From Streptomyces mirabilis (GTDB lineage: Bacteria; Actinomycetota; Actinomycetes; Streptomycetales; Streptomycetaceae), in NCBI RefSeq assembly GCF_039503195.1, contig NZ_JBCJKP010000001.1, positions 6,200,001 through 6,264,000 on the forward strand: 64,000 bases of DNA, read 5' to 3'. Below are positions 1-64,000 of the stretch, piece after piece; the stretch's first letter is position 1, and each line of letters begins with the position of its first letter. Made by a program: the position numbers and the translations under genes. The notes under the pieces were generated by a model. That model was not told the origin of the DNA and did not search any database. It saw only the letters and a program-made list of their open reading frames with translations.

Positions 1-357
1 CGACGTCAACCGCAGCACCGCCTCGCAGTGCACCTTGAGCATCGTCAGCTCGTCGGCCATCGACACCTCGAGATAGTGGCCCTTGTTGCCGAAGCCCGCG
101 TTGTTGATCAGCAGGTCGACCGGGTTCTTGCGGTCGGAGAGGCGGGCGGCCACCGCATCGATGCCCTCGTCGGTCGACAGGTCGGCGGTCAGCACCTCCG
201 CCTCGATGCCGTGCCGGTCGTGCAGTTCGGTCGCCTGCTCGCCCAGCCGCTCGGTGTCGCGCGCCACCAGCACGAGGTTGTGCCCGTCAGCCGCCAGCCG
301 CCGCGCGAAGGCGGCGCCGATGCCCGCGGTCGATCCCGTAATCAGAGCCGTTGTCAT
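1..357 (-). CDS. SDR-family oxidoreductase, partial (C-terminus outside window)
   Basis: Reads leftwards from an ATG at 357 and runs off the window, so about 119 N-terminal residues are visible. The start shows the classical short-chain dehydrogenase nucleotide-binding motif TGSTAGIG followed by AAFARRLA, an acidic LVARD segment typical of NADP(H) users, and further on the NNAG motif (NNAGFGNKG). The YxxxK catalytic pair lies beyond the edge. The family reduces or oxidises carbonyl/hydroxyl groups with NAD(P)H; the substrate cannot be told. Confident as an SDR, no more specific name is justified. Confidence 0.85.
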   Translation of the reverse strand, partial: MTTALITGSTAGIGAAFARRLAADGHNLVLVARDTERLGEQATELHDRHGIEAEVLTADLSTDEGIDAVAARLSDRKNPVDLLINNAGFGNKGHYLEVSMADELTMLKVHCEAVLRLTS

Positions 358-487
358 GGCCCAAGGCTAGTGACCTGACCAGCCGCGCCGCGCGCCCGCC
401 ACCCAACGCCCATCTTGCTCCACGAGTTCCCCGCACGCCCCGGACGCCCCGCCTCGCGCCCCCGCGCCGCGCCCCCGCTCCGAGCGG

Positions 488-1156
488 CTAGCCGCTGTGC
501 CGTGCCACGTACTTCTCCGCCATCTCCAGCAACTCCGGGTGCAGCGCGTCGCCCGCGGCCAACACCCTTTTCAGCAGCGCCCGTTCGGTCGTCTCGGCGC
601 GGAAGGCGAGGGCGACCGTCACCTCGTGGTCGGGCCGGTGCACGACCTCGATCGGGTCGCCCGCCCGTATTTCGCCCGGCTCGATCACCCGCAGATAGGC
701 GCCGGGCGCGCCCTTCTGGGTGAACCGCTTCACCCAGCGCTGCTCACCGACGTGCCCCTGGAACGTACGGCAGGGGATGCGCCCGCAGGTGACTTCGAGG
801 ACCACCTCGGAGCCGACGCGCCAGCGCTCGCCGATCCGCGCGCCGGACACGTCGAGCCCCTGGGTCGTCAGGTTCTCGCCGAACGCGCCGCTCGCCACCG
901 GCCGGCCGAGCTCGCGCCCCCAGTCGTCGAGGTCCTCGCGCGCGACCGCGTACACCGCCTGGTCGTTCCCGCCGTGATGGCGCAGGTCGCACACCGCGTC
1001 TCCGGCGAGGCCGCTCGCGCCGACCCCCTTGGGCCCGGGTGCCGCCACCCGCACCGGCCCGCCCACCGGTCGCTTGTCGATGCCGGTCACGCCCTCGGGC
1101 TGGTCCGTGTACGGGACGGCCCGAGGACGGCCGATGTTCAGGGACAGAAGCTTCAT
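488..1156 (-). CDS. MOSC domain-containing protein (YiiM-like)
   Basis: 222 residues. The central part carries the MOSC signature: GDAVCDLRHHGGNDQAVYAV, then SGAFGENLTTQGLD, and the conserved cysteine in the segment CGRIPCRTFQ. MOSC domains (molybdenum cofactor sulfurase C-terminal) bind sulfur or molybdopterin and occur in Moco sulfuration and in detoxification of N-hydroxylated compounds by the YiiM/YcbX group. The order MOSC then a C-terminal helical tail is that of YiiM. Divergent from the LysR gene at 1236, with about 80 bp between the starts, so the regulator may control it. Substrate unknown. Confidence 0.85.
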   Translation of the reverse strand: MKLLSLNIGRPRAVPYTDQPEGVTGIDKRPVGGPVRVAAPGPKGVGASGLAGDAVCDLRHHGGNDQAVYAVAREDLDDWGRELGRPVASGAFGENLTTQGLDVSGARIGERWRVGSEVVLEVTCGRIPCRTFQGHVGEQRWVKRFTQKGAPGAYLRVIEPGEIRAGDPIEVVHRPDHEVTVALAFRAETTERALLKRVLAAGDALHPELLEMAEKYVARHSG

Positions 1157-1235
1157 GACAGCACGCTAGGCGATGAGAACCAAAGCAGCGACGCAATATT
1201 CGCCGCCGTACCCAAGACTCACTTATGCTCGGAAG

Positions 1236-2132
1236 GTGATCGAGGCCCGTCATCTCCGTGTCCTGCGCGCCGTCGCCGCCACCGGCTCCTTCTCGGCGGC
1301 GGGACGTGAACTGGGCTGCACCCAGCCCGCCGTCAGCCAGCAGATGAAGGCGCTCGAATCGTCCGTAGGCACCCCGCTGCTCGTCCGCACCGGCCGCGAG
1401 ATGCGCCTCACCCAGGCGGGCGAGGCGCTGGTCCGGCACGCGGCGGGCATCATCGCGGGCCTGACCGCGGCCGAGGAGGAGGTCGCCGCGATCGCGGGCC
1501 TGCGCGCGGGCCGGGTCCGGCTCGTCTCCTTCCCCAGCGGCAGTTCCACGCTCGTCCCCACGGCCCTCGCCGCGCTGCGCGCCGCGCATCCCGGCACTCG
1601 TGTCTCCCTCGAGGAGGCCGAGCCGCCGGAGTCCGTCGAGAAGCTCCGGGCGGGGGACTGCGACATCGCCCTCGCGTTCCGCTACGAGGGAGCCGCGGGT
1701 GCCGAGGAGTGGGACGACCTGGTCGTACGGCCCCTGCTGCGGGACCGGCTCGTCGGGCTGGTCCCCGAGAAGCACCGGCTCGCGCGGGCCGGATCGGTCG
1801 CGATCGCCGAACTCGCCGGGGAGCCGTGGATCGCGGGCTGTCCGCGCTGTCGCGGACAACTGGTGGAGGTCTGCCGTGCCGCGGGCTTCGTGCCCCGCAT
1901 CGACTTCGCCACCGACGACTACCCGGCCGTGGTCGGGCTGGTCGGCGCGGGCCTCGGGGTCGCGGTCCTGCCCGAGCTCGCGATCGAGTCCGTACGCCCC
2001 AAGGGTGCGCGCACCGTGACGGTGGAGCCGCCGGTGCGGCGCGAGATCGTCGCACTCACCCTGCCGGACCTGGCGCAGGTGCCGGCGGTGGCGGCGACGC
2101 TCGACCGACTCGCGCGGGCCGCGAGCCGCTGA
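1236..2132 (+). CDS. LysR-family transcriptional regulator
   Basis: About 298 residues from a GTG at 1236, giving (M)IEARHLRVLRAVAATGSFS, the normal LysR N-terminus. An in-frame ATG at 1173 would add 21 residues that do not look like the family. Winged helix-turn-helix in residues 1-60 (SAAGRELGCTQPAVSQQMKA), then a periplasmic-binding-protein-like effector domain to the C-terminus. LysR proteins usually activate a divergent neighbour in response to a small co-inducer; here the divergent neighbour is the MOSC gene. A CPRC cysteine pair lies in the effector domain (near 1840-1850). Confidence 0.88.
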   Translation: MIEARHLRVLRAVAATGSFSAAGRELGCTQPAVSQQMKALESSVGTPLLVRTGREMRLTQAGEALVRHAAGIIAGLTAAEEEVAAIAGLRAGRVRLVSFPSGSSTLVPTALAALRAAHPGTRVSLEEAEPPESVEKLRAGDCDIALAFRYEGAAGAEEWDDLVVRPLLRDRLVGLVPEKHRLARAGSVAIAELAGEPWIAGCPRCRGQLVEVCRAAGFVPRIDFATDDYPAVVGLVGAGLGVAVLPELAIESVRPKGARTVTVEPPVRREIVALTLPDLAQVPAVAATLDRLARAASR

Positions 2133-2198
2133 CGCCGCCCAAAAGCACGGGCACGCGTGCGCGTGCCCGACGGTGGACGGAAAAGCAGAAACGTTCCT

Positions 2199-2531
2199 TC
2201 AGTTGTTCGAAGCGGGATCGCCGCTCCCGGTGGTCGACGCCGCCACCAGCCGGTTGCGCGCCCGCCCCATGAGTTCCTCGCGCTCGTCCTCGGTCAGGCC
2301 GCCCCATACGCCGTACGGTTCGCGCACCGCCAGGGCGTGCGCAGCGCACTGGGCGCGTACCGGGCATCGCATGCAGACCTCTTTGGCCGAGTTCTCGCGA
2401 GCGCTCCGTGCCGCACCGCGCTCGCCCTCCGGGTGGAAGAAGAGCGAGCTGTCGACCCCGCGGCAGGCCGCGAGGAGCTGCCAGTCCCAGAGGTCCGCGT
2501 TCGGACCGGGAAGGCGGGAGAAATCTGCCAT
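2199..2531 (-). CDS. whiD: WhiB-like Fe-S transcription factor WhiD
   Basis: 110 residues from ATG 2531. The four [4Fe-4S] cluster ligands are Cys23, Cys53, Cys56 and Cys62 (CMRCPVRAQC), followed by the GVWGG turn (74-78) and a basic C-terminal tail that in this family contacts DNA or the principal sigma factor. The N-terminus MADFSRLPGPNADLWDWQLL is, from memory, that of Streptomyces WhiD, needed for late spore septation and maturation (ortholog of mycobacterial WhiB3). Divergent from bldM, as in S. coelicolor. In-frame residues upstream of 2531 are not family-like and were excluded. Confidence 0.93.
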   Translation of the reverse strand: MADFSRLPGPNADLWDWQLLAACRGVDSSLFFHPEGERGAARSARENSAKEVCMRCPVRAQCAAHALAVREPYGVWGGLTEDEREELMGRARNRLVAASTTGSGDPASNN

Positions 2532-2759
2532 TGCTTTGTCCCCTTGTTGCCGTTCTGGGCCGCTCTGCCCACCGACCGTACATCTACGATCTAAGGAGAT
2601 GAAAATATGACTCATTGCGAATCTAGCCGCAGACACCAGCAAAGGGGAAGAAAACAGGCTGAATGGGGCATAGGTTGTGATGAAACGTTGAGGGTCCGTT
2701 GCGCATGTCTGCCTCGTGTCCACGCCCTCACGTAGAGTGCCGAAGGCGACCGACTGCCC

Positions 2760-2787
2760 CGTAACTCTTTCGAGTGACCGTCGTTGA
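2760..2787 (+). promoter_or_regulatory. Sigma-BldN type promoter of bldM
   Basis: CGTAAC at 2760-2765 and CGTTGA at 2782-2787 with a 16-nt spacer. This agrees with the ECF sigma-BldN promoter described for bldMp1 of S. coelicolor as I recall it. The predicted start of transcription near 2795 leaves a 5' untranslated leader of about 125 nt before bldM. Confidence 0.75.
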
Positions 2788-2919
2788 GAGTGCGGAGGCG
2801 GTTGAAGGAACAAGCGCTCGGGCAGACGGCAGTTCCGTCGGCGAGTGTCGACCGCACAGATGACGATTCGTACCAGCCTGGAGGCTCAAGGTGACGCGCA
2901 TCAGCTGCGGAGGGCGGCC

Positions 2920-3531
2920 ATGACATCCGTCCTCGTCTGCGACGACTCCCCGCTTGCCCGAGAGGCGCTCCGCCGAGCGGTGGCGACCGTGCCCGGCGTC
3001 GAGCGCGTGACGACGGCAGCCAACGGCGAGGAAGTCCTCCGCCGCTGGGGTGCCGACCGCTCGGACCTGATTCTGATGGACGTACGCATGCCCGGACTGG
3101 GTGGCGTCGAGACCGTTCGGCGGCTGCTGTCCGCCGACCCCGGTGCGCGCATCATCATGCTCACCGTGGCCGAGGACCTGGACGGTGTGGCGCTCGCCGT
3201 CGCCGCCGGGGCCCGCGGCTATCTGCACAAGGACGCCTCCCGCGCCGAGCTGCGCGCGACCGTGACCCAGGCGCTCGCCGACCCCACCTGGCGGCTCGCC
3301 CCGCGCAGACTGCGGTCGGCCGAGATGGGCGCGGCGCCGACGCTCACGGCGCGTGAGATCCAGGTGCTGGAAGGCATGAGTCACGGCCGCTCCAACGCCG
3401 AGATCGGCCGCGAGCTGTTCCTCTCCGAGGACACCGTGAAGACGCACGCCCGACGGCTCTTCAAGAAGCTCGGCGCCTCGGACCGCGCGCACGCCGTGGC
3501 GCTCGGTTTCCGGTGGGGTCTGGTTCGTTAG
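2920..3531 (+). CDS. bldM: Atypical response regulator BldM
   Basis: 203 residues from ATG 2920, preceded by a purine-rich site (cggaggg). Receiver domain in residues 1-120 with Asp8/Asp9, the phosphorylatable-position Asp54 (LILMDVRMPG), Thr in MLTVAED and Lys in HKDAS; LuxR/FixJ helix-turn-helix in about 140-203 (LTAREIQVLEGMSHGRSNAE). BldM is an orphan regulator of aerial growth and sporulation that works as a homodimer or as a heterodimer with WhiI, apparently without phosphorylation. No histidine kinase is adjacent, consistent with an orphan. The sigma-BldN type promoter upstream and whiD next door support the name. Confidence 0.93.
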   Translation: MTSVLVCDDSPLAREALRRAVATVPGVERVTTAANGEEVLRRWGADRSDLILMDVRMPGLGGVETVRRLLSADPGARIIMLTVAEDLDGVALAVAAGARGYLHKDASRAELRATVTQALADPTWRLAPRRLRSAEMGAAPTLTAREIQVLEGMSHGRSNAEIGRELFLSEDTVKTHARRLFKKLGASDRAHAVALGFRWGLVR

Positions 3532-3557
3532 GTGAGCCGTCGCGGGGGTACGACGCA

Positions 3558-3583
3558 CCCCGCCTACCTCATGGTGGGCGGGG
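3558..3583 (+). terminator. Hairpin after bldM
   Basis: An 11-bp stem (CCCCGCCTACC with GGTGGGCGGGG, one G-T mismatch/wobble) with a 4-nt loop, 27 bp after the bldM stop. It lacks a T-run, which is common for Streptomyces terminators. It could instead be a leader structure of the sigma-factor gene at 3698. Confidence 0.5.
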
Positions 3584-3697
3584 CCGACAACAACGCCCGC
3601 CGAGTGCCCGCTGCTCGTTTCGCCGCGGATGCCGCATGCTTGAGGTGTGGAGTTCCTCGGGGACGAGTCGGTCGAGCGGAAGGGGAGGGCGCAGGAG

Positions 3698-4363
3698 ATG
3701 AGTTCCGGCGCACCTGCTCATAACGCTTCGGTGCACAACTACGGACGCGGTGCCACGGACAAGACGACGCCAAGGCACCATGGACCGATGCGCGACGACG
3801 AGACGACGGTGATCGGTGCGCTCGTCCATCGCGCGGTCGACGGCGACGAGCAGGCCACGCACGACCTGCTCGCGCATGTACATCCCTTGGCGTTGCGCTA
3901 CTGCCGCACCCGCCTCTCCCGGCTTCCGGGCGACGCGCGGCACTTCGTCGAGGACCTGGCCCAGGAGGTCTGCGTAGCGGTGCTCCTCGCGCTGCCGCGC
4001 TACAAGGACACCGGGCGCCCCTTCGAGGCGTTCGTCTTCGCCATCGCCGCGCACAAGGTCGCCGACCTGCAGCGCGCCGCGATGCGCCACCCCGGTTCGA
4101 CGGCGGTTCCCTCGGACGAGATGCCCGAGCGCCCCGACGACTCCCTCGGCCCGGAGGAGCGCGCTCTCCTCAGCAGCGACGCCGAGTGGGCCAAGAAACT
4201 CCTGGCCAACCTCCCCGAGAACCAGCGCGAGCTGCTTCTGCTGCGCATCGCGGTGGGCCTCACGGCCGAGGAGACGGGCCAGATGTTGGGAATGTCACCG
4301 GGCGCCGTTCGGGTGGCCCAGCACCGCGCACTGAGCCGGTTGCGGGCGCTGGCGGAGCAGTAG
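3698..4363 (+). CDS. shbA: RNA polymerase ECF sigma factor, ShbA/SigD type
   Basis: 221 residues from ATG 3698, chosen because AAGGGGAGGG lies 8 nt upstream; a GTG at 3647 and an ATG at 3789 are alternatives. Sigma region 2 spans about residues 60-125 ([49 protein letters not shown]) and region 4 about 160-221 ([41 protein letters not shown]). The position between the whiB3-like gene (whiD) and guaB matches sigD of M. tuberculosis and shbA of streptomycetes; ShbA drives transcription of the principal sigma gene hrdB in S. griseus. No anti-sigma gene is adjacent. Confidence 0.8.
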
Positions 4364-4421
4364 GCGGCTCTCAGGGGCCGCCGACACCGGGACCTCCGGG
4401 GACGCTTCGGCCGACGCGACG

Positions 4422-4454
4422 GGTCCGCCCTCCCAAGGGGCGGACCGGTTTTTT
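4422..4454 (+). terminator. Rho-independent terminator after the sigma gene
   Basis: A 9-bp stem (GGTCCGCCC with GGGCGGACC), a 7-nt loop and then GGTTTTTT: a classical intrinsic terminator with a real U-tract, rare in this genome. It separates the sigma gene from guaB. Confidence 0.85.
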
Positions 4455-4596
4455 GGCAGGCGTGGGGTTCGCGTCGTTCTGCCGCGGGGACCGGGCCCGG
4501 GCCACAGCTGAACGGCGTCGCCACCCCGCCCGTACGAACCTACGAAGCCCGAGGGCGATCCGAACCGTGGAATGGGAGACCCTTGCTTCCCGTTAG

Positions 4597-6144
<1,548 letters not shown>

Positions 6145-6271
6145 CCGTCACCTGTACTGACGACTGGCCGTGCGTGTACGTGAGGGCGGTTCCGGAGGTT
6201 CCGGGGCCGCCCTTGTCGTAGGTGTCGGGGATACTGGGAGGCGCAGAAACGAAGAGGGAAAGGCCACACAC

Positions 6272-7396
6272 GTGACTGAGATCGAGATCGGGCGCGGCAA
6301 GCGCGGCCGCCGGGCGTACGCCTTCGACGACATCGCCGTCGTCCCGAGCCGCCGTACGCGAGACCCGAAGGAGGTCTCGATCGCCTGGCAGATCGACGCC
6401 TACCGCTTCGAGCTGCCGTTCCTGGCGGCCCCGATGGACTCGGTCGTCTCCCCGGCCACCGCGATCCGCATCGGCGAGCTGGGCGGCCTGGGCGTACTGA
6501 ACCTCGAAGGCCTGTGGACGCGGTACGAGGACCCGCAGCCGCTGCTCGACGAGATCGCCGAGCTGGACGCGGACACCGCGACCCGCCGCCTCCAGGAGAT
6601 CTACGCCGCTCCCATCAAGGAGGAGCTGATCGGGCAGCGCATCAAGGAGGTGCGCGACTCGGGCGTCGTCACCGCGGCCGCCCTGTCGCCGCAGCGCACG
6701 GCCCAGTTCTCCAAGGCCGTCGTCGACGCGGGCGTGGACATCTTCGTCATCCGCGGTACGACGGTCTCCGCGGAGCACGTCTCCGGTGCCGCCGAACCGC
6801 TGAACCTGAAGCAGTTCATCTACGAGCTCGACGTCCCCGTGATCGTCGGCGGCTGCGCCACGTACACGGCGGCGCTGCACCTGATGCGCACGGGCGCCGC
6901 CGGTGTCCTGGTCGGCTTCGGCGGCGGCGCCGCGCACACCACGCGCAACGTGCTGGGCATCCAGGTCCCGATGGCGACCGCCGTCGCCGACGTGGCCGCG
7001 GCCCGCCGCGACTACATGGACGAGTCCGGCGGCCGCTATGTGCACGTGATCGCGGACGGCGGTGTCGGCTGGTCCGGCGACCTCCCCAAGGCGATCGCCT
7101 GCGGCGCCGACTCGGTGATGATGGGCTCCCCGCTGGCCCGCGCCACGGACGCGCCCGGCAGGGGCCACCACTGGGGCATGGAAGCGGTCAACGAGGAGCT
7201 GCCGCGCGGCAAGAAGGTCGACCTCGGCACCGTCGGGACCATCGAGGAGATCCTCACCGGGCCCTCGCACATCCCCGACGGCTCCATGAACATCTTCGGC
7301 GCCCTCCGCCGCGCCATGGCCACCACCGGCTACAGCGAGCTCAAGGAGTTCCAGCGCGTCGAGGTGACGGTCGCGGACGCGCAGCACAAGCGCTAG
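6272..7396 (+). CDS. IMP dehydrogenase-related protein (GuaB3-like), no CBS, no catalytic Cys
   Basis: 374 residues from GTG 6272, with GAAGAGGGAAAGG before it. It keeps the IMPDH barrel (AFDDIAVVPSRRTRDPKEV; FLAAPMDSVVSP; IADGGVGWSGDLPKAIACGADSVMMGSPLA) but has no CBS module. Where IMPDH has GPGSICTTR this protein reads GFGGGAAHTTR: the catalytic cysteine is replaced by histidine. This is the conserved actinobacterial paralogue always next to guaB (Rv3410c/guaB3 type). It probably does not make XMP by the normal covalent thioimidate route; its role is unknown. Likely co-expressed with guaB, since no terminator was seen in the 127 bp between them. Confidence 0.85.
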   Translation: MTEIEIGRGKRGRRAYAFDDIAVVPSRRTRDPKEVSIAWQIDAYRFELPFLAAPMDSVVSPATAIRIGELGGLGVLNLEGLWTRYEDPQPLLDEIAELDADTATRRLQEIYAAPIKEELIGQRIKEVRDSGVVTAAALSPQRTAQFSKAVVDAGVDIFVIRGTTVSAEHVSGAAEPLNLKQFIYELDVPVIVGGCATYTAALHLMRTGAAGVLVGFGGGAAHTTRNVLGIQVPMATAVADVAAARRDYMDESGGRYVHVIADGGVGWSGDLPKAIACGADSVMMGSPLARATDAPGRGHHWGMEAVNEELPRGKKVDLGTVGTIEEILTGPSHIPDGSMNIFGALRRAMATTGYSELKEFQRVEVTVADAQHKR

Positions 7397-7428
7397 CGGA
7401 CGCGGTACGGCGGTTCGTACGACGCCGA

Positions 7429-7460
7429 AGGGCCCGTCCACCATGAGGTGGGCGGGCCCT
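7429..7460. terminator. Bidirectional terminator between convergent genes
   Basis: A 14-bp stem (AGGGCCCGTCCACC with GGTGGGCGGGCCCT, nearly perfect) and a 4-nt loop, placed between the convergent stops at 7396 and 7480. Confidence 0.75.
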
Positions 7461-7479
7461 CGCGCATACCGGGGCTGGG

Positions 7480-8082
7480 TTACTGACCGGCCTTCTTGGC
7501 GCCGGAGAAGGCCGCGTAGGCGGCGATGGCGAAGAAGAGGAAGGTCAGCGGGTCGGCCTGGGCCTTCCAGGCTTCCTGGACCACACCGAAGTGGTGGAAG
7601 AAGATCTCGTTGAAGCCGACGCCGACCTCCTTGGCGCCGAGCATGGCCTCGCCGACCAACTGGCCGAGGTAGACCGAGGCCACCGAAAGGATCACGCTGG
7701 CGATCGGCAGGATCGGGTTGCGTCCGCCGACGCGGCCCGCGGCGAGGCCGATCAGGAAGCCGACGCCGACGGCCGCCCAGCCGATCTCGTGCTTGGTGAG
7801 TCCGATGACGACTCCGTAGACGCCCGCCGCGACCAGGGCGGCACCGACGGCGGCCGCGAGGCCGAGCCCGAGCTTGTCGCGCACCGGAGCGGCCGGGGCG
7901 ACGGGGGCCATCGGGAAGCCCGGCTGGGGTGCGCCCTGCGGGGCACCCTGCTGCGGGAACCCGGCCTGGGCCGTCTCCTGCGGCGGCGCGGGCGGCCGGC
8001 CCGGCTGGTCGGCGTACGGGTTCTGGTCCGCGTACGGGTTGTCGGTCGGTGGACCGGACGGCGGCGGAGACGACTGACTCAT
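7480..8082 (-). CDS. Proline-rich membrane protein of unknown function
   Basis: 200 residues from ATG 8082, preceded on its strand by GGGGGGAA. The first ~85 residues are disordered and rich in Pro, Gln and Gly, with a repeated NPYADQ (twice) and QGAPQGAPQPGF. Then follow four hydrophobic segments: about 92-115 (LGLGLAAAVGAALVAAGVYGVV), 120-140, 145-165 and a C-terminal one near 185 (LTFLFFAIAAYAAF). I do not recognise a catalytic motif. Such Pro/Gln-rich N-termini are common in actinobacterial membrane proteins and may be cytoplasmic interaction tails. Confidence 0.75.
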   Translation of the reverse strand: MSQSSPPPSGPPTDNPYADQNPYADQPGRPPAPPQETAQAGFPQQGAPQGAPQPGFPMAPVAPAAPVRDKLGLGLAAAVGAALVAAGVYGVVIGLTKHEIGWAAVGVGFLIGLAAGRVGGRNPILPIASVILSVASVYLGQLVGEAMLGAKEVGVGFNEIFFHHFGVVQEAWKAQADPLTFLFFAIAAYAAFSGAKKAGQ

Positions 8083-8205
8083 GTGGTTCCCCCCAGGGAT
8101 GTGAGCGCACACCTGGGAGCGCCCGGGACGCGGGCGCACTGGTGTGCGAGAGCTGACGCACAGTAGCAGTCGGCAGTGACATCCCGTCCAGGGGTTTCGC
8201 CGGGG

Positions 8206-9414
8206 TCAGAGCCGGTGCGCGGCTCCGGTCGGGGTCGCTCCCCTGGTGTCCAGCAGGAGCTGGGCCTTCACGGAGAGCCCCTGGAGGTCGTACGTGCGGT
8301 GCTGTTGGAGCAGGATCGTGAGATCGGCGTCGGCGGCGGCCTCGTAGAGGGAGTCGGCGCGCGGGACGGGGCGGCCGAGGACGTTCCAGGCCGGGATGTG
8401 CGGGTCGTGGTAGCTGACGGTCGCGCCGAGCTCCATCAGGCGCAGGGCGATCTCGTGGGCGGGCGTGCCCTGTTGGTCGGCGAGATCGGGCTTGTAGGTG
8501 ACGCCGAGCAGGAGCACGCGCGCGGCGCGGGCCGATTTCCCGTGTTCGTTGAGGAGCGTGGCGGCGCGCTGGATGACGTACCGCGGCATGTGGCTGTTGA
8601 CCTGCTGGGCCAGTTCGACCATTCGGAGGGTGCGGCCCGAGTGGCCCGCCAGGTCCTGGGCGATGCCGTGGCCGCCGACGCCCGGCCCCGGCCGGAACGC
8701 CTGGAATCCGAACGGCTTGGTCTCGGCGCAGCGGATGACGTCCCACACGTCGACGCCCAGGTCGTGGCAGAGCACGGCCATCTCGTTGACCAGGGCGATG
8801 TTGACGTGCCGGTAGTTGTTCTCCAGGAGCTGCACGGTCTCCGCCTCGCGGGGACCACGCGCGCGTACGACCTTGTCGGTGAGGCGCCCGTAGAAGGCGG
8901 CGGCCGACTCGGTGCAGGCGGAGGTGAGGCCGCCGATGACCTTGGGAGTGTTGGCGGGGGTGAAGTCCCGGTTGCCGGGATCGACGCGGCTGGGTGAGTA
9001 CGCGAGGTGGAAGTCGCGCCCCGCGCGCAGGCCCGAGCCCTCTTCGAGGAGCGGGCGCAGGAAGTCCTCGGTGGTGCCGGGGTGGACCGACGACTCCAGG
9101 ATCACGGTGGTGTGCGGGCGCAGCCGTTCGGCCAGGGTGCGGGCGGCCGAGGCCACTTGGCCCAGGTCGGGGGTGCCGTCGGGGACGGGTGGGGTCGGGG
9201 CGCAGATGACGGCGGTGCGGACTCGGCCGAGTTCGGCGGGGTTGGTGGTCGGCCGGAAGCCCCCCGAGAGCATCCGGCGCAGTTCGGCCGGTGTGAGTGA
9301 GCCGCCCTCCGGCCCGGTCTTGTAGCCGAGCGTGGGGATGCCGGCGGCGACGGCGGCCTGGGCCAGGGGCAGGCCGAGATGTCCGAGTCCGATGACGGCG
9401 AGATCTGCGGGCAT
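8206..9414 (-). CDS. UDP-glucose/GDP-mannose dehydrogenase-family protein, catalytic residues lost
   Basis: 402 residues from ATG 9414 (GGAAGGA 11 nt upstream; a TTG at 9435 is the alternative). Rossmann start AVIGLGHLGLPLAQ, a central helix with NYRHVNIALVNE, and the C-terminal domain GVTYKPDLAD fit the nucleotide-sugar 6-dehydrogenase family (WecC/UDP-ManNAc type, motif GPGVGGHC). Here that motif reads GPGVGGHGI, so the nucleophilic Cys is Gly; the usual Lys of ExxKL is Gln (ETVQLLENN); and the C-terminal Arg of DxRxSP is gone (ADQQGTP). It is therefore probably not a four-electron dehydrogenase. Divergent from glpD. Confidence 0.8.
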   Translation of the reverse strand: MPADLAVIGLGHLGLPLAQAAVAAGIPTLGYKTGPEGGSLTPAELRRMLSGGFRPTTNPAELGRVRTAVICAPTPPVPDGTPDLGQVASAARTLAERLRPHTTVILESSVHPGTTEDFLRPLLEEGSGLRAGRDFHLAYSPSRVDPGNRDFTPANTPKVIGGLTSACTESAAAFYGRLTDKVVRARGPREAETVQLLENNYRHVNIALVNEMAVLCHDLGVDVWDVIRCAETKPFGFQAFRPGPGVGGHGIAQDLAGHSGRTLRMVELAQQVNSHMPRYVIQRAATLLNEHGKSARAARVLLLGVTYKPDLADQQGTPAHEIALRLMELGATVSYHDPHIPAWNVLGRPVPRADSLYEAAADADLTILLQQHRTYDLQGLSVKAQLLLDTRGATPTGAAHRL

Positions 9415-9675
9415 GGCGTGGGCCGTCCTTCCCAATAACCGAAGCGGGACAGGTGCGCAAGCCCTGTGGACAGAACGGGCGAGCGCAATGTCAGACTAGG
9501 AGTAAATATGACCGATTCGCGGTATTGGGCGGGCGAGTTTCCGGGAGTGTTGTCCACAGGCTGGGGGCGCGTGGTGGCCGATGACGGACATCGCGGTCAG
9601 ACTTTGGGGCAGGGGGACGTGAGCCGGGCGTCGCCGGACAGGTGCGGCCAGCGCGACAGACAGCGGGAGGCAGCG

Positions 9676-11382
9676 GTGAGGACAGCGAAACTGGGGCCGG
9701 CGGAGCGCGCCGAGTCCCTGGCGGGAATGGCCGAGCGTGAGCTGGATGTGCTGGTGGTGGGCGCGGGCGTGGTCGGTGCGGGGACGGCGCTCGACGCCGT
9801 GACGCGCGGCCTGTCCACGGGTCTGGTCGAAGCACGTGACTGGGCGTCGGGCACCTCCAGCAGGTCCAGCAAGCTGATCCACGGCGGCCTGCGCTATCTC
9901 GAGATGCTCGACTTCGCCCTCGTGCGCGAGGCCCTGAAGGAGCGTGGGCTCCTTCTGGAACGCCTGGCACCGCACCTGGTGAAGCCGGTGCCCTTCCTCT
10001 ATCCGCTCCAGCACAAGGGCTGGGAGCGGCTGTACGCGGGATCGGGCGTCGCGCTGTACGACGCCATGTCGATGACGAGCGGACATGGACGCGGACTGCC
10101 CGCCCACCGCCATCTGACGCGCGCCCACGCCCTGCGCATAGCACCCGCCTTGAAGAAGGACGCGCTGGTCGGCGCGTTGCAGTACTACGACGCACAGGTG
10201 GACGACGCCCGTTATGTGGCCACGTTGGTGCGCACGGCGGCGGCGTACGGCGCGAAGGTCGCCAACCGTGCCCGCGTGACCGGATTCCTGCGCGAGGGCG
10301 AGCGTGTGGTCGGCGCCAGGGTGCAGGACGTCGAGGGCGGCGGGGAGTACGAGATCCACGCCAAGCAGATCGTCAACGCCACGGGCGTGTGGACCGACGA
10401 CACCCAGGCCATGGTGGGCGAGAGAGGTCAGTTCCACGTACGGGCCTCCAAGGGCATCCACCTGGTCGTGCCGAAGGACCGGATCAACGCCGCGACGGGT
10501 CTGATCCTGCGCACGGAGAAGTCCGTCCTCTTCGTGATCCCCTGGGGGCGGCACTGGATCATCGGCACCACGGACACCGACTGGAACCTCGACAAGGCCC
10601 ACCCCGCGGCCTCCAGCGCCGACATCGACTATCTGCTGGAGCGTGTGAACTCGGTGCTCTCGGTGCCTTTGACCCGCGACGACGTGGAGGGTGTGTACGC
10701 GGGACTGCGGCCGCTGCTCGCGGGCGAGTCGGACGCGACCAGCAAGCTCTCGCGCGAGCACACCGTGGCCCATCCGGTGCCGGGACTGGTGGTCGTGGCG
10801 GGCGGCAAGTACACGACGTACCGGGTGATGGCCAAGGACGCGGTCGACGAGGCGGTGCACGGCCTCGACCAGCGGGTCGCCGAATGCGTCACCGAGGACA
10901 TCCCCCTGCTCGGGGCCGAGGGGTACCGGGCGCTGTGGAACGCGCGGGCGCGCACCGCGCAGCGCACCGGACTCCATGTGGTCCGCGTGGAGCATCTGCT
11001 GAACCGGTTCGGTGTGCTGGCCGAGGAGATATTCGAGCTCATCGCCGCCAACCCCGCGCTGGGCCAACCCCTTCCGGCCGCCGAGGACTACCTCAAGGCC
11101 GAGATCGTCTACGCCGCCTCGCACGAGGGCGCGCGGCACCTGGACGACGCGCTGACCCGGCGCACCCGTATCTCCATCGAGACCTTCGACCGCGGTACGC
11201 GCAGCGCCCGCGAGGCCGCCGATCTGATGGCGCCGGTGCTCGGCTGGGACAAGGACCAGATCGAGCGCGAGGTGGAGCACTACGAGAAGCGGGTCGAGGC
11301 GGAGCGGGAGTCCCAGCGTCAGCCGGACGACCAGACGGCGGACGCGGCGCGGCTGGGGGCGCCGGACATCGTGCCGCGTTGA
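9676..11382 (+). CDS. glpD: Aerobic glycerol-3-phosphate dehydrogenase
   Basis: 568 residues from GTG 9676, with GGGAGG 5 nt upstream; an earlier in-frame start at 9466 would add 70 unlike residues. FAD-binding GxGxxG near the N-terminus (VLVVGAGVVGAGTALDAV), the family block SSRSSKLIHGGLRYLEMLDF, WIIGTTDTDWN, and the GGKYTTYRVMAKD block, followed by the C-terminal all-helical DAO_C domain. It oxidises sn-glycerol-3-phosphate to dihydroxyacetone phosphate at the membrane and passes electrons to menaquinone. No glpF or glpK is adjacent, so this copy stands alone. The 260-bp region between its start and the divergent 8206-9414 gene holds two TTGTCCACA-like boxes. Confidence 0.92.
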   Translation: MRTAKLGPAERAESLAGMAERELDVLVVGAGVVGAGTALDAVTRGLSTGLVEARDWASGTSSRSSKLIHGGLRYLEMLDFALVREALKERGLLLERLAPHLVKPVPFLYPLQHKGWERLYAGSGVALYDAMSMTSGHGRGLPAHRHLTRAHALRIAPALKKDALVGALQYYDAQVDDARYVATLVRTAAAYGAKVANRARVTGFLREGERVVGARVQDVEGGGEYEIHAKQIVNATGVWTDDTQAMVGERGQFHVRASKGIHLVVPKDRINAATGLILRTEKSVLFVIPWGRHWIIGTTDTDWNLDKAHPAASSADIDYLLERVNSVLSVPLTRDDVEGVYAGLRPLLAGESDATSKLSREHTVAHPVPGLVVVAGGKYTTYRVMAKDAVDEAVHGLDQRVAECVTEDIPLLGAEGYRALWNARARTAQRTGLHVVRVEHLLNRFGVLAEEIFELIAANPALGQPLPAAEDYLKAEIVYAASHEGARHLDDALTRRTRISIETFDRGTRSAREAADLMAPVLGWDKDQIEREVEHYEKRVEAERESQRQPDDQTADAARLGAPDIVPR

Positions 11383-11518
11383 TCGGGCCCTGCTGTCGGC
11401 GAGGGCCTGCCCGGGAGTTCCAGGGGGTTCCCGGTGGCCCCGGGGTTCCCAGGAGTTCCCGTGAACGTCACTCGAACGGGTGTCGTGAGCTGGGATCTTT
11501 GCTCGAAACCCGGCCGTT

Positions 11519-11936
11519 CTACTGGGTGCCAGGGCAGAACTCGGCGGCGAGCAGGTCGGGTTCGAGCTCCGGGTCCTCGATCCCGTCCGTGTTCACCCGG
11601 AAGGTGAGGACACGACGGCCGTCGACGGTGGCCGCGGTGCGCACGTAGCTGCCGGACATGTGGCTGTCGTGCCCCCACACCGTGGTGCCGCACGACAGTT
11701 TCCGGATACAGACCCATGCCGTACAGGCCGTGTGCGGCGCGGGTGTCGAGCATCTCGCGCGGTTGGCGGGGCGGGAGCGCCGCGGACCTGGGGGTGTGAC
11801 GGGCGGCCGAGGGTGTGGTGGAGTGGGAAGGACCGGCGGTCGGCATCAGGCGCGGCAGGTCGATCGGGGCCGGCGACAGGACGGCCAGAGGCGCGGGTAT
11901 GACCAGGAGTGTCCGAGGTGTCCGGGGCGCAGCCAT
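11519..11936 (-). pseudogene. Decayed secreted serine hydrolase (D-Ala-D-Ala carboxypeptidase/beta-lactamase type)
   Basis: An intact start region remains: AAGGAAGGA before ATG 11936 and a signal-like MAAPRTPRTLLVIPAPLAVL. The frame continues to LDTRAAHGLYGMGLYP, then the homologous sequence resumes in a different frame as KLSCGTTVWGHDSHMSG and RVNTDGIEDPELEPDLLAAE, ending at TAG 11519. The frame changes near 11700-11712. KLSCGTTVWGHDSHMSG is the C-terminal (KTG-like/HxG) region of secreted serine hydrolases about 400 residues long. The middle, including the SxxK nucleophile, is deleted. Homology is inferred from recognition only; a sequencing error could explain the frame change but not the deletion. 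Confidence 0.6.
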
Positions 11937-12121
11937 CGGTGTTCCTTCCTTGTTGCGGCACATCATGGGAGGACGGACCTGTGCGCACGAGCGGGTGGTC
12001 CGCAGGTGAGGGGCGTGCCGGTCGTCGGGGGCTTGTAGGCCGAAGGGCCCCCTGGGCGCTGAGCGCTTGTCGGGTGAGGGACAATGAAGGCTCTGTCAGG
12101 GCGGGTTGCATGAGGGGACGC

Positions 12122-14419
12122 ATGTCGGAGGCGGAGCGGGCGGGAGCATCCCGTCAGGACAAGAGCGAACGTCTCCTCGCCGGGCGCTACCGGCTGGGAG
12201 ATGTTCTCGGCCGCGGCGGCATGGGCACGGTGTGGCGGGCCCAGGACGAAACGCTGGGCCGCACGGTCGCCGTCAAGGAGCTGCGGTTCCCGTCGAGCAT
12301 CGATGACGACGAGAAGCGACGGCTGATCACGCGCACGCTGCGTGAGGCCAAGGCGATCGCGCGGATTCGCAACAACGGCGCGGTGACGGTCTTCGACGTG
12401 GTCGACGAGGACAACCGGCCGTGGATCGTGATGGAGCTCGTCGAGGGCAAGTCGCTCGCCGAGGTCATCCGCGAGGACGGCCTGCTCACGCCGAAGCGCG
12501 CCGCCGAGGTGGGGCTCGCGATACTCGACGTGCTGCGTTCCGCGCACCGCGAGGGCATTCTGCACCGCGACGTGAAGCCGTCGAACGTGCTGATCTCCGA
12601 CGACGGCCGGGTCGTGCTGACCGACTTCGGCATCGCGCAGGTCGAGGGCGACCCGTCGATCACCTCGACCGGCATGCTGGTGGGCGCCCCCTCGTACATC
12701 TCGCCGGAGCGGGCGCGCGGGCACAAGCCCGGCCCCGCGGCCGACCTGTGGTCGCTGGGCGGGCTGTTGTACGCGTCGGTCGAGGGCGTGCCGCCGTACG
12801 ACAAGGGTTCCGCGATCGCGACGCTCACCGCGGTGATGACCGAGCCGGTGGAGCAGCCGAAGAACGCGGGCCCGCTGGAGAACGTGATTTACGGGCTGCT
12901 CGTGAAGGACCCCGCGCAGCGGCTCGACAACGAGCGCGCCCGGGCGATGCTCAGCGAGGTGGTCTACGCCCCCGAGCCCAAGGAGACCGTGCCGGAGCCG
13001 GCGGACGCGACGAAGGTCGTGGTGCTGCCGCCGGTGCCGGACGAGGGCCGGGGCAAGAAGAGTTCGGGTGGCTCGGGCGGTTCCGGGGCCAAGCGGGGCG
13101 AGGAGGCCGGGGAGCGGCTGCGCGGAGCGCTGCGTTCCGTGCGGAAGGCCGCCTCGGTCGCCGGTGCGGCCACGGCGGCGGCCACCGCTGCGGCGACGGC
13201 CCGTGCGAAGTCCGGCGCCGCGGGCGGGACGGGCGGTGCGAGCGGCGCGGGTGGTGCCGGCGGTACCGCGGCTTCCGGTTCGGTGGGCGTGGAGGGGGCG
13301 GCTCCGGTCGCTCCGAAGGCTCCCCCGGCTCCGCCGCGCGTGGACGTGTCGAAGCCCGCCGCGGCTGCGGCGAAGTCCGGGACGGTCACGCCCGGCCAGG
13401 GCGACAAGGCGGCGGAGGGCTCCCCGAAGCCGGGCGTGCGTGACGGCGCGCCAGTTGGCTCGGCCTCCGGCCCCGCCGGCTCGAAGGGGGCTCTCGGCTC
13501 GGCGGGTTCGGGAGGTTCCGGCTCCACCGGCTCCACCGGTTCGGCCGGTTCGGCCGGCGAGGCCAGGCCTGCCTCCGGGTGGCCCGTGGCGCCCGAGCGG
13601 CCGCCGCGGCCCGTGCCGCGGGCACCGCTCACCGATGTGGTGTCGCGGCGGACCCTGGTGATCATCGCGGTGGTCGTGGCGCTCGCCGTGATCGGCACCG
13701 TGCTGGCCCTGACCCTCGGTGGCGGTGACGACAGCGGGGCGAAGAACGGCAAGAGCGGTGACACCAAGGCGGCCGCGTCCAACGGGGTGACCGCGGGCAG
13801 CGGCGGCAAGGGCGCGACCAGCGGCTCTCACACCGACAGGGGCGACAAGACGGACGGTGCCACCGGGTCGGCCGGGGACGGGAGTTCGGGCGGCGCGCCG
13901 AACACCGACGCGTCGGGCAGCGCCGCCGCCACGAACGGAACGAGCGGGACGGGCGGCGACGGCAAGGAGTCGGGCTCCTCGGGCTCCACCGCCGTGTCGA
14001 CGTACGAGGGCGGCCAGGGGTTCAAGATCGGGCTGCCCAAGGGGTGGAAGTACCAGTCGACGGATGACGCGGGAGCCCGCTTCACCGGTCCCGACGGGCA
14101 GAAGCTCCTCGTCGGCTGGACGACCACGCCCAAGAGCGACCCCGTGGCGGACTGGAAGAACCAAGAGGGGTACATGGTGCGCTCGCAGTACAAGCGGGTG
14201 CGCATAGAGAAGGTGGACTACCGCGGTTGGAACACGGCCGACTGGGAGTTCACTTATCAGGACGGCGGCACGAAGTACCGGTCGATCGACCGCGGGTTCG
14301 TCGTGAACGACCATCTCGGGTACGGGCTGATGTACACGGCGAAGGCATCCGACTGGGACAGCGAGCTGCGCAAGGACACCTGGAAGACCCTGACGGCGAC
14401 GTTCCAGCCGAAGTCGTGA
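12122..14419 (+). CDS. Membrane serine/threonine protein kinase (paralogue 1 of 5)
   Basis: 765 residues from ATG 12122 (GAGGGG just upstream; ATG 12110 also possible). PknB-type kinase domain in about residues 20-290: Gly loop GRGGMG (30-35), Lys52, HRDVKPSN with Asp150, DFG 168-170, SPE 194-196. Then an approximately 220-residue Gly/Ala/Ser/Pro linker, one transmembrane helix at about 508-533, and an outer region: a Gly/Ser-rich spacer and a C-terminal globular domain of about 140 residues (GQGFKIGLPKGWKYQS ... WEFTYQDGG ... TFQPKS). All catalytic residues are present. The outer domain is not PASTA and recurs in the four following genes. Confidence 0.92.
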   Translation: MSEAERAGASRQDKSERLLAGRYRLGDVLGRGGMGTVWRAQDETLGRTVAVKELRFPSSIDDDEKRRLITRTLREAKAIARIRNNGAVTVFDVVDEDNRPWIVMELVEGKSLAEVIREDGLLTPKRAAEVGLAILDVLRSAHREGILHRDVKPSNVLISDDGRVVLTDFGIAQVEGDPSITSTGMLVGAPSYISPERARGHKPGPAADLWSLGGLLYASVEGVPPYDKGSAIATLTAVMTEPVEQPKNAGPLENVIYGLLVKDPAQRLDNERARAMLSEVVYAPEPKETVPEPADATKVVVLPPVPDEGRGKKSSGGSGGSGAKRGEEAGERLRGALRSVRKAASVAGAATAAATAAATARAKSGAAGGTGGASGAGGAGGTAASGSVGVEGAAPVAPKAPPAPPRVDVSKPAAAAAKSGTVTPGQGDKAAEGSPKPGVRDGAPVGSASGPAGSKGALGSAGSGGSGSTGSTGSAGSAGEARPASGWPVAPERPPRPVPRAPLTDVVSRRTLVIIAVVVALAVIGTVLALTLGGGDDSGAKNGKSGDTKAAASNGVTAGSGGKGATSGSHTDRGDKTDGATGSAGDGSSGGAPNTDASGSAAATNGTSGTGGDGKESGSSGSTAVSTYEGGQGFKIGLPKGWKYQSTDDAGARFTGPDGQKLLVGWTTTPKSDPVADWKNQEGYMVRSQYKRVRIEKVDYRGWNTADWEFTYQDGGTKYRSIDRGFVVNDHLGYGLMYTAKASDWDSELRKDTWKTLTATFQPKS

Positions 14420-14644
14420 GGCACGGGCCCGAGCCCACGTCGTGAGCCGCGTGCTCATGCCGTGAGGTTCGGGCCGGTTCGCCCGGGGTGTCTGTTGTAG
14501 GGGTCGGTCACGGGGCGGTGACATCTCGCATCCCGACATTGCGGGTTGCCTCCGGCACGTATCGTGAGTGGTTGCGGACCGTACGAAGCCGTAACGGGAC
14601 GCGAGGCGAACGGAATTGACCACCGGGCGGCCGGGGGAGGCGTC

Positions 14645-17491
14645 GTGGACGACTATGCGGGTCGGGTACTCGCCGACCGTTACCGCCTGCCGCTGCCGCC
14701 CTCCGACGAGTACGAACTCGCCGAGAGCCGGGCCTTCGACACCTACAGCGGTCAGGAAGTCCTCGTCCGGCAGGTGCCGTTGCCGGAGGTCGTCGAGGCG
14801 GAGATGCTCGACGCGGACGGGCTGCCCGAAGGGTTCGTGGCGCGGGACGGCGGGGCGCGGCGCGCCTCCGCACGGACCACGCGCAGGCCCACCGAACCCG
14901 CCGTACTACGGGCGATCGAGGCGGCGCAGGCCGCCGCGCAGATTCCCGACCATCCCCGGCTGGACCAGGTCTTCGACGTGTTCGCCGAAGGCGGGTCGTT
15001 GTGGATAGTGAGTGAACTGGTGCCCGCGCGGTCGCTGGCCGCACTGCTCGCCGAGAAGCCGCTGAGCCCCTACCGGGCGGCCGAGGTCGCCGCCGACGTC
15101 GTCACCGCGCTGCGGGTGCTGCACGCGCACGGATGGGTCCACCGCAACATCACCGTGCGCACGGTGCTCGTCTGCGACGACGGCCGGGTGATGCTGACCG
15201 GCCTGGCCGCCGGCGCCGCGGAGGAGGCACTGTGCGGGTACGACCCGGTGCCGGTACAGGACTTCGAGGGTCCCGGGGGTGAGGGAGGCGTGGGCGCCGG
15301 TTCGCCCCTCGCGGGTCCCGGTGCGGATTCACGAGCGGGTACGGGTACGGGCGCCGGTGTCCCGCGTGGGGCGGCCGGCGCGCGCGGTGCCGCGCCTGGT
15401 GGAGCGACCGGAGGACTGCCCGGTGGGGGAGCCGGTGGTACTTCCGGCGGGAGGCCCGGAGCCTCGTTCGGCGCGGTGGTCGCCAGTGCGCAGGGGGCCG
15501 ATGCCGAGGCCGCGCGGCGGGCCGCGATCGAGGCGCGGGCCGAGAACACCACTCCCGTGGGGGAGCCGCCCGTCGACGGCGGAGCGGCCCTGGCGCGCAG
15601 GGCGCTGGAGGCCGGAGGCGACGCCCGGGCGGCCCGGGCCGGAGCCATCGCCGCGTACCGGGCCGGAGCCCGGGCCGCGGCCCGTGTGCACGAGCAGCAG
15701 CGGGGCGGTCCGGCGGCACTGCCCGCGCCCCGTCCCGCCCCGCCGGAGGACGGCTCCGCTCCGGGGACCCAGGGCTCCGGGCAGGGTGGGGAGCAGCGGC
15801 CGGAGACCCCGCCCCCCGGTCAGATCGCCGACCCGTACGGCGTCGGTGTGGGACGCGCGGGCGCGTGGCCCGGCGCGCAGCCCCGCCCCGGAAGCGGCCC
15901 CGGTACCGCCACTGGCGTCAACGGCCCCGGATTCGGTGGCCCCGGTCCCGACCCAGCTCCCGGCGGCCATGGCGGTCAGGGGCACCCGGCGCTCCCCGGC
16001 CCCCCGGCCGGTCATGGAAGTACACACAGCGGCACCGCGGTTCCCCCAGGAATCCAAGGCCCCCACGGCGCCCAGAGCCACGGCACCCCCGCCCTCGTGC
16101 CCGGGCAGCAGTCCACCCCCGCCCCGACGCCCAACGGCCGCTGGGACGAGCTGGTCGCCGGTGCGCCCCCGCGGCGCGGTCCCGCCACCGCGCTCGCCGC
16201 GGAGCGGGCCCGGCAGGCGCGGATGGCCGTCGTCGGTCCGGTGACCGAGCGATGGGCGCCGGAGCAGGCCGGGCCGGTGCACGAGAACTGGCAGTTGGCG
16301 GCGCCGATCGGTCCCCAGACCGATCTGTGGGCGCTGGGCGCCCTGCTCTTCCGGGCCGTGCAGGGACACGCGCCCTACCCCGAGGACAACACCGCGGAGC
16401 TGGTGCAGCTGGTGTGCGCGGAGCCGCCCGCGTTCGCCGAGGAGTGCGGGCCACTGCGGCCCGTCGTGGAGTCGCTGCTGCGGCAGGACCCCACCGAGCG
16501 GCTGGACTTCGAGGAGCTGAGCGGCTGGCTGCGCTCGCTGGTGCGGTCCGCGCCGGAACCCGAGGCGGGCGCGCACGTGGTCGCGGCCCCGCCCCTCGAC
16601 CCCAGCCGGCTACCGATCGTACGGCGCAGGGGCGAGCTCGTCCGCAGGCGCCGGGCCGGACTGCCCGCGACCAGCGCGCACGCCCGCCACAAGCGCGCGA
16701 AGCACGACCGGCAGGCGAGGCCGGCCAGGTCGACGGAGACGGCCAAACCCCGCAAGCTGGGCCGGAACCTGCTCCTGCTGGTCCTGCTCCTGCTGGTCGC
16801 GGCGGTCGCGTACGCGATGGTCTTCATGCCGAAGAAGACCGACCCGAACAGCGACGCGAACGGCGAACGGACCGGCTCCGCGAGCCAGGTGAGCCCGGCA
16901 CCCGGGAACACCGCGGGCACGGGCGCCGACGGCAGCGCCAGCAGCCGGCCGCGCCCGGACCAGACCTCTCCCGGCGCGGACACGAACCCTTCGGGCGGCG
17001 CCAGTTCGACGACCTCGCGGTCCAACGACCCAGCGGTCGGCCAGGGCTTCACCCTGCGCAAGGACTCCGAGGGCTTCCAGGTCGCCGTGGCCAACGGCTG
17101 GAACCGCACGCCCAAGAACGGGCGCGGCCAGGTGGTCTACTCCCAGGGCGACTTCGAGCTCATCGTCGTACCCGGACGGGACAGCACCAGCAAGTACGGC
17201 GGCGATCCGCTGACGTACCAGCGCGAGACCGAGAGCGAGTTGCAGCCGTTCCGCGACTCGACGTGGGCCACGTCCAGCGGGATGCGGCGGATCGACGTGG
17301 GCGGACGGACCATGGCCGAGGGGCAGTTCACCTGGCAGAACTCCGCGGGTCAGTCGCTGTACGTCCGCAATCTCGCGATCATCGTCGGCGGCCACTACCA
17401 CGTGGTGCAGGTGCGTGGCCCGGAGGCCGAACGGGACGAGGTCACGAGGCTGTACGAGCAGGCGTCGGCGACCTACCAAGTCACCGGCTGA
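14645..17491 (+). CDS. Membrane pseudokinase with activation-segment insertion (paralogue 2 of 5)
   Basis: 948 residues from GTG 14645 (GGGGGAGG upstream). Recognisable kinase lobes lack catalysis: no Gly loop (PPSDEYELAES), VRQ in place of VxVK, HRN instead of HRD (167-169), TGL instead of DFG (185-187). After residue ~200 comes about 330 residues of Gly/Pro/Ala-rich sequence, and the C-lobe resumes at TERWAPEQAG (APE kept) and TDLWALGALLFRAVQGHAPYPE to about 640. A basic stretch, one transmembrane helix (about 704-730, LLLLVLLLLVAAVAYAMVF) and an outer domain like those of its neighbours (GFQVAVANGWNRTPKN ... AEGQFTWQN) follow. Probably a scaffold or allosteric partner of the adjacent kinases. 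Confidence 0.85.
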   Translation: MDDYAGRVLADRYRLPLPPSDEYELAESRAFDTYSGQEVLVRQVPLPEVVEAEMLDADGLPEGFVARDGGARRASARTTRRPTEPAVLRAIEAAQAAAQIPDHPRLDQVFDVFAEGGSLWIVSELVPARSLAALLAEKPLSPYRAAEVAADVVTALRVLHAHGWVHRNITVRTVLVCDDGRVMLTGLAAGAAEEALCGYDPVPVQDFEGPGGEGGVGAGSPLAGPGADSRAGTGTGAGVPRGAAGARGAAPGGATGGLPGGGAGGTSGGRPGASFGAVVASAQGADAEAARRAAIEARAENTTPVGEPPVDGGAALARRALEAGGDARAARAGAIAAYRAGARAAARVHEQQRGGPAALPAPRPAPPEDGSAPGTQGSGQGGEQRPETPPPGQIADPYGVGVGRAGAWPGAQPRPGSGPGTATGVNGPGFGGPGPDPAPGGHGGQGHPALPGPPAGHGSTHSGTAVPPGIQGPHGAQSHGTPALVPGQQSTPAPTPNGRWDELVAGAPPRRGPATALAAERARQARMAVVGPVTERWAPEQAGPVHENWQLAAPIGPQTDLWALGALLFRAVQGHAPYPEDNTAELVQLVCAEPPAFAEECGPLRPVVESLLRQDPTERLDFEELSGWLRSLVRSAPEPEAGAHVVAAPPLDPSRLPIVRRRGELVRRRRAGLPATSAHARHKRAKHDRQARPARSTETAKPRKLGRNLLLLVLLLLVAAVAYAMVFMPKKTDPNSDANGERTGSASQVSPAPGNTAGTGADGSASSRPRPDQTSPGADTNPSGGASSTTSRSNDPAVGQGFTLRKDSEGFQVAVANGWNRTPKNGRGQVVYSQGDFELIVVPGRDSTSKYGGDPLTYQRETESELQPFRDSTWATSSGMRRIDVGGRTMAEGQFTWQNSAGQSLYVRNLAIIVGGHYHVVQVRGPEAERDEVTRLYEQASATYQVTG

Positions 17492-17646
17492 GCGATTTCC
17501 TTCCTCATGAACCGCTGAACGCCGAATGGTTCCCTCCCGTACACGGAAGGGAGAACCGTCACAGTGCGGTCTCCGTACGACCCCGCCGGTTCCCTGCGCG
17601 GGGACCGATCTTTAGTCTGACCCTGTCAATACCATTGCGGGGAAAC

Positions 17647-19404
17647 GTGAATCAGATGCAGGGCCTGCTCCTCGCGGGCCGCTACCGACTTGTCGAATCC
17701 ATCGGCAGCGGTGGCATGGGCCGCGTGTGGCGTGCGCACGACGAGGTGCTGCACCGTGCCGTCGCGGTCAAGGAGCTGACGGCCGCGCTGTACGTGACGG
17801 AGAGCGACCGGGCCGTGCTGTTGGCGCGCACCCACGCCGAGGCGCGGGCCGCCGCCCGGATCAACCACTCGGCCGTCGTCACCGTGCACGACGTCCTGGA
17901 TCACGACAACCGGCCCTGGATCGTCATGGAGCTGGTCGAGGGCAACTCACTGGCCGACGAGGTCAAGGAGAAGGGGCGCGTCGAACCGGCCGAGGCGGCG
18001 CGGATCGGGCTGTGGGTACTGCGCGCCCTGCGCGCCGCGCACTCCGCCGGCGTGCTGCACCGTGACGTGAAGCCCGGCAACGTACTGCTGTCCTCCGACC
18101 GGCGGGTGCTGCTCACCGACTTCGGGATCGCTCAGGTCGAGGGCGACACGACCATCACGCGTACCGGCGAGATCGTCGGCTCGGTCGACTACCTGGCGCC
18201 CGAGCGGGTGCGCGGGCACGACCCCGGCCCGTCCGCCGACCTGTGGGCGCTCGGCGCGACGCTGTACACGGCGGTGGAGGGGCGCTCGCCGTTCCGGCGG
18301 ACCTCGCCGCTGACCACCATGCAGGCCGTGGTCGACGAGGAGCCCGCGCCGCCGCAGCACGCCGGTCCGCTCGGGCCCGTCATCACCGCGCTGCTGAACA
18401 AGGACCCGGCCGTGCGGCCCGGTGCGGAAGAGGCCGAGCAGATGCTCGCCGAGGCCGCGGAGGGGCGCCGGCCGAGTGCGGCGCAGGCGTATGTGCCGAC
18501 GCAACAGCACGTGGACACGGGCACCATGGGGATCGGCGCGCAGCGGGTGGCGCCCTACGGGACGGCGCCCCAGGGGACGGGATCGCACGGCGCCGCGCCC
18601 CACGGACCGGGGGCGCACGAGACGGCGTCGCACGGGTCCGTGGCGCATGGATCGGGCGCGCACGGGGCGACGCCGACGCTTCACGCGCCGGTGCCCGGGC
18701 CCCTGGGCGAGGGCACCGGCTCCGGGGGCGCGTCCGGGAGACGGCGCCGCGGTCGTACGATCGCTCTCGTGGTCGTACTCGCCGCCCTGATCGGCGGTGG
18801 CGGCGCCGTGGCCATGCACTATGTGAACGGCGCACGGACCGACGACACCCACAACAGTGCCTCGCCCGGCACCGCGCATCCCGGCACCACCAAGCCCGGG
18901 AGCACCCCGACCGCGACTTCGGGCTCCCAGGAGCCGTCCGGCGCCGTGCCCGACACCTGGGTGCAGCGGGACGACGTCGAGGGCTTCACCATCTCCCTGC
19001 CCGACAAGACCTGGCAGCGGCAGGCCAACGGCAACCAGGTCGACTACACGCCCGACGGCGGCAAGCACTTCGTCCGCATCGCCATCGACGACTCGCCGGA
19101 CTTCCCCACGCCGTACGCACACCAGCAGGACCTGGAACAGCAGTTGACCAAGCTGGTCGACTACCACCAGGTGCAACTGCAGTCCAACACGTTCCGCGAC
19201 TGCCCGGGCTCCCTGTGGGACTTCACCTGGACCGCGCTGCCGAAGCAGACGCCGTTCCCCGGCAAGCGGCGGGCGATCGAGCAGACGTACCGCAGCCGGG
19301 AGGGTGTCGAGTACGCGATCTACATGTCCTCGCCCGCGGCGGACTGGGACACGGCGCGCCGGCAGTTCGACGTGATTCTCCGCAGCTGGCTCCCCAAGAC
19401 CTGA
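17647..19404 (+). CDS. Membrane serine/threonine protein kinase (paralogue 3 of 5)
   Basis: 585 residues from GTG 17647 (GGGGAA upstream; ATG 17656 possible). Gly loop GSGGMG (20-25), Lys42, HRDVKPGN near 138, DFG near 158, APE in VDYLAPERVRG. The kinase domain ends near 275; a His/Gly/Ala-rich repeat linker follows (units like GAHETASHGSVAHGSGAHG), then a transmembrane helix at about 371-393 and an outer domain (GFTISLPDKTWQRQA ... WDFTWTALPKQ ... ILRSWLPKT) of the shared type. All catalytic residues are present. Expected to phosphorylate Ser/Thr in response to a cell-surface signal. Confidence 0.92.
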   Translation: MNQMQGLLLAGRYRLVESIGSGGMGRVWRAHDEVLHRAVAVKELTAALYVTESDRAVLLARTHAEARAAARINHSAVVTVHDVLDHDNRPWIVMELVEGNSLADEVKEKGRVEPAEAARIGLWVLRALRAAHSAGVLHRDVKPGNVLLSSDRRVLLTDFGIAQVEGDTTITRTGEIVGSVDYLAPERVRGHDPGPSADLWALGATLYTAVEGRSPFRRTSPLTTMQAVVDEEPAPPQHAGPLGPVITALLNKDPAVRPGAEEAEQMLAEAAEGRRPSAAQAYVPTQQHVDTGTMGIGAQRVAPYGTAPQGTGSHGAAPHGPGAHETASHGSVAHGSGAHGATPTLHAPVPGPLGEGTGSGGASGRRRRGRTIALVVVLAALIGGGGAVAMHYVNGARTDDTHNSASPGTAHPGTTKPGSTPTATSGSQEPSGAVPDTWVQRDDVEGFTISLPDKTWQRQANGNQVDYTPDGGKHFVRIAIDDSPDFPTPYAHQQDLEQQLTKLVDYHQVQLQSNTFRDCPGSLWDFTWTALPKQTPFPGKRRAIEQTYRSREGVEYAIYMSSPAADWDTARRQFDVILRSWLPKT

Positions 19405-19514
19405 CGGGCCGGACGGACACGAACCGGTCACAACCGGTCTGACGAGGCCGGATAACAACCATCGCGCGGTCCGGGGCCCGGAGCGCGTCCGTCCGGTGCG
19501 GCATGATGGGGCGT

Positions 19515-21203
19515 ATGGGGACCGAGGGGGAGAACGTCCGTGTGATCGGCGGCCGTTACCGGCTGGAGGCCAGGATCGGCCGGGGCGGCATGGGTGTCGT
19601 CTGGCGCGCCACCGACCAGCTGCTCGCCCGGCAGGTCGCGGTGAAGGAGGTCGCCCTCGACGACTCGCTCTCCGCCGACGAGGCCCGGACGCAGCGCGAC
19701 CGCACCCTGCGCGAGGCCCGCGCGGTCGCCCAGCTGCACCACCCGCACATCATCGTCGTGCACGACGTGGTCGAGGAGGACGAACGGCCGTACATCGTCA
19801 TGGAGCTGATCGACGGCGGCTCGCTCGCCGAGCGGATCTCCGCCGACGGTCCGGTCGACGCGCGCGAGGCCGCCCGGATCGGCCTCGCCCTCCTCGGCGC
19901 GCTGCGGCGCGCGCACGAGGCGGGTGTCCTGCACCGTGACCTCAAGCCCGCCAACGTCCTGATGGAGGCGGGCACCGACCGTGTCGTGCTCACCGACTTC
20001 GGCATCGCCCAGGTCGCGGGCGCCACGACGCTCACCGAGAGCGGGTCGTTCGTCGGCTCGCCCGAGTACACCGCGCCCGAGCGGATGTCCGGGGTCAGAA
20101 CCGGCCCCGAGTCCGATCTGTGGTCGCTCGGGGCGCTGCTCTGCACGGTCCTGAGCGGTGAATCGCCCTTCCGCCGCGACTCGTTGGGTGGCATCCTGCA
20201 CGCCGTCGTCATGGACGAGATCCGCCCGCCCGCGCAGGCCGCACCCCTGCTGCCCGTCGTACGGGGGCTGCTGGAGCGTGATCCGGAGCGGCGGCTCGAC
20301 GCGGTGGAGGCGGAGCGGCTGCTCAGGGCGTTCCTGGAGACGGGCCGTACGCCGCGGGCCGCGTCGGCCGGCTACACGCCCACGCAACGGGACGTACCGA
20401 AGCGGAAGTCACCCGTCCAGCAGGCCGCGCACCCTTCCCCTCCACCGGTTCCTCCCCCTGCCGCCGGGTCCGACCGTGCCCCGAAGCGGTCGGCGCGGAC
20501 CACGCTCGTCGTCGCGGCGCTGGTCGCCGCCGTGGCCGGGGCGGGCGTGTCGGCGGTGCTGCTGGTGAACCATGGTGGGGGCGGCGGGGGCAACGGCGGG
20601 GGCGGTACGTCGACGCCGTCCGCCAGTTCGGCGCCGGGCACGTCCGTGAGCGCGTCGCACTCCCCGAGCGCGCCCGCAGCGCCGGGGTCCTCGGCCTCAC
20701 CGAGCCCCGCCCCCACGGTCACCGTCACCCGGCAGCAGAAGCCGACCGCCGCCTCCGGCCCGGCACCCTCGGGCTACCGGACGGTCCATGACCCGGACGG
20801 GTTCTCGCTCGCCGTACCGGACGGCTTCACCCGCGATCCGCAGGGCGAGCGGATCTTCTACATGTCGCCGGGCCAGACCTTCCGCCTCGGCATCAAGGCG
20901 ACCGACCCCGAGGCGGGCGGCCCGCTCGCGGTGATGCGGCGCTCCGACGCCGACGGGCCGTCCACGAACCCGGGCTACCACGACGGCACCGTCACCTCGA
21001 CCACGCACGACGGACAGCCCGCCGCGCTCTGGGAGTTCACCTGGAACGGCTTCACCACGGCGGAGGGCGCGCGGCACACGTACGACCTCTGCTGGGAGGA
21101 AGGCGGCCGGACGTACGACGTGTGGGTGTCGGCCCCGGTCGGCAAGGTGACGCAGGCGAAGGAGTACTTCGACGTCGCGTTGGACACCTTCGTCGCCCCG
21201 TAG
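19515..21203 (+). CDS. Membrane serine/threonine protein kinase (paralogue 4 of 5)
   Basis: 562 residues if ATG 19515 is used; ATG 19503/19506 and GTG 19542 (which has GAGGGGGAGA 10 nt before it) are rivals, so the first ten residues are uncertain. Kinase domain: GRGGMG at 22-27, Lys44, HRDLKPAN near 140, DFG near 162, APE in PEYTAPERMSG. Pro/Ser linker, transmembrane helix at about 327-352 (TTLVVAALVAAVAGAGVSAVLLV), a Gly/Ser/Thr spacer, and the shared outer domain (GFSLAVPDGFTRDPQG ... WEFTWNGFTT ... VALDTFVAP). Catalytically complete. Confidence 0.9.
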   Translation: MGTEGENVRVIGGRYRLEARIGRGGMGVVWRATDQLLARQVAVKEVALDDSLSADEARTQRDRTLREARAVAQLHHPHIIVVHDVVEEDERPYIVMELIDGGSLAERISADGPVDAREAARIGLALLGALRRAHEAGVLHRDLKPANVLMEAGTDRVVLTDFGIAQVAGATTLTESGSFVGSPEYTAPERMSGVRTGPESDLWSLGALLCTVLSGESPFRRDSLGGILHAVVMDEIRPPAQAAPLLPVVRGLLERDPERRLDAVEAERLLRAFLETGRTPRAASAGYTPTQRDVPKRKSPVQQAAHPSPPPVPPPAAGSDRAPKRSARTTLVVAALVAAVAGAGVSAVLLVNHGGGGGGNGGGGTSTPSASSAPGTSVSASHSPSAPAAPGSSASPSPAPTVTVTRQQKPTAASGPAPSGYRTVHDPDGFSLAVPDGFTRDPQGERIFYMSPGQTFRLGIKATDPEAGGPLAVMRRSDADGPSTNPGYHDGTVTSTTHDGQPAALWEFTWNGFTTAEGARHTYDLCWEEGGRTYDVWVSAPVGKVTQAKEYFDVALDTFVAP

Positions 21204-21306
21204 GCGGGAGGTAAACGGGAGATAAGGGGCGGTCCGCGTCACGGGTCTGTGACCGGTGCGCGACGGGTCTGGATGCCGGAGAGCGTGCCGCGATAGGGAT
21301 GGACCC

Positions 21307-22962
21307 ATGAGGAACAACGGGGGAGTCCCTTACGGAGCCGACGAGCCGACGAGTTTCGTTCTGCAACCGCCGACCCGGGTCGCCCCGGAACCGACGGTCG
21401 GGTCCGCGCCCGATCCAGTACCCGCGCCCCATCCTGTGACCGCGACCGGTCCCGACCTCGATCCCGACCCCGATCCCGGCACCGGGCGGCTCATCGCGGG
21501 CCGCTACCGGCTGCTCGGCAAGCTCGGCCACGGTGGGATGGGGACGGTCTGGCGGGCCAAGGACGAGACGGTGGACCGTGAGGTCGCCGTCAAGGAGCCC
21601 CGCGTCCCGGACCACCTTCCCGAGCGTGAACGCGCCAATGTCTTCGAGCGGATGCGTCGCGAGGCGCGCGCCGCGGCCCGGCTCGACCACCCGGCGGTGG
21701 TGAACGTCCACGACGTCGCGGTCGTGGACGGACAGCCCTGGATCGTCATGGAGCTGGTGCGGGGCCGTTCGCTGGGCGCCGCCCTCCAGGAGGGCACGCT
21801 CGGGGTGCGTGAGGCGGCGCGTATCGGTCTTGAGGTGCTCGGCGCGCTGGAGGCGGCGCACGCGGCGGGCATCCTGCACCGGGACGTCAAGCCCGACAAC
21901 GTGCTGCTCGGCCCGCACGGCCGGGTCGTCCTGACCGACTTCGGCATCGCGCAGATCGAGGGCGAGACGAATCTGACGGCCACGGGCGGCTTCGTCGGGT
22001 CGCCCGAGTACATCGCGCCGGAACGGGTGCTCGGCCAGCGTCCGGGGCCGGCCTCCGACCTCTGGTCGCTCGGTGTCGTCCTGTACGCGGCCACGGAGGG
22101 CGTGTCGCCCTTCCGCCGCAGCAACACGCCCGCGACGCTCCAGTCGGTCCTCAACTCCACCCCGGCGCCGCCCGCTTCGGCGCGGGGTCCGCTGGCGGAG
22201 GCCATCAACGGGCTCCTGGACAAGGACCCCTCCCGCCGCCCCGGCGCGGACCGGGTCCGACGGATGCTGGAGGAGGCCGCCGAGCCACCCGCCCCGGAGC
22301 CGACGCAGGTGGTGCAGATCGCGGGTCCGGGCGGCAAGGGCCTGCGCGTGCGCCGCAAGCCCCTGTTCATCGGCCTCGGCGCGGTGGTCGTCGCGGCGGC
22401 GGTGGCGGCGTACCTGGTGTTCGCGAACCCGTTCGCGGGTCCGCTGCCCGACGGCTGGAAGAAGCACCACGAGACGGACGTCGCCGCGACACTGGCGGCA
22501 CCCGCGGGCTACCAGAGATCGACGCCGGACCGGACGTCGGACAAGGGGCACTGGGTCACGTACACCGACTGGAGCGGCAGCATCTGGATCGGCCTGACCC
22601 TGATCGAGAAGTCCGAGGACACGAGCCACCGGATCAAGGACTCCTCGGCCGCCGAGATGTACGCCGACAACGACGACTTCAAGGGCAGCGGCGGGTACGA
22701 GCTGAGCATGCCCGAGTCCCCGCGGACGTCCCCGGAGAACGCGAAGTACCACGGCAGGCAGGCCGCCGAGAACACCGTCGGCTACACGACCACCGACAGC
22801 CAGAACCCGCGCCCGCGCGAGGTGAAGATCTTCTACTACAAGACGTCCAAGGGCGACATGTACAAGCTCACGATCAGCTATCCGGGCAAGGGCGACTTCA
22901 CGACACGCGGCCGTGAAGTCGCCAGGACGGCGATCGCGAACCTGGACATCGACCAGTTGTAG
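21307..22962 (+). CDS. Membrane serine/threonine protein kinase (paralogue 5 of 5)
   Basis: 551 residues from ATG 21307. An N-terminal disordered stretch of about 60 residues rich in Pro/Asp (PDLDPDPDPG) precedes the kinase domain: GHGGMG near 75, VAVKEP Lys near 97, HRDVKPDN near 193, DFG near 211, APE in EYIAPERVLG. Transmembrane helix at about 351-375 directly after a basic stretch, with no long linker, then the shared outer domain (ATLAAPAGYQRS ... WVTYTDWSGSIWIGLTL ... TAIANLDIDQL). Catalytically complete. Last gene of the same-strand kinase run. Confidence 0.9.
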   Translation: MRNNGGVPYGADEPTSFVLQPPTRVAPEPTVGSAPDPVPAPHPVTATGPDLDPDPDPGTGRLIAGRYRLLGKLGHGGMGTVWRAKDETVDREVAVKEPRVPDHLPERERANVFERMRREARAAARLDHPAVVNVHDVAVVDGQPWIVMELVRGRSLGAALQEGTLGVREAARIGLEVLGALEAAHAAGILHRDVKPDNVLLGPHGRVVLTDFGIAQIEGETNLTATGGFVGSPEYIAPERVLGQRPGPASDLWSLGVVLYAATEGVSPFRRSNTPATLQSVLNSTPAPPASARGPLAEAINGLLDKDPSRRPGADRVRRMLEEAAEPPAPEPTQVVQIAGPGGKGLRVRRKPLFIGLGAVVVAAAVAAYLVFANPFAGPLPDGWKKHHETDVAATLAAPAGYQRSTPDRTSDKGHWVTYTDWSGSIWIGLTLIEKSEDTSHRIKDSSAAEMYADNDDFKGSGGYELSMPESPRTSPENAKYHGRQAAENTVGYTTTDSQNPRPREVKIFYYKTSKGDMYKLTISYPGKGDFTTRGREVARTAIANLDIDQL

Positions 22963-23300
22963 AGGGGGCTTCTGCTGCGGCTCGCGGGTAATCGGCGCGG
23001 GAGAAGGCAGGACGGAAAAGAGGGTTTTCCTGGGAGATTTCCCGTGCGGTGATCGTGGAACGCGAGTGGAACATGAGTGGGGCGTAACGGGTGCGTCGGA
23101 CGCCGCGCGCGCCGTCGGGGCACCTCGCTGTTCAAGAGCGCCCGTGCACGCCTCGGCATCCGCAAGGCGGCGCCGAGCTCCCGAACAACGCCCTGATCAG
23201 GGCGTTCCCTGCCAGTGTCCACTGGCGCGGTGTGTGCAGTCGGTGAAAGCGGGTTACCAACGGGTACCCAAAGCCCTCGCTCCGTCATACGCTGCGCCTC
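22963..23300. other. Intergenic region before gabD with palindromes
   Basis: No coding sequence is convincing here. The region holds a perfect 20-bp palindrome at 23187-23206 and a second one, CCAGTG-TC-CACTGG, at 23212-23225, only 5 bp away, followed by two GGGTTACC/GGGTACCC-like units before the gabD start at 23301. The arrangement suggests operator sites for a dimeric regulator of gabD and the GMC oxidoreductase. Confidence 0.5.
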
Positions 23301-24938
23301 ATGACGGACTCGCAGGCCTCGGAAATCACCGCCACGGTCAAGTCGGAAAAGACCGGCACCAATCCCCTCGCCCCCGCTCCCGTGGGCGCCCGCACCGCCG
23401 CCGACGTGGTCACGCCCGAGCTGGTCGCCCAGCTCACCAAGGGTGTCGTCGGCTCCGGTCGGACCGCCAACCACACCCCGTTCACCGGCGAGAAGCTGGC
23501 AGACCTGCCCGAGTCCACCCCCGAGGACGTACAGGAGGCCTTCGAGCGGGCCCGTAAGGCGCAGGTGGCCTGGGGTGCCACGCCGGTGCGGCGGCGCGCC
23601 GCCGTCCTGCTCCGCTTCCACGACCTGGTGCTCGCCCGCCAGGCCGAGGTGCTCGACCTCATCCAGCTGGAGACCGGCAAGGCCCGGCTGCACGCGCACG
23701 AAGAGGTGCAGGCCGTCGTCGTGGCCGCCCGCCACTACGGCAGGAAGGCTCCCGCCTACCTCCGCCCCAAGCGGCACGCCGGGGCCATGCCCACCCTCAC
23801 CAAGGTCACCGAACTGCGCCACCCGCGCGGTGTCGTGGGCCAGATCGCGCCCTGGAACTACCCCCTCGAACTCTCCGTCGGCGACGCGCTCCCGGCCTTC
23901 GTCGCGGGTAACGCGGTGGTGATGAAACCGGACACCGAGACCTGCCTGACCGCCCTGTGGGCGCGCGACCTGCTCGTCGAGGCCGGGTTGCCCGCCGAGG
24001 TCTTCCAGGTCGTCATCGGGGACGGTCCGGTCGTCGGGCCGGAGGTCGTCAAGCACGCCGACTACGTCTCCTTCACCGGGTCCACCCGAACCGGCCGCGA
24101 GGTCGCCCAGGGCGCCGCCGCCCGGCTCGTCGGCGTCTCCCTCGAGCTCGGCGGCAAGAACGCGATGGTGGTCCTGGAGGACGCCGACATCGACAAGGCC
24201 GCCGCGGGCGCCGTCCGCGCCTGCTTCTCCTCCGCCGGCCAGCTCTGCATCTCCATCGAGCGGTTGTACGTCCACGAGTCCGTCGCCGACGCGTTCGCGG
24301 AGCGCTTCGCCGCCCGGACCAAGGCCATGCGGCTCGGCACCTCCCTCGCCTACGGCGCCGACATGGGTTCGCTGGTGGGGGAGCGGCAGCTGGAGACCGT
24401 GACCCGGCACGTGGAGGAGGCGGTCGCGAAGGGCGCGAAGGTCGTCGCCGGCGGCGTCGCCCGCCCCGACATCGGCCCCTACTTCTACGAGCCCACCATC
24501 CTCGACGGCGTGGAAGCCCCCATGGCCGTCTGCAACGAGGAGACCTTCGGGCCGGTCGTCTCCCTCTACCGCTTCAAGACGGACGACGAGGTCGTCGAAC
24601 TCGCCAACTCCACGTCGTACGGCCTCAACTCCTCCGTCTGGACGAAGGACGGGCGGCGCGGACGCGCGGTCGCGGCACGGCTGCGCACCGGCACGGTCAA
24701 CGTCAACGAGGGATACGCGCCCGCGTACGGCAGTGTCCAGTCGCCGATGGGCGGCATGAAGGACTCCGGCCTCGGCCGCCGGCACGGCTCCGAGGGCATC
24801 CTCAAGTACACCGAGGCACAGACCGTCGCCCAGCAGCGGCTGCTGCCGATGGCGCCCTCGCTCGGCATGGACGACGAGAAGTACGCGCAGTTCATGAGCC
24901 GCAGCCTGAGGGTGATGAAGGCGCTCCGGCTGCGCTAA
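23301..24938 (+). CDS. Succinate-semialdehyde dehydrogenase-like aldehyde dehydrogenase
   Basis: 545 residues, ATG 23301. Aldehyde dehydrogenase superfamily: PWNYPLELSVGDALPAFVAGN (oxyanion Asn), Gly-rich FTGSTRTG, general base Glu in LELGGKNAMV, nucleophile Cys in SSAGQLCIS, and NEETFGPV. The best match I recognise is the actinobacterial NADP+-dependent succinic semialdehyde dehydrogenase (GabD2 type), which makes succinate from succinate semialdehyde (GABA shunt or alternative TCA route). The N-terminus is about 40 residues longer than in typical members. Followed at 24996 by a GMC oxidoreductase on the same strand, so the two probably form an operon. Confidence 0.85.
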   Translation: MTDSQASEITATVKSEKTGTNPLAPAPVGARTAADVVTPELVAQLTKGVVGSGRTANHTPFTGEKLADLPESTPEDVQEAFERARKAQVAWGATPVRRRAAVLLRFHDLVLARQAEVLDLIQLETGKARLHAHEEVQAVVVAARHYGRKAPAYLRPKRHAGAMPTLTKVTELRHPRGVVGQIAPWNYPLELSVGDALPAFVAGNAVVMKPDTETCLTALWARDLLVEAGLPAEVFQVVIGDGPVVGPEVVKHADYVSFTGSTRTGREVAQGAAARLVGVSLELGGKNAMVVLEDADIDKAAAGAVRACFSSAGQLCISIERLYVHESVADAFAERFAARTKAMRLGTSLAYGADMGSLVGERQLETVTRHVEEAVAKGAKVVAGGVARPDIGPYFYEPTILDGVEAPMAVCNEETFGPVVSLYRFKTDDEVVELANSTSYGLNSSVWTKDGRRGRAVAARLRTGTVNVNEGYAPAYGSVQSPMGGMKDSGLGRRHGSEGILKYTEAQTVAQQRLLPMAPSLGMDDEKYAQFMSRSLRVMKALRLR

Positions 24939-24995
24939 GGGCTCCGCCAAGGGCTCCGTCAGGCCGCACCACGTTCTCAATGAGGAGAGCAGCAC

Positions 24996-26801
24996 GTGTC
25001 ACAGGAGAACTCCGTCCACAACCCGGACGACACCGCTTACGACTACGACGTCATCGTCGTCGGCTCCGGCTTCGGCGGCTCGGTCACGGCCCTCAGGCTC
25101 ACCGAGAAGGGCTACCGCGTAGGAGTGCTGGAAGCGGGCCGTCGCTTCACCCGTGACGCGCTGCCCAAGAACTCCTGGGACATCAAGAACTACCTGTGGG
25201 CGCCGGCGCTCGGCATGTACGGCATCCAGCGCATCCACCTGCTGGGCAACGTCATGGTGCTGGCGGGCGCCGGAGTCGGCGGCGGCTCCCTGAACTACGC
25301 CAACACCCTCTACGTACCGCCGAAGGCCTTCTTCGACGACCCGCAGTGGAAGGACATCACCGACTGGCAGGCGGAGCTGAAGCCGTACTACGACCAGGCC
25401 CGCCGCATGCTCGGCGTGCGGCTCAACCCGACGATGACCCCTTCCGACGTCCATCTCAAGGCGGCCGCGCAGCGGATGGGCGTCGGCGACAGCTTCCACA
25501 TGGCGCCGGTCGGCGTCTTCTTCGGCGACGGGCAGGACGCGGACGGCACGGCGAAGGCCGGGCCCGGCGGTGAGGTGGAGGACCCCTACTTCGGGGGCGC
25601 CGGACCCGCCCGCAAGGCGTGCACCGAGTGCGGCGAGTGCATGACCGGCTGCCGGCACGGCGCGAAGAACACCCTCAACGAGAACTACCTGTACCTGGCG
25701 GAGAAGGCGGGCGCGGTCGTGCACCCGATGACCACCGTCGTGTCCGTCACCGACGACTCGCAGGGCGGATACGCCGTCGCCACCCTGCCCACGGACGAGA
25801 AACGCAAGGGCGAGGGGCGGACGCTCAAGGCGCGCAGGGTCGTCATCGCCGCGGGTACCTACGGCACGCAGACCCTGCTGCACCGGATGAAGGCGGGCGG
25901 CCAACTGCCGTACCTCTCCCCGAGGCTGGGCGAGCTGACCCGCACCAACTCCGAGGCGCTGGTGGGCGCGCAGACCGACAACCGCCGCTACCGCAAGGCG
26001 CACGGCACGCCCAAGGCCGACTTCACCCAGGGTGTCGCCATCACCTCCTCGATCCACCCGGACGAGAACACCCACATCGAGCCCGTCCGCTACGGCAAGG
26101 GCTCGAACGCCATGGGGGGCCTGTCCATCCTCCAGGTCCCGTACGCGGAGGGCTCGTCGAGGGTGGCGGGATGGCTGGTGAACGCGGCGAAGCACCCGCT
26201 CCTCGTGCTCCGCTCGCTCTCCAACCGCCGCTGGTCCGAGCGGACCATCATCGGTCTGGTGATGCAGTCGCTGGACAACTCCCTGACGACCTACCTGAAG
26301 CCGAAGGGCGCGGGGAAGGGCCTGCTGACGGCCCGGCAGGGGCACGGCGCGCCCAACCCCAAGCAGATCAGGGCCGCGTCCGAGGCCGCGTCCGCCGTCG
26401 CCGCGGAGATCAACGGGTTCGCGGGCAGCAACGTGGGCGAGTTGATGGGAACGCCGCTGACCGCGCACTTCCTGGGCGGCTGCCCGATCGGCGACTCCCG
26501 GGAGACCGGCGTGATCGACCCGTACCACCGGCTGTACGGCCACCCGGGCATCTCCGTCGTCGACGGTGCCGCGGTCTCCGCGAACCTCGGGGTGAACCCG
26601 TCGCTCACCATCACCGCCCAGGCCGAGCGCGCGATGTCGTACTGGCCCAACAAGGGCGAGGCGGACCCGCGCCCGGCGCCGGGGGCGGCGTACGAGCGTC
26701 TGAAGCCGGTCGAGCCCCGGGACCCGGCGGTACCCGCGGACGCCTTCGGCGCGCTGCGGCTGCCGTTCCTGGGGATGCCGACGGTGCCGCCGAAACCGTA
26801 A
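24996..26801 (+). CDS. FAD-dependent GMC oxidoreductase (cholesterol oxidase-like) with cysteine cluster
   Basis: 601 residues from GTG 24996 (GAGGAG upstream). FAD motif GSGFGGSVTALRL near residue 24, VLEAGRRF, the GGGSLNYANTLYVPP block, and the C-terminal GMC signature HFLGGCPIG ... VVDGAAVSANLGVNPSLTITA. In the middle is CxxCxxCxxxC (Cys209, 212, 215, 219: CTECGECMTGC followed by RHGAKN), the spacing of a [4Fe-4S] ferredoxin motif, which is usual in this bacterial sub-family. It probably oxidises a sterol- or alcohol-like substrate; the acceptor is unknown. Lies 57 bp after the aldehyde dehydrogenase gene, so an alcohol-aldehyde-acid series is possible. Confidence 0.85.
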   Translation: MSQENSVHNPDDTAYDYDVIVVGSGFGGSVTALRLTEKGYRVGVLEAGRRFTRDALPKNSWDIKNYLWAPALGMYGIQRIHLLGNVMVLAGAGVGGGSLNYANTLYVPPKAFFDDPQWKDITDWQAELKPYYDQARRMLGVRLNPTMTPSDVHLKAAAQRMGVGDSFHMAPVGVFFGDGQDADGTAKAGPGGEVEDPYFGGAGPARKACTECGECMTGCRHGAKNTLNENYLYLAEKAGAVVHPMTTVVSVTDDSQGGYAVATLPTDEKRKGEGRTLKARRVVIAAGTYGTQTLLHRMKAGGQLPYLSPRLGELTRTNSEALVGAQTDNRRYRKAHGTPKADFTQGVAITSSIHPDENTHIEPVRYGKGSNAMGGLSILQVPYAEGSSRVAGWLVNAAKHPLLVLRSLSNRRWSERTIIGLVMQSLDNSLTTYLKPKGAGKGLLTARQGHGAPNPKQIRAASEAASAVAAEINGFAGSNVGELMGTPLTAHFLGGCPIGDSRETGVIDPYHRLYGHPGISVVDGAAVSANLGVNPSLTITAQAERAMSYWPNKGEADPRPAPGAAYERLKPVEPRDPAVPADAFGALRLPFLGMPTVPPKP

Positions 26802-26819
26802 CTCCGTCTCCGGATACGA

Positions 26820-26857
26820 GAAGGACCCGCACCCCCCTCCGAGTGCGGGTCCTTCTT
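26820..26857. terminator. Terminator between convergent genes
   Basis: A 13-bp perfect stem (GAAGGACCCGCAC with GTGCGGGTCCTTC) and a 10-nt loop followed by TT, between the stops at 26801 (+) and 26899 (-). Its symmetry allows it to serve both strands. Confidence 0.85.
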
Positions 26858-26898
26858 GTAGCCGTAGGTCTATTCGTCCCTACTGGCCCACTGGCTGC

Positions 26899-27879
26899 TT
26901 ACGCGGTGGCGTCGCCCGACTTGCGGCGACGCACCACGAACACCGCACCGGCACCGGCGACGACGGCGAGACCGCCGACGAGGGCGATGGTCGGCAGGGC
27001 GGAGCTGGAGCCGGTCTCGGCGAGGCTGCCGTTGACCACCGGGGTGTTGCCCTTGTCGGCCGGCTTGTCCGAGACCGGAACCTGGCCGCCTTCCTGCGGC
27101 TTGGTGCCGTTGGTGTCGGTGCCCGCGGAGACGATCTGGAACTTGTACGCGACCTCGCCGAAGCCCGTGCACGAGCCGTCGGCGTCGCCGTAGATGCTGG
27201 CGCCGAGGGAGAAGCCGGCGCCCACCGGGGCGCTGGACTTCACGTTGATACGGAGCGGGATGTCGACCTCGTAGTCGGGCTTCAGCTCGTCGGTGTAGCC
27301 GACGTAACCGACCGCGTAGCCCTCGGAGTCGACGGCCTCCCAGGCCTTGGTGTCCTCGTTGTACGCCTGGAGCTGGACCTTCTTGCTCTGGAAGAGGTCG
27401 TCGCCCGCCTTGTCGGAGGACGCGCCGGCGAAGAAGCCGAGCTCGTTCAGGGTGGACTTGGAGTTGTTGAGCACGTTCAGGGAGAACTTGTGCCAACCAC
27501 TGCCCGCCGCGATCTTGCCGGGCAGGCCGGAGATGGAGACGTCGACCTTGGAGTCCTGGCACTCGGACGGCTCGGGCTGCGGCGTGTCGGACGGCTCGGG
27601 AGACGTCGACGTGCTCGGCGCGGGAGTCGCGGAGGTCGAAGTGGTGGCGGAGGCGCTCGAAGTCGGAGCGGTCTCGGTCGCCGACGCGGACGTGGTCGCG
27701 GTGGGCGCGGGAGTGGTCTCGGTCGGGGTCGCCGACGCGGACTCGCTCGCGGACTCGGACGCCGTCGCGGTGGGGGAGGAGCTCTCGTCCGTCGCGAATG
27801 CGGCCGGCGCAGAAAGCAGCGCCAGCGGGGCTATTGCTGCCGTTGCGGCCGCAAGGGCCATGGCACGGCGAAGCTTCAT
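26899..27879 (-). CDS. Sortase-anchored surface protein (LAETG)
   Basis: 326 residues. Sec signal peptide (MKLRRAMALAAATAAIAPLALL ending AFA), an approximately 75-residue Ser/Thr/Ala/Pro-rich stalk likely to be glycosylated or extended, a globular domain of about 155 residues with two Cys (SECQDSK and DGSCTGF) that may form a disulfide, and a C-terminal sorting signal: LAETG, then a hydrophobic segment (ALPTIALVGGLAVVAGAGAVFVV) and RRRK. LAxTG is the motif recognised by class E sortases of Streptomyces. No sortase gene is in the window. The ligand of the globular domain is unknown. Confidence 0.88.
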   Translation of the reverse strand: MKLRRAMALAAATAAIAPLALLSAPAAFATDESSSPTATASESASESASATPTETTPAPTATTSASATETAPTSSASATTSTSATPAPSTSTSPEPSDTPQPEPSECQDSKVDVSISGLPGKIAAGSGWHKFSLNVLNNSKSTLNELGFFAGASSDKAGDDLFQSKKVQLQAYNEDTKAWEAVDSEGYAVGYVGYTDELKPDYEVDIPLRINVKSSAPVGAGFSLGASIYGDADGSCTGFGEVAYKFQIVSAGTDTNGTKPQEGGQVPVSDKPADKGNTPVVNGSLAETGSSSALPTIALVGGLAVVAGAGAVFVVRRRKSGDATA

Positions 27880-28102
27880 GAAGACCTCGGAAAGTCCGGT
27901 ACCGCGTCATCACGGTACGCGTATGGGATGAGGCCTCCGCGTGTGGGGCGCGGGTGTGGCCGTTGGTTCTGCAGGTGTGACCCGCGAAACCTGTGAACGG
28001 TTGTGCCTTCACTCACAGAATTCTTATGTGGGCTGTGTCACACACGGATCTGCATGGATCTGCCTTGTGTACCGGCTTTCGATCCACTTAGAACTGATCC
28101 TC

Positions 28103-29356
28103 GTGTCTGACAAGCAGCCCGAAGGGGCGGGGGAGTCCGGGGAGTTCAAGCAACCCTCCGTCCCCGACGACGTGTGGGAGCGGTTCGCCCGCGACACCGA
28201 ACGTGACATCCGCAGTTCGGCGCCGAAGGAGCCGTCCGCCCGGGCACGCATGGTGACCGAACGGCTCCGGCAGAAGGACGCCAAGGGCGCCCAGCCCGAG
28301 GGGTGGCGAACGGGTCCGGCCTGGCGGGAGATGGACGGGCGCGCGGCCCGGCGGCGCCGGCTGTGGGCGATCCTCGGCGTGCCCGTCGCGATCGCCGTGG
28401 CGCTGGTGGCGGTCAAGCCGTCGCTGCTGCCCGGCGACCCCTTCGGCACGTCGTCCGATGCGTCGTCCGATGCGTCGTCCGATACGCCGTCCGGGGGCGC
28501 GTCCGCCGCCGCGCTGCCCGCCGAGACCGCGTCTCCGACCGCCGCTCCCTCCAGCGCCGCGCCCGGCACGCCCACCCTCGACAGGCCGTTCGCCGGCTCG
28601 CCCGCCGAGCGCTGGGCCGACGGCGCCGCCGCCATCGTCGTACCGAAGGCGACGTCGGTCGGTACGTTCACGAGCGCGCAGGTGGCCGCGGCCCTGAAGC
28701 GGGCGAAGACCCTGCTCGTCGGCGCGAACCTGGCCCCGGGGACCCTGCGGGGCGAGCGCCCCGAGAGCGCGCTCGCCGTCCTCGACCCGAAGCAGCCCCG
28801 CATGCTCGACGACGTGAACAGCTGGCTGCGCGCGCCGGGCAAGAAGCACGATCCGCTGATGCTCTTCAGCCGGTTCGATCCGGCCGAGGTGCGGCCGGCC
28901 GGGGATGTGGTCAAGGTTCGTGGCCGGACGACGTTCAAGGCGGGCGCACACGCGTCCGTCGCCATCCACATGGACTACACCTTCGTCTACCCCCTGATCC
29001 AGGCATCGAAGGCATCGAAGGCGCCGGGGACGACGGAGACGTCGGGGGCGCCGACCGAGGGTTCCGGCGGGGGCTCGACCGAGGTGGCCCGCACCATCGT
29101 GCGCCGCGTCCTCGACCTCGAACTCCTCGACCCGCGGAAGTACCAGGCCACTCCCGGCAAGCTGTCGATCACCCGGTACGACCAGGACCTCGGCAACACC
29201 GCCTGCGACGTCCACGACGGTTTCCTGCACCCCCAGTTCGACTCGGCCGCCCCGACCGGCGCGCCTCCGACGGGGCCCACGACCGACCCGTACGACCGCA
29301 GCCGGGACATCGAGCACTCCGGCACGGAGACGTGCGGCACGGTGTCCCGCACCTGA
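28103..29356 (+). CDS. Single-pass membrane protein with large exported domain
   Basis: 417 residues from GTG 28103; the ribosome-binding site is poor and the start uncertain. The first ~95 residues are cytoplasmic and charged (VPDDVWERFARDTERDIRSS), then a transmembrane helix near 96-115 (LWAILGVPVAIAVALVAV), an Ser/Ala/Thr-rich linker with tandem SSDA repeats (from a 12-bp DNA repeat at about 28450-28485), and an exported domain of about 230 residues (FAGSPAERWADGAAAIVVP ... VAAALKRAKTLLVGANL ... CDVHDGFLHPQFD). I recognise similar proteins in other streptomycetes but no function. Confidence 0.78.
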   Translation: MSDKQPEGAGESGEFKQPSVPDDVWERFARDTERDIRSSAPKEPSARARMVTERLRQKDAKGAQPEGWRTGPAWREMDGRAARRRRLWAILGVPVAIAVALVAVKPSLLPGDPFGTSSDASSDASSDTPSGGASAAALPAETASPTAAPSSAAPGTPTLDRPFAGSPAERWADGAAAIVVPKATSVGTFTSAQVAAALKRAKTLLVGANLAPGTLRGERPESALAVLDPKQPRMLDDVNSWLRAPGKKHDPLMLFSRFDPAEVRPAGDVVKVRGRTTFKAGAHASVAIHMDYTFVYPLIQASKASKAPGTTETSGAPTEGSGGGSTEVARTIVRRVLDLELLDPRKYQATPGKLSITRYDQDLGNTACDVHDGFLHPQFDSAAPTGAPPTGPTTDPYDRSRDIEHSGTETCGTVSRT

Positions 29357-29391
29357 CGGGATCCGACGGGGATGGGATCCGAAGGGCGCGC

Positions 29392-29429
29392 GAAGGGCCC
29401 CGCGGGACGGAGACCGCGGGGCCCTTCTT
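29392..29429 (+). terminator. Terminator after 28103-29356
   Basis: A 14-bp perfect stem (GAAGGGCCCCGCGG with CCGCGGGGCCCTTC) with an 8-nt loop and TT after it, 36 bp downstream of the stop. Confidence 0.85.
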
Positions 29430-29878
29430 CGCCAGCACCGACGTCAGGGCAGCGCCGGTGCCTGGGGAGCGGCGCCGGGGGTTGCGCCGCGGGTCTTGGT
29501 ACGGACACGGGGTATGGCTACGGGGGTACGGACACGGGGCACGGGACGTGGGACCGTGGAGCAGGGCGGAAGCCGAAGCCTGGGGGTGTGCCCGGCCCGT
29601 GGAACAGCTTCCGCCGGACGGCCCCGGGCGTCCCCGGAGCCGACCGTTCTCTTGAGTGACCGGGCTGCTGTCCCCTGCCGTCCGGTCACACCCCTGGGAC
29701 GAGGTCCCACGACGTACGGCACGATCCGTACGTCTCATCGCCCCAGTGGAGCCACGCGTGGTTCTTTCGGGCCCGCCCCTGGCTGGCACGGACACCGGGA
29801 CCAACGAAGTCCGCGGCGCCCCGGTCACGCGCCGTACGGGTGAGAGGGCATGCGTACGTGCGTGCGTCGCGTACGGGG
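29430..29878. other. Intergenic region, no convincing gene
   Basis: About 450 bp between a terminator and the convergent chorismate mutase gene. Open frames on both strands give Pro/Arg/Gly-rich sequences without motifs and without proper starts. A 15-bp direct repeat, GGTACGGACACGGGG, occurs at 29498-29512 and 29525-29539. I see no RNA structure that I can name. Confidence 0.5.
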
Positions 29879-30163
29879 TCAGACGCGGCCGCGGCACAGC
29901 TCCAGCAGCGTCATGGCGAGCGAGGTGCCGGGCTTGCCGAGCGCGTCCCTGAAGTGGGCGAGGATCTCCATCTCGCGTGAGAGGTTCACCCGGCGGCCAC
30001 CGGACTCGATCCGGGCCTCCTGGATCACCTTCGACACGGCCATCCGTTCCTGGACGAGGCCGATGATCCGGTCGTCGAGGGCGTCGATGCGTTCACGGGC
30101 GCCGGTGATCACGTCTGCGGCCTCGTCGGTACGGGCGCCGGTCTTGTCGAGTACGTCGGCCAT
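29879..30163 (-). CDS. Chorismate mutase (AroQ fold)
   Basis: 94 residues, a single AroQ-type helical domain: ARERIDALDDRIIGLVQERMAVSKVIQEARIESGGRRVNLSREMEIL. The Arg/Lys/Glu residues that bind chorismate in this fold are present (R in GARERID, R in VQERM, K in SKVI, R in GGRRV). It rearranges chorismate to prephenate, the branch to Phe and Tyr. AGGAG lies 7-8 nt before the start. The leader upstream looks like an attenuator with Phe and Tyr codons, which fits a gene of this branch. Confidence 0.9.
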   Translation of the reverse strand: MADVLDKTGARTDEAADVITGARERIDALDDRIIGLVQERMAVSKVIQEARIESGGRRVNLSREMEILAHFRDALGKPGTSLAMTLLELCRGRV

Positions 30164-30210
30164 GGTGGGCTCCTCTTGGGATGAGGTGCCGCGGATCGGC
30201 AGGACCCGGA

Positions 30211-30342
30211 AACGACAGACGCCCCGGGCCTTGTCGGCCCGGGGCGCCTGGGAAGTCGCTTGTCAGTTGCTCAAGCAGCACGACCATGGCAGCCGGTGGG
30301 CCGGTTGCCATAGGTAAACACGAAGGTCGCCTGCGTGAGCAT
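30211..30342 (-). promoter_or_regulatory. Putative ribosome-mediated attenuator of the chorismate mutase gene
   Basis: On the minus strand the order is: short leader ORF (30342-30271), a hairpin within it (TATGGCAaCCGGcccaCCGGcTGCCAT, 30286-30311), a GC-rich terminator-like hairpin (10-bp stem GCCCCGGGCC/GGCCCGGGGC at 30221-30245) followed by GTCTGTCGTTT, then the AGGAG and ATG of the gene. CGGCCC in the first hairpin can pair with GGGCCG in the terminator stem, giving a possible antiterminator when the ribosome stalls on Phe/Tyr codons. The model is inference from layout; no T-run of full length is present. Confidence 0.6.
30271..30342 (-). CDS. Leader peptide with Phe-Val-Phe-Thr-Tyr
   Basis: A 23-residue ORF from ATG 30342, MLTQATFVFTYGNRPTGCHG and then RAA, ending about 105 nt before the chorismate mutase start. 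Codons 7, 9 and 11 are TTC, TTT and TAT (Phe, Phe, Tyr), the end products of the pathway; TTT and TAT are rare codons in this genome. They sit just before the first strand of a stable hairpin. No strong Shine-Dalgarno sequence is visible, so translation may be leaderless or weak. Confidence 0.6.
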   Translation of the reverse strand: MLTQATFVFTYGNRPTGCHGRAA

Positions 30343-30732
30343 GCAAGCAGTATGCCCACAGGGCCGTGCCACGTCCAAGCGGGTTCGGATCCTGAGACCC
30401 GGACCCGGCTCGTGGAGGGTAGGGCTTCGCCCCACGTCCCCCACCGGCCCGGTCCGTTCGGCCGCGGGCCCGGTGGGGCCGGCCGCGCAGTTCCCCGCGC
30501 CCCTCAAGTGCGCTGGCGCCCATCTTTCAGCCCATCCGGCGTTTGAGGACGAGGCCGTTCAGGCCGATCGGGGGTCCGGGGGCGGAGCCCCTGGCGGGGG
30601 CGAAGGGGCGGAGCCCCTGGGGATGGGTCGGGCAAGGGCGGCGGGGGCGGAGAACCCGGTGCAGGCACGCTCGCGTGGACCCCCGGTAGACTCGATACCC
30701 CACACCCCCTGCTCACCGCCGGAAGGCAAACC
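30343..30732. other. Intergenic region before guaA
   Basis: No gene is convincing in these 390 bp. It contains the intergenic repeat at 30485-30504, a CAGCCCATCCGGCGTTTGAG segment that I know as a frequent Streptomyces intergenic sequence, and a degenerate duplication GGCGGAGCCCCTGG (30592-30605 and 30608-30621 region). The guaA promoter is probably near 30680-30700 (GGTAGACTCGATACC). Confidence 0.5.
30485..30504. repeat. Dispersed intergenic repeat, copy 1
   Basis: GCGCAGTTCCCCGCGCCCCT. Closely related copies occur at 36330-36349 and 52787-52806, each between genes and each preceded by a GGGG-CCG/CTG-TTC type stretch. Confidence 0.7.
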
Positions 30733-32313
30733 GTGCCAGAAGCGTCCCCCGCCGCCCCCGACACCGTCCTGGTCGTCGACTTCGGTGCGCAGTACGCCCA
30801 GCTCATCGCCCGCCGCGTCCGCGAGGCCCGGGTCTACAGCGAGATCGTGCCGAGCACCATGCCGGTCCAGGAGATGCTCGCCAAGAACCCCGCGGCGATC
30901 ATCCTCTCCGGAGGCCCCTCGTCGGTGTACGCCGAGAGCGCCCCCCGCCTCGACCGAGCGATCTTCGAGTCAGGCGTCCCCGTCTTCGGCATGTGCTACG
31001 GCTTCCAGCTGATGGCGACGACCCTCGGCGGCACGGTCGACAACACCGGCGCCCGCGAGTACGGCCGTACGCCCCTGCACGTCTCCAAGTCCGGATCGAC
31101 CCTCTTCGAAGGCACCCCGGACGAGCAGTCGGTGTGGATGTCGCACGGCGACGCGTGCAGCGCCGCCCCCGAGGGCTTCACGGTCACGGCGTCCACGGAC
31201 GTCGTCCCGGTCGCGGCCTTCGAGAACGACGAGAAGAAGCTGTACGGCGTCCAGTACCACCCGGAGGTCATGCACTCCACGCACGGCCAGCAGGTGCTCG
31301 AGCACTTCCTGTACCGCGGCGCGGGCCTCACGCCGAACTGGACGACCGGCAACGTCATCGACGAGCAGGTCGCCCTCATCCGCGAGCAGGTCGGCGACAA
31401 GCGCGCCATCTGCGGTCTCTCCGGCGGCGTGGACTCCGCCGTCGCCGCCGCCCTCGTACAGAAGGCCATCGGCTCCCAGCTGACCTGCGTGTACGTCGAC
31501 CACGGCCTGATGCGCAAGGGCGAGACCGAGCAGGTCGAGAAGGACTTCGTGGCCGCGACCGGCGTACAGCTGAAGGTCGTGGACGCGCAGGAGCGCTTCC
31601 TCACCGCGCTCAAGGGCGTCTCGGACCCCGAGGAGAAGCGGAAGATCATCGGCCGGGAGTTCATCCGGGTCTTCGAGCAGGCCCAGGCGGAGATCATCGC
31701 CGAGGCCGCGGAGGGCGAGGACGTCGCCTTCCTGGTCCAGGGCACGCTCTACCCGGACGTGGTCGAGTCCGGTGGCGGCACCGGCACGGCCAACATCAAG
31801 TCCCACCACAACGTGGGCGGCCTCCCCGAGGACCTCGAGTTCGAGCTCGTCGAGCCGCTGCGCAAGCTGTTCAAGGACGAGGTCCGGATGGTCGGGCAGG
31901 AGCTCGGTCTCCCCGACGAGATCGTCCAGCGCCAGCCCTTCCCGGGCCCGGGCCTCGGCATCCGGATCGTCGGCGAGGTGACGAAGGAGCGGCTCGACCT
32001 GCTCCGCGAGGCCGACGCCATCGCCCGCGAGGAGCTCACGGCGGCCGGCCTGGACCGTGACATCTGGCAGTGCCCGGTGGTCCTGCTCGCGGACGTCCGC
32101 AGCGTGGGCGTCCAGGGCGACGGCCGCACGTACGGCCACCCGATCGTGCTGCGCCCCGTCTCCTCCGAGGACGCGATGACCGCCGACTGGTCCCGCCTCC
32201 CGTACGAGGTCCTCGCCAAGATCTCGACCCGCATCACCAACGAGGTCGCGGACGTCAACCGAGTCGTCCTCGACGTCACGAGCAAGCCCCCGGGCACGAT
32301 CGAGTGGGAGTAG
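30733..32313 (+). CDS. guaA: GMP synthase (glutamine-hydrolysing)
   Basis: 526 residues from GTG 30733 (GGAAGG upstream). Class I glutamine amidotransferase domain, residues ~1-205: nucleophile Cys88 in FGMCYGFQ, His/Glu in YHPEV; then the ATP-pyrophosphatase domain with the P-loop [10 protein letters not shown] near 228 and the C-terminal dimerisation domain ending KPPGTIEWE, the invariant end of the family. It converts XMP to GMP with glutamine and ATP, the step after GuaB (4639). Confidence 0.96.
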
Positions 32314-32322
32314 TCCCACCCG

Positions 32323-32841
32323 TCAGGTCCGCCTGAGAGTCCGCACCGGCTCTCCGGGCGTCCAGACCTGGACGACCAGATACGTGTCGTCCTCGACGTA
32401 GGTCCGTACGACCTCCGTCAGCTCGGTGCGGAAGAGGTGGAACGGCTCCGGCGGTTCCACCTCTTTCACGTACGCGGCCTTGGCCGCCCCGTCGCCGACC
32501 TCGACGGCCCGTCCACTGATGCGGACGTCCCCGCCCCCCATCGCCGTGCCCGGCCCCGGGTTCGCCTGGAGCGCGAAGCGCGGGTCGCGGCGCAGGTCGA
32601 GTGCCTTGAGCGAGTCCGGCATCATGCCGAGCCACAGCTCGCCGCGCAGGAAACGCACCTCCAGGCCGGTGGTCCGGGGCGAACCGTCCTTGCGGAGGGT
32701 CGCGAGGACGTGGTGCGGGAAGGCCCCGAAACGCTCCTCGACGGACCGGGCGAGTGAGGGTTCGGTGGCGGCGAAGGTGCCCCAGCGCGCGGGGTTCACC
32801 TCTTCGGCAGGGCTTTCGGCAAGGCCGTTGGCAGCGCTCAT
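32323..32841 (-). CDS. Pyridoxamine 5'-phosphate oxidase-fold protein
   Basis: 172 residues from ATG 32841. Split-barrel flavin-binding fold: HVLATLRKDGSPRTTGLEVRFLRGELWLGMMPDSLKALDLRRDPRFAL, the standard beginning of actinobacterial F420/FMN-dependent PNPOx-like proteins, ending TYLVVQVWTPGEPVRTLRR. True PNPOx activity is unlikely; members bind F420, FMN or haem and reduce various compounds. Convergent with guaA, 9 bp between stops. A strong inverted repeat lies 14 nt upstream of the start. The reading frame upstream stays open into the antisense of 33031-33825 (see findings). Confidence 0.85.
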   Translation of the reverse strand: MSAANGLAESPAEEVNPARWGTFAATEPSLARSVEERFGAFPHHVLATLRKDGSPRTTGLEVRFLRGELWLGMMPDSLKALDLRRDPRFALQANPGPGTAMGGGDVRISGRAVEVGDGAAKAAYVKEVEPPEPFHLFRTELTEVVRTYVEDDTYLVVQVWTPGEPVRTLRRT

Positions 32842-32854
32842 ACGGTGAGTGTGG

Positions 32855-32889
32855 CGCCCATACCCGACACCTGCTGTCGGGTATGGGCG
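32855..32889. promoter_or_regulatory. 15-bp inverted repeat upstream of the PNPOx-fold gene
   Basis: CGCCCATACCCGACA and TGTCGGGTATGGGCG form a perfect 15-bp stem with loop CCTGC, 14 nt before the start codon of the minus-strand gene and in the divergent region with the aldolase gene at 33031. It could be an operator or a 5' leader hairpin. Confidence 0.6.
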
Positions 32890-33030
32890 GGCGCTCGGTC
32901 GGCGATCTCGGGCCCCGGCTCCGGCCCTCTCGTAACGGTTGCGCACTCTCTTCACCGAACGGCTCTGTTCTCCTGCACCGACCAGAGGTAACTTCCGCTC
33001 CGTATCGGACACGCCAGTGCTGGAGGACCT

Positions 33031-33825
33031 ATGCAAGGGCCCACGCCGCCCGTGCCCCTGCCCACCGACCAGCTGCAGTTCGCCATGCCGCCGATGTACG
33101 ACTCGTTGGACGACGAGCGACGTCATCGCAAGGAGCGGCTGGCCGGGGCGCTGCGGATCTTCGGGCGGCTCGGCTTCGAGGACGGGGTCTCCGGTCACAT
33201 CACCGCGCGCGACCCGGAGTACAGCGACTGCTTCTGGGTGAACCCCTTCGGGATGCCCTTCAAGCACGTCACCGTGAGCGACCTGGTCATGGCCAACCAG
33301 GACGGGCAGGTGATCGAGGGCCGCTACCACGTCAACCAGGCGGCGTTCACCGTGCACGCGCAGGTCCACGCCGCCCGCCCCGACGTCGTCGCCGTCGCGC
33401 ACTGCCACTCCGTGCACGGCCGCGCCCTGTCCGCCCTCGGTGACCTGCTCGACCCGATCAGCCAGGAGAGCTGCGCCTTCTACGAGGACCACGCGCTGTA
33501 CGACTCGTACACCGGTGTCGCCGTGGACACCGAGGAGGGCCGCCGGATCGCCTCCGCGCTCGGCACCCGCAAGGCGCTCGTGCTGCGCAACCACGGGCTG
33601 CTGACCGTGGGCGACTCGGTGGACGCGGCGGCCTGGTGGTTCCTGTCGATGGAGCGCTCCAGCCAGGTCCAGCTGACCGCACGGGCCGCGGGCCGCCCCC
33701 TCCTCATCGACCACAAGCAGGCGGTCGCGACCCGGGAGCAGCTCGGCGGCGACCTGGTGGCGTGGATCAACTACCAGCCGCTGTGGCAGGACATCAGCCG
33801 CAGCGCACCGGACCTCCTCAGCTGA
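33031..33825 (+). CDS. Class II aldolase/adducin-family protein
   Basis: 264 residues, ATG 33031 (TGGAGGACC upstream). The aldolase_II core runs from about residue 40: GVSGHITARDP, VNPFGMPF, the zinc-ligand cluster AHCHSVHGRALS (about 124-132) and the third ligand in LRNHGLLTVG (about 187). These enzymes cleave or epimerise phospho-sugars (L-fuculose-1-P, L-ribulose-5-P) using Zn2+; many paralogues in actinobacteria have other, unknown substrates. The 3' end overlaps or abuts the convergent DUF4429 gene. Confidence 0.87.
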   Translation: MQGPTPPVPLPTDQLQFAMPPMYDSLDDERRHRKERLAGALRIFGRLGFEDGVSGHITARDPEYSDCFWVNPFGMPFKHVTVSDLVMANQDGQVIEGRYHVNQAAFTVHAQVHAARPDVVAVAHCHSVHGRALSALGDLLDPISQESCAFYEDHALYDSYTGVAVDTEEGRRIASALGTRKALVLRNHGLLTVGDSVDAAAWWFLSMERSSQVQLTARAAGRPLLIDHKQAVATREQLGGDLVAWINYQPLWQDISRSAPDLLS

Positions 33826-34761
33826 GTTCCGGTGCGCGACGGCTGAGAAACCCCGCAGTACCGCCGCCTTGGTCGCCGCGAACTCCTCGTCCGTGAGCAC
33901 CCCGTCGCGATGCAGCTCGCCCAGCTCCCGCAGCCGCCGCAGCAGTACGTCGTGATGGTCGGCCTGGGCCGGTACCGATGCTGCTACCGGTGCCGATCCT
34001 GGTCCCGCCGCGGCGGTGAGCTGCGGCGGCCGGTCGACGTGTTCGTCCGCCCGGAGGGACGGATGCGGCAGCCGGGCGGTCACCGCGGCGGCGACGAGCG
34101 CCGTGAGCAGGTCGCGGCGGGCGCTGCCCCACAGGTCGAGGGCGAACGGATCCTTCTCCGGCGGCAGTTTGGAGAACACGGTCTCGCGCGTCACGAACCG
34201 CAGAAACCCGTCCTCGTAACCGGAATTGGGCAGCCACTCCACCTGCACCAGGTCCCCGACGGCGATGATCCGCGGCCCCGTCGCCCGCTTGACCCGGTCC
34301 GAGGTGTCCGCCCAGTCGATCCGCACCTGCGCGCCGTCGAAGGAGACCGTGCCGTCGCTGGACCGGACGGACACGGGCACGGGCGGCCCCGCGAGGAGGA
34401 AGGCCTTCGCCGGCTCCTTGGGGATCTGGTCCAGGAGCAGGGCGTGCCGGATCTCCTCGGCGACGTACTCGGCGACCCCGGTACGGTCGATGTCGACCGT
34501 CAGCCGGTACGGGTCCGCCGCGTCGGGCAGCCGCCCGCCGGTCGCCTGCAGCAGCGGATCGGCACCCTCACGGAGCCTGAGGCGCAGTCTGCCGCGCTTG
34601 CGTTCGGGTTCGTAGACGATGCCTGAAACCGCCTCCAGGGGAACGGCGATCTCTCCGTACGTCTGCCGGAACAACGGCACGGAGCGATGGAGCCCCGGCG
34701 TGATCCTGACCGTGCTGCCGTCGAAGGCCCAGGTCCCGTCGCGCTGGATGATCTCGGCCAT
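33818..34761 (-). CDS. DUF4429 protein with C-terminal SHOCT-like helix; stop apparently lost by frameshift
   Basis: Starts at ATG 34761 (MAEIIQRDGTWAFDGSTVRI). Two DUF4429 units: residues 1-110 and about 125-215 (VSFDGAQVRIDWADTSDRVKR), then a Pro/Ala linker and a SHOCT-like end (LRRLRELGELHRDGVLTDEEFAATKAAVLRG, about 270-303). The frame of the start has no stop near the domain end; it stays open through the antisense of the aldolase gene as far as 32323. One extra base in the C-run at 33851-33854 would give a short tail FLSRRAPELS ending at TGA 33818, which I take as the ancestral end. Function unknown; members are found near PH-like membrane-binding proteins. Confidence 0.7.
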
Positions 34762-34926
34762 GGGGAAATTCTCGCAGCCGGGTCAACACGGGGTAACCGC
34801 GCTTCACCCACGCTGACCGGACCTGCCCGACGCGGGCACTGTTTCGTGCGGCACAATGCCCTGTCATCGCAAGGCAGTTGCAAGGCTTGCGAGGCAGCTC
34901 TCGGCGCGGGGAAGGCGGCAGCGGGC

Positions 34927-36231
34927 GTGGCGGTGCAGGAGGCGAGACACGGCGCGGAGCGCGGTGGCGGGCTCGGTGCGGGACAGGGGGCGGCGCACAC
35001 GGGCGGCTGCACCTGCGGGGACTGTCCGCACGGGGCGCGCGAGGGGCACCGGCGCGCCGTCGCCGCGTTCCTCGCCAGGCGCGACGAGTTGGCGTCCGGC
35101 CAGGGACTGCCCGCCGCCGTCGCGCACTCGGCGTCCGCGTCCCGGCAGTGGGTTTCCGACGAACTCACCCAGTCCGCCGACCTGGTCGCCGAGCGCGGAC
35201 GCGTCGACGGCGAGGCATGGCTGGGACGCCTGTGGCGACGCACGGCGTACGCGGTGTGGGGGGCCGTTCTGACCCTGCTCATCGTCCAGGCGCTCACGGC
35301 GATCGGCGCGGGCTGGACGGCGGCGCGCACGGCGGGCCTGCTGGCCGCTCTGGTGGTGGCCGCCGGGCTGACGGGCGCGGGCTGTCTGCACCGGGCGCGG
35401 GGCGGGGCACTCGCCCCGGTCGTCGGCGAGGACAACCGCCTCTCCACCTCACGGGCGATGGCCGCCGGCTGGGTCCTGTTCGTCGTCTACGCCGTACTCG
35501 TCCTCGTGGGTCAACTGGCGGCGGCCTCCGCCCACGGCGAGCGCGACGACCTGATCGCCGGACTCGAACTCGCCCGCGGTGCGGGTGTGGTGACCGTCGT
35601 CGCCGTCGTCTGCGCGATCGCGGTGGTGGTACGCCGGGTCGTGGGCCTGCGGGTCCTCGGGCAACGCCTGCAGAAGGTACGCGCGGACCGGCCGCGCGCC
35701 GCCGACCTCCTCACGGACGACTCCGGCCGGGGCAGCTTCGCCGACATCCAGTACGTCGTCATCGGCGCCGTCGCCCTGGTCTTCGCGGCGGTACGGCTCG
35801 CCAGGCGCCCGGAGCAACTGCCCGACCTCCCCTGGGGTCTGGCGCTCCTGGTCCTCGTCTCGGCGGCCACCTACCTCGCCGGGAAGTACGCCGAGGGCGG
35901 CCGCCCCGTCATCCTCTCCGTCGTCCGCTCCCGTGAGGCCGGCGACCTCGACGCGCCGATCCGCACCGGCGACGACATCGAGATCCGGGGCGCCGGTTTC
36001 GTCCCACCCGGCGCCCAGAGCGCGGACCGTCTGTCCCGCATGGTCGTCCGCATCGGCGCGGTGCACGTCCATGTCCCCCTGGTGCCGGTCCCCGGCGGCT
36101 TCAGCAACCCCACGGACGCGGTCCTGACCGTGCCGGTCCCGGTCGACGTGGAACCGGGCCGGGTGGAGGTCCAGGTCGTCACGGCAGCCGGAGTGGAAAC
36201 GAACCGCTGCCTGATCGAGGTGACGGACTGA
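34927..36231 (+). CDS. Multipass membrane protein with C-terminal IPT-like domain
   Basis: 434 residues from GTG 34927 (GGGGAAGG 11 nt upstream). N-terminal soluble part with CxCxxC (GGCTCGDCPHG) that could bind metal, then about seven hydrophobic segments: two in 110-165, two in 182-260 (WVLFVVYAVLVLVGQLAAA; VVTVVAVVCAIAVVVRRVVG), two near 290-330. The last ~100 residues form a soluble beta-rich domain with GDDIEIRGAGFVPPGAQ, resembling an IPT/TIG fold, ending in VVTAAGVETNRCLIEV. I do not recognise a characterised homologue. Confidence 0.75.
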   Translation: MAVQEARHGAERGGGLGAGQGAAHTGGCTCGDCPHGAREGHRRAVAAFLARRDELASGQGLPAAVAHSASASRQWVSDELTQSADLVAERGRVDGEAWLGRLWRRTAYAVWGAVLTLLIVQALTAIGAGWTAARTAGLLAALVVAAGLTGAGCLHRARGGALAPVVGEDNRLSTSRAMAAGWVLFVVYAVLVLVGQLAAASAHGERDDLIAGLELARGAGVVTVVAVVCAIAVVVRRVVGLRVLGQRLQKVRADRPRAADLLTDDSGRGSFADIQYVVIGAVALVFAAVRLARRPEQLPDLPWGLALLVLVSAATYLAGKYAEGGRPVILSVVRSREAGDLDAPIRTGDDIEIRGAGFVPPGAQSADRLSRMVVRIGAVHVHVPLVPVPGGFSNPTDAVLTVPVPVDVEPGRVEVQVVTAAGVETNRCLIEVTD

Positions 36232-36241
36232 GCTCCGCGGC

Positions 36242-36307
36242 TGCGGGCGGGGGCCTCACCGGAGTAAGTTCGAATGCGGGCGGGTGGGCTCACCGGAGTC
36301 GTTCGAC
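36242..36307. repeat. Imperfect 33-bp tandem duplication
   Basis: Two copies of a unit TGCGGGCGGGnGnnCTCACCGGAGTnnGTTCGA, at 36242-36274 and 36275-36307, with part of a third (GCGGGCCGGTGGGGGCC) after. Intergenic between 36231 and 36466. Confidence 0.7.
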
Positions 36308-36329
36308 CGCGGGCCGGTGGGGGCCGTTC

Positions 36330-36349
36330 GCGCAGTTCTCCGCGCCTCT
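36330..36349. repeat. Dispersed intergenic repeat, copy 2
   Basis: GCGCAGTTCTCCGCGCCTCT, two mismatches to copy 1 at 30485; continues into a GGGGGCGCGCCC hairpin-like sequence. Confidence 0.65.
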
Positions 36350-36465
36350 TGGGGGCGCGCCCGCGCCATCGAAAAAACTGGCCCCGAGCGTTGAGCGGGA
36401 GCCCGCTCTCGTACGTATGGTCTGTTGAGGGGTCAACGGCACGTGGCGAGAGGCGGCGGAGAGCG

Positions 36466-37002
36466 ATGACTCACGGTATGCGGTCGGACACCCAAACCCC
36501 CTATCTCGACGGCGGCGGACGAGATTGGCGGGACACCGCCACCCGCTACGCCCTGTTGCCCCTGCGCGTCTTCCTCGGCGTCACCTTCATCTACGCCGGC
36601 CTCGACAAACTCACCAACAGCGCCTTCCTCTCCGACTCCGGCTCCGGCTCGATCGGCGAGCTGATGCACAACGTGCACGACTCCGCTGCGATCCCGGCCC
36701 TCGTCGACCTCGCCCTGAAGAGCCCCGTCGGCTTCGGCTACGCCATCGCCTTCGGTGAACTGGCCGTCGGCATCGGCACGCTCATCGGCCTGCTGGCCCG
36801 CCTCGCGGCCCTCGGCGGCGCGCTCATCTCCCTCAGCCTGTGGCTGACGGTGAGCTGGGCCTCCGACCCGTACTACTACGGCAACGACCTCGCCTACCTG
36901 ATGGCCTGGCTGCCCCTGGTCCTCGCGGGTGCCTCGGTCTTCTCCGTCGACGCGGCCTTGCGCGCGAGGCGCGGCCAACGGTCCGGAGACCTCCGCTCCT
37001 GA
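36466..37002 (+). CDS. DoxX-family membrane protein
   Basis: 178 residues from ATG 36466 (GGAGAG upstream). DoxX fold: four transmembrane helices, first with LPLRVFLGVTFIYAGLDKLTN (the family signature), then GYAIAFGELAVGIGTLIGLLARLAALGGALISLSLWLTVSW and YLMAWLPLVLAGASVFSVDAAL. The family includes subunits of terminal quinol oxidase and, in mycobacteria, a membrane oxidoreductase complex with SodA and SseA; the role here is unknown. Confidence 0.85.
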   Translation: MTHGMRSDTQTPYLDGGGRDWRDTATRYALLPLRVFLGVTFIYAGLDKLTNSAFLSDSGSGSIGELMHNVHDSAAIPALVDLALKSPVGFGYAIAFGELAVGIGTLIGLLARLAALGGALISLSLWLTVSWASDPYYYGNDLAYLMAWLPLVLAGASVFSVDAALRARRGQRSGDLRS

Positions 37003-37074
37003 GCAACGCGGGTCAGGGCGGTTCAGCGCGGAGCGTCGCACGGCATCGCAGGGTGGATCGCACGGCATCGCGGG

Positions 37075-37113
37075 CTGGTGGGTGCAGGGAGTGGAGCGCC
37101 CTGCACCCACCAG
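37075..37113. terminator. Terminator between convergent genes
   Basis: A perfect 15-bp stem, CTGGTGGGTGCAGGG with CCCTGCACCCACCAG, and a 9-nt loop. Just before it a 17-bp unit, TCGCACGGCATCGCrGG, is repeated directly. Confidence 0.8.
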
Positions 37114-37132
37114 TGCTCCGTTCACGCCCCCG

Positions 37133-37357
37133 CTACCCGGACACCCCCGCTCCCCGTCGCCGCAACCGTCGCCGACGTATGCCATGGGCCAGGAACGCCA
37201 CCGCGCCCGCCAGACAGAGCCCACCCGTGACGACGGGGATGATCGCGAACCACGGTGTGTCCCACCAACCGCCCGCGTCGCCCGCGTAGGTGACGCCCGC
37301 GACGGTGAGGAAGAGGCCGGCGACCAGCTTTCCCGGCTGGAACTCATGACGTGGCAC
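37133..37357 (-). CDS. Small two-helix membrane protein
   Basis: 74 residues. Two hydrophobic segments (LVAGLFLTVAGVTYAG; FAIIPVVTGGLCLAGAVAFLAHG) and a very basic C-terminus (RRRRLRRR). Its start overlaps the end of the PspC-domain gene by 14 bp, so translation is probably coupled. It belongs with the PspC stress-response genes here; precise role unknown. Confidence 0.75.
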   Translation of the reverse strand: MPRHEFQPGKLVAGLFLTVAGVTYAGDAGGWWDTPWFAIIPVVTGGLCLAGAVAFLAHGIRRRRLRRRGAGVSG

Positions 37358-38810
37358 GGATCACCTCCGCCTGTCCCACGCCGACCTGGAGGTTCAGGTC
37401 GAGCGTGCCGCCGTTCTTGCCGCCGGTCGGGGCCGGCAGGGTCACCTGCTTGTGCTTGCCCGGTTCCACATCCACGTCCTTCTTGCCGTCGCCCGGCAGC
37501 TGGATGTCCCCGACGCCCACGTCGATGTTCAGCTTCACGGTCGCGTCCTTGGGGACGATCACCTTCAACTGGCCCGCGCCCACCTCCGCGGTCGTCGTCA
37601 CCGTCTGGCCCTTGGTGAGGCCGAGATGGGTGAGATCGAGGGTGCCCACACCCGTGCCGAGGTCGAAACGCTCCGGGACCGCGGCAGCCGTCCTGGGAGT
37701 CCACTCGACCCGCATCCAGTGGGTGCTGATGTCCTTCGGCATGGCCACGGAGCTGGCCAGCAGCGCCGCCGTGATCACTGCGAGGAAGATCGACCCCGCG
37801 CCCGTACGCCCCACGAACGCGCTGAGTGCGATGCCCAGGCCGAACACGACGAGCGCGCAGGACAGACCGGTCTGCAGGCTGGTGGCGAGCGGATGGTCGT
37901 TCCACGTCAGGCCCGTGCCGAGGCCGCCCGCGACCAGGGCGAGCAGGAAGACCCAGCCGCCGATCCAGCGCGGGCCGCGCGGCTGCGGCTCACGGGCCGC
38001 GTGGAGGTCCCGTATGTCCGGGCGGGGCGTGCCGCGGGCGATGTTGAGCGCCGCCGCGACATCCCGGTCCCGGGCGTCCGGCGGGCCCCACAGATAGCCG
38101 GTGCCGCCCACGTGCGAGCCGTCCTTGACGATCGGGTCGCGCCACCAGGAGGGGTAGGAGACGGGGACGGGCGGGGCCTGCGCCTCCGGCGGGGCGTCCG
38201 CCACCGCCTGGGCGGCGAGCGGGTCGGGGTCGGGGGCGCCGCGCTGCTGCGACCAGTACCCCGCGCCCGCGAGAAGCAGGGACAGGACGACGGCGAACGT
38301 CAGCACGCTGCCGTTGCTCAACATCGACAGGAACACCCCGCAGCCGACCAGCGCGAAGAGCACGGCCGCCAGCGCGTGGCCGTCGACGCGGCCGGTGAGG
38401 AGCTTGCGGACCTCGTTCTCCTCCTCGTCGTCGTAGGGAACGAACAGCCAGACGAAGCCGTAGAAGATGAGACCGATGCCGCCCGTGGCGGAGAGCACGG
38501 CGAGCACGATCCGGAAGATCACCGGGTCCATGTCGCACTGCCGCCCCAGCCCGGCGCACACACCGCCCAGCATCTTCTGCCGCCGGTCGCGCCGGAACCT
38601 GCGCGGGCCCTCGGGCGCCGACGGCTCCCCGTGCGCGCGCGGCTCCTGACCTGTCGCGCCCGGCGCTCCCGCACCCTCCGCGGCGCCCGCGGAGCCCGTG
38701 GCGGTGCCCACGGAGGGCGGCGCGGCGTCCCGCGGCCCGGCACCCGATGGTGGGGCGCCCGGGCCGGGGCCGGGATCCGGCTCCGCTGCCGCGTGCTGCT
38801 GATCTGTCAT
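37344..38810 (-). CDS. PspC-domain membrane protein with adhesin-like C-terminal domain
   Basis: 488 residues from ATG 38810. A Pro/Gly/Ala-rich N-terminus of about 70 residues, then PspC domain 72-130 (FRRDRRQKMLGGVCAGLGRQCDMDPVIFRIVLAVLSATGGIGLIFYGFVWLFVP), several more transmembrane helices (LAAVLFALVGCGVFLSML; WIGGWVFLLALVAGGL; SCALVVFGLGIALSAF), and an exported beta-rich C-terminus (FDLGTGVGTLDLTHLGL ... VEVGAGQLKVIVP-type repeats, GVGDIQLPG, LNLQVGVGQAEVI), resembling the LiaF/DUF4097 beta-helix. Divergent from the histidine kinase gene, whose product shares the PspC domain. Confidence 0.87.
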   Translation of the reverse strand: MTDQQHAAAEPDPGPGPGAPPSGAGPRDAAPPSVGTATGSAGAAEGAGAPGATGQEPRAHGEPSAPEGPRRFRRDRRQKMLGGVCAGLGRQCDMDPVIFRIVLAVLSATGGIGLIFYGFVWLFVPYDDEEENEVRKLLTGRVDGHALAAVLFALVGCGVFLSMLSNGSVLTFAVVLSLLLAGAGYWSQQRGAPDPDPLAAQAVADAPPEAQAPPVPVSYPSWWRDPIVKDGSHVGGTGYLWGPPDARDRDVAAALNIARGTPRPDIRDLHAAREPQPRGPRWIGGWVFLLALVAGGLGTGLTWNDHPLATSLQTGLSCALVVFGLGIALSAFVGRTGAGSIFLAVITAALLASSVAMPKDISTHWMRVEWTPRTAAAVPERFDLGTGVGTLDLTHLGLTKGQTVTTTAEVGAGQLKVIVPKDATVKLNIDVGVGDIQLPGDGKKDVDVEPGKHKQVTLPAPTGGKNGGTLDLNLQVGVGQAEVIRATS

Positions 38811-38988
38811 GTGTCCATGGTGACGGGCGGGAAGGCCCGGCGGCAGTCGGGACGACCCTGGCCGAACCCTGATATCGGCCCTGACGGGGTCGGAGGGAAC
38901 CGTTCGCGCACCGGTCTCTCGAAGATCAGGGGAGTCTCGGGGGTCCACCCTGATGCTCCTGCCCTCCGCCCGTGTGACCATCGATGGC

Positions 38989-40278
38989 ATGCCGGAAGCC
39001 GCAGCAGTGCCCCTCGACGACCCGCGGCCCCCGCGCAAGCTCTACCGCAGCAGCGACGGACGCTGGCTCGGGGGCGTGGCGCGAGGGCTCGCCGGGCATC
39101 TCGGGCTGCCCGTGATCTGGGTGCGGCTGGTGTTCGTCGGCCTGTTCATGGCGGACGGCCTCGGAGCGCTGCTCTATGCCGCGTTCTGGTTCTTCGTGCC
39201 GCTCGGCGTCGGCGGCGTCGACTCCGGGCGCACCCCGGCCTTCACCACCGAGACCGCCCCCGACGGCCGCCGCAGACTCGTGGCCCGCAAGCCGGACCGG
39301 GGCCAGATGGTCGCCCTGATCCTCATGGTCGTCGTGGCCATGGTGTTCGTCGGCAATGTGAATCTCGGCGGTGGGGCACGGGCCTATCTCTGGCCGACCG
39401 TTCTCGTCGGCGCGGGCGTCGCCCTGGTCTGGCGCCAGGCGGACAACGCGCGGCGGGCCCGCTGGGTCGAGGTCGGCCGTCGTCGTCGTACGCTCACGCT
39501 GCTGCGCTCCGCGGCCGGTGTCCTGCTCGTCACCGCGGGCGTGTCCGGAATATTCGTGCTGCAGGGCTCGGCGGCCCACCTCGGGTCGGTCCTCCAGGCG
39601 GCACTCGCGGTCCTGGTCGGCACAGCGCTCCTCGCCGGCCCCTATCTCGTGCGCATGACCCAGGACCTCTCCGAGGAGCGCCTGATGCGCATCCGCGCCC
39701 AGGAGCGGGCCGAGGTCGCCGCCCACGTCCACGACTCGGTGCTGCACACCCTGACCTTGATCCAGCGCAACGCGGAGAACGCGAACGAGGTGCGCCGGCT
39801 CGCCCGCGCCCAGGAGCGCGACCTGCGCGCCTGGCTCTACAAACCGGAGGGCACCGGCAAGGACGAGGCGGACGAGCCGACGACCCTGGCCGAGGCGGTC
39901 CGTCGCAACGCGGCCGAGGTCGAGGACAAGCACGGCGTCCCCATCGAGGTCGTCGTCGTGGGCGACTGCCCGCTCGACGAGGGCCTGACCGCACAGATGC
40001 AGGCCGCGCGCGAAGCGATGGTGAACGCCGCCAAGTACGGTGGCGAGGGCGGCGCCGTACAGGTCTACGCCGAAGTCGAGGGCAGGACGGTCTTCGTGTC
40101 CGTCCGCGACCGCGGTCCCGGCTTCGACCTCGACGGGATACCCGCCGACCGCATGGGCGTTAGAGAATCGATCATCGGCCGCATGGAGCGCAACGGCGGC
40201 ACGGCGCGACTGCGCGCGGTGCCGGACGGCGGCACGGAGGTCGAGCTGGAGATGGAAAGGGCGGAGAAGACGTCATGA
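38989..40278 (+). CDS. PspC-domain sensor histidine kinase
   Basis: 429 residues from ATG 38989 (GTG 38974 possible). N-terminal PspC domain (residues 15-80: KLYRSSDGRWLGGVARGLAGHLGLPVIWVRLVFVGLF), further transmembrane helices (QMVALILMVVVAMVFVG; AYLWPTVLVGAGVALVW; LLRSAAGVLLVTAGVSGIFVL), then a LuxR-type kinase core: phospho-acceptor His248 in AHVHDSVLHTLTLIQ, and the HATPase with AREAMVNAAKYGG and RDRGPGFD. Overlaps the response-regulator gene by 4 bp (ATGA). The likely signal is cell-envelope stress, sensed together with the divergent PspC protein. Confidence 0.9.
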   Translation: MPEAAAVPLDDPRPPRKLYRSSDGRWLGGVARGLAGHLGLPVIWVRLVFVGLFMADGLGALLYAAFWFFVPLGVGGVDSGRTPAFTTETAPDGRRRLVARKPDRGQMVALILMVVVAMVFVGNVNLGGGARAYLWPTVLVGAGVALVWRQADNARRARWVEVGRRRRTLTLLRSAAGVLLVTAGVSGIFVLQGSAAHLGSVLQAALAVLVGTALLAGPYLVRMTQDLSEERLMRIRAQERAEVAAHVHDSVLHTLTLIQRNAENANEVRRLARAQERDLRAWLYKPEGTGKDEADEPTTLAEAVRRNAAEVEDKHGVPIEVVVVGDCPLDEGLTAQMQAAREAMVNAAKYGGEGGAVQVYAEVEGRTVFVSVRDRGPGFDLDGIPADRMGVRESIIGRMERNGGTARLRAVPDGGTEVELEMERAEKTS

Positions 40279-41081
40279 GCGACGTGAACGGACCGACCGG
40301 GCAGACCCCGGCATCGAACGGGCCGGAGGATGCCGCCGCGGGTACGGCCGGGGCCGAGTCGGCCCCGGGACCGACCACCGAGCCTGTCGCCGGTGCGGGC
40401 GCGGCCTCTGCCGGGGGAGGACGCCGTGTGCGCGTCGTGCTCGTCGACGACCACCGCATGTTCCGTACGGGAGTGCAGGCCGAGATCGGAGAGACCGAGC
40501 GGACCGGCGTCGAGGTGGTCGGCGAGGCCGCGGACGTCGACCAGGCGGTCACGGTCATCACGGCCACCCGGCCCGAGGTCGTCCTGCTCGACGTCCATCT
40601 GCCCGGCGGCGGTGGTGTCGAAGTGCTGCGCCGCTGCGCCCCGTTGATGGCCGACGCCCGCCAGCCGGTCCGTTTCCTCGCGCTCTCCGTGTCGGACGCC
40701 GCGGAGGACGTCATCGGTGTGATCCGCGGCGGCGCCCGTGGCTACGTCACCAAGACCATCACCGGCACGGACCTGGTGGACTCCGTCTTCCGCGTCCAGG
40801 ACGGCGACGCGGTCTTCTCGCCCCGCCTGGCCGGATTCGTCCTGGACGCGTTCGCCTCCACCGACGCCCCGCCCGTCGACGAGGACCTCGACCGTCTCAC
40901 CCAGCGCGAGCGCGAGGTCCTGCGTCTCATCGCCCGCGGCTACGCCTACAAGGAGATCGCCAAGCAGCTGTTCATCTCGGTGAAGACGGTCGAGTCGCAC
41001 GTCTCGGCGGTCCTCAGGAAGCTCCAGCTGTCGAACCGCCACGAGCTGACCCGATGGGCCACCGCGCGTCGGCTGGTCTAA
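40275..41081 (+). CDS. LuxR-family response regulator
   Basis: 268 residues, ATG inside the stop of the kinase gene. About 50 disordered residues (Gly/Ala/Pro-rich) precede the receiver domain: RVVLVDDHRMFRTGVQAEIG, phospho-acceptor Asp106 (VVLLDVHLPGGGG), Ser in ALSVSD, Lys in YVTKTITG. HTH in about 205-262: LTQREREVLRLIARGYAYKEIAKQL, TVESHVSAVLRKLQLSNRHEL. The extended N-terminus is unusual for NarL-type regulators. Cognate of the PspC kinase; likely targets include the divergent PspC operon. Confidence 0.92.
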   Translation: MSDVNGPTGQTPASNGPEDAAAGTAGAESAPGPTTEPVAGAGAASAGGGRRVRVVLVDDHRMFRTGVQAEIGETERTGVEVVGEAADVDQAVTVITATRPEVVLLDVHLPGGGGVEVLRRCAPLMADARQPVRFLALSVSDAAEDVIGVIRGGARGYVTKTITGTDLVDSVFRVQDGDAVFSPRLAGFVLDAFASTDAPPVDEDLDRLTQREREVLRLIARGYAYKEIAKQLFISVKTVESHVSAVLRKLQLSNRHELTRWATARRLV

Positions 41082-41103
41082 CCGATCGCGTCGAGAGGGT
41101 TGG

Positions 41104-41736
41104 TTACCGGTGTTCCGCGTCGGTCGCCCGGCCCAGTATCCGTAGCGCCCAGCGGTAGTGACGTACGGCCTTCACGATGCCGATGAGGCCGGTCAGCCAC
41201 AGGATCAGGCCGATGCCCATGCCCTGGACGACATCGCTGTACAGGGGGTGGCCGGGCTCGGCCCGCGCCGCCGCCGTGAAGGACGTCCAGGCACCGATCG
41301 CGCAGACGCCGAGCGAGGAGAGCAGCCAGAAGAGGCTGAGGCCGGGGGAGCGGAGCCGGGAGTCGGTCGCGGGGTGCCGGTCCAACTCGGACCAGGCGTC
41401 CAGCAGTCGGTGTATGTGGTGGTCCCGGCGCACGGAGAGGGCGACGGCGACGACGGTCGGGGCGAGCGCGGCGAGGCCCAGCAGGGCGAAGAGCGGGCCC
41501 AGGACGAAACCGGTGGGGTCGCGCTGCTCGAGTTGTCGCAGCGGCAGCACCAGCAGCGCCCAGCCGACGATCGCCGCGAGCGCCAGCAGCCAGAGCAGCA
41601 GCACCCGGTGCACCCCGAGGCTCCGCCTGCGCAGCTCCTCCAGGGCCCGCCCCCGGTCGGCCAGCAGCGCGGCGCGGTCCGGCCAGGTCCTGATGTGCGC
41701 GGGCGGCGGCGGAGGCGGCAGCAGAGAGCCGGGCAT
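41104..41736 (-). CDS. Membrane protein of unknown function
   Basis: 210 residues. After a Pro-rich start (SLLPPPPPPAHIRTWPDR) come four helices: VHRVLLLWLLALAAIVGWALLVLP, TGFVLGPLFALLGLAALAPTVVAVALSV, LFWLLSSLGVCAIGAWTSFTA and GMGIGLILWLTGLIGIV. Charged loop RDHHIHRLLDAWSELDRHPATD between helices 2 and 3. No motif that I recognise; convergent with the response-regulator gene. Confidence 0.75.
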   Translation of the reverse strand: MPGSLLPPPPPPAHIRTWPDRAALLADRGRALEELRRRSLGVHRVLLLWLLALAAIVGWALLVLPLRQLEQRDPTGFVLGPLFALLGLAALAPTVVAVALSVRRDHHIHRLLDAWSELDRHPATDSRLRSPGLSLFWLLSSLGVCAIGAWTSFTAAARAEPGHPLYSDVVQGMGIGLILWLTGLIGIVKAVRHYRWALRILGRATDAEHR

Positions 41737-41873
41737 CAGAACCTCTCGGACGACGGAGCGACGACGGAGCGACGACGGGACGACGGAGCGATGACGACGG
41801 AAACAGAGTCCGCGCCGACGCTACCGTGATCCACTTCTCCGTCCGCACCACACCGCGGTCGCCCCCGCGTCTT

Positions 41874-42956
41874 TCACGCCACTCGGGTGGCCCCCGCGAA
41901 CGGCATCTCGTCGACGGGCGCCAGCCGTACGGGCGCCGATGGGTTCGGGGCGTGGATCATCTGGCCGTTTCCGACGTAGATGCCCACATGGCTGATTCCC
42001 GAGTAGAAGAACACCAGGTCGCCGGGGCGGAGTTCGGACCGTGAGACCCGGTGTCCGGCGTTGATCTGCGCGTACGTCGTGCGCGGCAGCGAGATGCCCG
42101 CGGCGCGGTACGCGGCCTGGGCCAGGCCCGAGCAGTCGAAGGCGTCGGGCCCGGTGGCGCCCCAGACGTAGGGGCTGCCGAGCTTCCCGTAGGCGTACGC
42201 GACGGCCTCCGCCGCACGCGAGTTGGGTGCCGCGACGGAGCCGGGCGACGACACCGGGCCGAGGTCCCGCACGGCGGAGCGCGAGGCGCGCTGCCCGGCG
42301 CCTCCCGTACCTCCGGCCGCTCCCAGGTCCCCGAGCTGCGCGCGCTGCTCGTCGGTGAGCCGGGACAGCAGCTGCCGCGCCGTGTCCAGCTTCCCGGTGA
42401 TCGTCTTCTTGGCCCGCTTCAGCTCCGCCTGACGCGACGTGAGCGAGGCCAGTTCGACATGCGCGGCCCCGCGCAGCTGCTCGATCTCCCGCAACTGCTT
42501 GCGCACCCGGGCCACGGCCTCCGCCTGCCGGCTGCCGGCCCGCTCGGCGAACGCGGCCCCTTCCAGATACTGGTCGGGGTTGTCGGAGAGCGCGAGTTGC
42601 AGCGCGGGGTCCAGGCCTCCGCTGCGGTACTGCGCGGCGGCGATCGAACCCAGCGCGTCCCGAGCCGTGTTGAGCCGGTCCTCCTTGCGCGCCGCCTCGT
42701 CGCGCAGCGCGTTCAGCCGCTGCTCCGCCTTGTCGGCCTTGTCCTTCGCGCCGTCGTACTTCTGGGTGGCGACCTCCGCCTCCTCGTACAACTTGTCCAC
42801 CTTGGCCTTCACCTGCGCCGGCGACAGCTGCGGGTCCGCGTGCCCCGTCCCGTCGAAGCCCGTCGCCGTGGCCGCGCCCGCGAGGGCGATGGTCGCGGCG
42901 GTGCGGGCCGTGTTTCCACCGAGCGAGCGCTGTCTGGGCTTTCGGTGCGCTGCCAC
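41874..42956 (-). CDS. Secreted NlpC/P60 peptidoglycan endopeptidase
   Basis: About 360 residues from GTG 42956 (ATG 42968 would add MWAL but has GGAAGG touching it). Signal peptide region in the first ~40 residues (TARTAATIALAGAATATGFD...HA), long coiled coil about 45-210 (KVDKLYEEAEVATQKYDGAKDKADKAEQRLNALR), Gly-rich hinge, and NlpC/P60 domain 240-360: Cys275 in FDCSG, His in ISHVGIYVG, third-residue His in MIHAPNP. Cleaves D-iGlu-DAP bonds in peptide stems. Paralogous to 44882-46051. Its upstream leader has a strong hairpin but no clear ydaO motif. Confidence 0.92.
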   Translation of the reverse strand: MAAHRKPRQRSLGGNTARTAATIALAGAATATGFDGTGHADPQLSPAQVKAKVDKLYEEAEVATQKYDGAKDKADKAEQRLNALRDEAARKEDRLNTARDALGSIAAAQYRSGGLDPALQLALSDNPDQYLEGAAFAERAGSRQAEAVARVRKQLREIEQLRGAAHVELASLTSRQAELKRAKKTITGKLDTARQLLSRLTDEQRAQLGDLGAAGGTGGAGQRASRSAVRDLGPVSSPGSVAAPNSRAAEAVAYAYGKLGSPYVWGATGPDAFDCSGLAQAAYRAAGISLPRTTYAQINAGHRVSRSELRPGDLVFFYSGISHVGIYVGNGQMIHAPNPSAPVRLAPVDEMPFAGATRVA

Positions 42957-43024
42957 GAGGGCCCACATCCTTCCCGGGGGACTTGCCTACGACCGCCGGG
43001 GACGAGCGCGGTCGGCGGGGACAC

Positions 43025-43067
43025 GTCCGGCGGCGGCCCACACAGGGGGAGCGGGCCGCCGCCGGAC
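43025..43067 (-). promoter_or_regulatory. Strong leader hairpin upstream of the first NlpC/P60 gene
   Basis: GTCCGGCGGCGGCCC and GGGCCGCCGCCGGAC form a perfect 15-bp stem with a 13-nt loop, about 70 nt before the gene start. No U-tract follows on the minus strand. It could be an intrinsic terminator, the expression platform of an unrecognised riboswitch, or an mRNA stabiliser. Confidence 0.45.
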
Positions 43068-43368
43068 CTTTCTCGGCGGTGGTGTCCGGCTGCCGCCCCT
43101 GGCCCGGGCGGCGGTGGGGAGCCGGTCACCTGGTGGAGGACGCTAAACCTGAGAGTGATGTCTCGGTAACGTCATGTACGGAAGTGGCACCACTGGATCG
43201 CGGGGCGACCGTATGTGACCGTGATCCCGGCCCGGCGCGGTCGACTTCACGCGGTGTGATGACCGATGGGGCGGTTCCGGGACCATCGGTGGTTCCCAGG
43301 TGGTACGGGTCTACAGGGGGTGGGCCGGTGACAAGAGAGGTCAGGGCCGCCGATTAGGCTCCGGCCCC

Positions 43369-43722
43369 ATGGACGTACTCATCCATCTCTTCGTCGGCCT
43401 GCACATCATCGGCATCGCCTCGCTCCTCGGCGGTTTCCTCACCCAGATGAAGGCGATGGGCCAGGGCACCGCCCGGTTCGTCCCCGCCATGCTGCACGGC
43501 GCGCTGACCATGCTGGTCACGGGCGTCGCACTCGTCGGCCTCAACCAGGCCGACGGCCACTCGGTCAACACCATCAAGATCGGCGTGAAGCTCGCCCTGC
43601 TGATCGTGATCCTCGGACTCGTCTATGTGAAGCGGGACGACGAGAAGGTGGACAAGGGCCTGTTCGGGCTCGTAGGGCTGCTCACGACCGCGAACATCTT
43701 CATCGCGGTGCTCTGGACCTGA
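43369..43722 (+). CDS. Small integral membrane protein
   Basis: 117 residues from ATG 43369. Four hydrophobic helices: LIHLFVGLHIIGIASLLGGFL, MLHGALTMLVTGVALVGL, IKIGVKLALLIVILGLVYV and LFGLVGLLTTANIFIAVLW, with a charged KRDDEKVDKG loop. Widespread in actinobacteria; function not known to me. Confidence 0.8.
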   Translation: MDVLIHLFVGLHIIGIASLLGGFLTQMKAMGQGTARFVPAMLHGALTMLVTGVALVGLNQADGHSVNTIKIGVKLALLIVILGLVYVKRDDEKVDKGLFGLVGLLTTANIFIAVLWT

Positions 43723-43787
43723 CGGCCCCCCGAAGGCCCCCACGGACGGCTACGGCGCTTCCGGACGGCGTTACGGATGCCCGACCG

Positions 43788-44786
43788 TTACGGCTCCTGC
43801 GGGGCATGACCGCTACGGCTCCCGTGGCGCCTGACCGCTACGGCCACCAGCGCCAGCCACGCCGCGACCGAGATCCACAGCAGCACCTGCCCGAGCCCCC
43901 TGAGCCGGCCGACGCCGATGGCGGCCGCGACCGACAGCGTCGCCACCGCCGTCATCCCGAGCGGGAACACGGTCGCCCAGCGCAGCACGTCGTAGCGCGG
44001 TCGGGGCCACAGGGCCTCCGCCACGGCCAGCACGCAGTACGTGCCGAGGACGAGCACGAGCAGCGCCTCGGTCACCCAGCGCAGCACGCCGTTGTCGTCG
44101 TTGTTCCACAGGTAGATGTTCGCCTGGTACGCGAGGATCAGCTTCGACCCCGCCAGCGCCGAGATGGCGAGCGCGCCGCCCGCGATCCACTGGTCCCCGG
44201 CGCCCGTGGCGACCTCGCGGTAGTCGAAGTAGAACAGCGCCATCGTGTAGAGCAGGAGCCCCAGCCAGAACAGCACCAGCGCGGTGTGCGCGAGCCAGTC
44301 CGTGTGCGTCGCGGGGGCGAGCGTCGCGCCCAGCACCGCGAGCCCCTGCGTGGCCACACAGCCGAGGAACACCGCTCCGGGCATACGGGGCCGCCATTGC
44401 CGTACGACCAGGAGGAGCAGTCCCGGCCAGAGTGCCGCAGACAGGGCGAGCAGGGCCTCGGCCGGCACCTCCCAGCCCAGCGTGACCAGCCGCGTGCCGA
44501 GCACGGTCGTCGCCGCGACCGCGGTGAGCGCGCTCGGTGTACGGGCCTCCGTCAGCCACCGCTCCCGCTCCCGCAGCAGCCGTACGGCGAAGGCCGCGGC
44601 GAGCCCGAGCCAGCCGACGGCCGCGAGGACCAGCACGATCCGGGACAGGATCTCGTAGCCGGTCTGCTCCAGCCCGATCGAGATGATGCCGGTGGCCAGG
44701 ATCGCGGCTCCGGCGCCCGGCGGACTCTGCGCCCACCAGGTACGCAGGCCGGTCCACCGGGTGCCGGGCGGGGAGATGGCTGACAT
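43788..44786 (-). CDS. TDT (SLAC1/TehA-type) transporter-like membrane protein
   Basis: 332 residues from ATG 44786. About ten transmembrane helices; the pattern SPPGAGAAILATGIISIGLEQTG at the start resembles the tellurite-resistance/dicarboxylate transporter family (TehA, Mae1, SLAC1), whose helix 1 begins PxxFxxVMATGI. Other helices: LVLAAVGWLGLAAAFAVRLL, ALWPGLLLLVV, FWLGLLLYTMALFYFDYR, LRWATVFPLGMTAVATLSVAA. Substrate (anion or dicarboxylate) not deducible. Its stop TAA is followed by a convergent gene. Confidence 0.65.
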   Translation of the reverse strand: MSAISPPGTRWTGLRTWWAQSPPGAGAAILATGIISIGLEQTGYEILSRIVLVLAAVGWLGLAAAFAVRLLRERERWLTEARTPSALTAVAATTVLGTRLVTLGWEVPAEALLALSAALWPGLLLLVVRQWRPRMPGAVFLGCVATQGLAVLGATLAPATHTDWLAHTALVLFWLGLLLYTMALFYFDYREVATGAGDQWIAGGALAISALAGSKLILAYQANIYLWNNDDNGVLRWVTEALLVLVLGTYCVLAVAEALWPRPRYDVLRWATVFPLGMTAVATLSVAAAIGVGRLRGLGQVLLWISVAAWLALVAVAVRRHGSRSGHAPQEP

Positions 44787-44881
44787 GGGCCCGATGCTAA
44801 GGACCTTCGAGCGGGTTGGCGGCGGGCCACGCGCGCGTGGAGCTCGATGAGCCCCACGCGCGCGCGGCGGGCGTCGAGGCG

Positions 44882-46051
44882 TTAGGCCGGACGCACCACG
44901 CTGTGGATGATCGACTCGCCGCCGTAGAAGATCGACTCCTCGCGGACGTACGCGCCCGGCTTGGGGGCGTGGATCATCATGCCGTTGCCGATGTAGAGGC
45001 CGACGTGGCTGATGTCGTCGTAGAAGAAGACGAGGTCGCCGGGCTTGATGTCGGAGAGCGGCACCGTCGTGCCCACGTTGACCTGGTCCCAGGTGGTGCG
45101 CGGGAGATCGACGCCGGCGGCCTTCCAAGCGGCCTGGGTGAGGCCGGAGCAGTCGTAGGAGCCGGGCCCGGTCGCGCCCCAGACGTACGGCTTGCCGACC
45201 TGGGCGCGGGCGAAGGCGAGGGCCTTGTCGGCCTTGGCGGTGTACGAGGAGTCGGTGGCCGAACTCCCGGTGGTCCCGGTGGTGGCGGTGGTCCCGGTGG
45301 TCGTCTGCTGCTGGGCGGCCGCCTCCTGGGCCTTCTTCTCCGCCGCGGCCTGCTGCTGCGCCAGCTCGGCCGCCTTGCGGTCGGCCGCTTCCTGCTTCTT
45401 CTTCTCGATCGCCGCGAGCCGCGCCTTCTCCTCGGCGGTCAGCTTCGAGAGCAGGTCGCGCGCCTCGGCGAGCTTGCGCTGCACGTCGGCCTTGGACGTC
45501 CTCAGCGCGCTCTGCGTCGTGGTGAGCGTCTGCAGGCTCTGGGAGGCCTCCGCGCGCTTCTTGGTGGTGGCGGCCTGCTCGGTGATGTAGTCGTCGACGG
45601 CCACCTTCTGGCGGCTGGTCAGCCGGTCCATCAGCTGGGTCTGGTCGAAGTAGTCCTGCGGATTGTCGGCCAGCAGGAGGGTCGCCGTGTCGGGGGCGGA
45701 GGCACCGGTGCGGTACTGCGCCGCGGCGAACGAACCCAGCTCATCGCGCGCGGTGTTGAGTTTCTCGGTGCGCTGGGCCACGTCGTCGAGGAGGGAGTCG
45801 ACGCGCTTGCGCTGCTGCGCGGTCTTCTCCCTGGTCGCGTTGTACTTCTCGGTCGCCGCCTCGGCCTGGTGGTAGAGGTCGTCGACCTTCTTCTCGACCT
45901 CTTCGATGCTCGGCTTGGAGTCGGCCGAGGGTGCGGCGTTCGCCGTCTGGGAGAGCAGGGCCACGGAGGTGAGGGCCGCCGTGGCGAGGGCGGGGGTCCG
46001 TATACCCGCTATGCGTGTACCCGTAGGACTCCACTTGCGATGCGACGCCAA
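44882..46051 (-). CDS. Secreted NlpC/P60 peptidoglycan endopeptidase under c-di-AMP riboswitch
   Basis: 389 residues from TTG 46051, chosen because GGAAGGAG lies 9 nt upstream and (M)ASHRKWSP is the family start. Signal peptide to about residue 40 (ATAALTSVALLSQTANAA), coiled coil about 50-240 with Lys/Glu/Ala/Gln-rich repeats (KKKQEAADRKAAELAQQQAA), a Thr/Gly hinge, and NlpC/P60 domain 265-389 with Cys301 (YDCSG), His in ISHVGLYIG and His in MIHAPKP. Cleaves stem peptides during growth or germination. The preceding RNA is a ydaO riboswitch, so c-di-AMP should repress it. Confidence 0.93.
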   Translation of the reverse strand: MASHRKWSPTGTRIAGIRTPALATAALTSVALLSQTANAAPSADSKPSIEEVEKKVDDLYHQAEAATEKYNATREKTAQQRKRVDSLLDDVAQRTEKLNTARDELGSFAAAQYRTGASAPDTATLLLADNPQDYFDQTQLMDRLTSRQKVAVDDYITEQAATTKKRAEASQSLQTLTTTQSALRTSKADVQRKLAEARDLLSKLTAEEKARLAAIEKKKQEAADRKAAELAQQQAAAEKKAQEAAAQQQTTTGTTATTGTTGSSATDSSYTAKADKALAFARAQVGKPYVWGATGPGSYDCSGLTQAAWKAAGVDLPRTTWDQVNVGTTVPLSDIKPGDLVFFYDDISHVGLYIGNGMMIHAPKPGAYVREESIFYGGESIIHSVVRPA

Positions 46052-46069
46052 GAGAGGCGACTCCTTCCG

Positions 46070-46290
46070 TCTTCCGCCTACCGAGTTAGCTGTCGGGTTC
46101 GGGCGGGTGATTCCGGAAGGTTTGCCCTACGGTCCTTGTCCCAGCGGACAGTTGGACCGATTCACCCCAAGGTCGGTTGGGTCCCCGGCTCCGGCTGCCG
46201 TACGGCGCACCGGACTCGGCGGAGGCCGCACGGCCCGGCGATGTTCGCCGGTTGGGTCGAGCGGCCTGCCCGGCACGCTAGCCAACTCAT
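46070..46290 (-). ncRNA. Cyclic di-AMP riboswitch (ydaO/yuaA)
   Basis: On the minus strand the leader has GGGGTGAATCGGTCC, AGGGCAAACC, ACCCGCCCGAACCCGACAGC and then TAACTCGGTAGGCG. The block GAACCCGACAGCTAACTCG plus GTAGGC is the hallmark 3' part of the ydaO aptamer. GAGTTGGCT (46288-46280) can pair with AGCTAACTC (46091-46083) to close the long-range P1. In streptomycetes ydaO controls resuscitation-promoting factor and NlpC/P60 hydrolases, switching them off when c-di-AMP is bound. Boundaries are approximate. Confidence 0.88.
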
Positions 46291-46450
46291 AAGTGTTCTG
46301 TGAAGTTTGATGTGCGATATGCCCGATACTTTTTTGTGACCTTGATCCTGGGGGCCATTGATCCGGACCGACTGTGGCTGACCGTAATGAAACGATCCTG
46401 AACGGTGACGGCGCCCCCGGCGGAAAGAGTGGCGGAAAGGGATCAGGTGC

Positions 46451-46507
46451 GGTCACGGAAAGAGATCATGCGCGGTCGTGGGAAGAGATCATGCGCGGTC
46501 GCGGAAA
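46451..46507. repeat. 23-bp tandem repeat upstream of pcrA
   Basis: GGTCACGGAAAGAGATCATG-CGC (46451-46473), GGTCGTGGGAAGAGATCATG-CGC (46474-46496), then a partial GGTCGCGGAAA (46497-46507). A degenerate earlier unit (GGCGGAAAGGGATCAGGTGC) lies at 46431-46450. It ends 30 bp before the pcrA promoter. Confidence 0.75.
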
Positions 46508-46537
46508 AACCGGTCGGGTTTCCAGGGTGGCCGCGGG

Positions 46538-46560
46538 TTGTCAGTGGGGCCGCCTAGACT
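46538..46560 (+). promoter_or_regulatory. DNA-damage (RecA-NDp/PafBC-type) promoter of pcrA
   Basis: TTGTCAGTG at 46538-46546, 8-nt spacer, TAGACT at 46555-46560 (fits TAnnnT). This is the motif of RecA/LexA-independent damage-induced promoters in actinobacteria. Transcription would start near 46567, giving a leaderless or near-leaderless mRNA for ATG 46570. Confidence 0.75.
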
Positions 46561-46569
46561 CGGAGAGCG

Positions 46570-49113
46570 ATGAGCAGCCTCTTTGATGACAGCTTTCTGG
46601 CGGACCTCCAGCCTTCCGGGGCCCACGAGGAAGAGCCTCCGCCGCCCGAGGACGGGGCGCCGGAGCCGCTTCCGGACGACCTGTTCGGCGGCCGCTTCGA
46701 CGTGCCCGCGAGCCGGGACGCCTACTACCGCGACGGCGCGCACCGCCCCGCCGTGGACCCGGCGGCCCTGCTGGACGGGCTGAACGAGAACCAGCGCGCG
46801 GCCGTGGTGCACTCCGGCTCCCCGCTGCTCATCGTGGCCGGCGCGGGCTCCGGCAAGACCCGGGTGCTCACCCACCGCATCGCCCATCTGCTGGGCGAGC
46901 GCCATGTCCACCCCGGCCAGATCCTCGCGATCACCTTCACGAACAAGGCCGCGGGCGAGATGAAGGAGCGCGTCGAGCAGCTCGTCGGCCCGCGCGCGAA
47001 CGCGATGTGGGTGATGACCTTCCACAGCGCGTGTGTGCGGATCCTGCGCCGGGAGAGCAAGAAGCTCGGCTTCACCTCCTCGTTCTCGATCTACGACGCC
47101 GCCGACAGCAAGCGGCTGATGGCGCTCGTCTGCCGTGATCTGGATCTCGACCCCAAGCGCTTCCCGCCCAAGTCCTTCAGCGCCAAGATCTCGAACCTGA
47201 AGAACGAGCTGATCGACGAGGAGGACTTCGCAGCCCAGGCCGCCGACGGCTTCGAGAAGACCCTCGCCCAGGCCTACGCGATGTACCAGTCGCGGCTGCG
47301 CGAGGCGAACGCGCTCGACTTCGACGACCTGATCATGACCACGGTCAACCTGCTGCGCGCCTTCCCGGACGTCGCCGAGCACTACCGGCGCCGCTTCCGC
47401 CATGTCCTGGTCGACGAGTACCAGGACACGAACCACGCGCAGTACGCCCTGGTCAGGGAGCTCGTCGGCCCGGCCGCCGGTGACCGGCCCGAGGACGTGC
47501 CGCCCGCCGAGGGCGAGCTCGAGCCGGCCGAGCTGTGCGTCGTGGGCGACGCCGACCAGTCGATCTACGCCTTCCGCGGGGCGACCATCCGCAACATCCT
47601 CCAGTTCGAGGAGGACTACCCGGACGCGACGACGATCCTGCTGGAACAGAACTACCGCTCCACCCAGACGATCCTGACCGCCGCGAACGCGGTCATCGAG
47701 CGCAACGAGTCCCGCCGCCCCAAGAACCTGTGGACCAACGCGGGCGCCGGTTCGAACATCACCGGCTATGTCGCCGACACCGAGCACGACGAGGCCCAGT
47801 TCGTCGCCGACGAGATAGACCGTCTCACCGACGCGGGCGAGGCCAGGGCGGGCGACGTCGCCGTCTTCTACCGGACGAACGCCCAGTCCCGTGTCTTCGA
47901 AGAGGTGTTCATCCGCGTCGGTCTGCCCTACAAGGTCGTCGGCGGCGTCCGCTTCTACGAGCGCAAGGAGGTCCGGGACGTCCTCGCGTACCTCAGGGTC
48001 CTGGCCAACCCCGAGGACTCGGTCCCCCTGCGCCGCATTCTGAACGTTCCCAAGCGTGGCATCGGCGAGCGCGCCGAGGCCATGATCGACGCGCTCTCGC
48101 AGCGCGAGAAGATCAGCTTCCCGCAGGCGTTGCGCCGCGTCGACGAGGCGTACGGGATGGCGGCGCGGTCGACGAACGCCGTGAAGCGGTTCAACACGCT
48201 CATGGAGGACCTCCGCACCATCGTCGAGTCCGGCGCGGGCCCGGCGACCGTCCTGGAGGCGGTCCTCGAGCGCACCGGCTACCTCGCCGAGCTGCAGGCC
48301 TCGACCGACCCGCAGGACGAGACCCGGATCGAGAACCTTCAGGAGCTCGCCGCCGTGGCCCTGGAGTTCGAGCAGGAGACCGGCGAGGGCGGGGGCGAAG
48401 GCACGGGGGCGGGCGCTGCTGCGGGTGCGGCGGCTGCTGGTGCTGGTGCGGCGTCCGGTGGGCTCTCCGCGTTCCTGGAGCGTGTCGCGCTCGTCGCCGA
48501 CTCCGACCAGATCCCGGACGAGGAGGACGGCAACGGCGTCATCACGCTGATGACCCTCCACACCGCCAAGGGCCTGGAGTTCCCCGTCGTCTTCCTCACC
48601 GGCATGGAGGACGGCGTCTTCCCGCACATGCGCGCGCTGGGACAGGTCAAGGAGCTGGAGGAGGAGCGGCGCCTCGCGTACGTCGGCATCACGCGCGCGC
48701 GGGAGCGGTTGTACCTCACCCGCTCGTCCATGCGCAGCGCCTGGGGCCAGCCCTCGTACAACCCGCCGTCCCGTTTCCTGGAGGAGATCCCGGAGACGCA
48801 CCTGGAGTGGAAGCGCACCGGCGCGACCGCTCCCATGCCCTCGGGACCCGTCTCCGGTGTGGCCGCCTCGCTGTCGTCCTCGCGTTCGCGGTCCGCGGCG
48901 TCCGGCGCCTCCGGCTTCGCGACGCGCCGCGGGATCTCCGAGAAGCCGGTGGTCTCGCTCTCGGTCGGCGACCGGGTCACCCATGACCAGTTCGGCCTGG
49001 GCACCGTGGTCGGCGTGAAGGGGACGGGTGCGAACGCGGAGGCGACGGTCGACTTCGGCGAGGCGAAGCCGAAGCGGTTGCTGCTGCGGTACGCGCCGGT
49101 GGAGAAGCTGTAG
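46570..49113 (+). CDS. pcrA: ATP-dependent DNA helicase PcrA/UvrD
   Basis: 847 residues. About 75 extra acidic residues at the N-terminus, then the superfamily 1A helicase: LLDGLNENQRAAVVHSG (Q motif), Walker A AGAGSGKTRVL, motif Ia ITFTNKAAGEM, motif II VDEYQDTN, motif III VGDADQSIYAFRGA, motif IV QNYRSTQ, motif V TLHTAKGLEFPVV, motif VI ERRLAYVGITRARERLYL. The C-terminus ends with a Tudor-like domain (VGDRVTHDQFGLGTVVGVKG). Unwinds 3'-5' in nucleotide-excision and mismatch repair, and removes RecA or stalled RNA polymerase. A damage-type promoter and a tandem repeat precede it. Confidence 0.95.
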   Translation: MSSLFDDSFLADLQPSGAHEEEPPPPEDGAPEPLPDDLFGGRFDVPASRDAYYRDGAHRPAVDPAALLDGLNENQRAAVVHSGSPLLIVAGAGSGKTRVLTHRIAHLLGERHVHPGQILAITFTNKAAGEMKERVEQLVGPRANAMWVMTFHSACVRILRRESKKLGFTSSFSIYDAADSKRLMALVCRDLDLDPKRFPPKSFSAKISNLKNELIDEEDFAAQAADGFEKTLAQAYAMYQSRLREANALDFDDLIMTTVNLLRAFPDVAEHYRRRFRHVLVDEYQDTNHAQYALVRELVGPAAGDRPEDVPPAEGELEPAELCVVGDADQSIYAFRGATIRNILQFEEDYPDATTILLEQNYRSTQTILTAANAVIERNESRRPKNLWTNAGAGSNITGYVADTEHDEAQFVADEIDRLTDAGEARAGDVAVFYRTNAQSRVFEEVFIRVGLPYKVVGGVRFYERKEVRDVLAYLRVLANPEDSVPLRRILNVPKRGIGERAEAMIDALSQREKISFPQALRRVDEAYGMAARSTNAVKRFNTLMEDLRTIVESGAGPATVLEAVLERTGYLAELQASTDPQDETRIENLQELAAVALEFEQETGEGGGEGTGAGAAAGAAAAGAGAASGGLSAFLERVALVADSDQIPDEEDGNGVITLMTLHTAKGLEFPVVFLTGMEDGVFPHMRALGQVKELEEERRLAYVGITRARERLYLTRSSMRSAWGQPSYNPPSRFLEEIPETHLEWKRTGATAPMPSGPVSGVAASLSSSRSRSAASGASGFATRRGISEKPVVSLSVGDRVTHDQFGLGTVVGVKGTGANAEATVDFGEAKPKRLLLRYAPVEKL

Positions 49114-49211
49114 TCCTACGGGACGGCAGCGGGGAACTCGGCGGCGACGGCGTTCGGTCACGTCGCCGAGTGAAGGGCCGGTTGGTCACGTCTGGCCCGA
49201 GGCCCCGTGGG

Positions 49212-50777
49212 TTACGTCGGGTCCAGGCCGTGGCTGCGCAGCCACGGCAGCGGGTCGATCGCCGAGCCGCCCGCGGGGCGGACCTCGAAGTGCAGGTGCG
49301 GACCGGTCGAGTTGCCGGAGTTCCCGGAGAACGCGATCTGCTCACCGGCCTTCACGACCGTGCCCGACGGCACTTTGTAGCTGGAGAGGTGGCAGTACCA
49401 GGTCTCCGTGCCGTCCATCGCGGTGACGATCGCCATGTTCCCGTACGCGCTGTTCCACTGCGTCCGTACGGTGCCGTCGGTCGCGGCCATCACCGGCGTG
49501 CCGTACGACACCGGGAAGTCGATGCCCGTGTGCACGGACATCCAGTTGACGCCGGCCTGGCCGAAGTAGGCGCTGAGGCCCTTCTGCGTGACCGGGAGCA
49601 CGAATTTCGGCCGCAGCCGCTCCTTGCGGGCCGCTTCCGCCGCCGCCTTCTGCTTCTCGGCGGCCTGCTGCGCCTTGAGGTCGATACGTTCCTGCGTCCG
49701 GCTGGCCCGGTCGGCGAAGTCGTCCGCGCCCGCGGAGAGGCTCTGGAGCTGCGTGTCCAGTTTGTTGTTGACGGCCGACGGCTTCACCGCGGTCCCGTCG
49801 GACGCGCTGAGGGTCGTGTTGTCCTTGCTGTCGTTCCCGCCGATGGTGCCCACGGAGGCGGCGGCGATCCCCGCGACCCCCATCACACAGGCCGAGGGCA
49901 CCGCGACGGTCAGCAAGGCGGAACGCTTCGCCGGGCTGCGCCGCCGGGAACGGGACCCGGACCGGTTCGCGGGGCGGGGGACCGGAGTGACCTCTTCCAT
50001 GTCCTCCAGCAGTGGCGCGTCCTGCGCGTCACCGGCGTCCTCGAACTCGTCCTCCGCGGCGCCGGATTCCTCGTACGACACCTGCTCGAAGGTCGCGGTC
50101 GCCTGCTGGTCGAAGGGCCGGTCGAAGGTCTGGTCGTCCCCGTCGGACTCGGACACCGGCTGGTGCTCGTAGGCCTCGGCGGCGAGCTGCTGCTCGTACG
50201 ACTCGGCCTGCTGGTGCTGCTCGTACCCGTCGTACGGGTCGTGTTCGCCCGCGATGTTCCACTGCGTGGCGTCGTACGCGCCGGTCTCCTGGGTGTGCGC
50301 GGTCCACTGCTGGGTCTGGCCACTCTGTTCGGCCTGGAGCCAGGCGGCCGCGTCCCACTGACCGGTGCCCTCGGGGCCCGGGTGCTGCGCGGGGATGTCG
50401 GCGAGCTGCTGGTATCCGCTCGCCCAGGCGGTCGTGTCGTAGGCACCCGTGTCGTACGCCGCCTGGTGCTGTGCGGCGTACGGATCGTAGTGCGGCATCT
50501 GGTGGTTGCCGGTGCTCCACTGCGTGGCGTCGTACGAACCCGTGCCGCCGCCGCCCGACATGTCGCCGAAGAGAGGGTCGGCCGCGAAGGCCGCGGTCTC
50601 GAAACCCGTGGTCTCGAAGTTTCCGGTCGCGTAGGTACCGGTGGTGGCGTAGCCGTCGTACGAGGTGAAGTCGCCGTACTGGACTTCCTGGCCACCGTAC
50701 GACGCATAGGGCGCCGCGGCGGCATCGGAGGCCGGAGCCGGGGGCGTTGCGGTCCCCGACGGGTGACGGTCGTTCAC
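49212..50777 (-). CDS. M23-family (LytM) peptidoglycan metallopeptidase
   Basis: 521 residues from GTG 50777. The first ~280 residues are disordered, acidic and Tyr/Gln/Trp-rich with repeated GAYDATQW and AYDTGAYDTTAW units and a run EAYEHQP/ESYEQQLAAEA. A basic stretch and transmembrane helix near 290-315 (RSALLTVAVPSACVMGVAGIAAASVG) follow, then a short coiled coil and the LytM domain, about 400-515: HTGIDF (H and D zinc ligands) and HLHFE, with the WYCHLSSYKVPSG segment. The cytoplasmic tail is unusual for an M23 enzyme and suggests regulation from inside. Confidence 0.9.
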   Translation of the reverse strand: MNDRHPSGTATPPAPASDAAAAPYASYGGQEVQYGDFTSYDGYATTGTYATGNFETTGFETAAFAADPLFGDMSGGGGTGSYDATQWSTGNHQMPHYDPYAAQHQAAYDTGAYDTTAWASGYQQLADIPAQHPGPEGTGQWDAAAWLQAEQSGQTQQWTAHTQETGAYDATQWNIAGEHDPYDGYEQHQQAESYEQQLAAEAYEHQPVSESDGDDQTFDRPFDQQATATFEQVSYEESGAAEDEFEDAGDAQDAPLLEDMEEVTPVPRPANRSGSRSRRRSPAKRSALLTVAVPSACVMGVAGIAAASVGTIGGNDSKDNTTLSASDGTAVKPSAVNNKLDTQLQSLSAGADDFADRASRTQERIDLKAQQAAEKQKAAAEAARKERLRPKFVLPVTQKGLSAYFGQAGVNWMSVHTGIDFPVSYGTPVMAATDGTVRTQWNSAYGNMAIVTAMDGTETWYCHLSSYKVPSGTVVKAGEQIAFSGNSGNSTGPHLHFEVRPAGGSAIDPLPWLRSHGLDPT

Positions 50778-50825
50778 CAACTTCTCTTTCGCCTCGACAA
50801 CAGGGGCTGGCAGAGCAGTGCGGCG

Positions 50826-50855
50826 ACTGTACCCGGCGGTACGCGGGCGCGACAA
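50826..50855 (-). promoter_or_regulatory. Housekeeping-type promoter of the M23 gene
   Basis: On the minus strand TTGTCG (50855-50850), 18-nt spacer, TACAGT (50831-50826); the gene start is 49 nt further downstream. It fits HrdB-type promoters of Streptomyces. Confidence 0.5.
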
Positions 50856-50975
50856 TCTTCCGCAGGTTTCCTCCACTCGGGAAACGGGCATTCGGCCGTG
50901 TTTCGGGGGAGGGCGGGCACGGCTTTGGCCTGGCGTTCGATTGCCGTTCGATGTTGAGGGTGTTCTGTGGAGGCG

Positions 50976-51848
50976 TTACGCCACTGTCAGACCCCCGGTT
51001 TCGGCGGCGGGCGCGGCGACGGGGCGGGCCTGTGTCTCCTCGAAGTCGAGTGCCTGCCGTATCCCGGCGGCGACCGCGGGGTGGACGGGCAGGGCGAGAT
51101 GTCCGATTCCGCTCACTTGGACGCTCTGTGCGAGCAGGTCCGGGTGGTCGATGGAGGCGGTCTCCAGCGGGTCCATCAGATGGTCGAGGTCGCTCCAGAA
51201 GCTCACGAACTGCGTACGGCAGTCGGGCGCGGGCTTGCGCAGCTCCTCGATCACCTCGGAACCCGGCCGCATCTGACGGACGATCGGGTGCGCGTTCATC
51301 AGCGGAACGACCTTCGTGCCCGCGTGCGGCGTGCCGAGCGTGACCAGGGTGCGGACGCGCAGGTCCCCGCCGAGGCGCTGGACGTAGTAGCGCGCTATCA
51401 GTCCGCCGAGGCTGTGCCCCACTATGTCCACCTGCTCGCGCCCGGTGCGCTCGCAGATGTCCTCTATGTGCCGCCCGAGCAGCTCCGCGGCCGCGCGGAT
51501 GTCGTTCGTCAGCGGCGAGTAGTTGAGCGACTCGATGTGCTGCCTGCCGTGCTGGGCGAGGTTGCGGCGCAACAGCACGAAGACCGAACGGTTGTCGATG
51601 AAGCCGTGCAGCAGCACGACCGGCGGCTTGGTCCCGGTGGGCAGCCGGGGCGCGTCGGGCGGGGGGAGCGCGGGGGTGCCGCGGCGCTCCTGGGTGATGC
51701 CGGACGGATAGAGGAGGAGGTGCCCGGCGAGGATGGCGATCTCCAGGGCCGTCGCCTTCAACAGGGCCACCGAGAGCCCGGTCAGTCGGCTGGGCAGCAG
51801 GCGCTGACGGAGAGGGAGAAAGGGCAACTCAGCCCCGGTGACCTTCAT
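50976..51848 (-). CDS. Lipase-like alpha/beta hydrolase
   Basis: 290 residues from ATG 51848. After a hydrophobic N-terminus (GLSVALLKATALEIAILAGHLLLYP, probably a membrane anchor or signal) comes the hydrolase: oxyanion HGF (81-83, LLHGFIDNRSVF), nucleophile Ser146 in GHSLGG, Asp in FWSDLDHLM, His in SGIGHLALPVHP. It resembles the triacylglycerol lipase/LipA group and SCO lipases of membrane type. Substrate not known. Frame upstream of 51848 is open but not protein-like. Confidence 0.88.
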   Translation of the reverse strand: MKVTGAELPFLPLRQRLLPSRLTGLSVALLKATALEIAILAGHLLLYPSGITQERRGTPALPPPDAPRLPTGTKPPVVLLHGFIDNRSVFVLLRRNLAQHGRQHIESLNYSPLTNDIRAAAELLGRHIEDICERTGREQVDIVGHSLGGLIARYYVQRLGGDLRVRTLVTLGTPHAGTKVVPLMNAHPIVRQMRPGSEVIEELRKPAPDCRTQFVSFWSDLDHLMDPLETASIDHPDLLAQSVQVSGIGHLALPVHPAVAAGIRQALDFEETQARPVAAPAAETGGLTVA

Positions 51849-52303
51849 GGCCGACCTCCAGTCGGCACGCAGCGGGACCGCTCTGTCCCCCGTGTGCCCT
51901 CGTGGAAAGCCGCGGTGGTGGTGCCGGTGGCGATGGCGTGGGCGGGTGCCGACGGTGCGTCCGTGGCGTGTGGTGCGCCGGTGACGCGACGGGATTCCCT
52001 GCCGTCGTGCTCCCGCCGGTGCGCCGCACCGCCGTCGCTCCTCCGTGATGCGACGGTGGTGCTGCCACCCGCTGGCGGCTCTCCTTGCGCAGGCTCCGGC
52101 CACGGCCCGCGCGTCGCAGATCCCTGCGGCGCGCGTGCCGCAGTGACGCGGAGCGGTGCGCGGCGAATGTGTCCCACCGTGTGATTTCCCCCTCGGTCTT
52201 CAGCGGGAAACTGCGGTTTGCACGGATCTGACGATAACGTTCGTTCACTTCCCCTGCCGGTGCGGTGCGGGGCGGTCGATGAAGTCCGTTCATGGAGGCA
52301 GTG
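51849..52303. other. Divergent intergenic region, no gene seen
   Basis: About 455 bp between the lipase-like and icmB starts. Open frames on the minus strand are His/Arg/Thr-rich and lack any recognisable protein. The G+C drops near 52180-52250 (GTGTGATTTCCCC; ACGATAACGTTCG), where the icmB promoter probably lies. Confidence 0.45.
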
Positions 52304-52720
<417 letters not shown>

Positions 52721-52786
52721 CACCTCTCCGGCGGACGTGCGGTCCCCACCGCTCGTGGGGCGGCCGCGGGTGGGTGGGGGCTGTTC

Positions 52787-52806
52787 GCGCAGTTCCCCGT
52801 GCCCCG
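52787..52806. repeat. Dispersed intergenic repeat, copy 3
   Basis: GCGCAGTTCCCCGTGCCCCG, two mismatches to copy 1 at 30485. It is followed by CGAGGGGCGC, which can pair with its 3' part to form a hairpin between the convergent icmB and DUF5691 genes. Confidence 0.65.
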
Positions 52807-52821
52807 CGAGGGGCGCTCCTG

Positions 52822-54453
52822 TCAGCGTGGTTCCGCACCGTCCAGCTCCGAGGACATCGCCGCGCGCAGACGCAGGGTGGTGACGAGGCGCTGGAAGGCC
52901 TCCGCCCAGTAGCCACCGGCACCGGGCGCCGCGTTCTCCGGCTCGTCGGCGACTGCCGTGAGTCCCTCCAGTCGCCCCGCCTCCGCCGGATCCAGGCACC
53001 GCTCGGCCAGCCCCATCACCCCACTGAAGCTCCATGGATAACTCCCCGCGTCCCGCGCGATATTGAGCGCGTCGACCACCGCCCGTCCCAGGGGTCCCGC
53101 CCACGGCACCGCGCAGACCCCGAGCAACTGGAACGCCTCGGACAAACCGTGCGTGGCGATGAACCCCGCCACCCACTCGGCCCGCTCGGCGGAGCCCAGC
53201 GTGGCGAGCAGTTTCGACCGCTCCGCCAGTGACACCGCTCCCGGCCCGCCGGCCTCCGGAGCCGACGGCGCGCCGAGGAGAGCCCGGGACCAGCCCGGGT
53301 CCCGCTGCCGTACCGCCGCCCGGCACCACGCGGCATGCAGCTCGCTCTGCCAGTCGTCCGCCACCGGAAGCGCCACGATCTCCTCCGGCGTACGTCCGCC
53401 GAGCCGTCGCGACCATGTCCCGAGCGGCGCTGCTTCGACCAACTGGCCCAGCCACCACGACCGTTCCCCTCGTCCCGCCGGAGCTTTCGGGACAACACCG
53501 TCGCGCTCCATGCTCGCGTCGCACTCGTGCGGCGCCTCGACGACGATCGAGGGTGTGCCCCGCGTCCGGTCGACGGCCACGCAGGTGCCGGCCCGCGCCG
53601 CCATCCGCGCGGCGAGCGCCGAACCGGGCAGCGCGGACAGCAGTTCCGCCGCCGTGGCCCGGACGTTGCGGCTCCGGTCGGCGAGCGCCCGCTCCAGGAA
53701 CGGTTCGTCCGCCGCGCACAGTCCGGAGCGCAAGGAGTCGAGGAACATCAGCCGGTCCTCGGCCCGCTCGGTCGCCCAGGTGGTGGCGAGCAGCTCGCGC
53801 GCGGCCCCGGGGTCCTGGGCCCGTATCGAGGTGAGCAGTGCGACCCGCTCGGCGAAGAGACCCTCCTGCCAGAGCCGTTGCGCGCGCCCGGGGTCCTCTG
53901 GGCCGGGCAGCGCGGTGCCGCCGCCGGGCAGCGACCGCAGGGCGAAGCGCCAGTCCGGGTTCAGCCGGGCGAGCCACAGGGCGCGTGGCCCGGCGAAGGC
54001 AAGGGCCGCAGGCCGCAGGTCCGTACGGCCCCGGGCGGCGTCGAGGAGCGCGGGCAGTGCTTCCGGGGGCGGCGCGAAACCCCGCGCGTTCGCCAGCGCG
54101 AGCCACTGCGGCAGCAGCTCCATGAGGTCGGGCGCCGTGCCCCGGCGACCACCGCCTCCCGTGCCGGGACGGTCCGCCAGCAGCGTCGTGAGTCGGTGGG
54201 CCGCGGCGGGCGGGAGGGCCCGTCGTGGGTCGGGCGCGGCGGGCTCGGGACGGGCGGCCGCCCGTGCGGCCCGCACCCCGGCCCGCCGCCGCAGGGTTTC
54301 CACCGCGGCCGCGTCCAGCAGGGCCACCGGTGCCTCGCGCCCGGCGGCCCAGGCGGGAGGCGGGCGCCGCTCGGTCCCGAGCAGGGCCATCGTGACGAGC
54401 TCCTCCCAGGAACCTCCGACGGACGCGCCCGCGGAGGCGGAGGTCGTGTTCAT
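52822..54453 (-). CDS. DUF5691-family protein
   Basis: 543 residues from ATG 54453. Contains SWEELVTMALLGTERR at the N-terminus, the mark of the DUF5691 family found beside SWIM, MoxR and VWA genes. The rest is Ala/Arg/Leu-rich and helical with possible HEAT-like repeats (RDPGAARELLATTWATERAEDRLMFLDSLR; DRSRNVRATAAELLSALPGSALAARM). No catalytic motif seen. It would act as a scaffold or adaptor of the cluster. Follows the SWIM gene on the same strand after about 100 bp holding a hexanucleotide repeat. Confidence 0.8.
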   Translation of the reverse strand: MNTTSASAGASVGGSWEELVTMALLGTERRPPPAWAAGREAPVALLDAAAVETLRRRAGVRAARAAARPEPAAPDPRRALPPAAAHRLTTLLADRPGTGGGGRRGTAPDLMELLPQWLALANARGFAPPPEALPALLDAARGRTDLRPAALAFAGPRALWLARLNPDWRFALRSLPGGGTALPGPEDPGRAQRLWQEGLFAERVALLTSIRAQDPGAARELLATTWATERAEDRLMFLDSLRSGLCAADEPFLERALADRSRNVRATAAELLSALPGSALAARMAARAGTCVAVDRTRGTPSIVVEAPHECDASMERDGVVPKAPAGRGERSWWLGQLVEAAPLGTWSRRLGGRTPEEIVALPVADDWQSELHAAWCRAAVRQRDPGWSRALLGAPSAPEAGGPGAVSLAERSKLLATLGSAERAEWVAGFIATHGLSEAFQLLGVCAVPWAGPLGRAVVDALNIARDAGSYPWSFSGVMGLAERCLDPAEAGRLEGLTAVADEPENAAPGAGGYWAEAFQRLVTTLRLRAAMSSELDGAEPR

Positions 54454-54503
54454 GAGCGTCCTTTCCGTGGGGAGGCGGTGCTGATGGTTTGACCGGTGAC
54501 AGT

Positions 54504-54533
54504 GGTGCTGGTGCTGGTGCTGGTGCTGGTGCC
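54504..54533. repeat. GGTGCT hexanucleotide repeat
   Basis: Four perfect GGTGCT units (54504-54527) plus one imperfect. It lies between the SWIM gene stop and the DUF5691 start. Such a simple repeat can change length by slippage and could alter spacing or a leader structure. Confidence 0.75.
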
Positions 54534-54556
54534 AGTGATGGGGGCGGTGCCGGTGG

Positions 54557-55912
54557 TCAGCACAGGGACACCGGCTCCCCGACGCCCTCCGGCCAGGCCG
54601 TCAGGGGAGTGAAGCCGCGGTGGCCGCACTCTCCGAAGACCGTGACGGGGGCGCCGCCGGACAGGGCGGCGAGGCGCCACAGCCCGGGTCGGGAGAGAAG
54701 GGAAGAGGCGATCGGGAGGGCGAAGTCGCCGTCGGCGTCCGCCAGTTGCCAGGTGTCGCCGTCAGGGGTGGGTATCACCCGGACCAGCGTGACCGGGTGG
54801 GAGTCGAGCCAGGGGTCGGCCCGCAGGGCTTCGCCGAAGCGGGCCGCCGCCTGGGAGGCGGTCAGCCCCGGTGGACGTGTCCGCGCGGGGGCGGGCGGCG
54901 TGAACCGCTCGCCCAGGGCCGCACGGAGCTGCCCGGCGCCCGGATAGGCGGACACCTCCGCCTCGAAGGCCAGCCCCACCGGCAGCGTCAGCTCCGGCGC
55001 ACGGCCGGCGGCCCCATAGGAGAGGAGCAGCGCGGTGCGGTCGCTCCCCGCGCCGTAGAGCCAGATCCTGCGGGTCGTGAGCCGGGTGTCCGCCGTGTCG
55101 TACTGGGCGAGGACCAGCCAGCGGTCCCGCACCGGTGGCCCGTCCGCCGAACCAGGCAGCCCCACCCGCGAGCGAACCGTCGCGGCCAGGTCGTCCGGCA
55201 GCCGCTCACGGCGCAGCCAGCCCTGGTCGAGGAGATGGAGCAACGCGCACTCCTCCAGCAGCCGCACCGGCCAGCCGGGTCCGGAGGAGGGAATCGCCCC
55301 CAATTCCCTGACCCGCGCGGCCAGTCCGGGCGCCTGCGCGTCGACCATGCGGGCCGCCGTCTCCTCCCACATCCCGTACCCCGCCTGCTCGGCCGACGCG
55401 AGGCCGCCCCGCAGCAGATCCGCCAACCGCTGCTCCAGCTCCGCCGCCCCCGCGGTGATCCGCTCGGCCCGCCGCCGCGCCCTGCGCCGGGCCGCTTCCG
55501 GATCGCCCGGTGACGCCGTCCCAGATGCCCCGCCCGTCGTCCCCTTCTCCGCCGCTCGCTCTCGTCTCCCCTTTATCCACTGCTCCGCCCAGTCCGGCGC
55601 CGGCCCTCGCGGTACCGAACCGTCCGCGCCCGCCCAGAGCAGCAGTAGTCCCAGCGCGTGCTTGCACGGGAACTTCCGGCTCGGGCAACTGCACGTGTAC
55701 GCGGGCCCGGTGGAGTCCGCGATGTCGATGACCGTCTGATAAGGCCTGCTGCCGCTTCCCCTGCACAGTCCCCATACCGTCCCCTCGTCAGAACTGCCTG
55801 CCTCCGACCACGGCCCGGCCGCGCCGAGCTTGCTGCTGGCCGTACGTGACGCGGCATCAGGCGCCAGTGCCAGCACCTGATCCGCCGTCCAGCGCACCCC
55901 CTGCTGAGTCAT
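54557..55912 (-). CDS. SWIM zinc-finger protein
   Basis: 451 residues from ATG 55912. The SWIM motif CxCxnCxH is Cys74, Cys76, Cys83, His85 (CSCPSRKFPCKH), after a DUF-type start (RWTADQVLALAPDAASRTASSKL). The remaining ~350 residues are a conserved region often called SWIM-associated, with DRWLVLAQYDTADTRLTTRRIWLYG and WRLAALSGGAPVTVFGE. SWIM fingers bind nucleic acids or partner proteins. The start of translation is 8-10 nt after the predicted -10 box, so the mRNA is probably leaderless. First gene of the left arm of the divergent cluster. Confidence 0.88.
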   Translation of the reverse strand: MTQQGVRWTADQVLALAPDAASRTASSKLGAAGPWSEAGSSDEGTVWGLCRGSGSRPYQTVIDIADSTGPAYTCSCPSRKFPCKHALGLLLLWAGADGSVPRGPAPDWAEQWIKGRRERAAEKGTTGGASGTASPGDPEAARRRARRRAERITAGAAELEQRLADLLRGGLASAEQAGYGMWEETAARMVDAQAPGLAARVRELGAIPSSGPGWPVRLLEECALLHLLDQGWLRRERLPDDLAATVRSRVGLPGSADGPPVRDRWLVLAQYDTADTRLTTRRIWLYGAGSDRTALLLSYGAAGRAPELTLPVGLAFEAEVSAYPGAGQLRAALGERFTPPAPARTRPPGLTASQAAARFGEALRADPWLDSHPVTLVRVIPTPDGDTWQLADADGDFALPIASSLLSRPGLWRLAALSGGAPVTVFGECGHRGFTPLTAWPEGVGEPVSLC

Positions 55913-55919
55913 GTCATCG

Positions 55920-55942
55920 AAGGTAGGTCCCGCCACTGACAA
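55920..55942 (-). promoter_or_regulatory. DNA-damage-type (RecA-NDp/PafBC) promoter of the SWIM gene
   Basis: On the minus strand TTGTCAGTG (55942-55934), an 8-nt spacer beginning GC, and TACCTT (55925-55920). All 11 bases of TTGTCAGTGGC are exact and the -10 fits TAnnnT. It is one arm of a perfect 13-bp inverted repeat (55931-55943 with 55980-55992). Confidence 0.75.
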
Positions 55943-55980
55943 TCGACCTTCGCGAGCTTATTTGCGCAGGTCAGAGCGCA

Positions 55981-56003
55981 TTGTCAGTGGCGTGGTGCAC
56001 GGT
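55981..56003 (+). promoter_or_regulatory. DNA-damage-type (RecA-NDp/PafBC) promoter of the MoxR gene
   Basis: TTGTCAGTG (55981-55989), 8-nt spacer starting GC, CACGGT (55998-56003). The upstream element matches TTGTCAGTGGC exactly; the -10 differs from TAnnnT only in its first base, so basal strength may be lower than in the left arm. Transcription would start near 56010, leaving a 36-nt leader with GGAGGGGGAG before ATG 56046. Confidence 0.65.
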
Positions 56004-56045
56004 GGAACCAGATCCGAACCGGCCGAGCTGGAGGGGGAGCGAGCC

Positions 56046-57212
56046 ATGTCCGTGCCCGTTGCGTCCGTTGAACCGACGACCGTCCGTCCGCCCGTGAGCG
56101 AGGGCCTGGGCGAAGGCGTGAGCGAGAGCGCGGGCGAGGCGCTGCGACCACATGCCGAGCACGCCTTCGCCGCCGAACTCACCGCGCTGGCCGCGCAGGA
56201 CGACCGGCCGCGGCCCGCCCGCTGGCGGCTGTCGCCCTGGGCGGTGGCCACCTATCTGCTGGGCGGCACGCTGCCGGACGGCACGGTGATCACACCGAAG
56301 TACGTGGGACCGCGCCGCATCGTCGAGGTCGCCGTCACCACGCTCGCCACCGACCGCGCCCTGCTCCTGCTCGGCGTGCCCGGCACCGCGAAGACGTGGG
56401 TGTCCGAGCACCTGGCCGCGGCGGTCAGCGGCGACTCGACCCTGCTGGTGCAGGGCACGGCCGGCACACCGGAGGAGGCGATCCGGTACGGCTGGAACTA
56501 CGCGCAGCTGCTGGCCCACGGCCCCAGCCGGGACGCCCTCGTGCCGAGCCCGGTCATGCGGGCCATGGCGGAGGGCATGACGGCCCGGGTCGAGGAGCTG
56601 ACCCGCATCCCGGCGGACGTGCAGGACACACTGATCACGATCCTGTCGGAAAAGGTCCTGCCCATACCGGAATTGGGCCAGGAGGTGCAGGCCGTCCGCG
56701 GCTTCAACGTGATCGCCACCGCCAACGACCGCGACCGCGGGGTGAACGAGCTGTCCAGTGCCCTGCGCCGCCGCTTCAACACGGTGGTGCTGCCCCTGCC
56801 GGAGAGCGCGGACGCCGAGGTCGACATCGTCTCGCGGCGTGTCGACCAGATCGGCCGGTTCCTCGACCTGCCCGCCGTGCCCGAGGGCATCGACGAGATC
56901 CGCCGTGTCGTCACCGTCTTCCGGGAGCTGCGCGACGGGGTGACGGCCGACGGGCGGACAAAGCTGAAGTCGCCCAGCGGCACGCTGTCCACCGCCGAGG
57001 CGATCTCGGTCGTCACGGGCGGCCTGGCCCTCGCCGCCCACTTCGGCGACGGCGTCCTGCGCGCGTCCGACGTGGCGGCCGGCATCCTCGGCGCCGTCGT
57101 CCGTGATCCGGCCGCCGACCGGGTCATCTGGCAGGAGTATCTGGAGGCGGTCGTCCGCGAGCGGGACGGCTGGAAGGACTTCTACCGGGCCTGCCGGGAG
57201 GTGAGCGCATGA
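56046..57212 (+). CDS. MoxR-family AAA+ ATPase
   Basis: 388 residues from ATG 56046. Walker A GVPGTAKT (about 110-117), a Walker-B position that reads VEEL instead of the usual DE (RVEELTRIPADVQDTL), sensor 1 ATAND, arginine-finger region SSALRRRFN, and sensor 2/lid downstream. N-terminal ~75 residues are family-specific. MoxR ATPases work with VWA proteins as chaperones that insert metals or remodel protein complexes. Its stop overlaps the start of the DUF5682 gene by 4 bp (ATGA). Confidence 0.88.
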   Translation: MSVPVASVEPTTVRPPVSEGLGEGVSESAGEALRPHAEHAFAAELTALAAQDDRPRPARWRLSPWAVATYLLGGTLPDGTVITPKYVGPRRIVEVAVTTLATDRALLLLGVPGTAKTWVSEHLAAAVSGDSTLLVQGTAGTPEEAIRYGWNYAQLLAHGPSRDALVPSPVMRAMAEGMTARVEELTRIPADVQDTLITILSEKVLPIPELGQEVQAVRGFNVIATANDRDRGVNELSSALRRRFNTVVLPLPESADAEVDIVSRRVDQIGRFLDLPAVPEGIDEIRRVVTVFRELRDGVTADGRTKLKSPSGTLSTAEAISVVTGGLALAAHFGDGVLRASDVAAGILGAVVRDPAADRVIWQEYLEAVVRERDGWKDFYRACREVSA

Positions 57213-59566
57213 CGACCTTCGCGACGGGGCCGTTGCTGCTGGGGGTGCGGCATCACGGCCCGGGGTCGGCCCGTGCCGTGCGGGCCGCGCTGGAGGCGGC
57301 GACGCCCGAGGTCGTACTGATCGAGGGACCCCCGGAGGCGGACGCGCTCATCCCGCTCGCCGCCGAGAAGGACATGCGTCCTCCCGTCGCACTCCTCGCC
57401 CATGTCGTGGACGAGCCCGGCCGCTCCGCCTTCTGGCCGCTCGCCGAGTTCTCCCCCGAGTGGGTGGCGATCCGGTGGGCCCTGGAGCACGGAGTCCTGG
57501 CCCGCTTCATCGACCTCCCGGCGACCCACACGCTCGCGTGGGGGAACGAAGAGGAGAAGGGGGCGACGGAGGAGGAGAAGGGGGCGGAGGAGGTCGGTGC
57601 GTCCGACCGTTCCGTCGACACGGACGTGCGGATCGACCCCCTCGCCGTCCTCGCGCAGACGGCCGGTCACGACGATCCCGAGCGCTGGTGGGAGGACGTG
57701 GTCGAGCACCGCGGCGGGGCCGGGGTCGGGGCCGACCCGTTCGCGCCGTTCACCGCGCTGGAGGAGGCGATGGGGGCACTGCGGGAGGTCCACGGGGTCG
57801 GGGGACACGACCGGGATGTGGTGCGCGAGGCGTACATGCGGCTCCAGTTGCGGGCGGCGCAGCGGGAGTTCGGGGACGAGGTGGCCGTGGTGTGCGGGGC
57901 CTGGCACGTGCCTGCGCTGCGGCAGAAGCCGAGCGTGGCCGCCGATCGGGCGCTGCTCAAGGGGCTACCCAAGGCCAAGGCCGACATGACGTGGGTGCCG
58001 TGGACGCACCGGAGGCTGTCGCGGGTCAGCGGGTACGGCGCGGGCATCGACTCGCCGGGTTGGTACGGGCATCTGTTCGCCGCCCCGGACCGTCCCGTCG
58101 AGCGCTGGATGACGAAGGTGGCGAGGCTGCTGCGCGACGAGGACCGGATGGTGTCGGCGGCGCACGTCATCGAGGCGGTTCGGCTGGCCGACACCCTCGC
58201 CGCGATGCGCGGTCGCCCACTGCCCGGGCTGACCGAGACCACCGACGCCGTACGAGCCGTGATGTGCGAGGGCTCGGACGTGCCACTGGGGCTCGTGCAC
58301 GACCGGCTCGTGGTCGGCGATGTGCTGGGCGAGGTGCCCCAGTCCGCTCCCGCGGTGCCGTTGCAGCGCGATCTGGCGCGTGCGCAGAAGCGGTTGCGAC
58401 TGAAACCCGAGCCGATGGAGCGGGAGTTGGAGCTGGACCTGCGGGGGGAGACCGACGCAGGGCGGAGCGGACTCCTGCACCGGCTGCGGCTGCTCGGTAT
58501 CGCGTGGGGCGAGCCCACCGCCTCGCGCGGCAGCACCGGCACCTTCCGGGAGACCTGGCGGCTGCGCTGGGAGCCGGAGCTGTCCGTGCGGGTCGCCGAG
58601 GCCGGGGTCTGGGGCACGACGGTGCTGTCGGCGGCGACCGGCAAGGCCGAGGCCGACGCCGTCGCCGCGCACGCCCTGGCCGAGGTCACGGCACTGGCCG
58701 AGCGCTGTCTGCTCGCCGAACTCCCGGACGCGCTGCCCGTGGTGATGCGGGTCCTCGCCGACCGGGCGGCGCTGGACGCGGATGTCGGTCATCTCGCCCA
58801 GGCCCTGCCCGCGCTGGTCCGCTCCCTGCGGTACGGCGATGTGCGCGGCACGGACACACACGCCCTCACGGACGTCGCCATGGGCCTCGCCGAGCGGATC
58901 TTCGTCGGGCTCCCACCCGCCTGTTCGGCCATCGACGCCGAGGCCGCCGAGCACATGCGAGGCCATGTGGACGCGGTGCACGGCGCGGTGGGGCTGTTGG
59001 GGGAGCCGGGCACGGCGGCCTCCGGCGGCATACGCGAGCGCTGGCACTCCGTACTCCGGGTGCTGGCAGGGCGGGACACCGTGCCGGGGGTGATCCGCGG
59101 GCGGGCGGTACGACTGCTGTTGGACGACGGGGAGTTGGGGCAGGACGAGGCCGCGCGGCTCATGAGTCTCGTGCTGTCGCCGGGTACGGAGCCGGGGGAC
59201 GCGGCCGCGTGGATCGAGGGCTTCGTCGGCGGTGGCTCCGGGGGCGGGATGCTGCTCGTGCACGACGAGCGGCTGCTCGGTCTGGTGGACGCGTGGCTGA
59301 CCGGGGTGCCGACGGAGGCGTTCACCGATGTGTTGCCACTGCTGCGGCGCACCTTCTCGGCGTACGAGGCAGGGGTGCGCAGAACGCTGGGCGAGCTGGT
59401 CCGGCGCGGCCCGGGGGCGCGGGGGAGCGCCGAGGCCGCCTCCGGGATACCCGGGTTCGCGCCCGACCTCGACCCCGAGCGCGCCGACGCGGTCCTGCCG
59501 GTGCTGAGCCTGCTGCTGGGGCTGGGCGAGGCCTACGACGACGACTTTGCGGGGGTGACCCGATGA
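57209..59566 (+). CDS. DUF5682-family protein
   Basis: 785 residues, ATG within the previous stop. It begins LLLGVRHHGPGSARAVRAALEAATPEVVLIEGPPEADALIPLAAEK, with RHHGPGS and the EGP motif typical of DUF5682; the N-terminal half, including GDEVAVVCGAWHVPAL, recalls the ChaN/EreA/TraB group of (metallo)hydrolase-like folds, but this is only a resemblance. The C-terminal half is helical (EVTALAERCLLAELPD; HGAVGLLGEPG). Its substrate is unknown. It lies between the MoxR and VWA genes with overlaps at both ends, so the three products are probably made in fixed proportion. Confidence 0.83.
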   Translation: MTTFATGPLLLGVRHHGPGSARAVRAALEAATPEVVLIEGPPEADALIPLAAEKDMRPPVALLAHVVDEPGRSAFWPLAEFSPEWVAIRWALEHGVLARFIDLPATHTLAWGNEEEKGATEEEKGAEEVGASDRSVDTDVRIDPLAVLAQTAGHDDPERWWEDVVEHRGGAGVGADPFAPFTALEEAMGALREVHGVGGHDRDVVREAYMRLQLRAAQREFGDEVAVVCGAWHVPALRQKPSVAADRALLKGLPKAKADMTWVPWTHRRLSRVSGYGAGIDSPGWYGHLFAAPDRPVERWMTKVARLLRDEDRMVSAAHVIEAVRLADTLAAMRGRPLPGLTETTDAVRAVMCEGSDVPLGLVHDRLVVGDVLGEVPQSAPAVPLQRDLARAQKRLRLKPEPMERELELDLRGETDAGRSGLLHRLRLLGIAWGEPTASRGSTGTFRETWRLRWEPELSVRVAEAGVWGTTVLSAATGKAEADAVAAHALAEVTALAERCLLAELPDALPVVMRVLADRAALDADVGHLAQALPALVRSLRYGDVRGTDTHALTDVAMGLAERIFVGLPPACSAIDAEAAEHMRGHVDAVHGAVGLLGEPGTAASGGIRERWHSVLRVLAGRDTVPGVIRGRAVRLLLDDGELGQDEAARLMSLVLSPGTEPGDAAAWIEGFVGGGSGGGMLLVHDERLLGLVDAWLTGVPTEAFTDVLPLLRRTFSAYEAGVRRTLGELVRRGPGARGSAEAASGIPGFAPDLDPERADAVLPVLSLLLGLGEAYDDDFAGVTR

Positions 59567-60759
59567 CAGCGGCACCTGTGGAAGCGACCGGATCGAACGG
59601 TCCGACCGGACCCACCGACGCCGACGAGCGGCTGCGGCGATGGCGGCTCGTGCTGGGAGGTGAGGAGGCGGACGGCACCGGATGCGCGCTCGCGGGGCAG
59701 GACGCGGCGATGGACGGGGCGCTCACCGCGTTGTACGGGAAGGACGGCAAGGGGCGGGCAGGGCGGGACCGTTCGGCGGGGCTGGGGGCGTCGGCGCCGT
59801 CGGTCGCACGCTGGCTCGGGGACATCCGGACGTACTTCCCCTCGTCCGTCGTGCAGGTCATGCAGCGGGACGCCATCGACCGGCTCGGGCTGTCCACCCT
59901 CCTGCTGGAGCCCGAGATGCTGGAAGCGGTCGAGGCCGATGTGCACCTGGTCGGCACGCTGCTCTCCCTCAACAAGGCCATGCCGGAGACGACGAAGGAA
60001 ACGGCGCGGGCGGTCGTGCGCAAGGTCGTCGAGGATCTCGAGAAGCGGCTCGCGAGCCGCACGCGGGCGACTCTCACCGGCGCCCTCGACCGCAGTACGC
60101 GCATCAGCAGACCCCGTCACCACGACATCGACTGGAACCGCACGATCGCGGCGAACCTCAAGCACTACCTGCCCGAGTACCGCACGGTCGTGCCCGAACG
60201 GCTGGTCGGCTACGGGCGTGCCTCGCAGTCCGTGAAGAAGGAGGTCGTCCTCTGCATCGACCAGTCGGGATCCATGGCGGCGTCCGTCGTCTACGCCTCC
60301 GTGTTCGGTGCCGTCCTCGCGTCGATGCGGTCCATCGCGACCCGGCTCGTCGTCTTCGACACGTCCGTCGTCGATCTGACCGACCAGCTCGACGATCCGG
60401 TCGACGTCCTCTTCGGCACCCAGTTGGGCGGCGGTACGGACATCAACAGGGCGTTGGCGTACTGCCAGTCGCAGATCACCCGCCCCGCCGACACGGTGGT
60501 CGTGCTCATCAGCGACCTCTACGAAGGGGGTATACGCGACGAGATGCTCAAGCGGGTCGCGGCGATGAAGGCGTCGGGGGTGCAGTTCGTGACGCTGCTG
60601 GCGTTGTCCGACGAGGGGGCGCCCGCGTACGACCGTGAGCACGCGGCGGCGCTCGCGGCGCTGGGTGCACCGGCGTTCGCCTGTACGCCCGACCTGTTTC
60701 CCGAGGTGATGGCGGCGGCGATCGAGAAGCGGCCGCTTCCGATACCGGACACCGCCTGA
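59563..60759 (+). CDS. VWA (CoxE-like) domain protein
   Basis: 398 residues, ATG overlapping the DUF5682 stop. An N-terminal half of about 225 residues (LLEPEMLEAVEADVHLVGTLLSLNKAMPETTKETARAVVRKVVEDLEKRL) is conserved in VWA proteins of MoxR operons. The VWA domain starts at KKEVVLCIDQSGSMAAS with a complete MIDAS DxSxS (Asp233, Ser235, Ser237), then GTQLGGGTDINRAL (Thr) and LISDLYEGG (Asp). The metal site suggests Mg2+-dependent binding of a client or of the MoxR ring. Last gene of the right arm. Confidence 0.88.
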   Translation: MTAAPVEATGSNGPTGPTDADERLRRWRLVLGGEEADGTGCALAGQDAAMDGALTALYGKDGKGRAGRDRSAGLGASAPSVARWLGDIRTYFPSSVVQVMQRDAIDRLGLSTLLLEPEMLEAVEADVHLVGTLLSLNKAMPETTKETARAVVRKVVEDLEKRLASRTRATLTGALDRSTRISRPRHHDIDWNRTIAANLKHYLPEYRTVVPERLVGYGRASQSVKKEVVLCIDQSGSMAASVVYASVFGAVLASMRSIATRLVVFDTSVVDLTDQLDDPVDVLFGTQLGGGTDINRALAYCQSQITRPADTVVVLISDLYEGGIRDEMLKRVAAMKASGVQFVTLLALSDEGAPAYDREHAAALAALGAPAFACTPDLFPEVMAAAIEKRPLPIPDTA

Positions 60760-60863
60760 GGAGACGTGCCATCGGTGATGACGGCGACAGGGGGCTTGCG
60801 CGACCTCGGGAGACCCGTGCGAGGATCGACGCCTCTTCCCGCCGCACGGAGGATCACCCCGTC

Positions 60864-61808
60864 TTGACCCCGCCCGCCGCCGAACTGCCCCTCGCCGGTG
60901 CCGCTCTGCGCATGACACACATGACGCACACGGTGGCGGGGCGACGTGCGCTGCGACTGGCGCTGCTGGTGGCCGGGTTGTTCGCGCTCGGGCTCCTCTG
61001 TGGGGAGCGGGCACATGCGGCGGGCGGGTTGGTTCCGACGGTTCCGACGAGTTCGCCGGAACGGCTGGTGAAGCCGGGTGCTCCGCTCCCGGCGCACTCG
61101 GTGGCCCCCACCGTCACTCACGCCGCCGTCACTCACGCCGCCGTCACGGACGCCGTCACTCACGCCGCCGTCACGGACACCGTCGCTCAGGGCGGCGACG
61201 CCGTCACCCGCGTGACCGACACCGTCCGGCACGTCGTACGGCCGGTTGCCGACAGCGTCGTACGACCGGTCGGTGATCTCGTGGAGACCGTGACCGGCGA
61301 GTTGGGCCAGGCTCCGCCGAAGACCCTGCCGTCCCTTCCCTCGTTGCCGTCCCTGCCCGAGCTGCCCGGTCCGCCCGGTCCGCCCTCGCCTCCGGGCGCG
61401 GGGGGTCAGGTTCCGTCCGCCGGCTCGGGGCCCCAGCACTCGGGTGCGGGTGCTGTGCCCTCGTCGTCGCATGCGGTGGTGCGGCACGGGGACGCCGGGA
61501 CCGTCGGTCCGAGGTACTACGGCCCCGCTCGCCTCGGTACGGACACGGACGGTGTCGCCGTGCGCGGCGAGCACCGGGGTGTGGCGCCGGGATCGGGGTC
61601 CGACCGTCAGGCACCCCCCGGCGACCCCACGGGCGCGCCGGGCGGTCAGGCTGCCGTCGACAGCGGCACGCCGCGCCACGGCGATCCTCATGCCGTCGTC
61701 ACTCCGAGTCACCGGGCGCCGCTGCGGCTCGTGCCCGGCGCTCCCGCGGCGGTGACCGCGGCCGAGACCCGCGACAGGTACCGGGACATTCCGCTCTTCC
61801 CCGGTTAG
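60864..61808 (+). CDS. Secreted low-complexity protein of unknown function
   Basis: 314 residues if TTG 60864 is used (GGAGG 11 nt upstream); ATG 60912 would give a shorter signal peptide. A signal sequence (ALRLALLVAGLFALGLLCGERAHA) is followed by a repeat region VTHAAVTHAAVTDAVTHAAV and then DTVRHVV/VVRPVADSVVRPVGDLVETV, Pro/Ser-rich repeats LPSLPSLPSLP, PGPPGPPSPP, and a Gly/His-rich tail. The DNA carries a 15-bp unit repeated about four times near 61110-61180. Exported by Sec; no enzyme motif seen. Confidence 0.65.
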   Translation: MTPPAAELPLAGAALRMTHMTHTVAGRRALRLALLVAGLFALGLLCGERAHAAGGLVPTVPTSSPERLVKPGAPLPAHSVAPTVTHAAVTHAAVTDAVTHAAVTDTVAQGGDAVTRVTDTVRHVVRPVADSVVRPVGDLVETVTGELGQAPPKTLPSLPSLPSLPELPGPPGPPSPPGAGGQVPSAGSGPQHSGAGAVPSSSHAVVRHGDAGTVGPRYYGPARLGTDTDGVAVRGEHRGVAPGSGSDRQAPPGDPTGAPGGQAAVDSGTPRHGDPHAVVTPSHRAPLRLVPGAPAAVTAAETRDRYRDIPLFPG

Positions 61809-62487
61809 GGCGGTTCTTCCCCGCTGACGGCCTGCCGCGCGGGGAAGAACAGGTCTGCCCGCCGTCCGGCCCCTCTCCGGCCCTCTCCGGCCCGATCCGG
61901 ACCCTTTCCGGTCCCCGGAAGGAAGCCCAGGATCCGGCGGCGCCACCGGTCTGGCCTACGGCGGCCAGGTGAATGTCGGCGGCTTCGCGGCGGGGGTCGC
62001 GGACGACGTGCGGCCGAGTCCGTCACGCCGAGCTGTCCGCGCCACGCCGCGTACGGCACGTACGGCGTCTGACCGTCCCTCCCGCCGTAGCGCTCGCGGT
62101 ATCCACTGACCGACTCCGCGGGGCCACGGCCCCGGACGGCCGAAAGCCGTCGGCTGTGTCCGACCGGAACCCCGCGGATGGGGAGGGTGGTCCCCATTGG
62201 GGTGGGGATCACCCTCCCTGGGCCCCTCAGGGGCTGTTCGAGGGGCCTCACCAGGCAAACCCCAGCCTGGTGAGGCCCCGTCCCGGCAAGATCTGTGACA
62301 GGTATCACCGCTCAGGTGTGACCTGCGATTTAGGGACCCACGTCCTGCGGCGATAACCTGCGAGACGGACATGCCGCGCGCTCGGACACCGTGTGCGCCA
62401 CCCTTGTGACAGCGGACGTCACGTTGCCCTTCGCGGCACGCCCACGCATCCAACGAACCGCGAGATCACTGATAGGGACGGACGCGC
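61809..62487. other. Intergenic region before sucC; possible decayed small gene
   Basis: About 680 bp. On the minus strand 62130-61956 a frame reads GYRERYGGRDGQTPYVPYAA and on to WRGQLGVTDSAA, then protein-like sequence continues in another frame as SSATPAAKPPTFTWPP and a stop at 61956, so a small hypothetical gene may be broken by a frameshift near 62000; no start with a ribosome-binding site is visible. Also present: the hairpin at 62242-62279 and, at 62290-62325, GTGACAGGTATCAC and CAGGTGTGACCTG, two small palindromes before sucC. Confidence 0.4.
62242..62279. terminator. Strong hairpin upstream of sucC
   Basis: A perfect 14-bp stem GGGGCCTCACCAGG with CCTGGTGAGGCCCC and a 10-nt loop. 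A bidirectional terminator is the simplest reading; no T-run follows on either strand. It lies 209 bp before the sucC start, upstream of the likely promoter. Confidence 0.6.
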
Positions 62488-63666
62488 GTGGACCTGTTCG
62501 AGTACCAGGCGAGGGACCTCTTCGCCAAGCACGGTGTACCGGTGCTGGCCGGTGAAGTCATTGACACGCCTGAGGCAGCCCGCGAGGCGACCGAGCGTCT
62601 TGGCGGCAAGTCCGTCGTCAAGGCCCAGGTGAAGGTCGGTGGCCGCGGCAAGGCCGGCGGCGTCAAGCTCGCCGCCACCCCGGACGAGGCCGTCGCCCGG
62701 GCGACGGACATCCTCGGCATGGACATCAAGGGCCACACGGTCCACAAGGTGATGATCGCCGAGACCGCGCCCGAGATCGCCGAGGAGTACTACGTCTCGT
62801 ACCTCCTCGACCGCACCAACCGCACCTTCCTCGCCATGGCGTCCGTCCAGGGCGGCGTGGAGATCGAGGTCGTCGCGGAGGAGAACCCCGAGGCCCTCGC
62901 GAAGGTCCCGGTCGACGCCAACGAGGGCGTCTCGATCGAGAAGGCCCGCGAGATCGTCGCCCAGGCGAAGTTCCCGGCCGAGGTCGCCGAGCAGGTCGCC
63001 GAGATCCTGGTGACGCTGTGGGACACCTTCATCAAGGAGGACGCCCTCCTCGTCGAGGTCAACCCGCTCGCCAAGGTCGCCGACGGCCGCGTCATCGCGC
63101 TCGACGGCAAGGTGTCGCTGGACGAGAACGCCGAGTTCCGCCAGCCGGAGCACGAGGCGCTGGTCGACCACGCCGCCGCCAACCCGCTCGAGGCGGCGGC
63201 CAAGGCCAAGAACCTCAACTACGTCAAGCTCGACGGCGAGGTCGGCATCATCGGCAACGGCGCGGGTCTCGTCATGAGCACCCTCGACGTCGTCGCGTAC
63301 GCCGGTGAGAACCACGGCGGCGTCAAGCCCGCCAACTTCCTCGACATCGGTGGCGGCGCCTCCGCCGCGGTGATGGCGAACGGTCTGGAGATCATCCTCG
63401 GCGACCCGGACGTCAAGTCCGTCTTCGTCAACGTCTTCGGCGGCATCACCGCCTGTGACGAGGTCGCCAACGGCATCGTCCAGGCGCTCCAGCTGCTCAA
63501 GGACAAGGGCGAGGAAGTCACCAAGCCGCTGGTCGTGCGTCTGGACGGCAACAACGCCGAGCTGGGCCGCAAGATCCTGTCGGACGCCAACCACCCGCTG
63601 GTCCAGCGCGTGGACACCATGGACGGCGCGGCCGACAAGGCCGCCGAGCTCGCGGCTGCGAAGTAA
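62488..63666 (+). CDS. sucC: Succinyl-CoA synthetase beta subunit
   Basis: 392 residues from GTG 62488. ATP-grasp nucleotide-binding half ([35 protein letters not shown]) and the CoA-ligase flavodoxin-like half with NFLDIGGGA and NVFGGI. Forms ATP (or GTP) from succinyl-CoA in the TCA cycle; it complements gabD (23301), which also ends in succinate. The sucD gene follows after 21 bp. Confidence 0.96.
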
Positions 63667-63687
63667 GGGACGAGGGAAACAACCGCC

Positions 63688-64000
63688 ATGGCTATCTTCC
63701 TCAACAAGGACAGCAAGGTCATCGTCCAGGGCATGACCGGTGCCACGGGCATGAAGCACACCAAGCTCATGCTGGCCGACGGCACGAACATCGTCGGTGG
63801 CGTGAACCCGCGCAAGGCGGGCACGTCCGTCGACATCGACGGCACCGAGATCCCGGTCTTCGGCACGGTCGCGGAGGCCATGGAGAAGACGGGCGCCAAC
63901 GTGTCCGTCCTCTTCGTGCCGCCGGCCTTCGCCAAGGCCGCCGTCGTCGAGGCGATCGACGCGGAGATCCCCCTCGCGGTCGTCATCACCGAGGGCATCG
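63688..64000 (+). CDS. sucD: Succinyl-CoA synthetase alpha subunit, partial
   Basis: First 104 residues from ATG 63688 (GAGGGAAAC upstream); the window ends before the catalytic phospho-histidine. [21 protein letters not shown] is the CoA-binding start of SucD, followed by GGVNPRKAG and VLFVPPAFA. Operon with sucC. Confidence 0.95.

Follow-up and report, generated by a model that had tools for sequence, protein, structure and literature searches.

A conserved MoxR-DUF5682-VWA and SWIM-DUF5691 gene cluster of Streptomyces with putative PafBC-type DNA-damage control and relatives in the E. coli yeh operon

In E. coli, the stretch that holds yehL, yehM, yehP and yehQ also holds a WGR gene (yehF) and a DUF4132 gene (yehI). 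The papers found by our search to name at least two of YehL, YehM, YehP and YehQ were, judged by title and abstract, not about function, and our search found no publication giving a role to YehL-type MoxR systems. YehL belongs to the YehL subfamily of MoxR AAA+ ATPases. Ternary conflict systems of multicellular bacteria also combine MoxR and vWA proteins with a large third protein, and the term SWIM has no occurrence in the main text of the paper describing them (Kaur et al. 2020, PMC7159879). For gene control, the point of comparison is the mycobacterial PafBC/RecA-NDp regulon; the consensus for LexA/RecA-independent promoters reads tTGTCRgtg, 8 nt, TannnT (PMC5656591). RecA-NDp promoters have been reported in the Streptomyces literature for recA and for SCO6735, and the latter, in S. 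coelicolor, is induced about 5-fold by UV (PMC5087735). For S. venezuelae, a LexA study reported that an initial search suggested a lack of conservation of the PafBC motif known from M. smegmatis (PMC9380542).

We analysed a window of 64 kb from the genome of S. mirabilis. An earlier note on this DNA had described five genes in two arms about a 133-bp region, with ATGA overlaps between the right-arm genes, and this arrangement is borne out by Pfam hits and coordinates: DUF5691 and SWIM genes diverge from MoxR, DUF5682 and VWA genes, the interval from SWIM start to MoxR start is 133 bp, and the overlap is found at both right-arm junctions (Table 1). The further reading in the note, that the overlaps indicate stoichiometric production, goes beyond what the sequence shows. 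No publication dealing with this five-gene cluster was recognised in our literature search. The reading that we prefer, to which we give slightly less than an even chance, is that the cluster encodes a core AAA+ remodelling machine, related to YehL/YehM/YehP and controlled by PafBC in response to DNA damage.

Table 1. Features of the cluster and of a further promoter in the 64-kb window
Feature	Position	Strand	Remarks
RecA-NDp-type promoter, third in window	46538..46560	+	9 nt upstream of helicase gene
PcrA/UvrD-type helicase gene	46570-49113		downstream of third RecA-NDp-type promoter
DUF5691 protein, 543 aa	52822..54453	-	Pfam PF18944, 581.7 bits
SWIM zinc-finger protein, 451 aa	54557..55912	-	Pfam PF04434, 26.5 bits
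RecA-NDp/PafBC-type promoter, SWIM-DUF5691 arm	55920..55942	-	TTGTCAGTGGCGGGACCTACCTT
Perfect 13-bp inverted repeat	55931..55992		longest arm ATTGTCAGTGGCG; arms 55931-55943 and 55980-55992
RecA-NDp/PafBC-type core, MoxR arm	55981..56003	+	TTGTCAGTGGCGTGGTGCACGGT; non-canonical -10
MoxR-type AAA+ ATPase, 388 aa, YehL homolog	56046..57212	+	Pfam AAA_5, 128 bits
DUF5682 protein, 785 aa, YehM homolog	57209..59566	+	Pfam PF18934, 998.8 bits
VWA_CoxE protein, 398 aa, YehP homolog	59563..60759	+	Pfam PF05762, 209.2 bits

The right arm corresponds to the E. coli operon in the order of its MoxR, DUF5682 and VWA genes. The MoxR protein is 39% identical to YehL (356 columns, E 6e-75), the DUF5682 protein 28% identical to YehM (E 5e-39), and the VWA protein 38% identical to YehP (E 1e-76). 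The similarity to YehL and the adjoining DUF5682 and VWA genes fit membership of the MoxR protein in the YehL subfamily. Both gene sets include a SWIM protein, and a CxC..CxH motif is found in YehQ (614 aa) as well as in the Streptomyces SWIM protein; the two proteins gave no significant alignment, and DUF5691 gave no match to YehQ. The Walker A motif of the MoxR protein and the D-x-S-G-S motif of the VWA protein were each present in 20 of 20 proteins. Among PDB sequences the DUF5691 profile matched alphaREP repeat proteins only, and these weakly (E 1.9 and 6.4); the DUF5691 protein may perhaps consist of helical repeats.

The DUF5682 family, with at least 7986 relatives, was examined through AF2 models and VIA-align. 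In these models the N-terminal alpha/beta domain resembles ChaN, EreA and TraB (Tiki-type) folds, which form one superfamily, and the C-terminal part is modelled as helical repeats. Conserved His and Glu residues follow the strands, as in the TraB/ChaN/EreA/Tiki superfamily; DUF5682 differs from that superfamily in its attached helical repeats and in having MoxR-VWA as partners. The alignment comprised 16 of the 18 loci fetched from outside Streptomyces together with S. mirabilis and YehM (L097 and L101, whose frames start late, were left out). Profile comparisons gave no significant sequence match of DUF5682 to the superfamily: hhalign found nothing against the TraB protein YbaP, and PF04187 (Tiki superfamily, ChaN) matched 1 of 18 members weakly (E 0.056). 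Foldseek alone returned no PDB matches for the N-terminal domain at E<=0.001. The predicted Tiki-type fold of this domain is new, and it supplies candidate catalytic residues for the DUF5682 family.

We also examined the cluster outside Streptomyces, where a strong MoxR match (E<1e-160) was found in 22 of 181 genomes of the class. In each of the 18 of these 22 loci that were fetched, the five genes occur together and are collinear with the SWIM-type gene first; in 7 of the 18 the SWIM-type gene is fused to DUF5691. The CxC..CxH finger was not found in 5 of the 18 SWIM-type proteins. This makes it less likely that the finger serves to bind DNA, and suggests that such binding may not be essential. 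The missing finger favours the strongest of the alternatives, a PafBC-regulated chaperone that matures one enzyme and does not itself act at DNA, for example by inserting a metal or cofactor into a repair or nucleotide-pool enzyme in the manner of CoxD-CoxE and other MoxR-VWA pairs. The CoxE type of the VWA domain (Pfam) is consistent with such a chaperone, as is the activity in complex assembly or metal insertion of the MoxR-vWA examples listed in PMC7159879. We nevertheless consider it unlikely, given that no gene for a client enzyme was seen within the five-gene block, either in the 18 collinear loci or in the divergent Streptomyces loci, and that the WGR link points toward nucleic acid; the single WGR match of the S. 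mirabilis genome sits downstream of a consensus promoter site.

As the earlier note had described, the region between the arms contains a perfect 13-bp inverted repeat with one exact element per arm; each arm contains the RecA-NDp/PafBC core TTGTCAGTG. Exact copies of TTGTCAGTGGC occur in the 64-kb window only at 55932-55942 (-) and 55981-55991 (+). With one mismatch or less there are 5 sites, compared with a mean of 0.66 in shuffled sequence, and none of 100 shuffles of the 64 kb reached 5. The -10 elements had been described as exact on the SWIM side (TACCTT) and near-exact on the MoxR side (CACGGT). The first description holds, TACCTT fitting TANNNT and the whole arm matching TTGTCRGTG-N8-TANNNT exactly. 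The second needs correction: the MoxR arm has an exact core and the same spacing as the SWIM arm, but its -10 falls outside TANNNT and is better termed non-canonical. The SWIM ATG lies 7 nt downstream of the -10 (start context from the consensus of 77 named loci), so the SWIM transcript is probably leaderless.

Across the S. mirabilis genome we found 41 consensus sites, compared with 0 for the reversed control. When 5 to 7 nucleotides were permitted after TTGTCAGTGNC, the spacing was N6 in 20 of 20 genome sites. Thirteen of the 41 sites lie upstream of repair, replication or nucleotide genes; 28 are without a clear repair gene, several of them being upstream of transposases. Site-bearing genes identified by Pfam are those for MGMT, RuvC, MgsA/RarA, a DnaN-type protein, UDG, UvrB, DnaX, ThyX and PcrA/UvrD, and those for RecA, DinG, RpsF-SSB and a helicase were assigned by reading. 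The genome encodes PafB and PafC, a WYL+WCX protein adjoining an HTH_PafC+WYL+WCX protein near a Pup-ligase gene. The core, the N8 spacing, the SWIM-arm -10, the repair-gene targets and the position of the PafBC genes near a Pup-ligase gene are all shared with the mycobacterial regulon. That this is the damage-type promoter of actinobacteria, as first suggested from the window, is supported by the presence of the motif at recA and other repair genes and by the encoded PafBC.

The promoter pair is retained in 130 of 130 Streptomyces loci, these being two locus sets with 4 sequences in common and hence 126 distinct sequences. Both cores are exact in 118 of the 126, and in the other 8 the first T alone is altered; the distance between the two cores drifts even though both are retained. 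Within 79 named loci the exact 9-mer was counted 149 times in the promoter stretches and 0 times in the remaining 1,157,359 bp. Promoter placement covered 79 of the 80 named loci, with L188 covered in the 9-mer and 130-locus counts. For recA, 18 genomes yielded 15 loci, and the promoter was placed in 14 of them. Judged by this comparison, the paired cores are more than chance, because both are retained in every Streptomyces promoter of the cluster examined. Outside the genus, 2 of 17 SWIM promoters carry the strict motif and 5 of 17 a degenerate form at the same place (all fetched loci except L096; in L098, L099, L101 and L103 the SWIM start was roughly estimated). The strict motif is absent from both paralogous clusters of the S. 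mirabilis genome, and it is largely a Streptomyces trait.

A potential concern is whether the repeat is a damage promoter at all, or whether the housekeeping polymerase or another regulator reads its arms, the likeness to RecA-NDp promoters being incidental. The MoxR-side -10, which is CANNNT in 130 of 130 Streptomyces loci examined, is compatible with this explanation, as is the outcome of the initial S. venezuelae search (PMC9380542). Against it stand the contrast of 41 sites with 0 and their repair-gene targets, the retention of both cores while the spacer drifts, and the UV induction of the RecA-NDp gene in S. coelicolor (PMC5087735), and we regard it as decidedly improbable.

Of the observations that the earlier note held would count against its reading, neither a missing motif upstream of orthologous clusters nor a lack of joint conservation of the five genes was seen within Streptomyces. 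All five genes are present in the same divergent order in 67 of 80 named Streptomyces loci; 12 of the other 13 reach a contig end, and L151 has no VWA gene in its last 1.7 kb. A MoxR relative was found in 287 of 295 Streptomyces genomes, and full-length loci have a B12-binding gene (65 of 65) and a SucC-like gene (56 of 65) as neighbours. The alternative raised originally, a role in conflict with phage, here taken as a MoxR-vWA system triggered by single strands from invading DNA, draws on the existence of such systems (PMC7159879), the patchy distribution outside Streptomyces and a bpMoxR Pfam score of 23.8 bits, but that score is below the cut-off of 27, PADLOC gives IetA alone (E 0.014 and 0.029), the VWA domain extends to residue 382 of a 398-residue protein and leaves no space for an effector domain, and the cluster is near-core in the genus with the same neighbours there, making this very improbable.

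Returning to the damage-controlled remodelling machine, damage control of the cluster appears well supported by comparative evidence. What comparison shows is gene content, the promoter pair and its conservation, the company of repair genes that have the motif too, the SWIM-DUF5691 fusions and the homology to YehL, YehM and YehP. We infer damage induction of the five genes, formation of a complex, hydrolase activity and a DNA-linked client. In the proposed mechanism, DNA damage would generate single-stranded DNA, PafBC would bind both divergent RecA-NDp cores and direct RNA polymerase in both directions, and expression of both arms, SWIM-DUF5691 and MoxR-DUF5682-VWA, would rise jointly with that of recA and repair genes. 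The MoxR ring would supply ATP-driven force, the VWA protein would grip the client through its metal site, and DUF5682, with its Tiki-type domain and helical repeats, would act as scaffold and probable hydrolase. SWIM and DUF5691, acting as one unit, would bring in nucleic acid or a client bound to DNA, and the complex would then remodel proteins at sites of DNA damage or clear them away. A bolder version, which we consider improbable, is that the MoxR-VWA motor drives DUF5682 as a Tiki-type hydrolase, that SWIM-DUF5691 is the adaptor which directs it, and that proteins stuck on damaged DNA are in this way pulled out or cut. If true, this would be a bacterial counterpart in role to the motor-plus-protease clearance of DNA-protein crosslinks, and E. 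coli yehLMPQ, with its WGR gene in the neighbourhood, would be an ancient relative.

The existence of a PafBC-type regulon in Streptomyces has been left open in print (PMC9380542); the 41 genome sites and the 126 distinct promoters argue that it exists. YehL-type MoxR systems range from E. coli to actinobacteria, and placement of one of them in the Streptomyces damage regulon would provide a concrete condition under which to seek its function. A puzzling bacterial protein family, also present in E. coli, may thus be tied to the damaged-DNA response through a recA-type switch.

The five genes lie in two divergent arms around a SWIM/MoxR gap of 133 bp, with ATGA overlaps at both junctions of the right arm (MoxR/DUF5682 and DUF5682/VWA); Pfam assignments and coordinates agree in this with the earlier note. 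Tandem GGTGCT-type short repeats occupy the interval between DUF5691 and SWIM. The perfect 13-bp inverted repeat claimed for the promoter, ATTGTCAGTGGCG, is present inside the gap. Each arm carries one core of the RecA-NDp type, the LexA/RecA-independent damage promoter activated by PafBC. On the SWIM arm the core is followed by N8, TACCTT and, 7 nt further, the ATG, which makes a leaderless SWIM transcript probable. The MoxR-arm core is followed by N8, CACGGT and a leader, which as read from the sequence contains a putative ribosome-binding site. Both hexamers had been taken as -10 elements; TACCTT fits TANNNT, but CACGGT is a CANNNT, and this departure is a steady one, found inside the conserved block TGGTGCAcgGTGG in every Streptomyces locus examined. 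It may point to a second factor or to a stricter need for the activator on the MoxR arm.

Positions of genes and promoter features in the window
Feature	Position	Strand	Basis
RecA-NDp site TTGTCAGTGGGGCCGCCTAGACT	46538-46560	+	
PcrA/UvrD-type helicase gene	46570-49113		Pfam
DUF5691 gene	52822-54453	-	Pfam
Tandem GGTGCT-type short repeats	54454-54556		
SWIM gene	54557-55912	-	Pfam
13-bp inverted repeat	55931 and 55980		
MoxR-arm -10	55998-56003		
MoxR gene (AAA_5)	56046-57212	+	Pfam
DUF5682 gene	57209-59566	+	Pfam
VWA_CoxE gene	59563-60759	+	Pfam

The consensus given for mycobacterial LexA/RecA-independent promoters is tTGTCRgtg, 8 nt, TannnT (PMC5656591). Searching the 11.1-Mb source genome with TTGTCRGTG-N8-TANNNT yielded 41 sites, compared with 0 for the reversed control; when N5-N7 was permitted after TTGTCAGTGNC, all 20 matches had N6 and the controls gave 0. 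The downstream gene was inspected for each of the 41 sites (19, a further 20 including one without a frame at locus L218, and 2 in the window). Repair, replication or nucleotide genes lie behind 13 of them, and the remaining sites lie ahead of the cluster itself, the WGR gene, transposases, or genes with no obvious link. Pfam-confirmed genes behind sites encode RuvC, MgsA/RarA, MGMT, a DNA polymerase III beta-type protein, a DUF4253 protein, UDG, UvrB, DnaX, ThyX and a WGR protein; RecA, DinG, RpsF-SSB and a helicase near pafBC are putative further cases, named from sequence. A third site in the window stands 9 nt upstream of the PcrA/UvrD-type helicase gene, approximately 9 kb from the cluster. 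MGMT, UvrB and DnaX have their start codon 7 nt past the -10, as does SWIM; RecA likewise has an in-frame start codon at this distance, the usual start probably lying further downstream. PafB (WYL, WCX) adjoins PafC (HTH_PafC, WYL, WCX) near a Pup-ligase gene. The site counts, the repair genes behind sites and the presence of pafB and pafC support the claim of a RecA-independent damage-type promoter.

Sites were also found ahead of mobile-element genes (loci L017, L018, L019, L226, L227 and L230, the last with a match to the N-terminal HTH only). These stand 6-11 nt upstream of IS605/TnpB-type frames, two of which are identical copies located on C2, the second contig, and one site precedes a putative IS5-like transposase; such elements may exploit the damage response. 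At locus L012 the reading of the gene for the DNA polymerase III beta-type protein is split between two frames (36 nt and 402 nt past the -10), perhaps that of a broken or mis-sequenced paralog.

A MoxR relative (E<=1e-70) occurs in 287 of 295 Streptomyces genomes, and 11 of these, with only matches weaker than 1e-150, may hold paralogs or fragments. Two sets of loci were examined: 50 comprising the 30 best MoxR matches (the window's own included) and 20 taken down the list, and 80 named loci, the best 80 among the matches listed. Both cores were exact in 50/50 loci of the first set and in 71 of the 79 placed loci of the second; the other eight had the first T altered, in seven of them in a single core and in L183 in the two cores alike. 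Across both sets, 130/130 loci have the NTGTCAGTG core pair, the -10 being TANNNT for SWIM and CANNNT for MoxR, so the motif does stand upstream of the orthologous clusters in Streptomyces. Four sequences are common to both sets, so the number of distinct promoters is 126, and in 118 of these neither core has a mismatch. A count of the exact 9-mer over 79 named loci gave 149 copies within the promoter stretches and none in the remaining 1,157,359 bp. Because the distance between cores ranges from 25 to 720 bp (commonest 36-38) and the remainder of the gap is little conserved, selection appears to hold the two cores one by one and not as a palindrome. A second class of divergent paired sites, TTGTCAGTGGC, was seen in other Streptomyces (L029, L035 and G182:C12:111371-111421), not beside the best MoxR match.

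Conservation of the five genes together was also upheld: all are present in divergent order in 67 of the 80 named loci, and 12 of the remaining 13 have a contig end where the gene is missing. At L151 no VWA was found in the 1.7 kb remaining up to the contig end, and no named locus of the 80 had a different gene order. The neighbours are steady in the full-length loci (B12-binding gene 65/65, SucC-like gene 56/65).

MoxR matches occur in 44 of 197 genomes of the class, 16 of the 44 being Streptomyces; strong matches (E<1e-160) occur in 22 of 181 class genomes outside the genus, indicating that the cluster is near-core only in Streptomyces. Relatives of the five genes were found in all 18 non-Streptomyces loci fetched from these 22, collinear on one strand as SWIM-type, DUF5691, MoxR, DUF5682 and VWA. 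The first two form a single open frame in 7/18, which argues that the SWIM-type protein and DUF5691 work as a unit. A search of six frames found no CxC..CxH finger in the SWIM-type protein of 5/18 (L096, L098, L099, L101, L103), so the finger is not strictly required. The conserved part of the family is the region past the finger. At the SWIM start, the strict motif occurs in 2 of 17 non-Streptomyces loci (L104, L109) and TTGTC...TANNNT at the same position in 5 more (L094, L095, L100, L102, L105), with neither in the other 10. For family f18, recA promoters show CTGTCGGACCC...TA...T (L200, L201, L204) and SWIM promoters CTGTCGGACCC in 2/4 (L106, L108), a local agreement over few loci that is suggestive. 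As a simple history, we propose that the ancestral operon may have been collinear, behind a damage-type promoter, and that inversion of its two leading genes in Streptomyces would have given each arm a core.

The right-arm proteins resemble E. coli YehL (MoxR, 39%, E 6e-75), YehM (DUF5682, 28%, E 5e-39) and YehP (VWA, 38%, E 1e-76); YehQ is likewise a SWIM protein, with no significant alignment to the window SWIM. Upstream of yehL in E. coli, at distances of up to approximately 8 kb, are yehF (WGR) and yehI (DUF4132). The source genome has two paralogous MoxR/DUF5682/VWA clusters, L113 (G000:C1:1698822-1714952) and L112 (G000:C1:10008814-10024899), from both of which the motif is absent; a DUF4132 match approximately 5 kb upstream of the L113 cluster resembles the yehI-yehL arrangement. 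The sole WGR match in the source genome (L225:480-1946), a WGR and beta-propeller-like protein, stands behind a RecA-NDp site. DUF5682 matches and WGR matches coincide in the 14 control genomes, both being confined to E. coli and Deinobacterium chartae; a DUF4132 match occurs in E. coli only. This company gives weak, independent support for a machine linked to DNA.

Walker A is kept in 20/20 MoxR proteins, and D-x-S-G-S in 20/20 and GGGT[DN] in 18/20 VWA proteins, so MoxR and VWA would be expected to form a working ATPase-clamp pair. We tentatively propose, at somewhat short of an even chance, a damage-controlled machine in which all components would assemble in one complex, with hydrolase activity and a client linked to DNA. 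A maturation role under the same PafBC control we consider less likely but worth keeping in mind. That the promoter is not damage-controlled is improbable given the promoter pair and the genes in its company. A phage-conflict system, the other role raised in the earlier note, is very improbable.

Damage control of the cluster through PafBC is by far the best reading, held with high confidence because of that promoter pair and the genes behind like sites. A different Streptomyces RecA-NDp gene has been measured as UV-induced (PMC5087735). In a study of S. venezuelae, an initial search is reported not to have found the mycobacterial motif (PMC9380542); the site counts obtained here, in Streptomyces other than S. 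venezuelae, speak against that negative for the genus at large.
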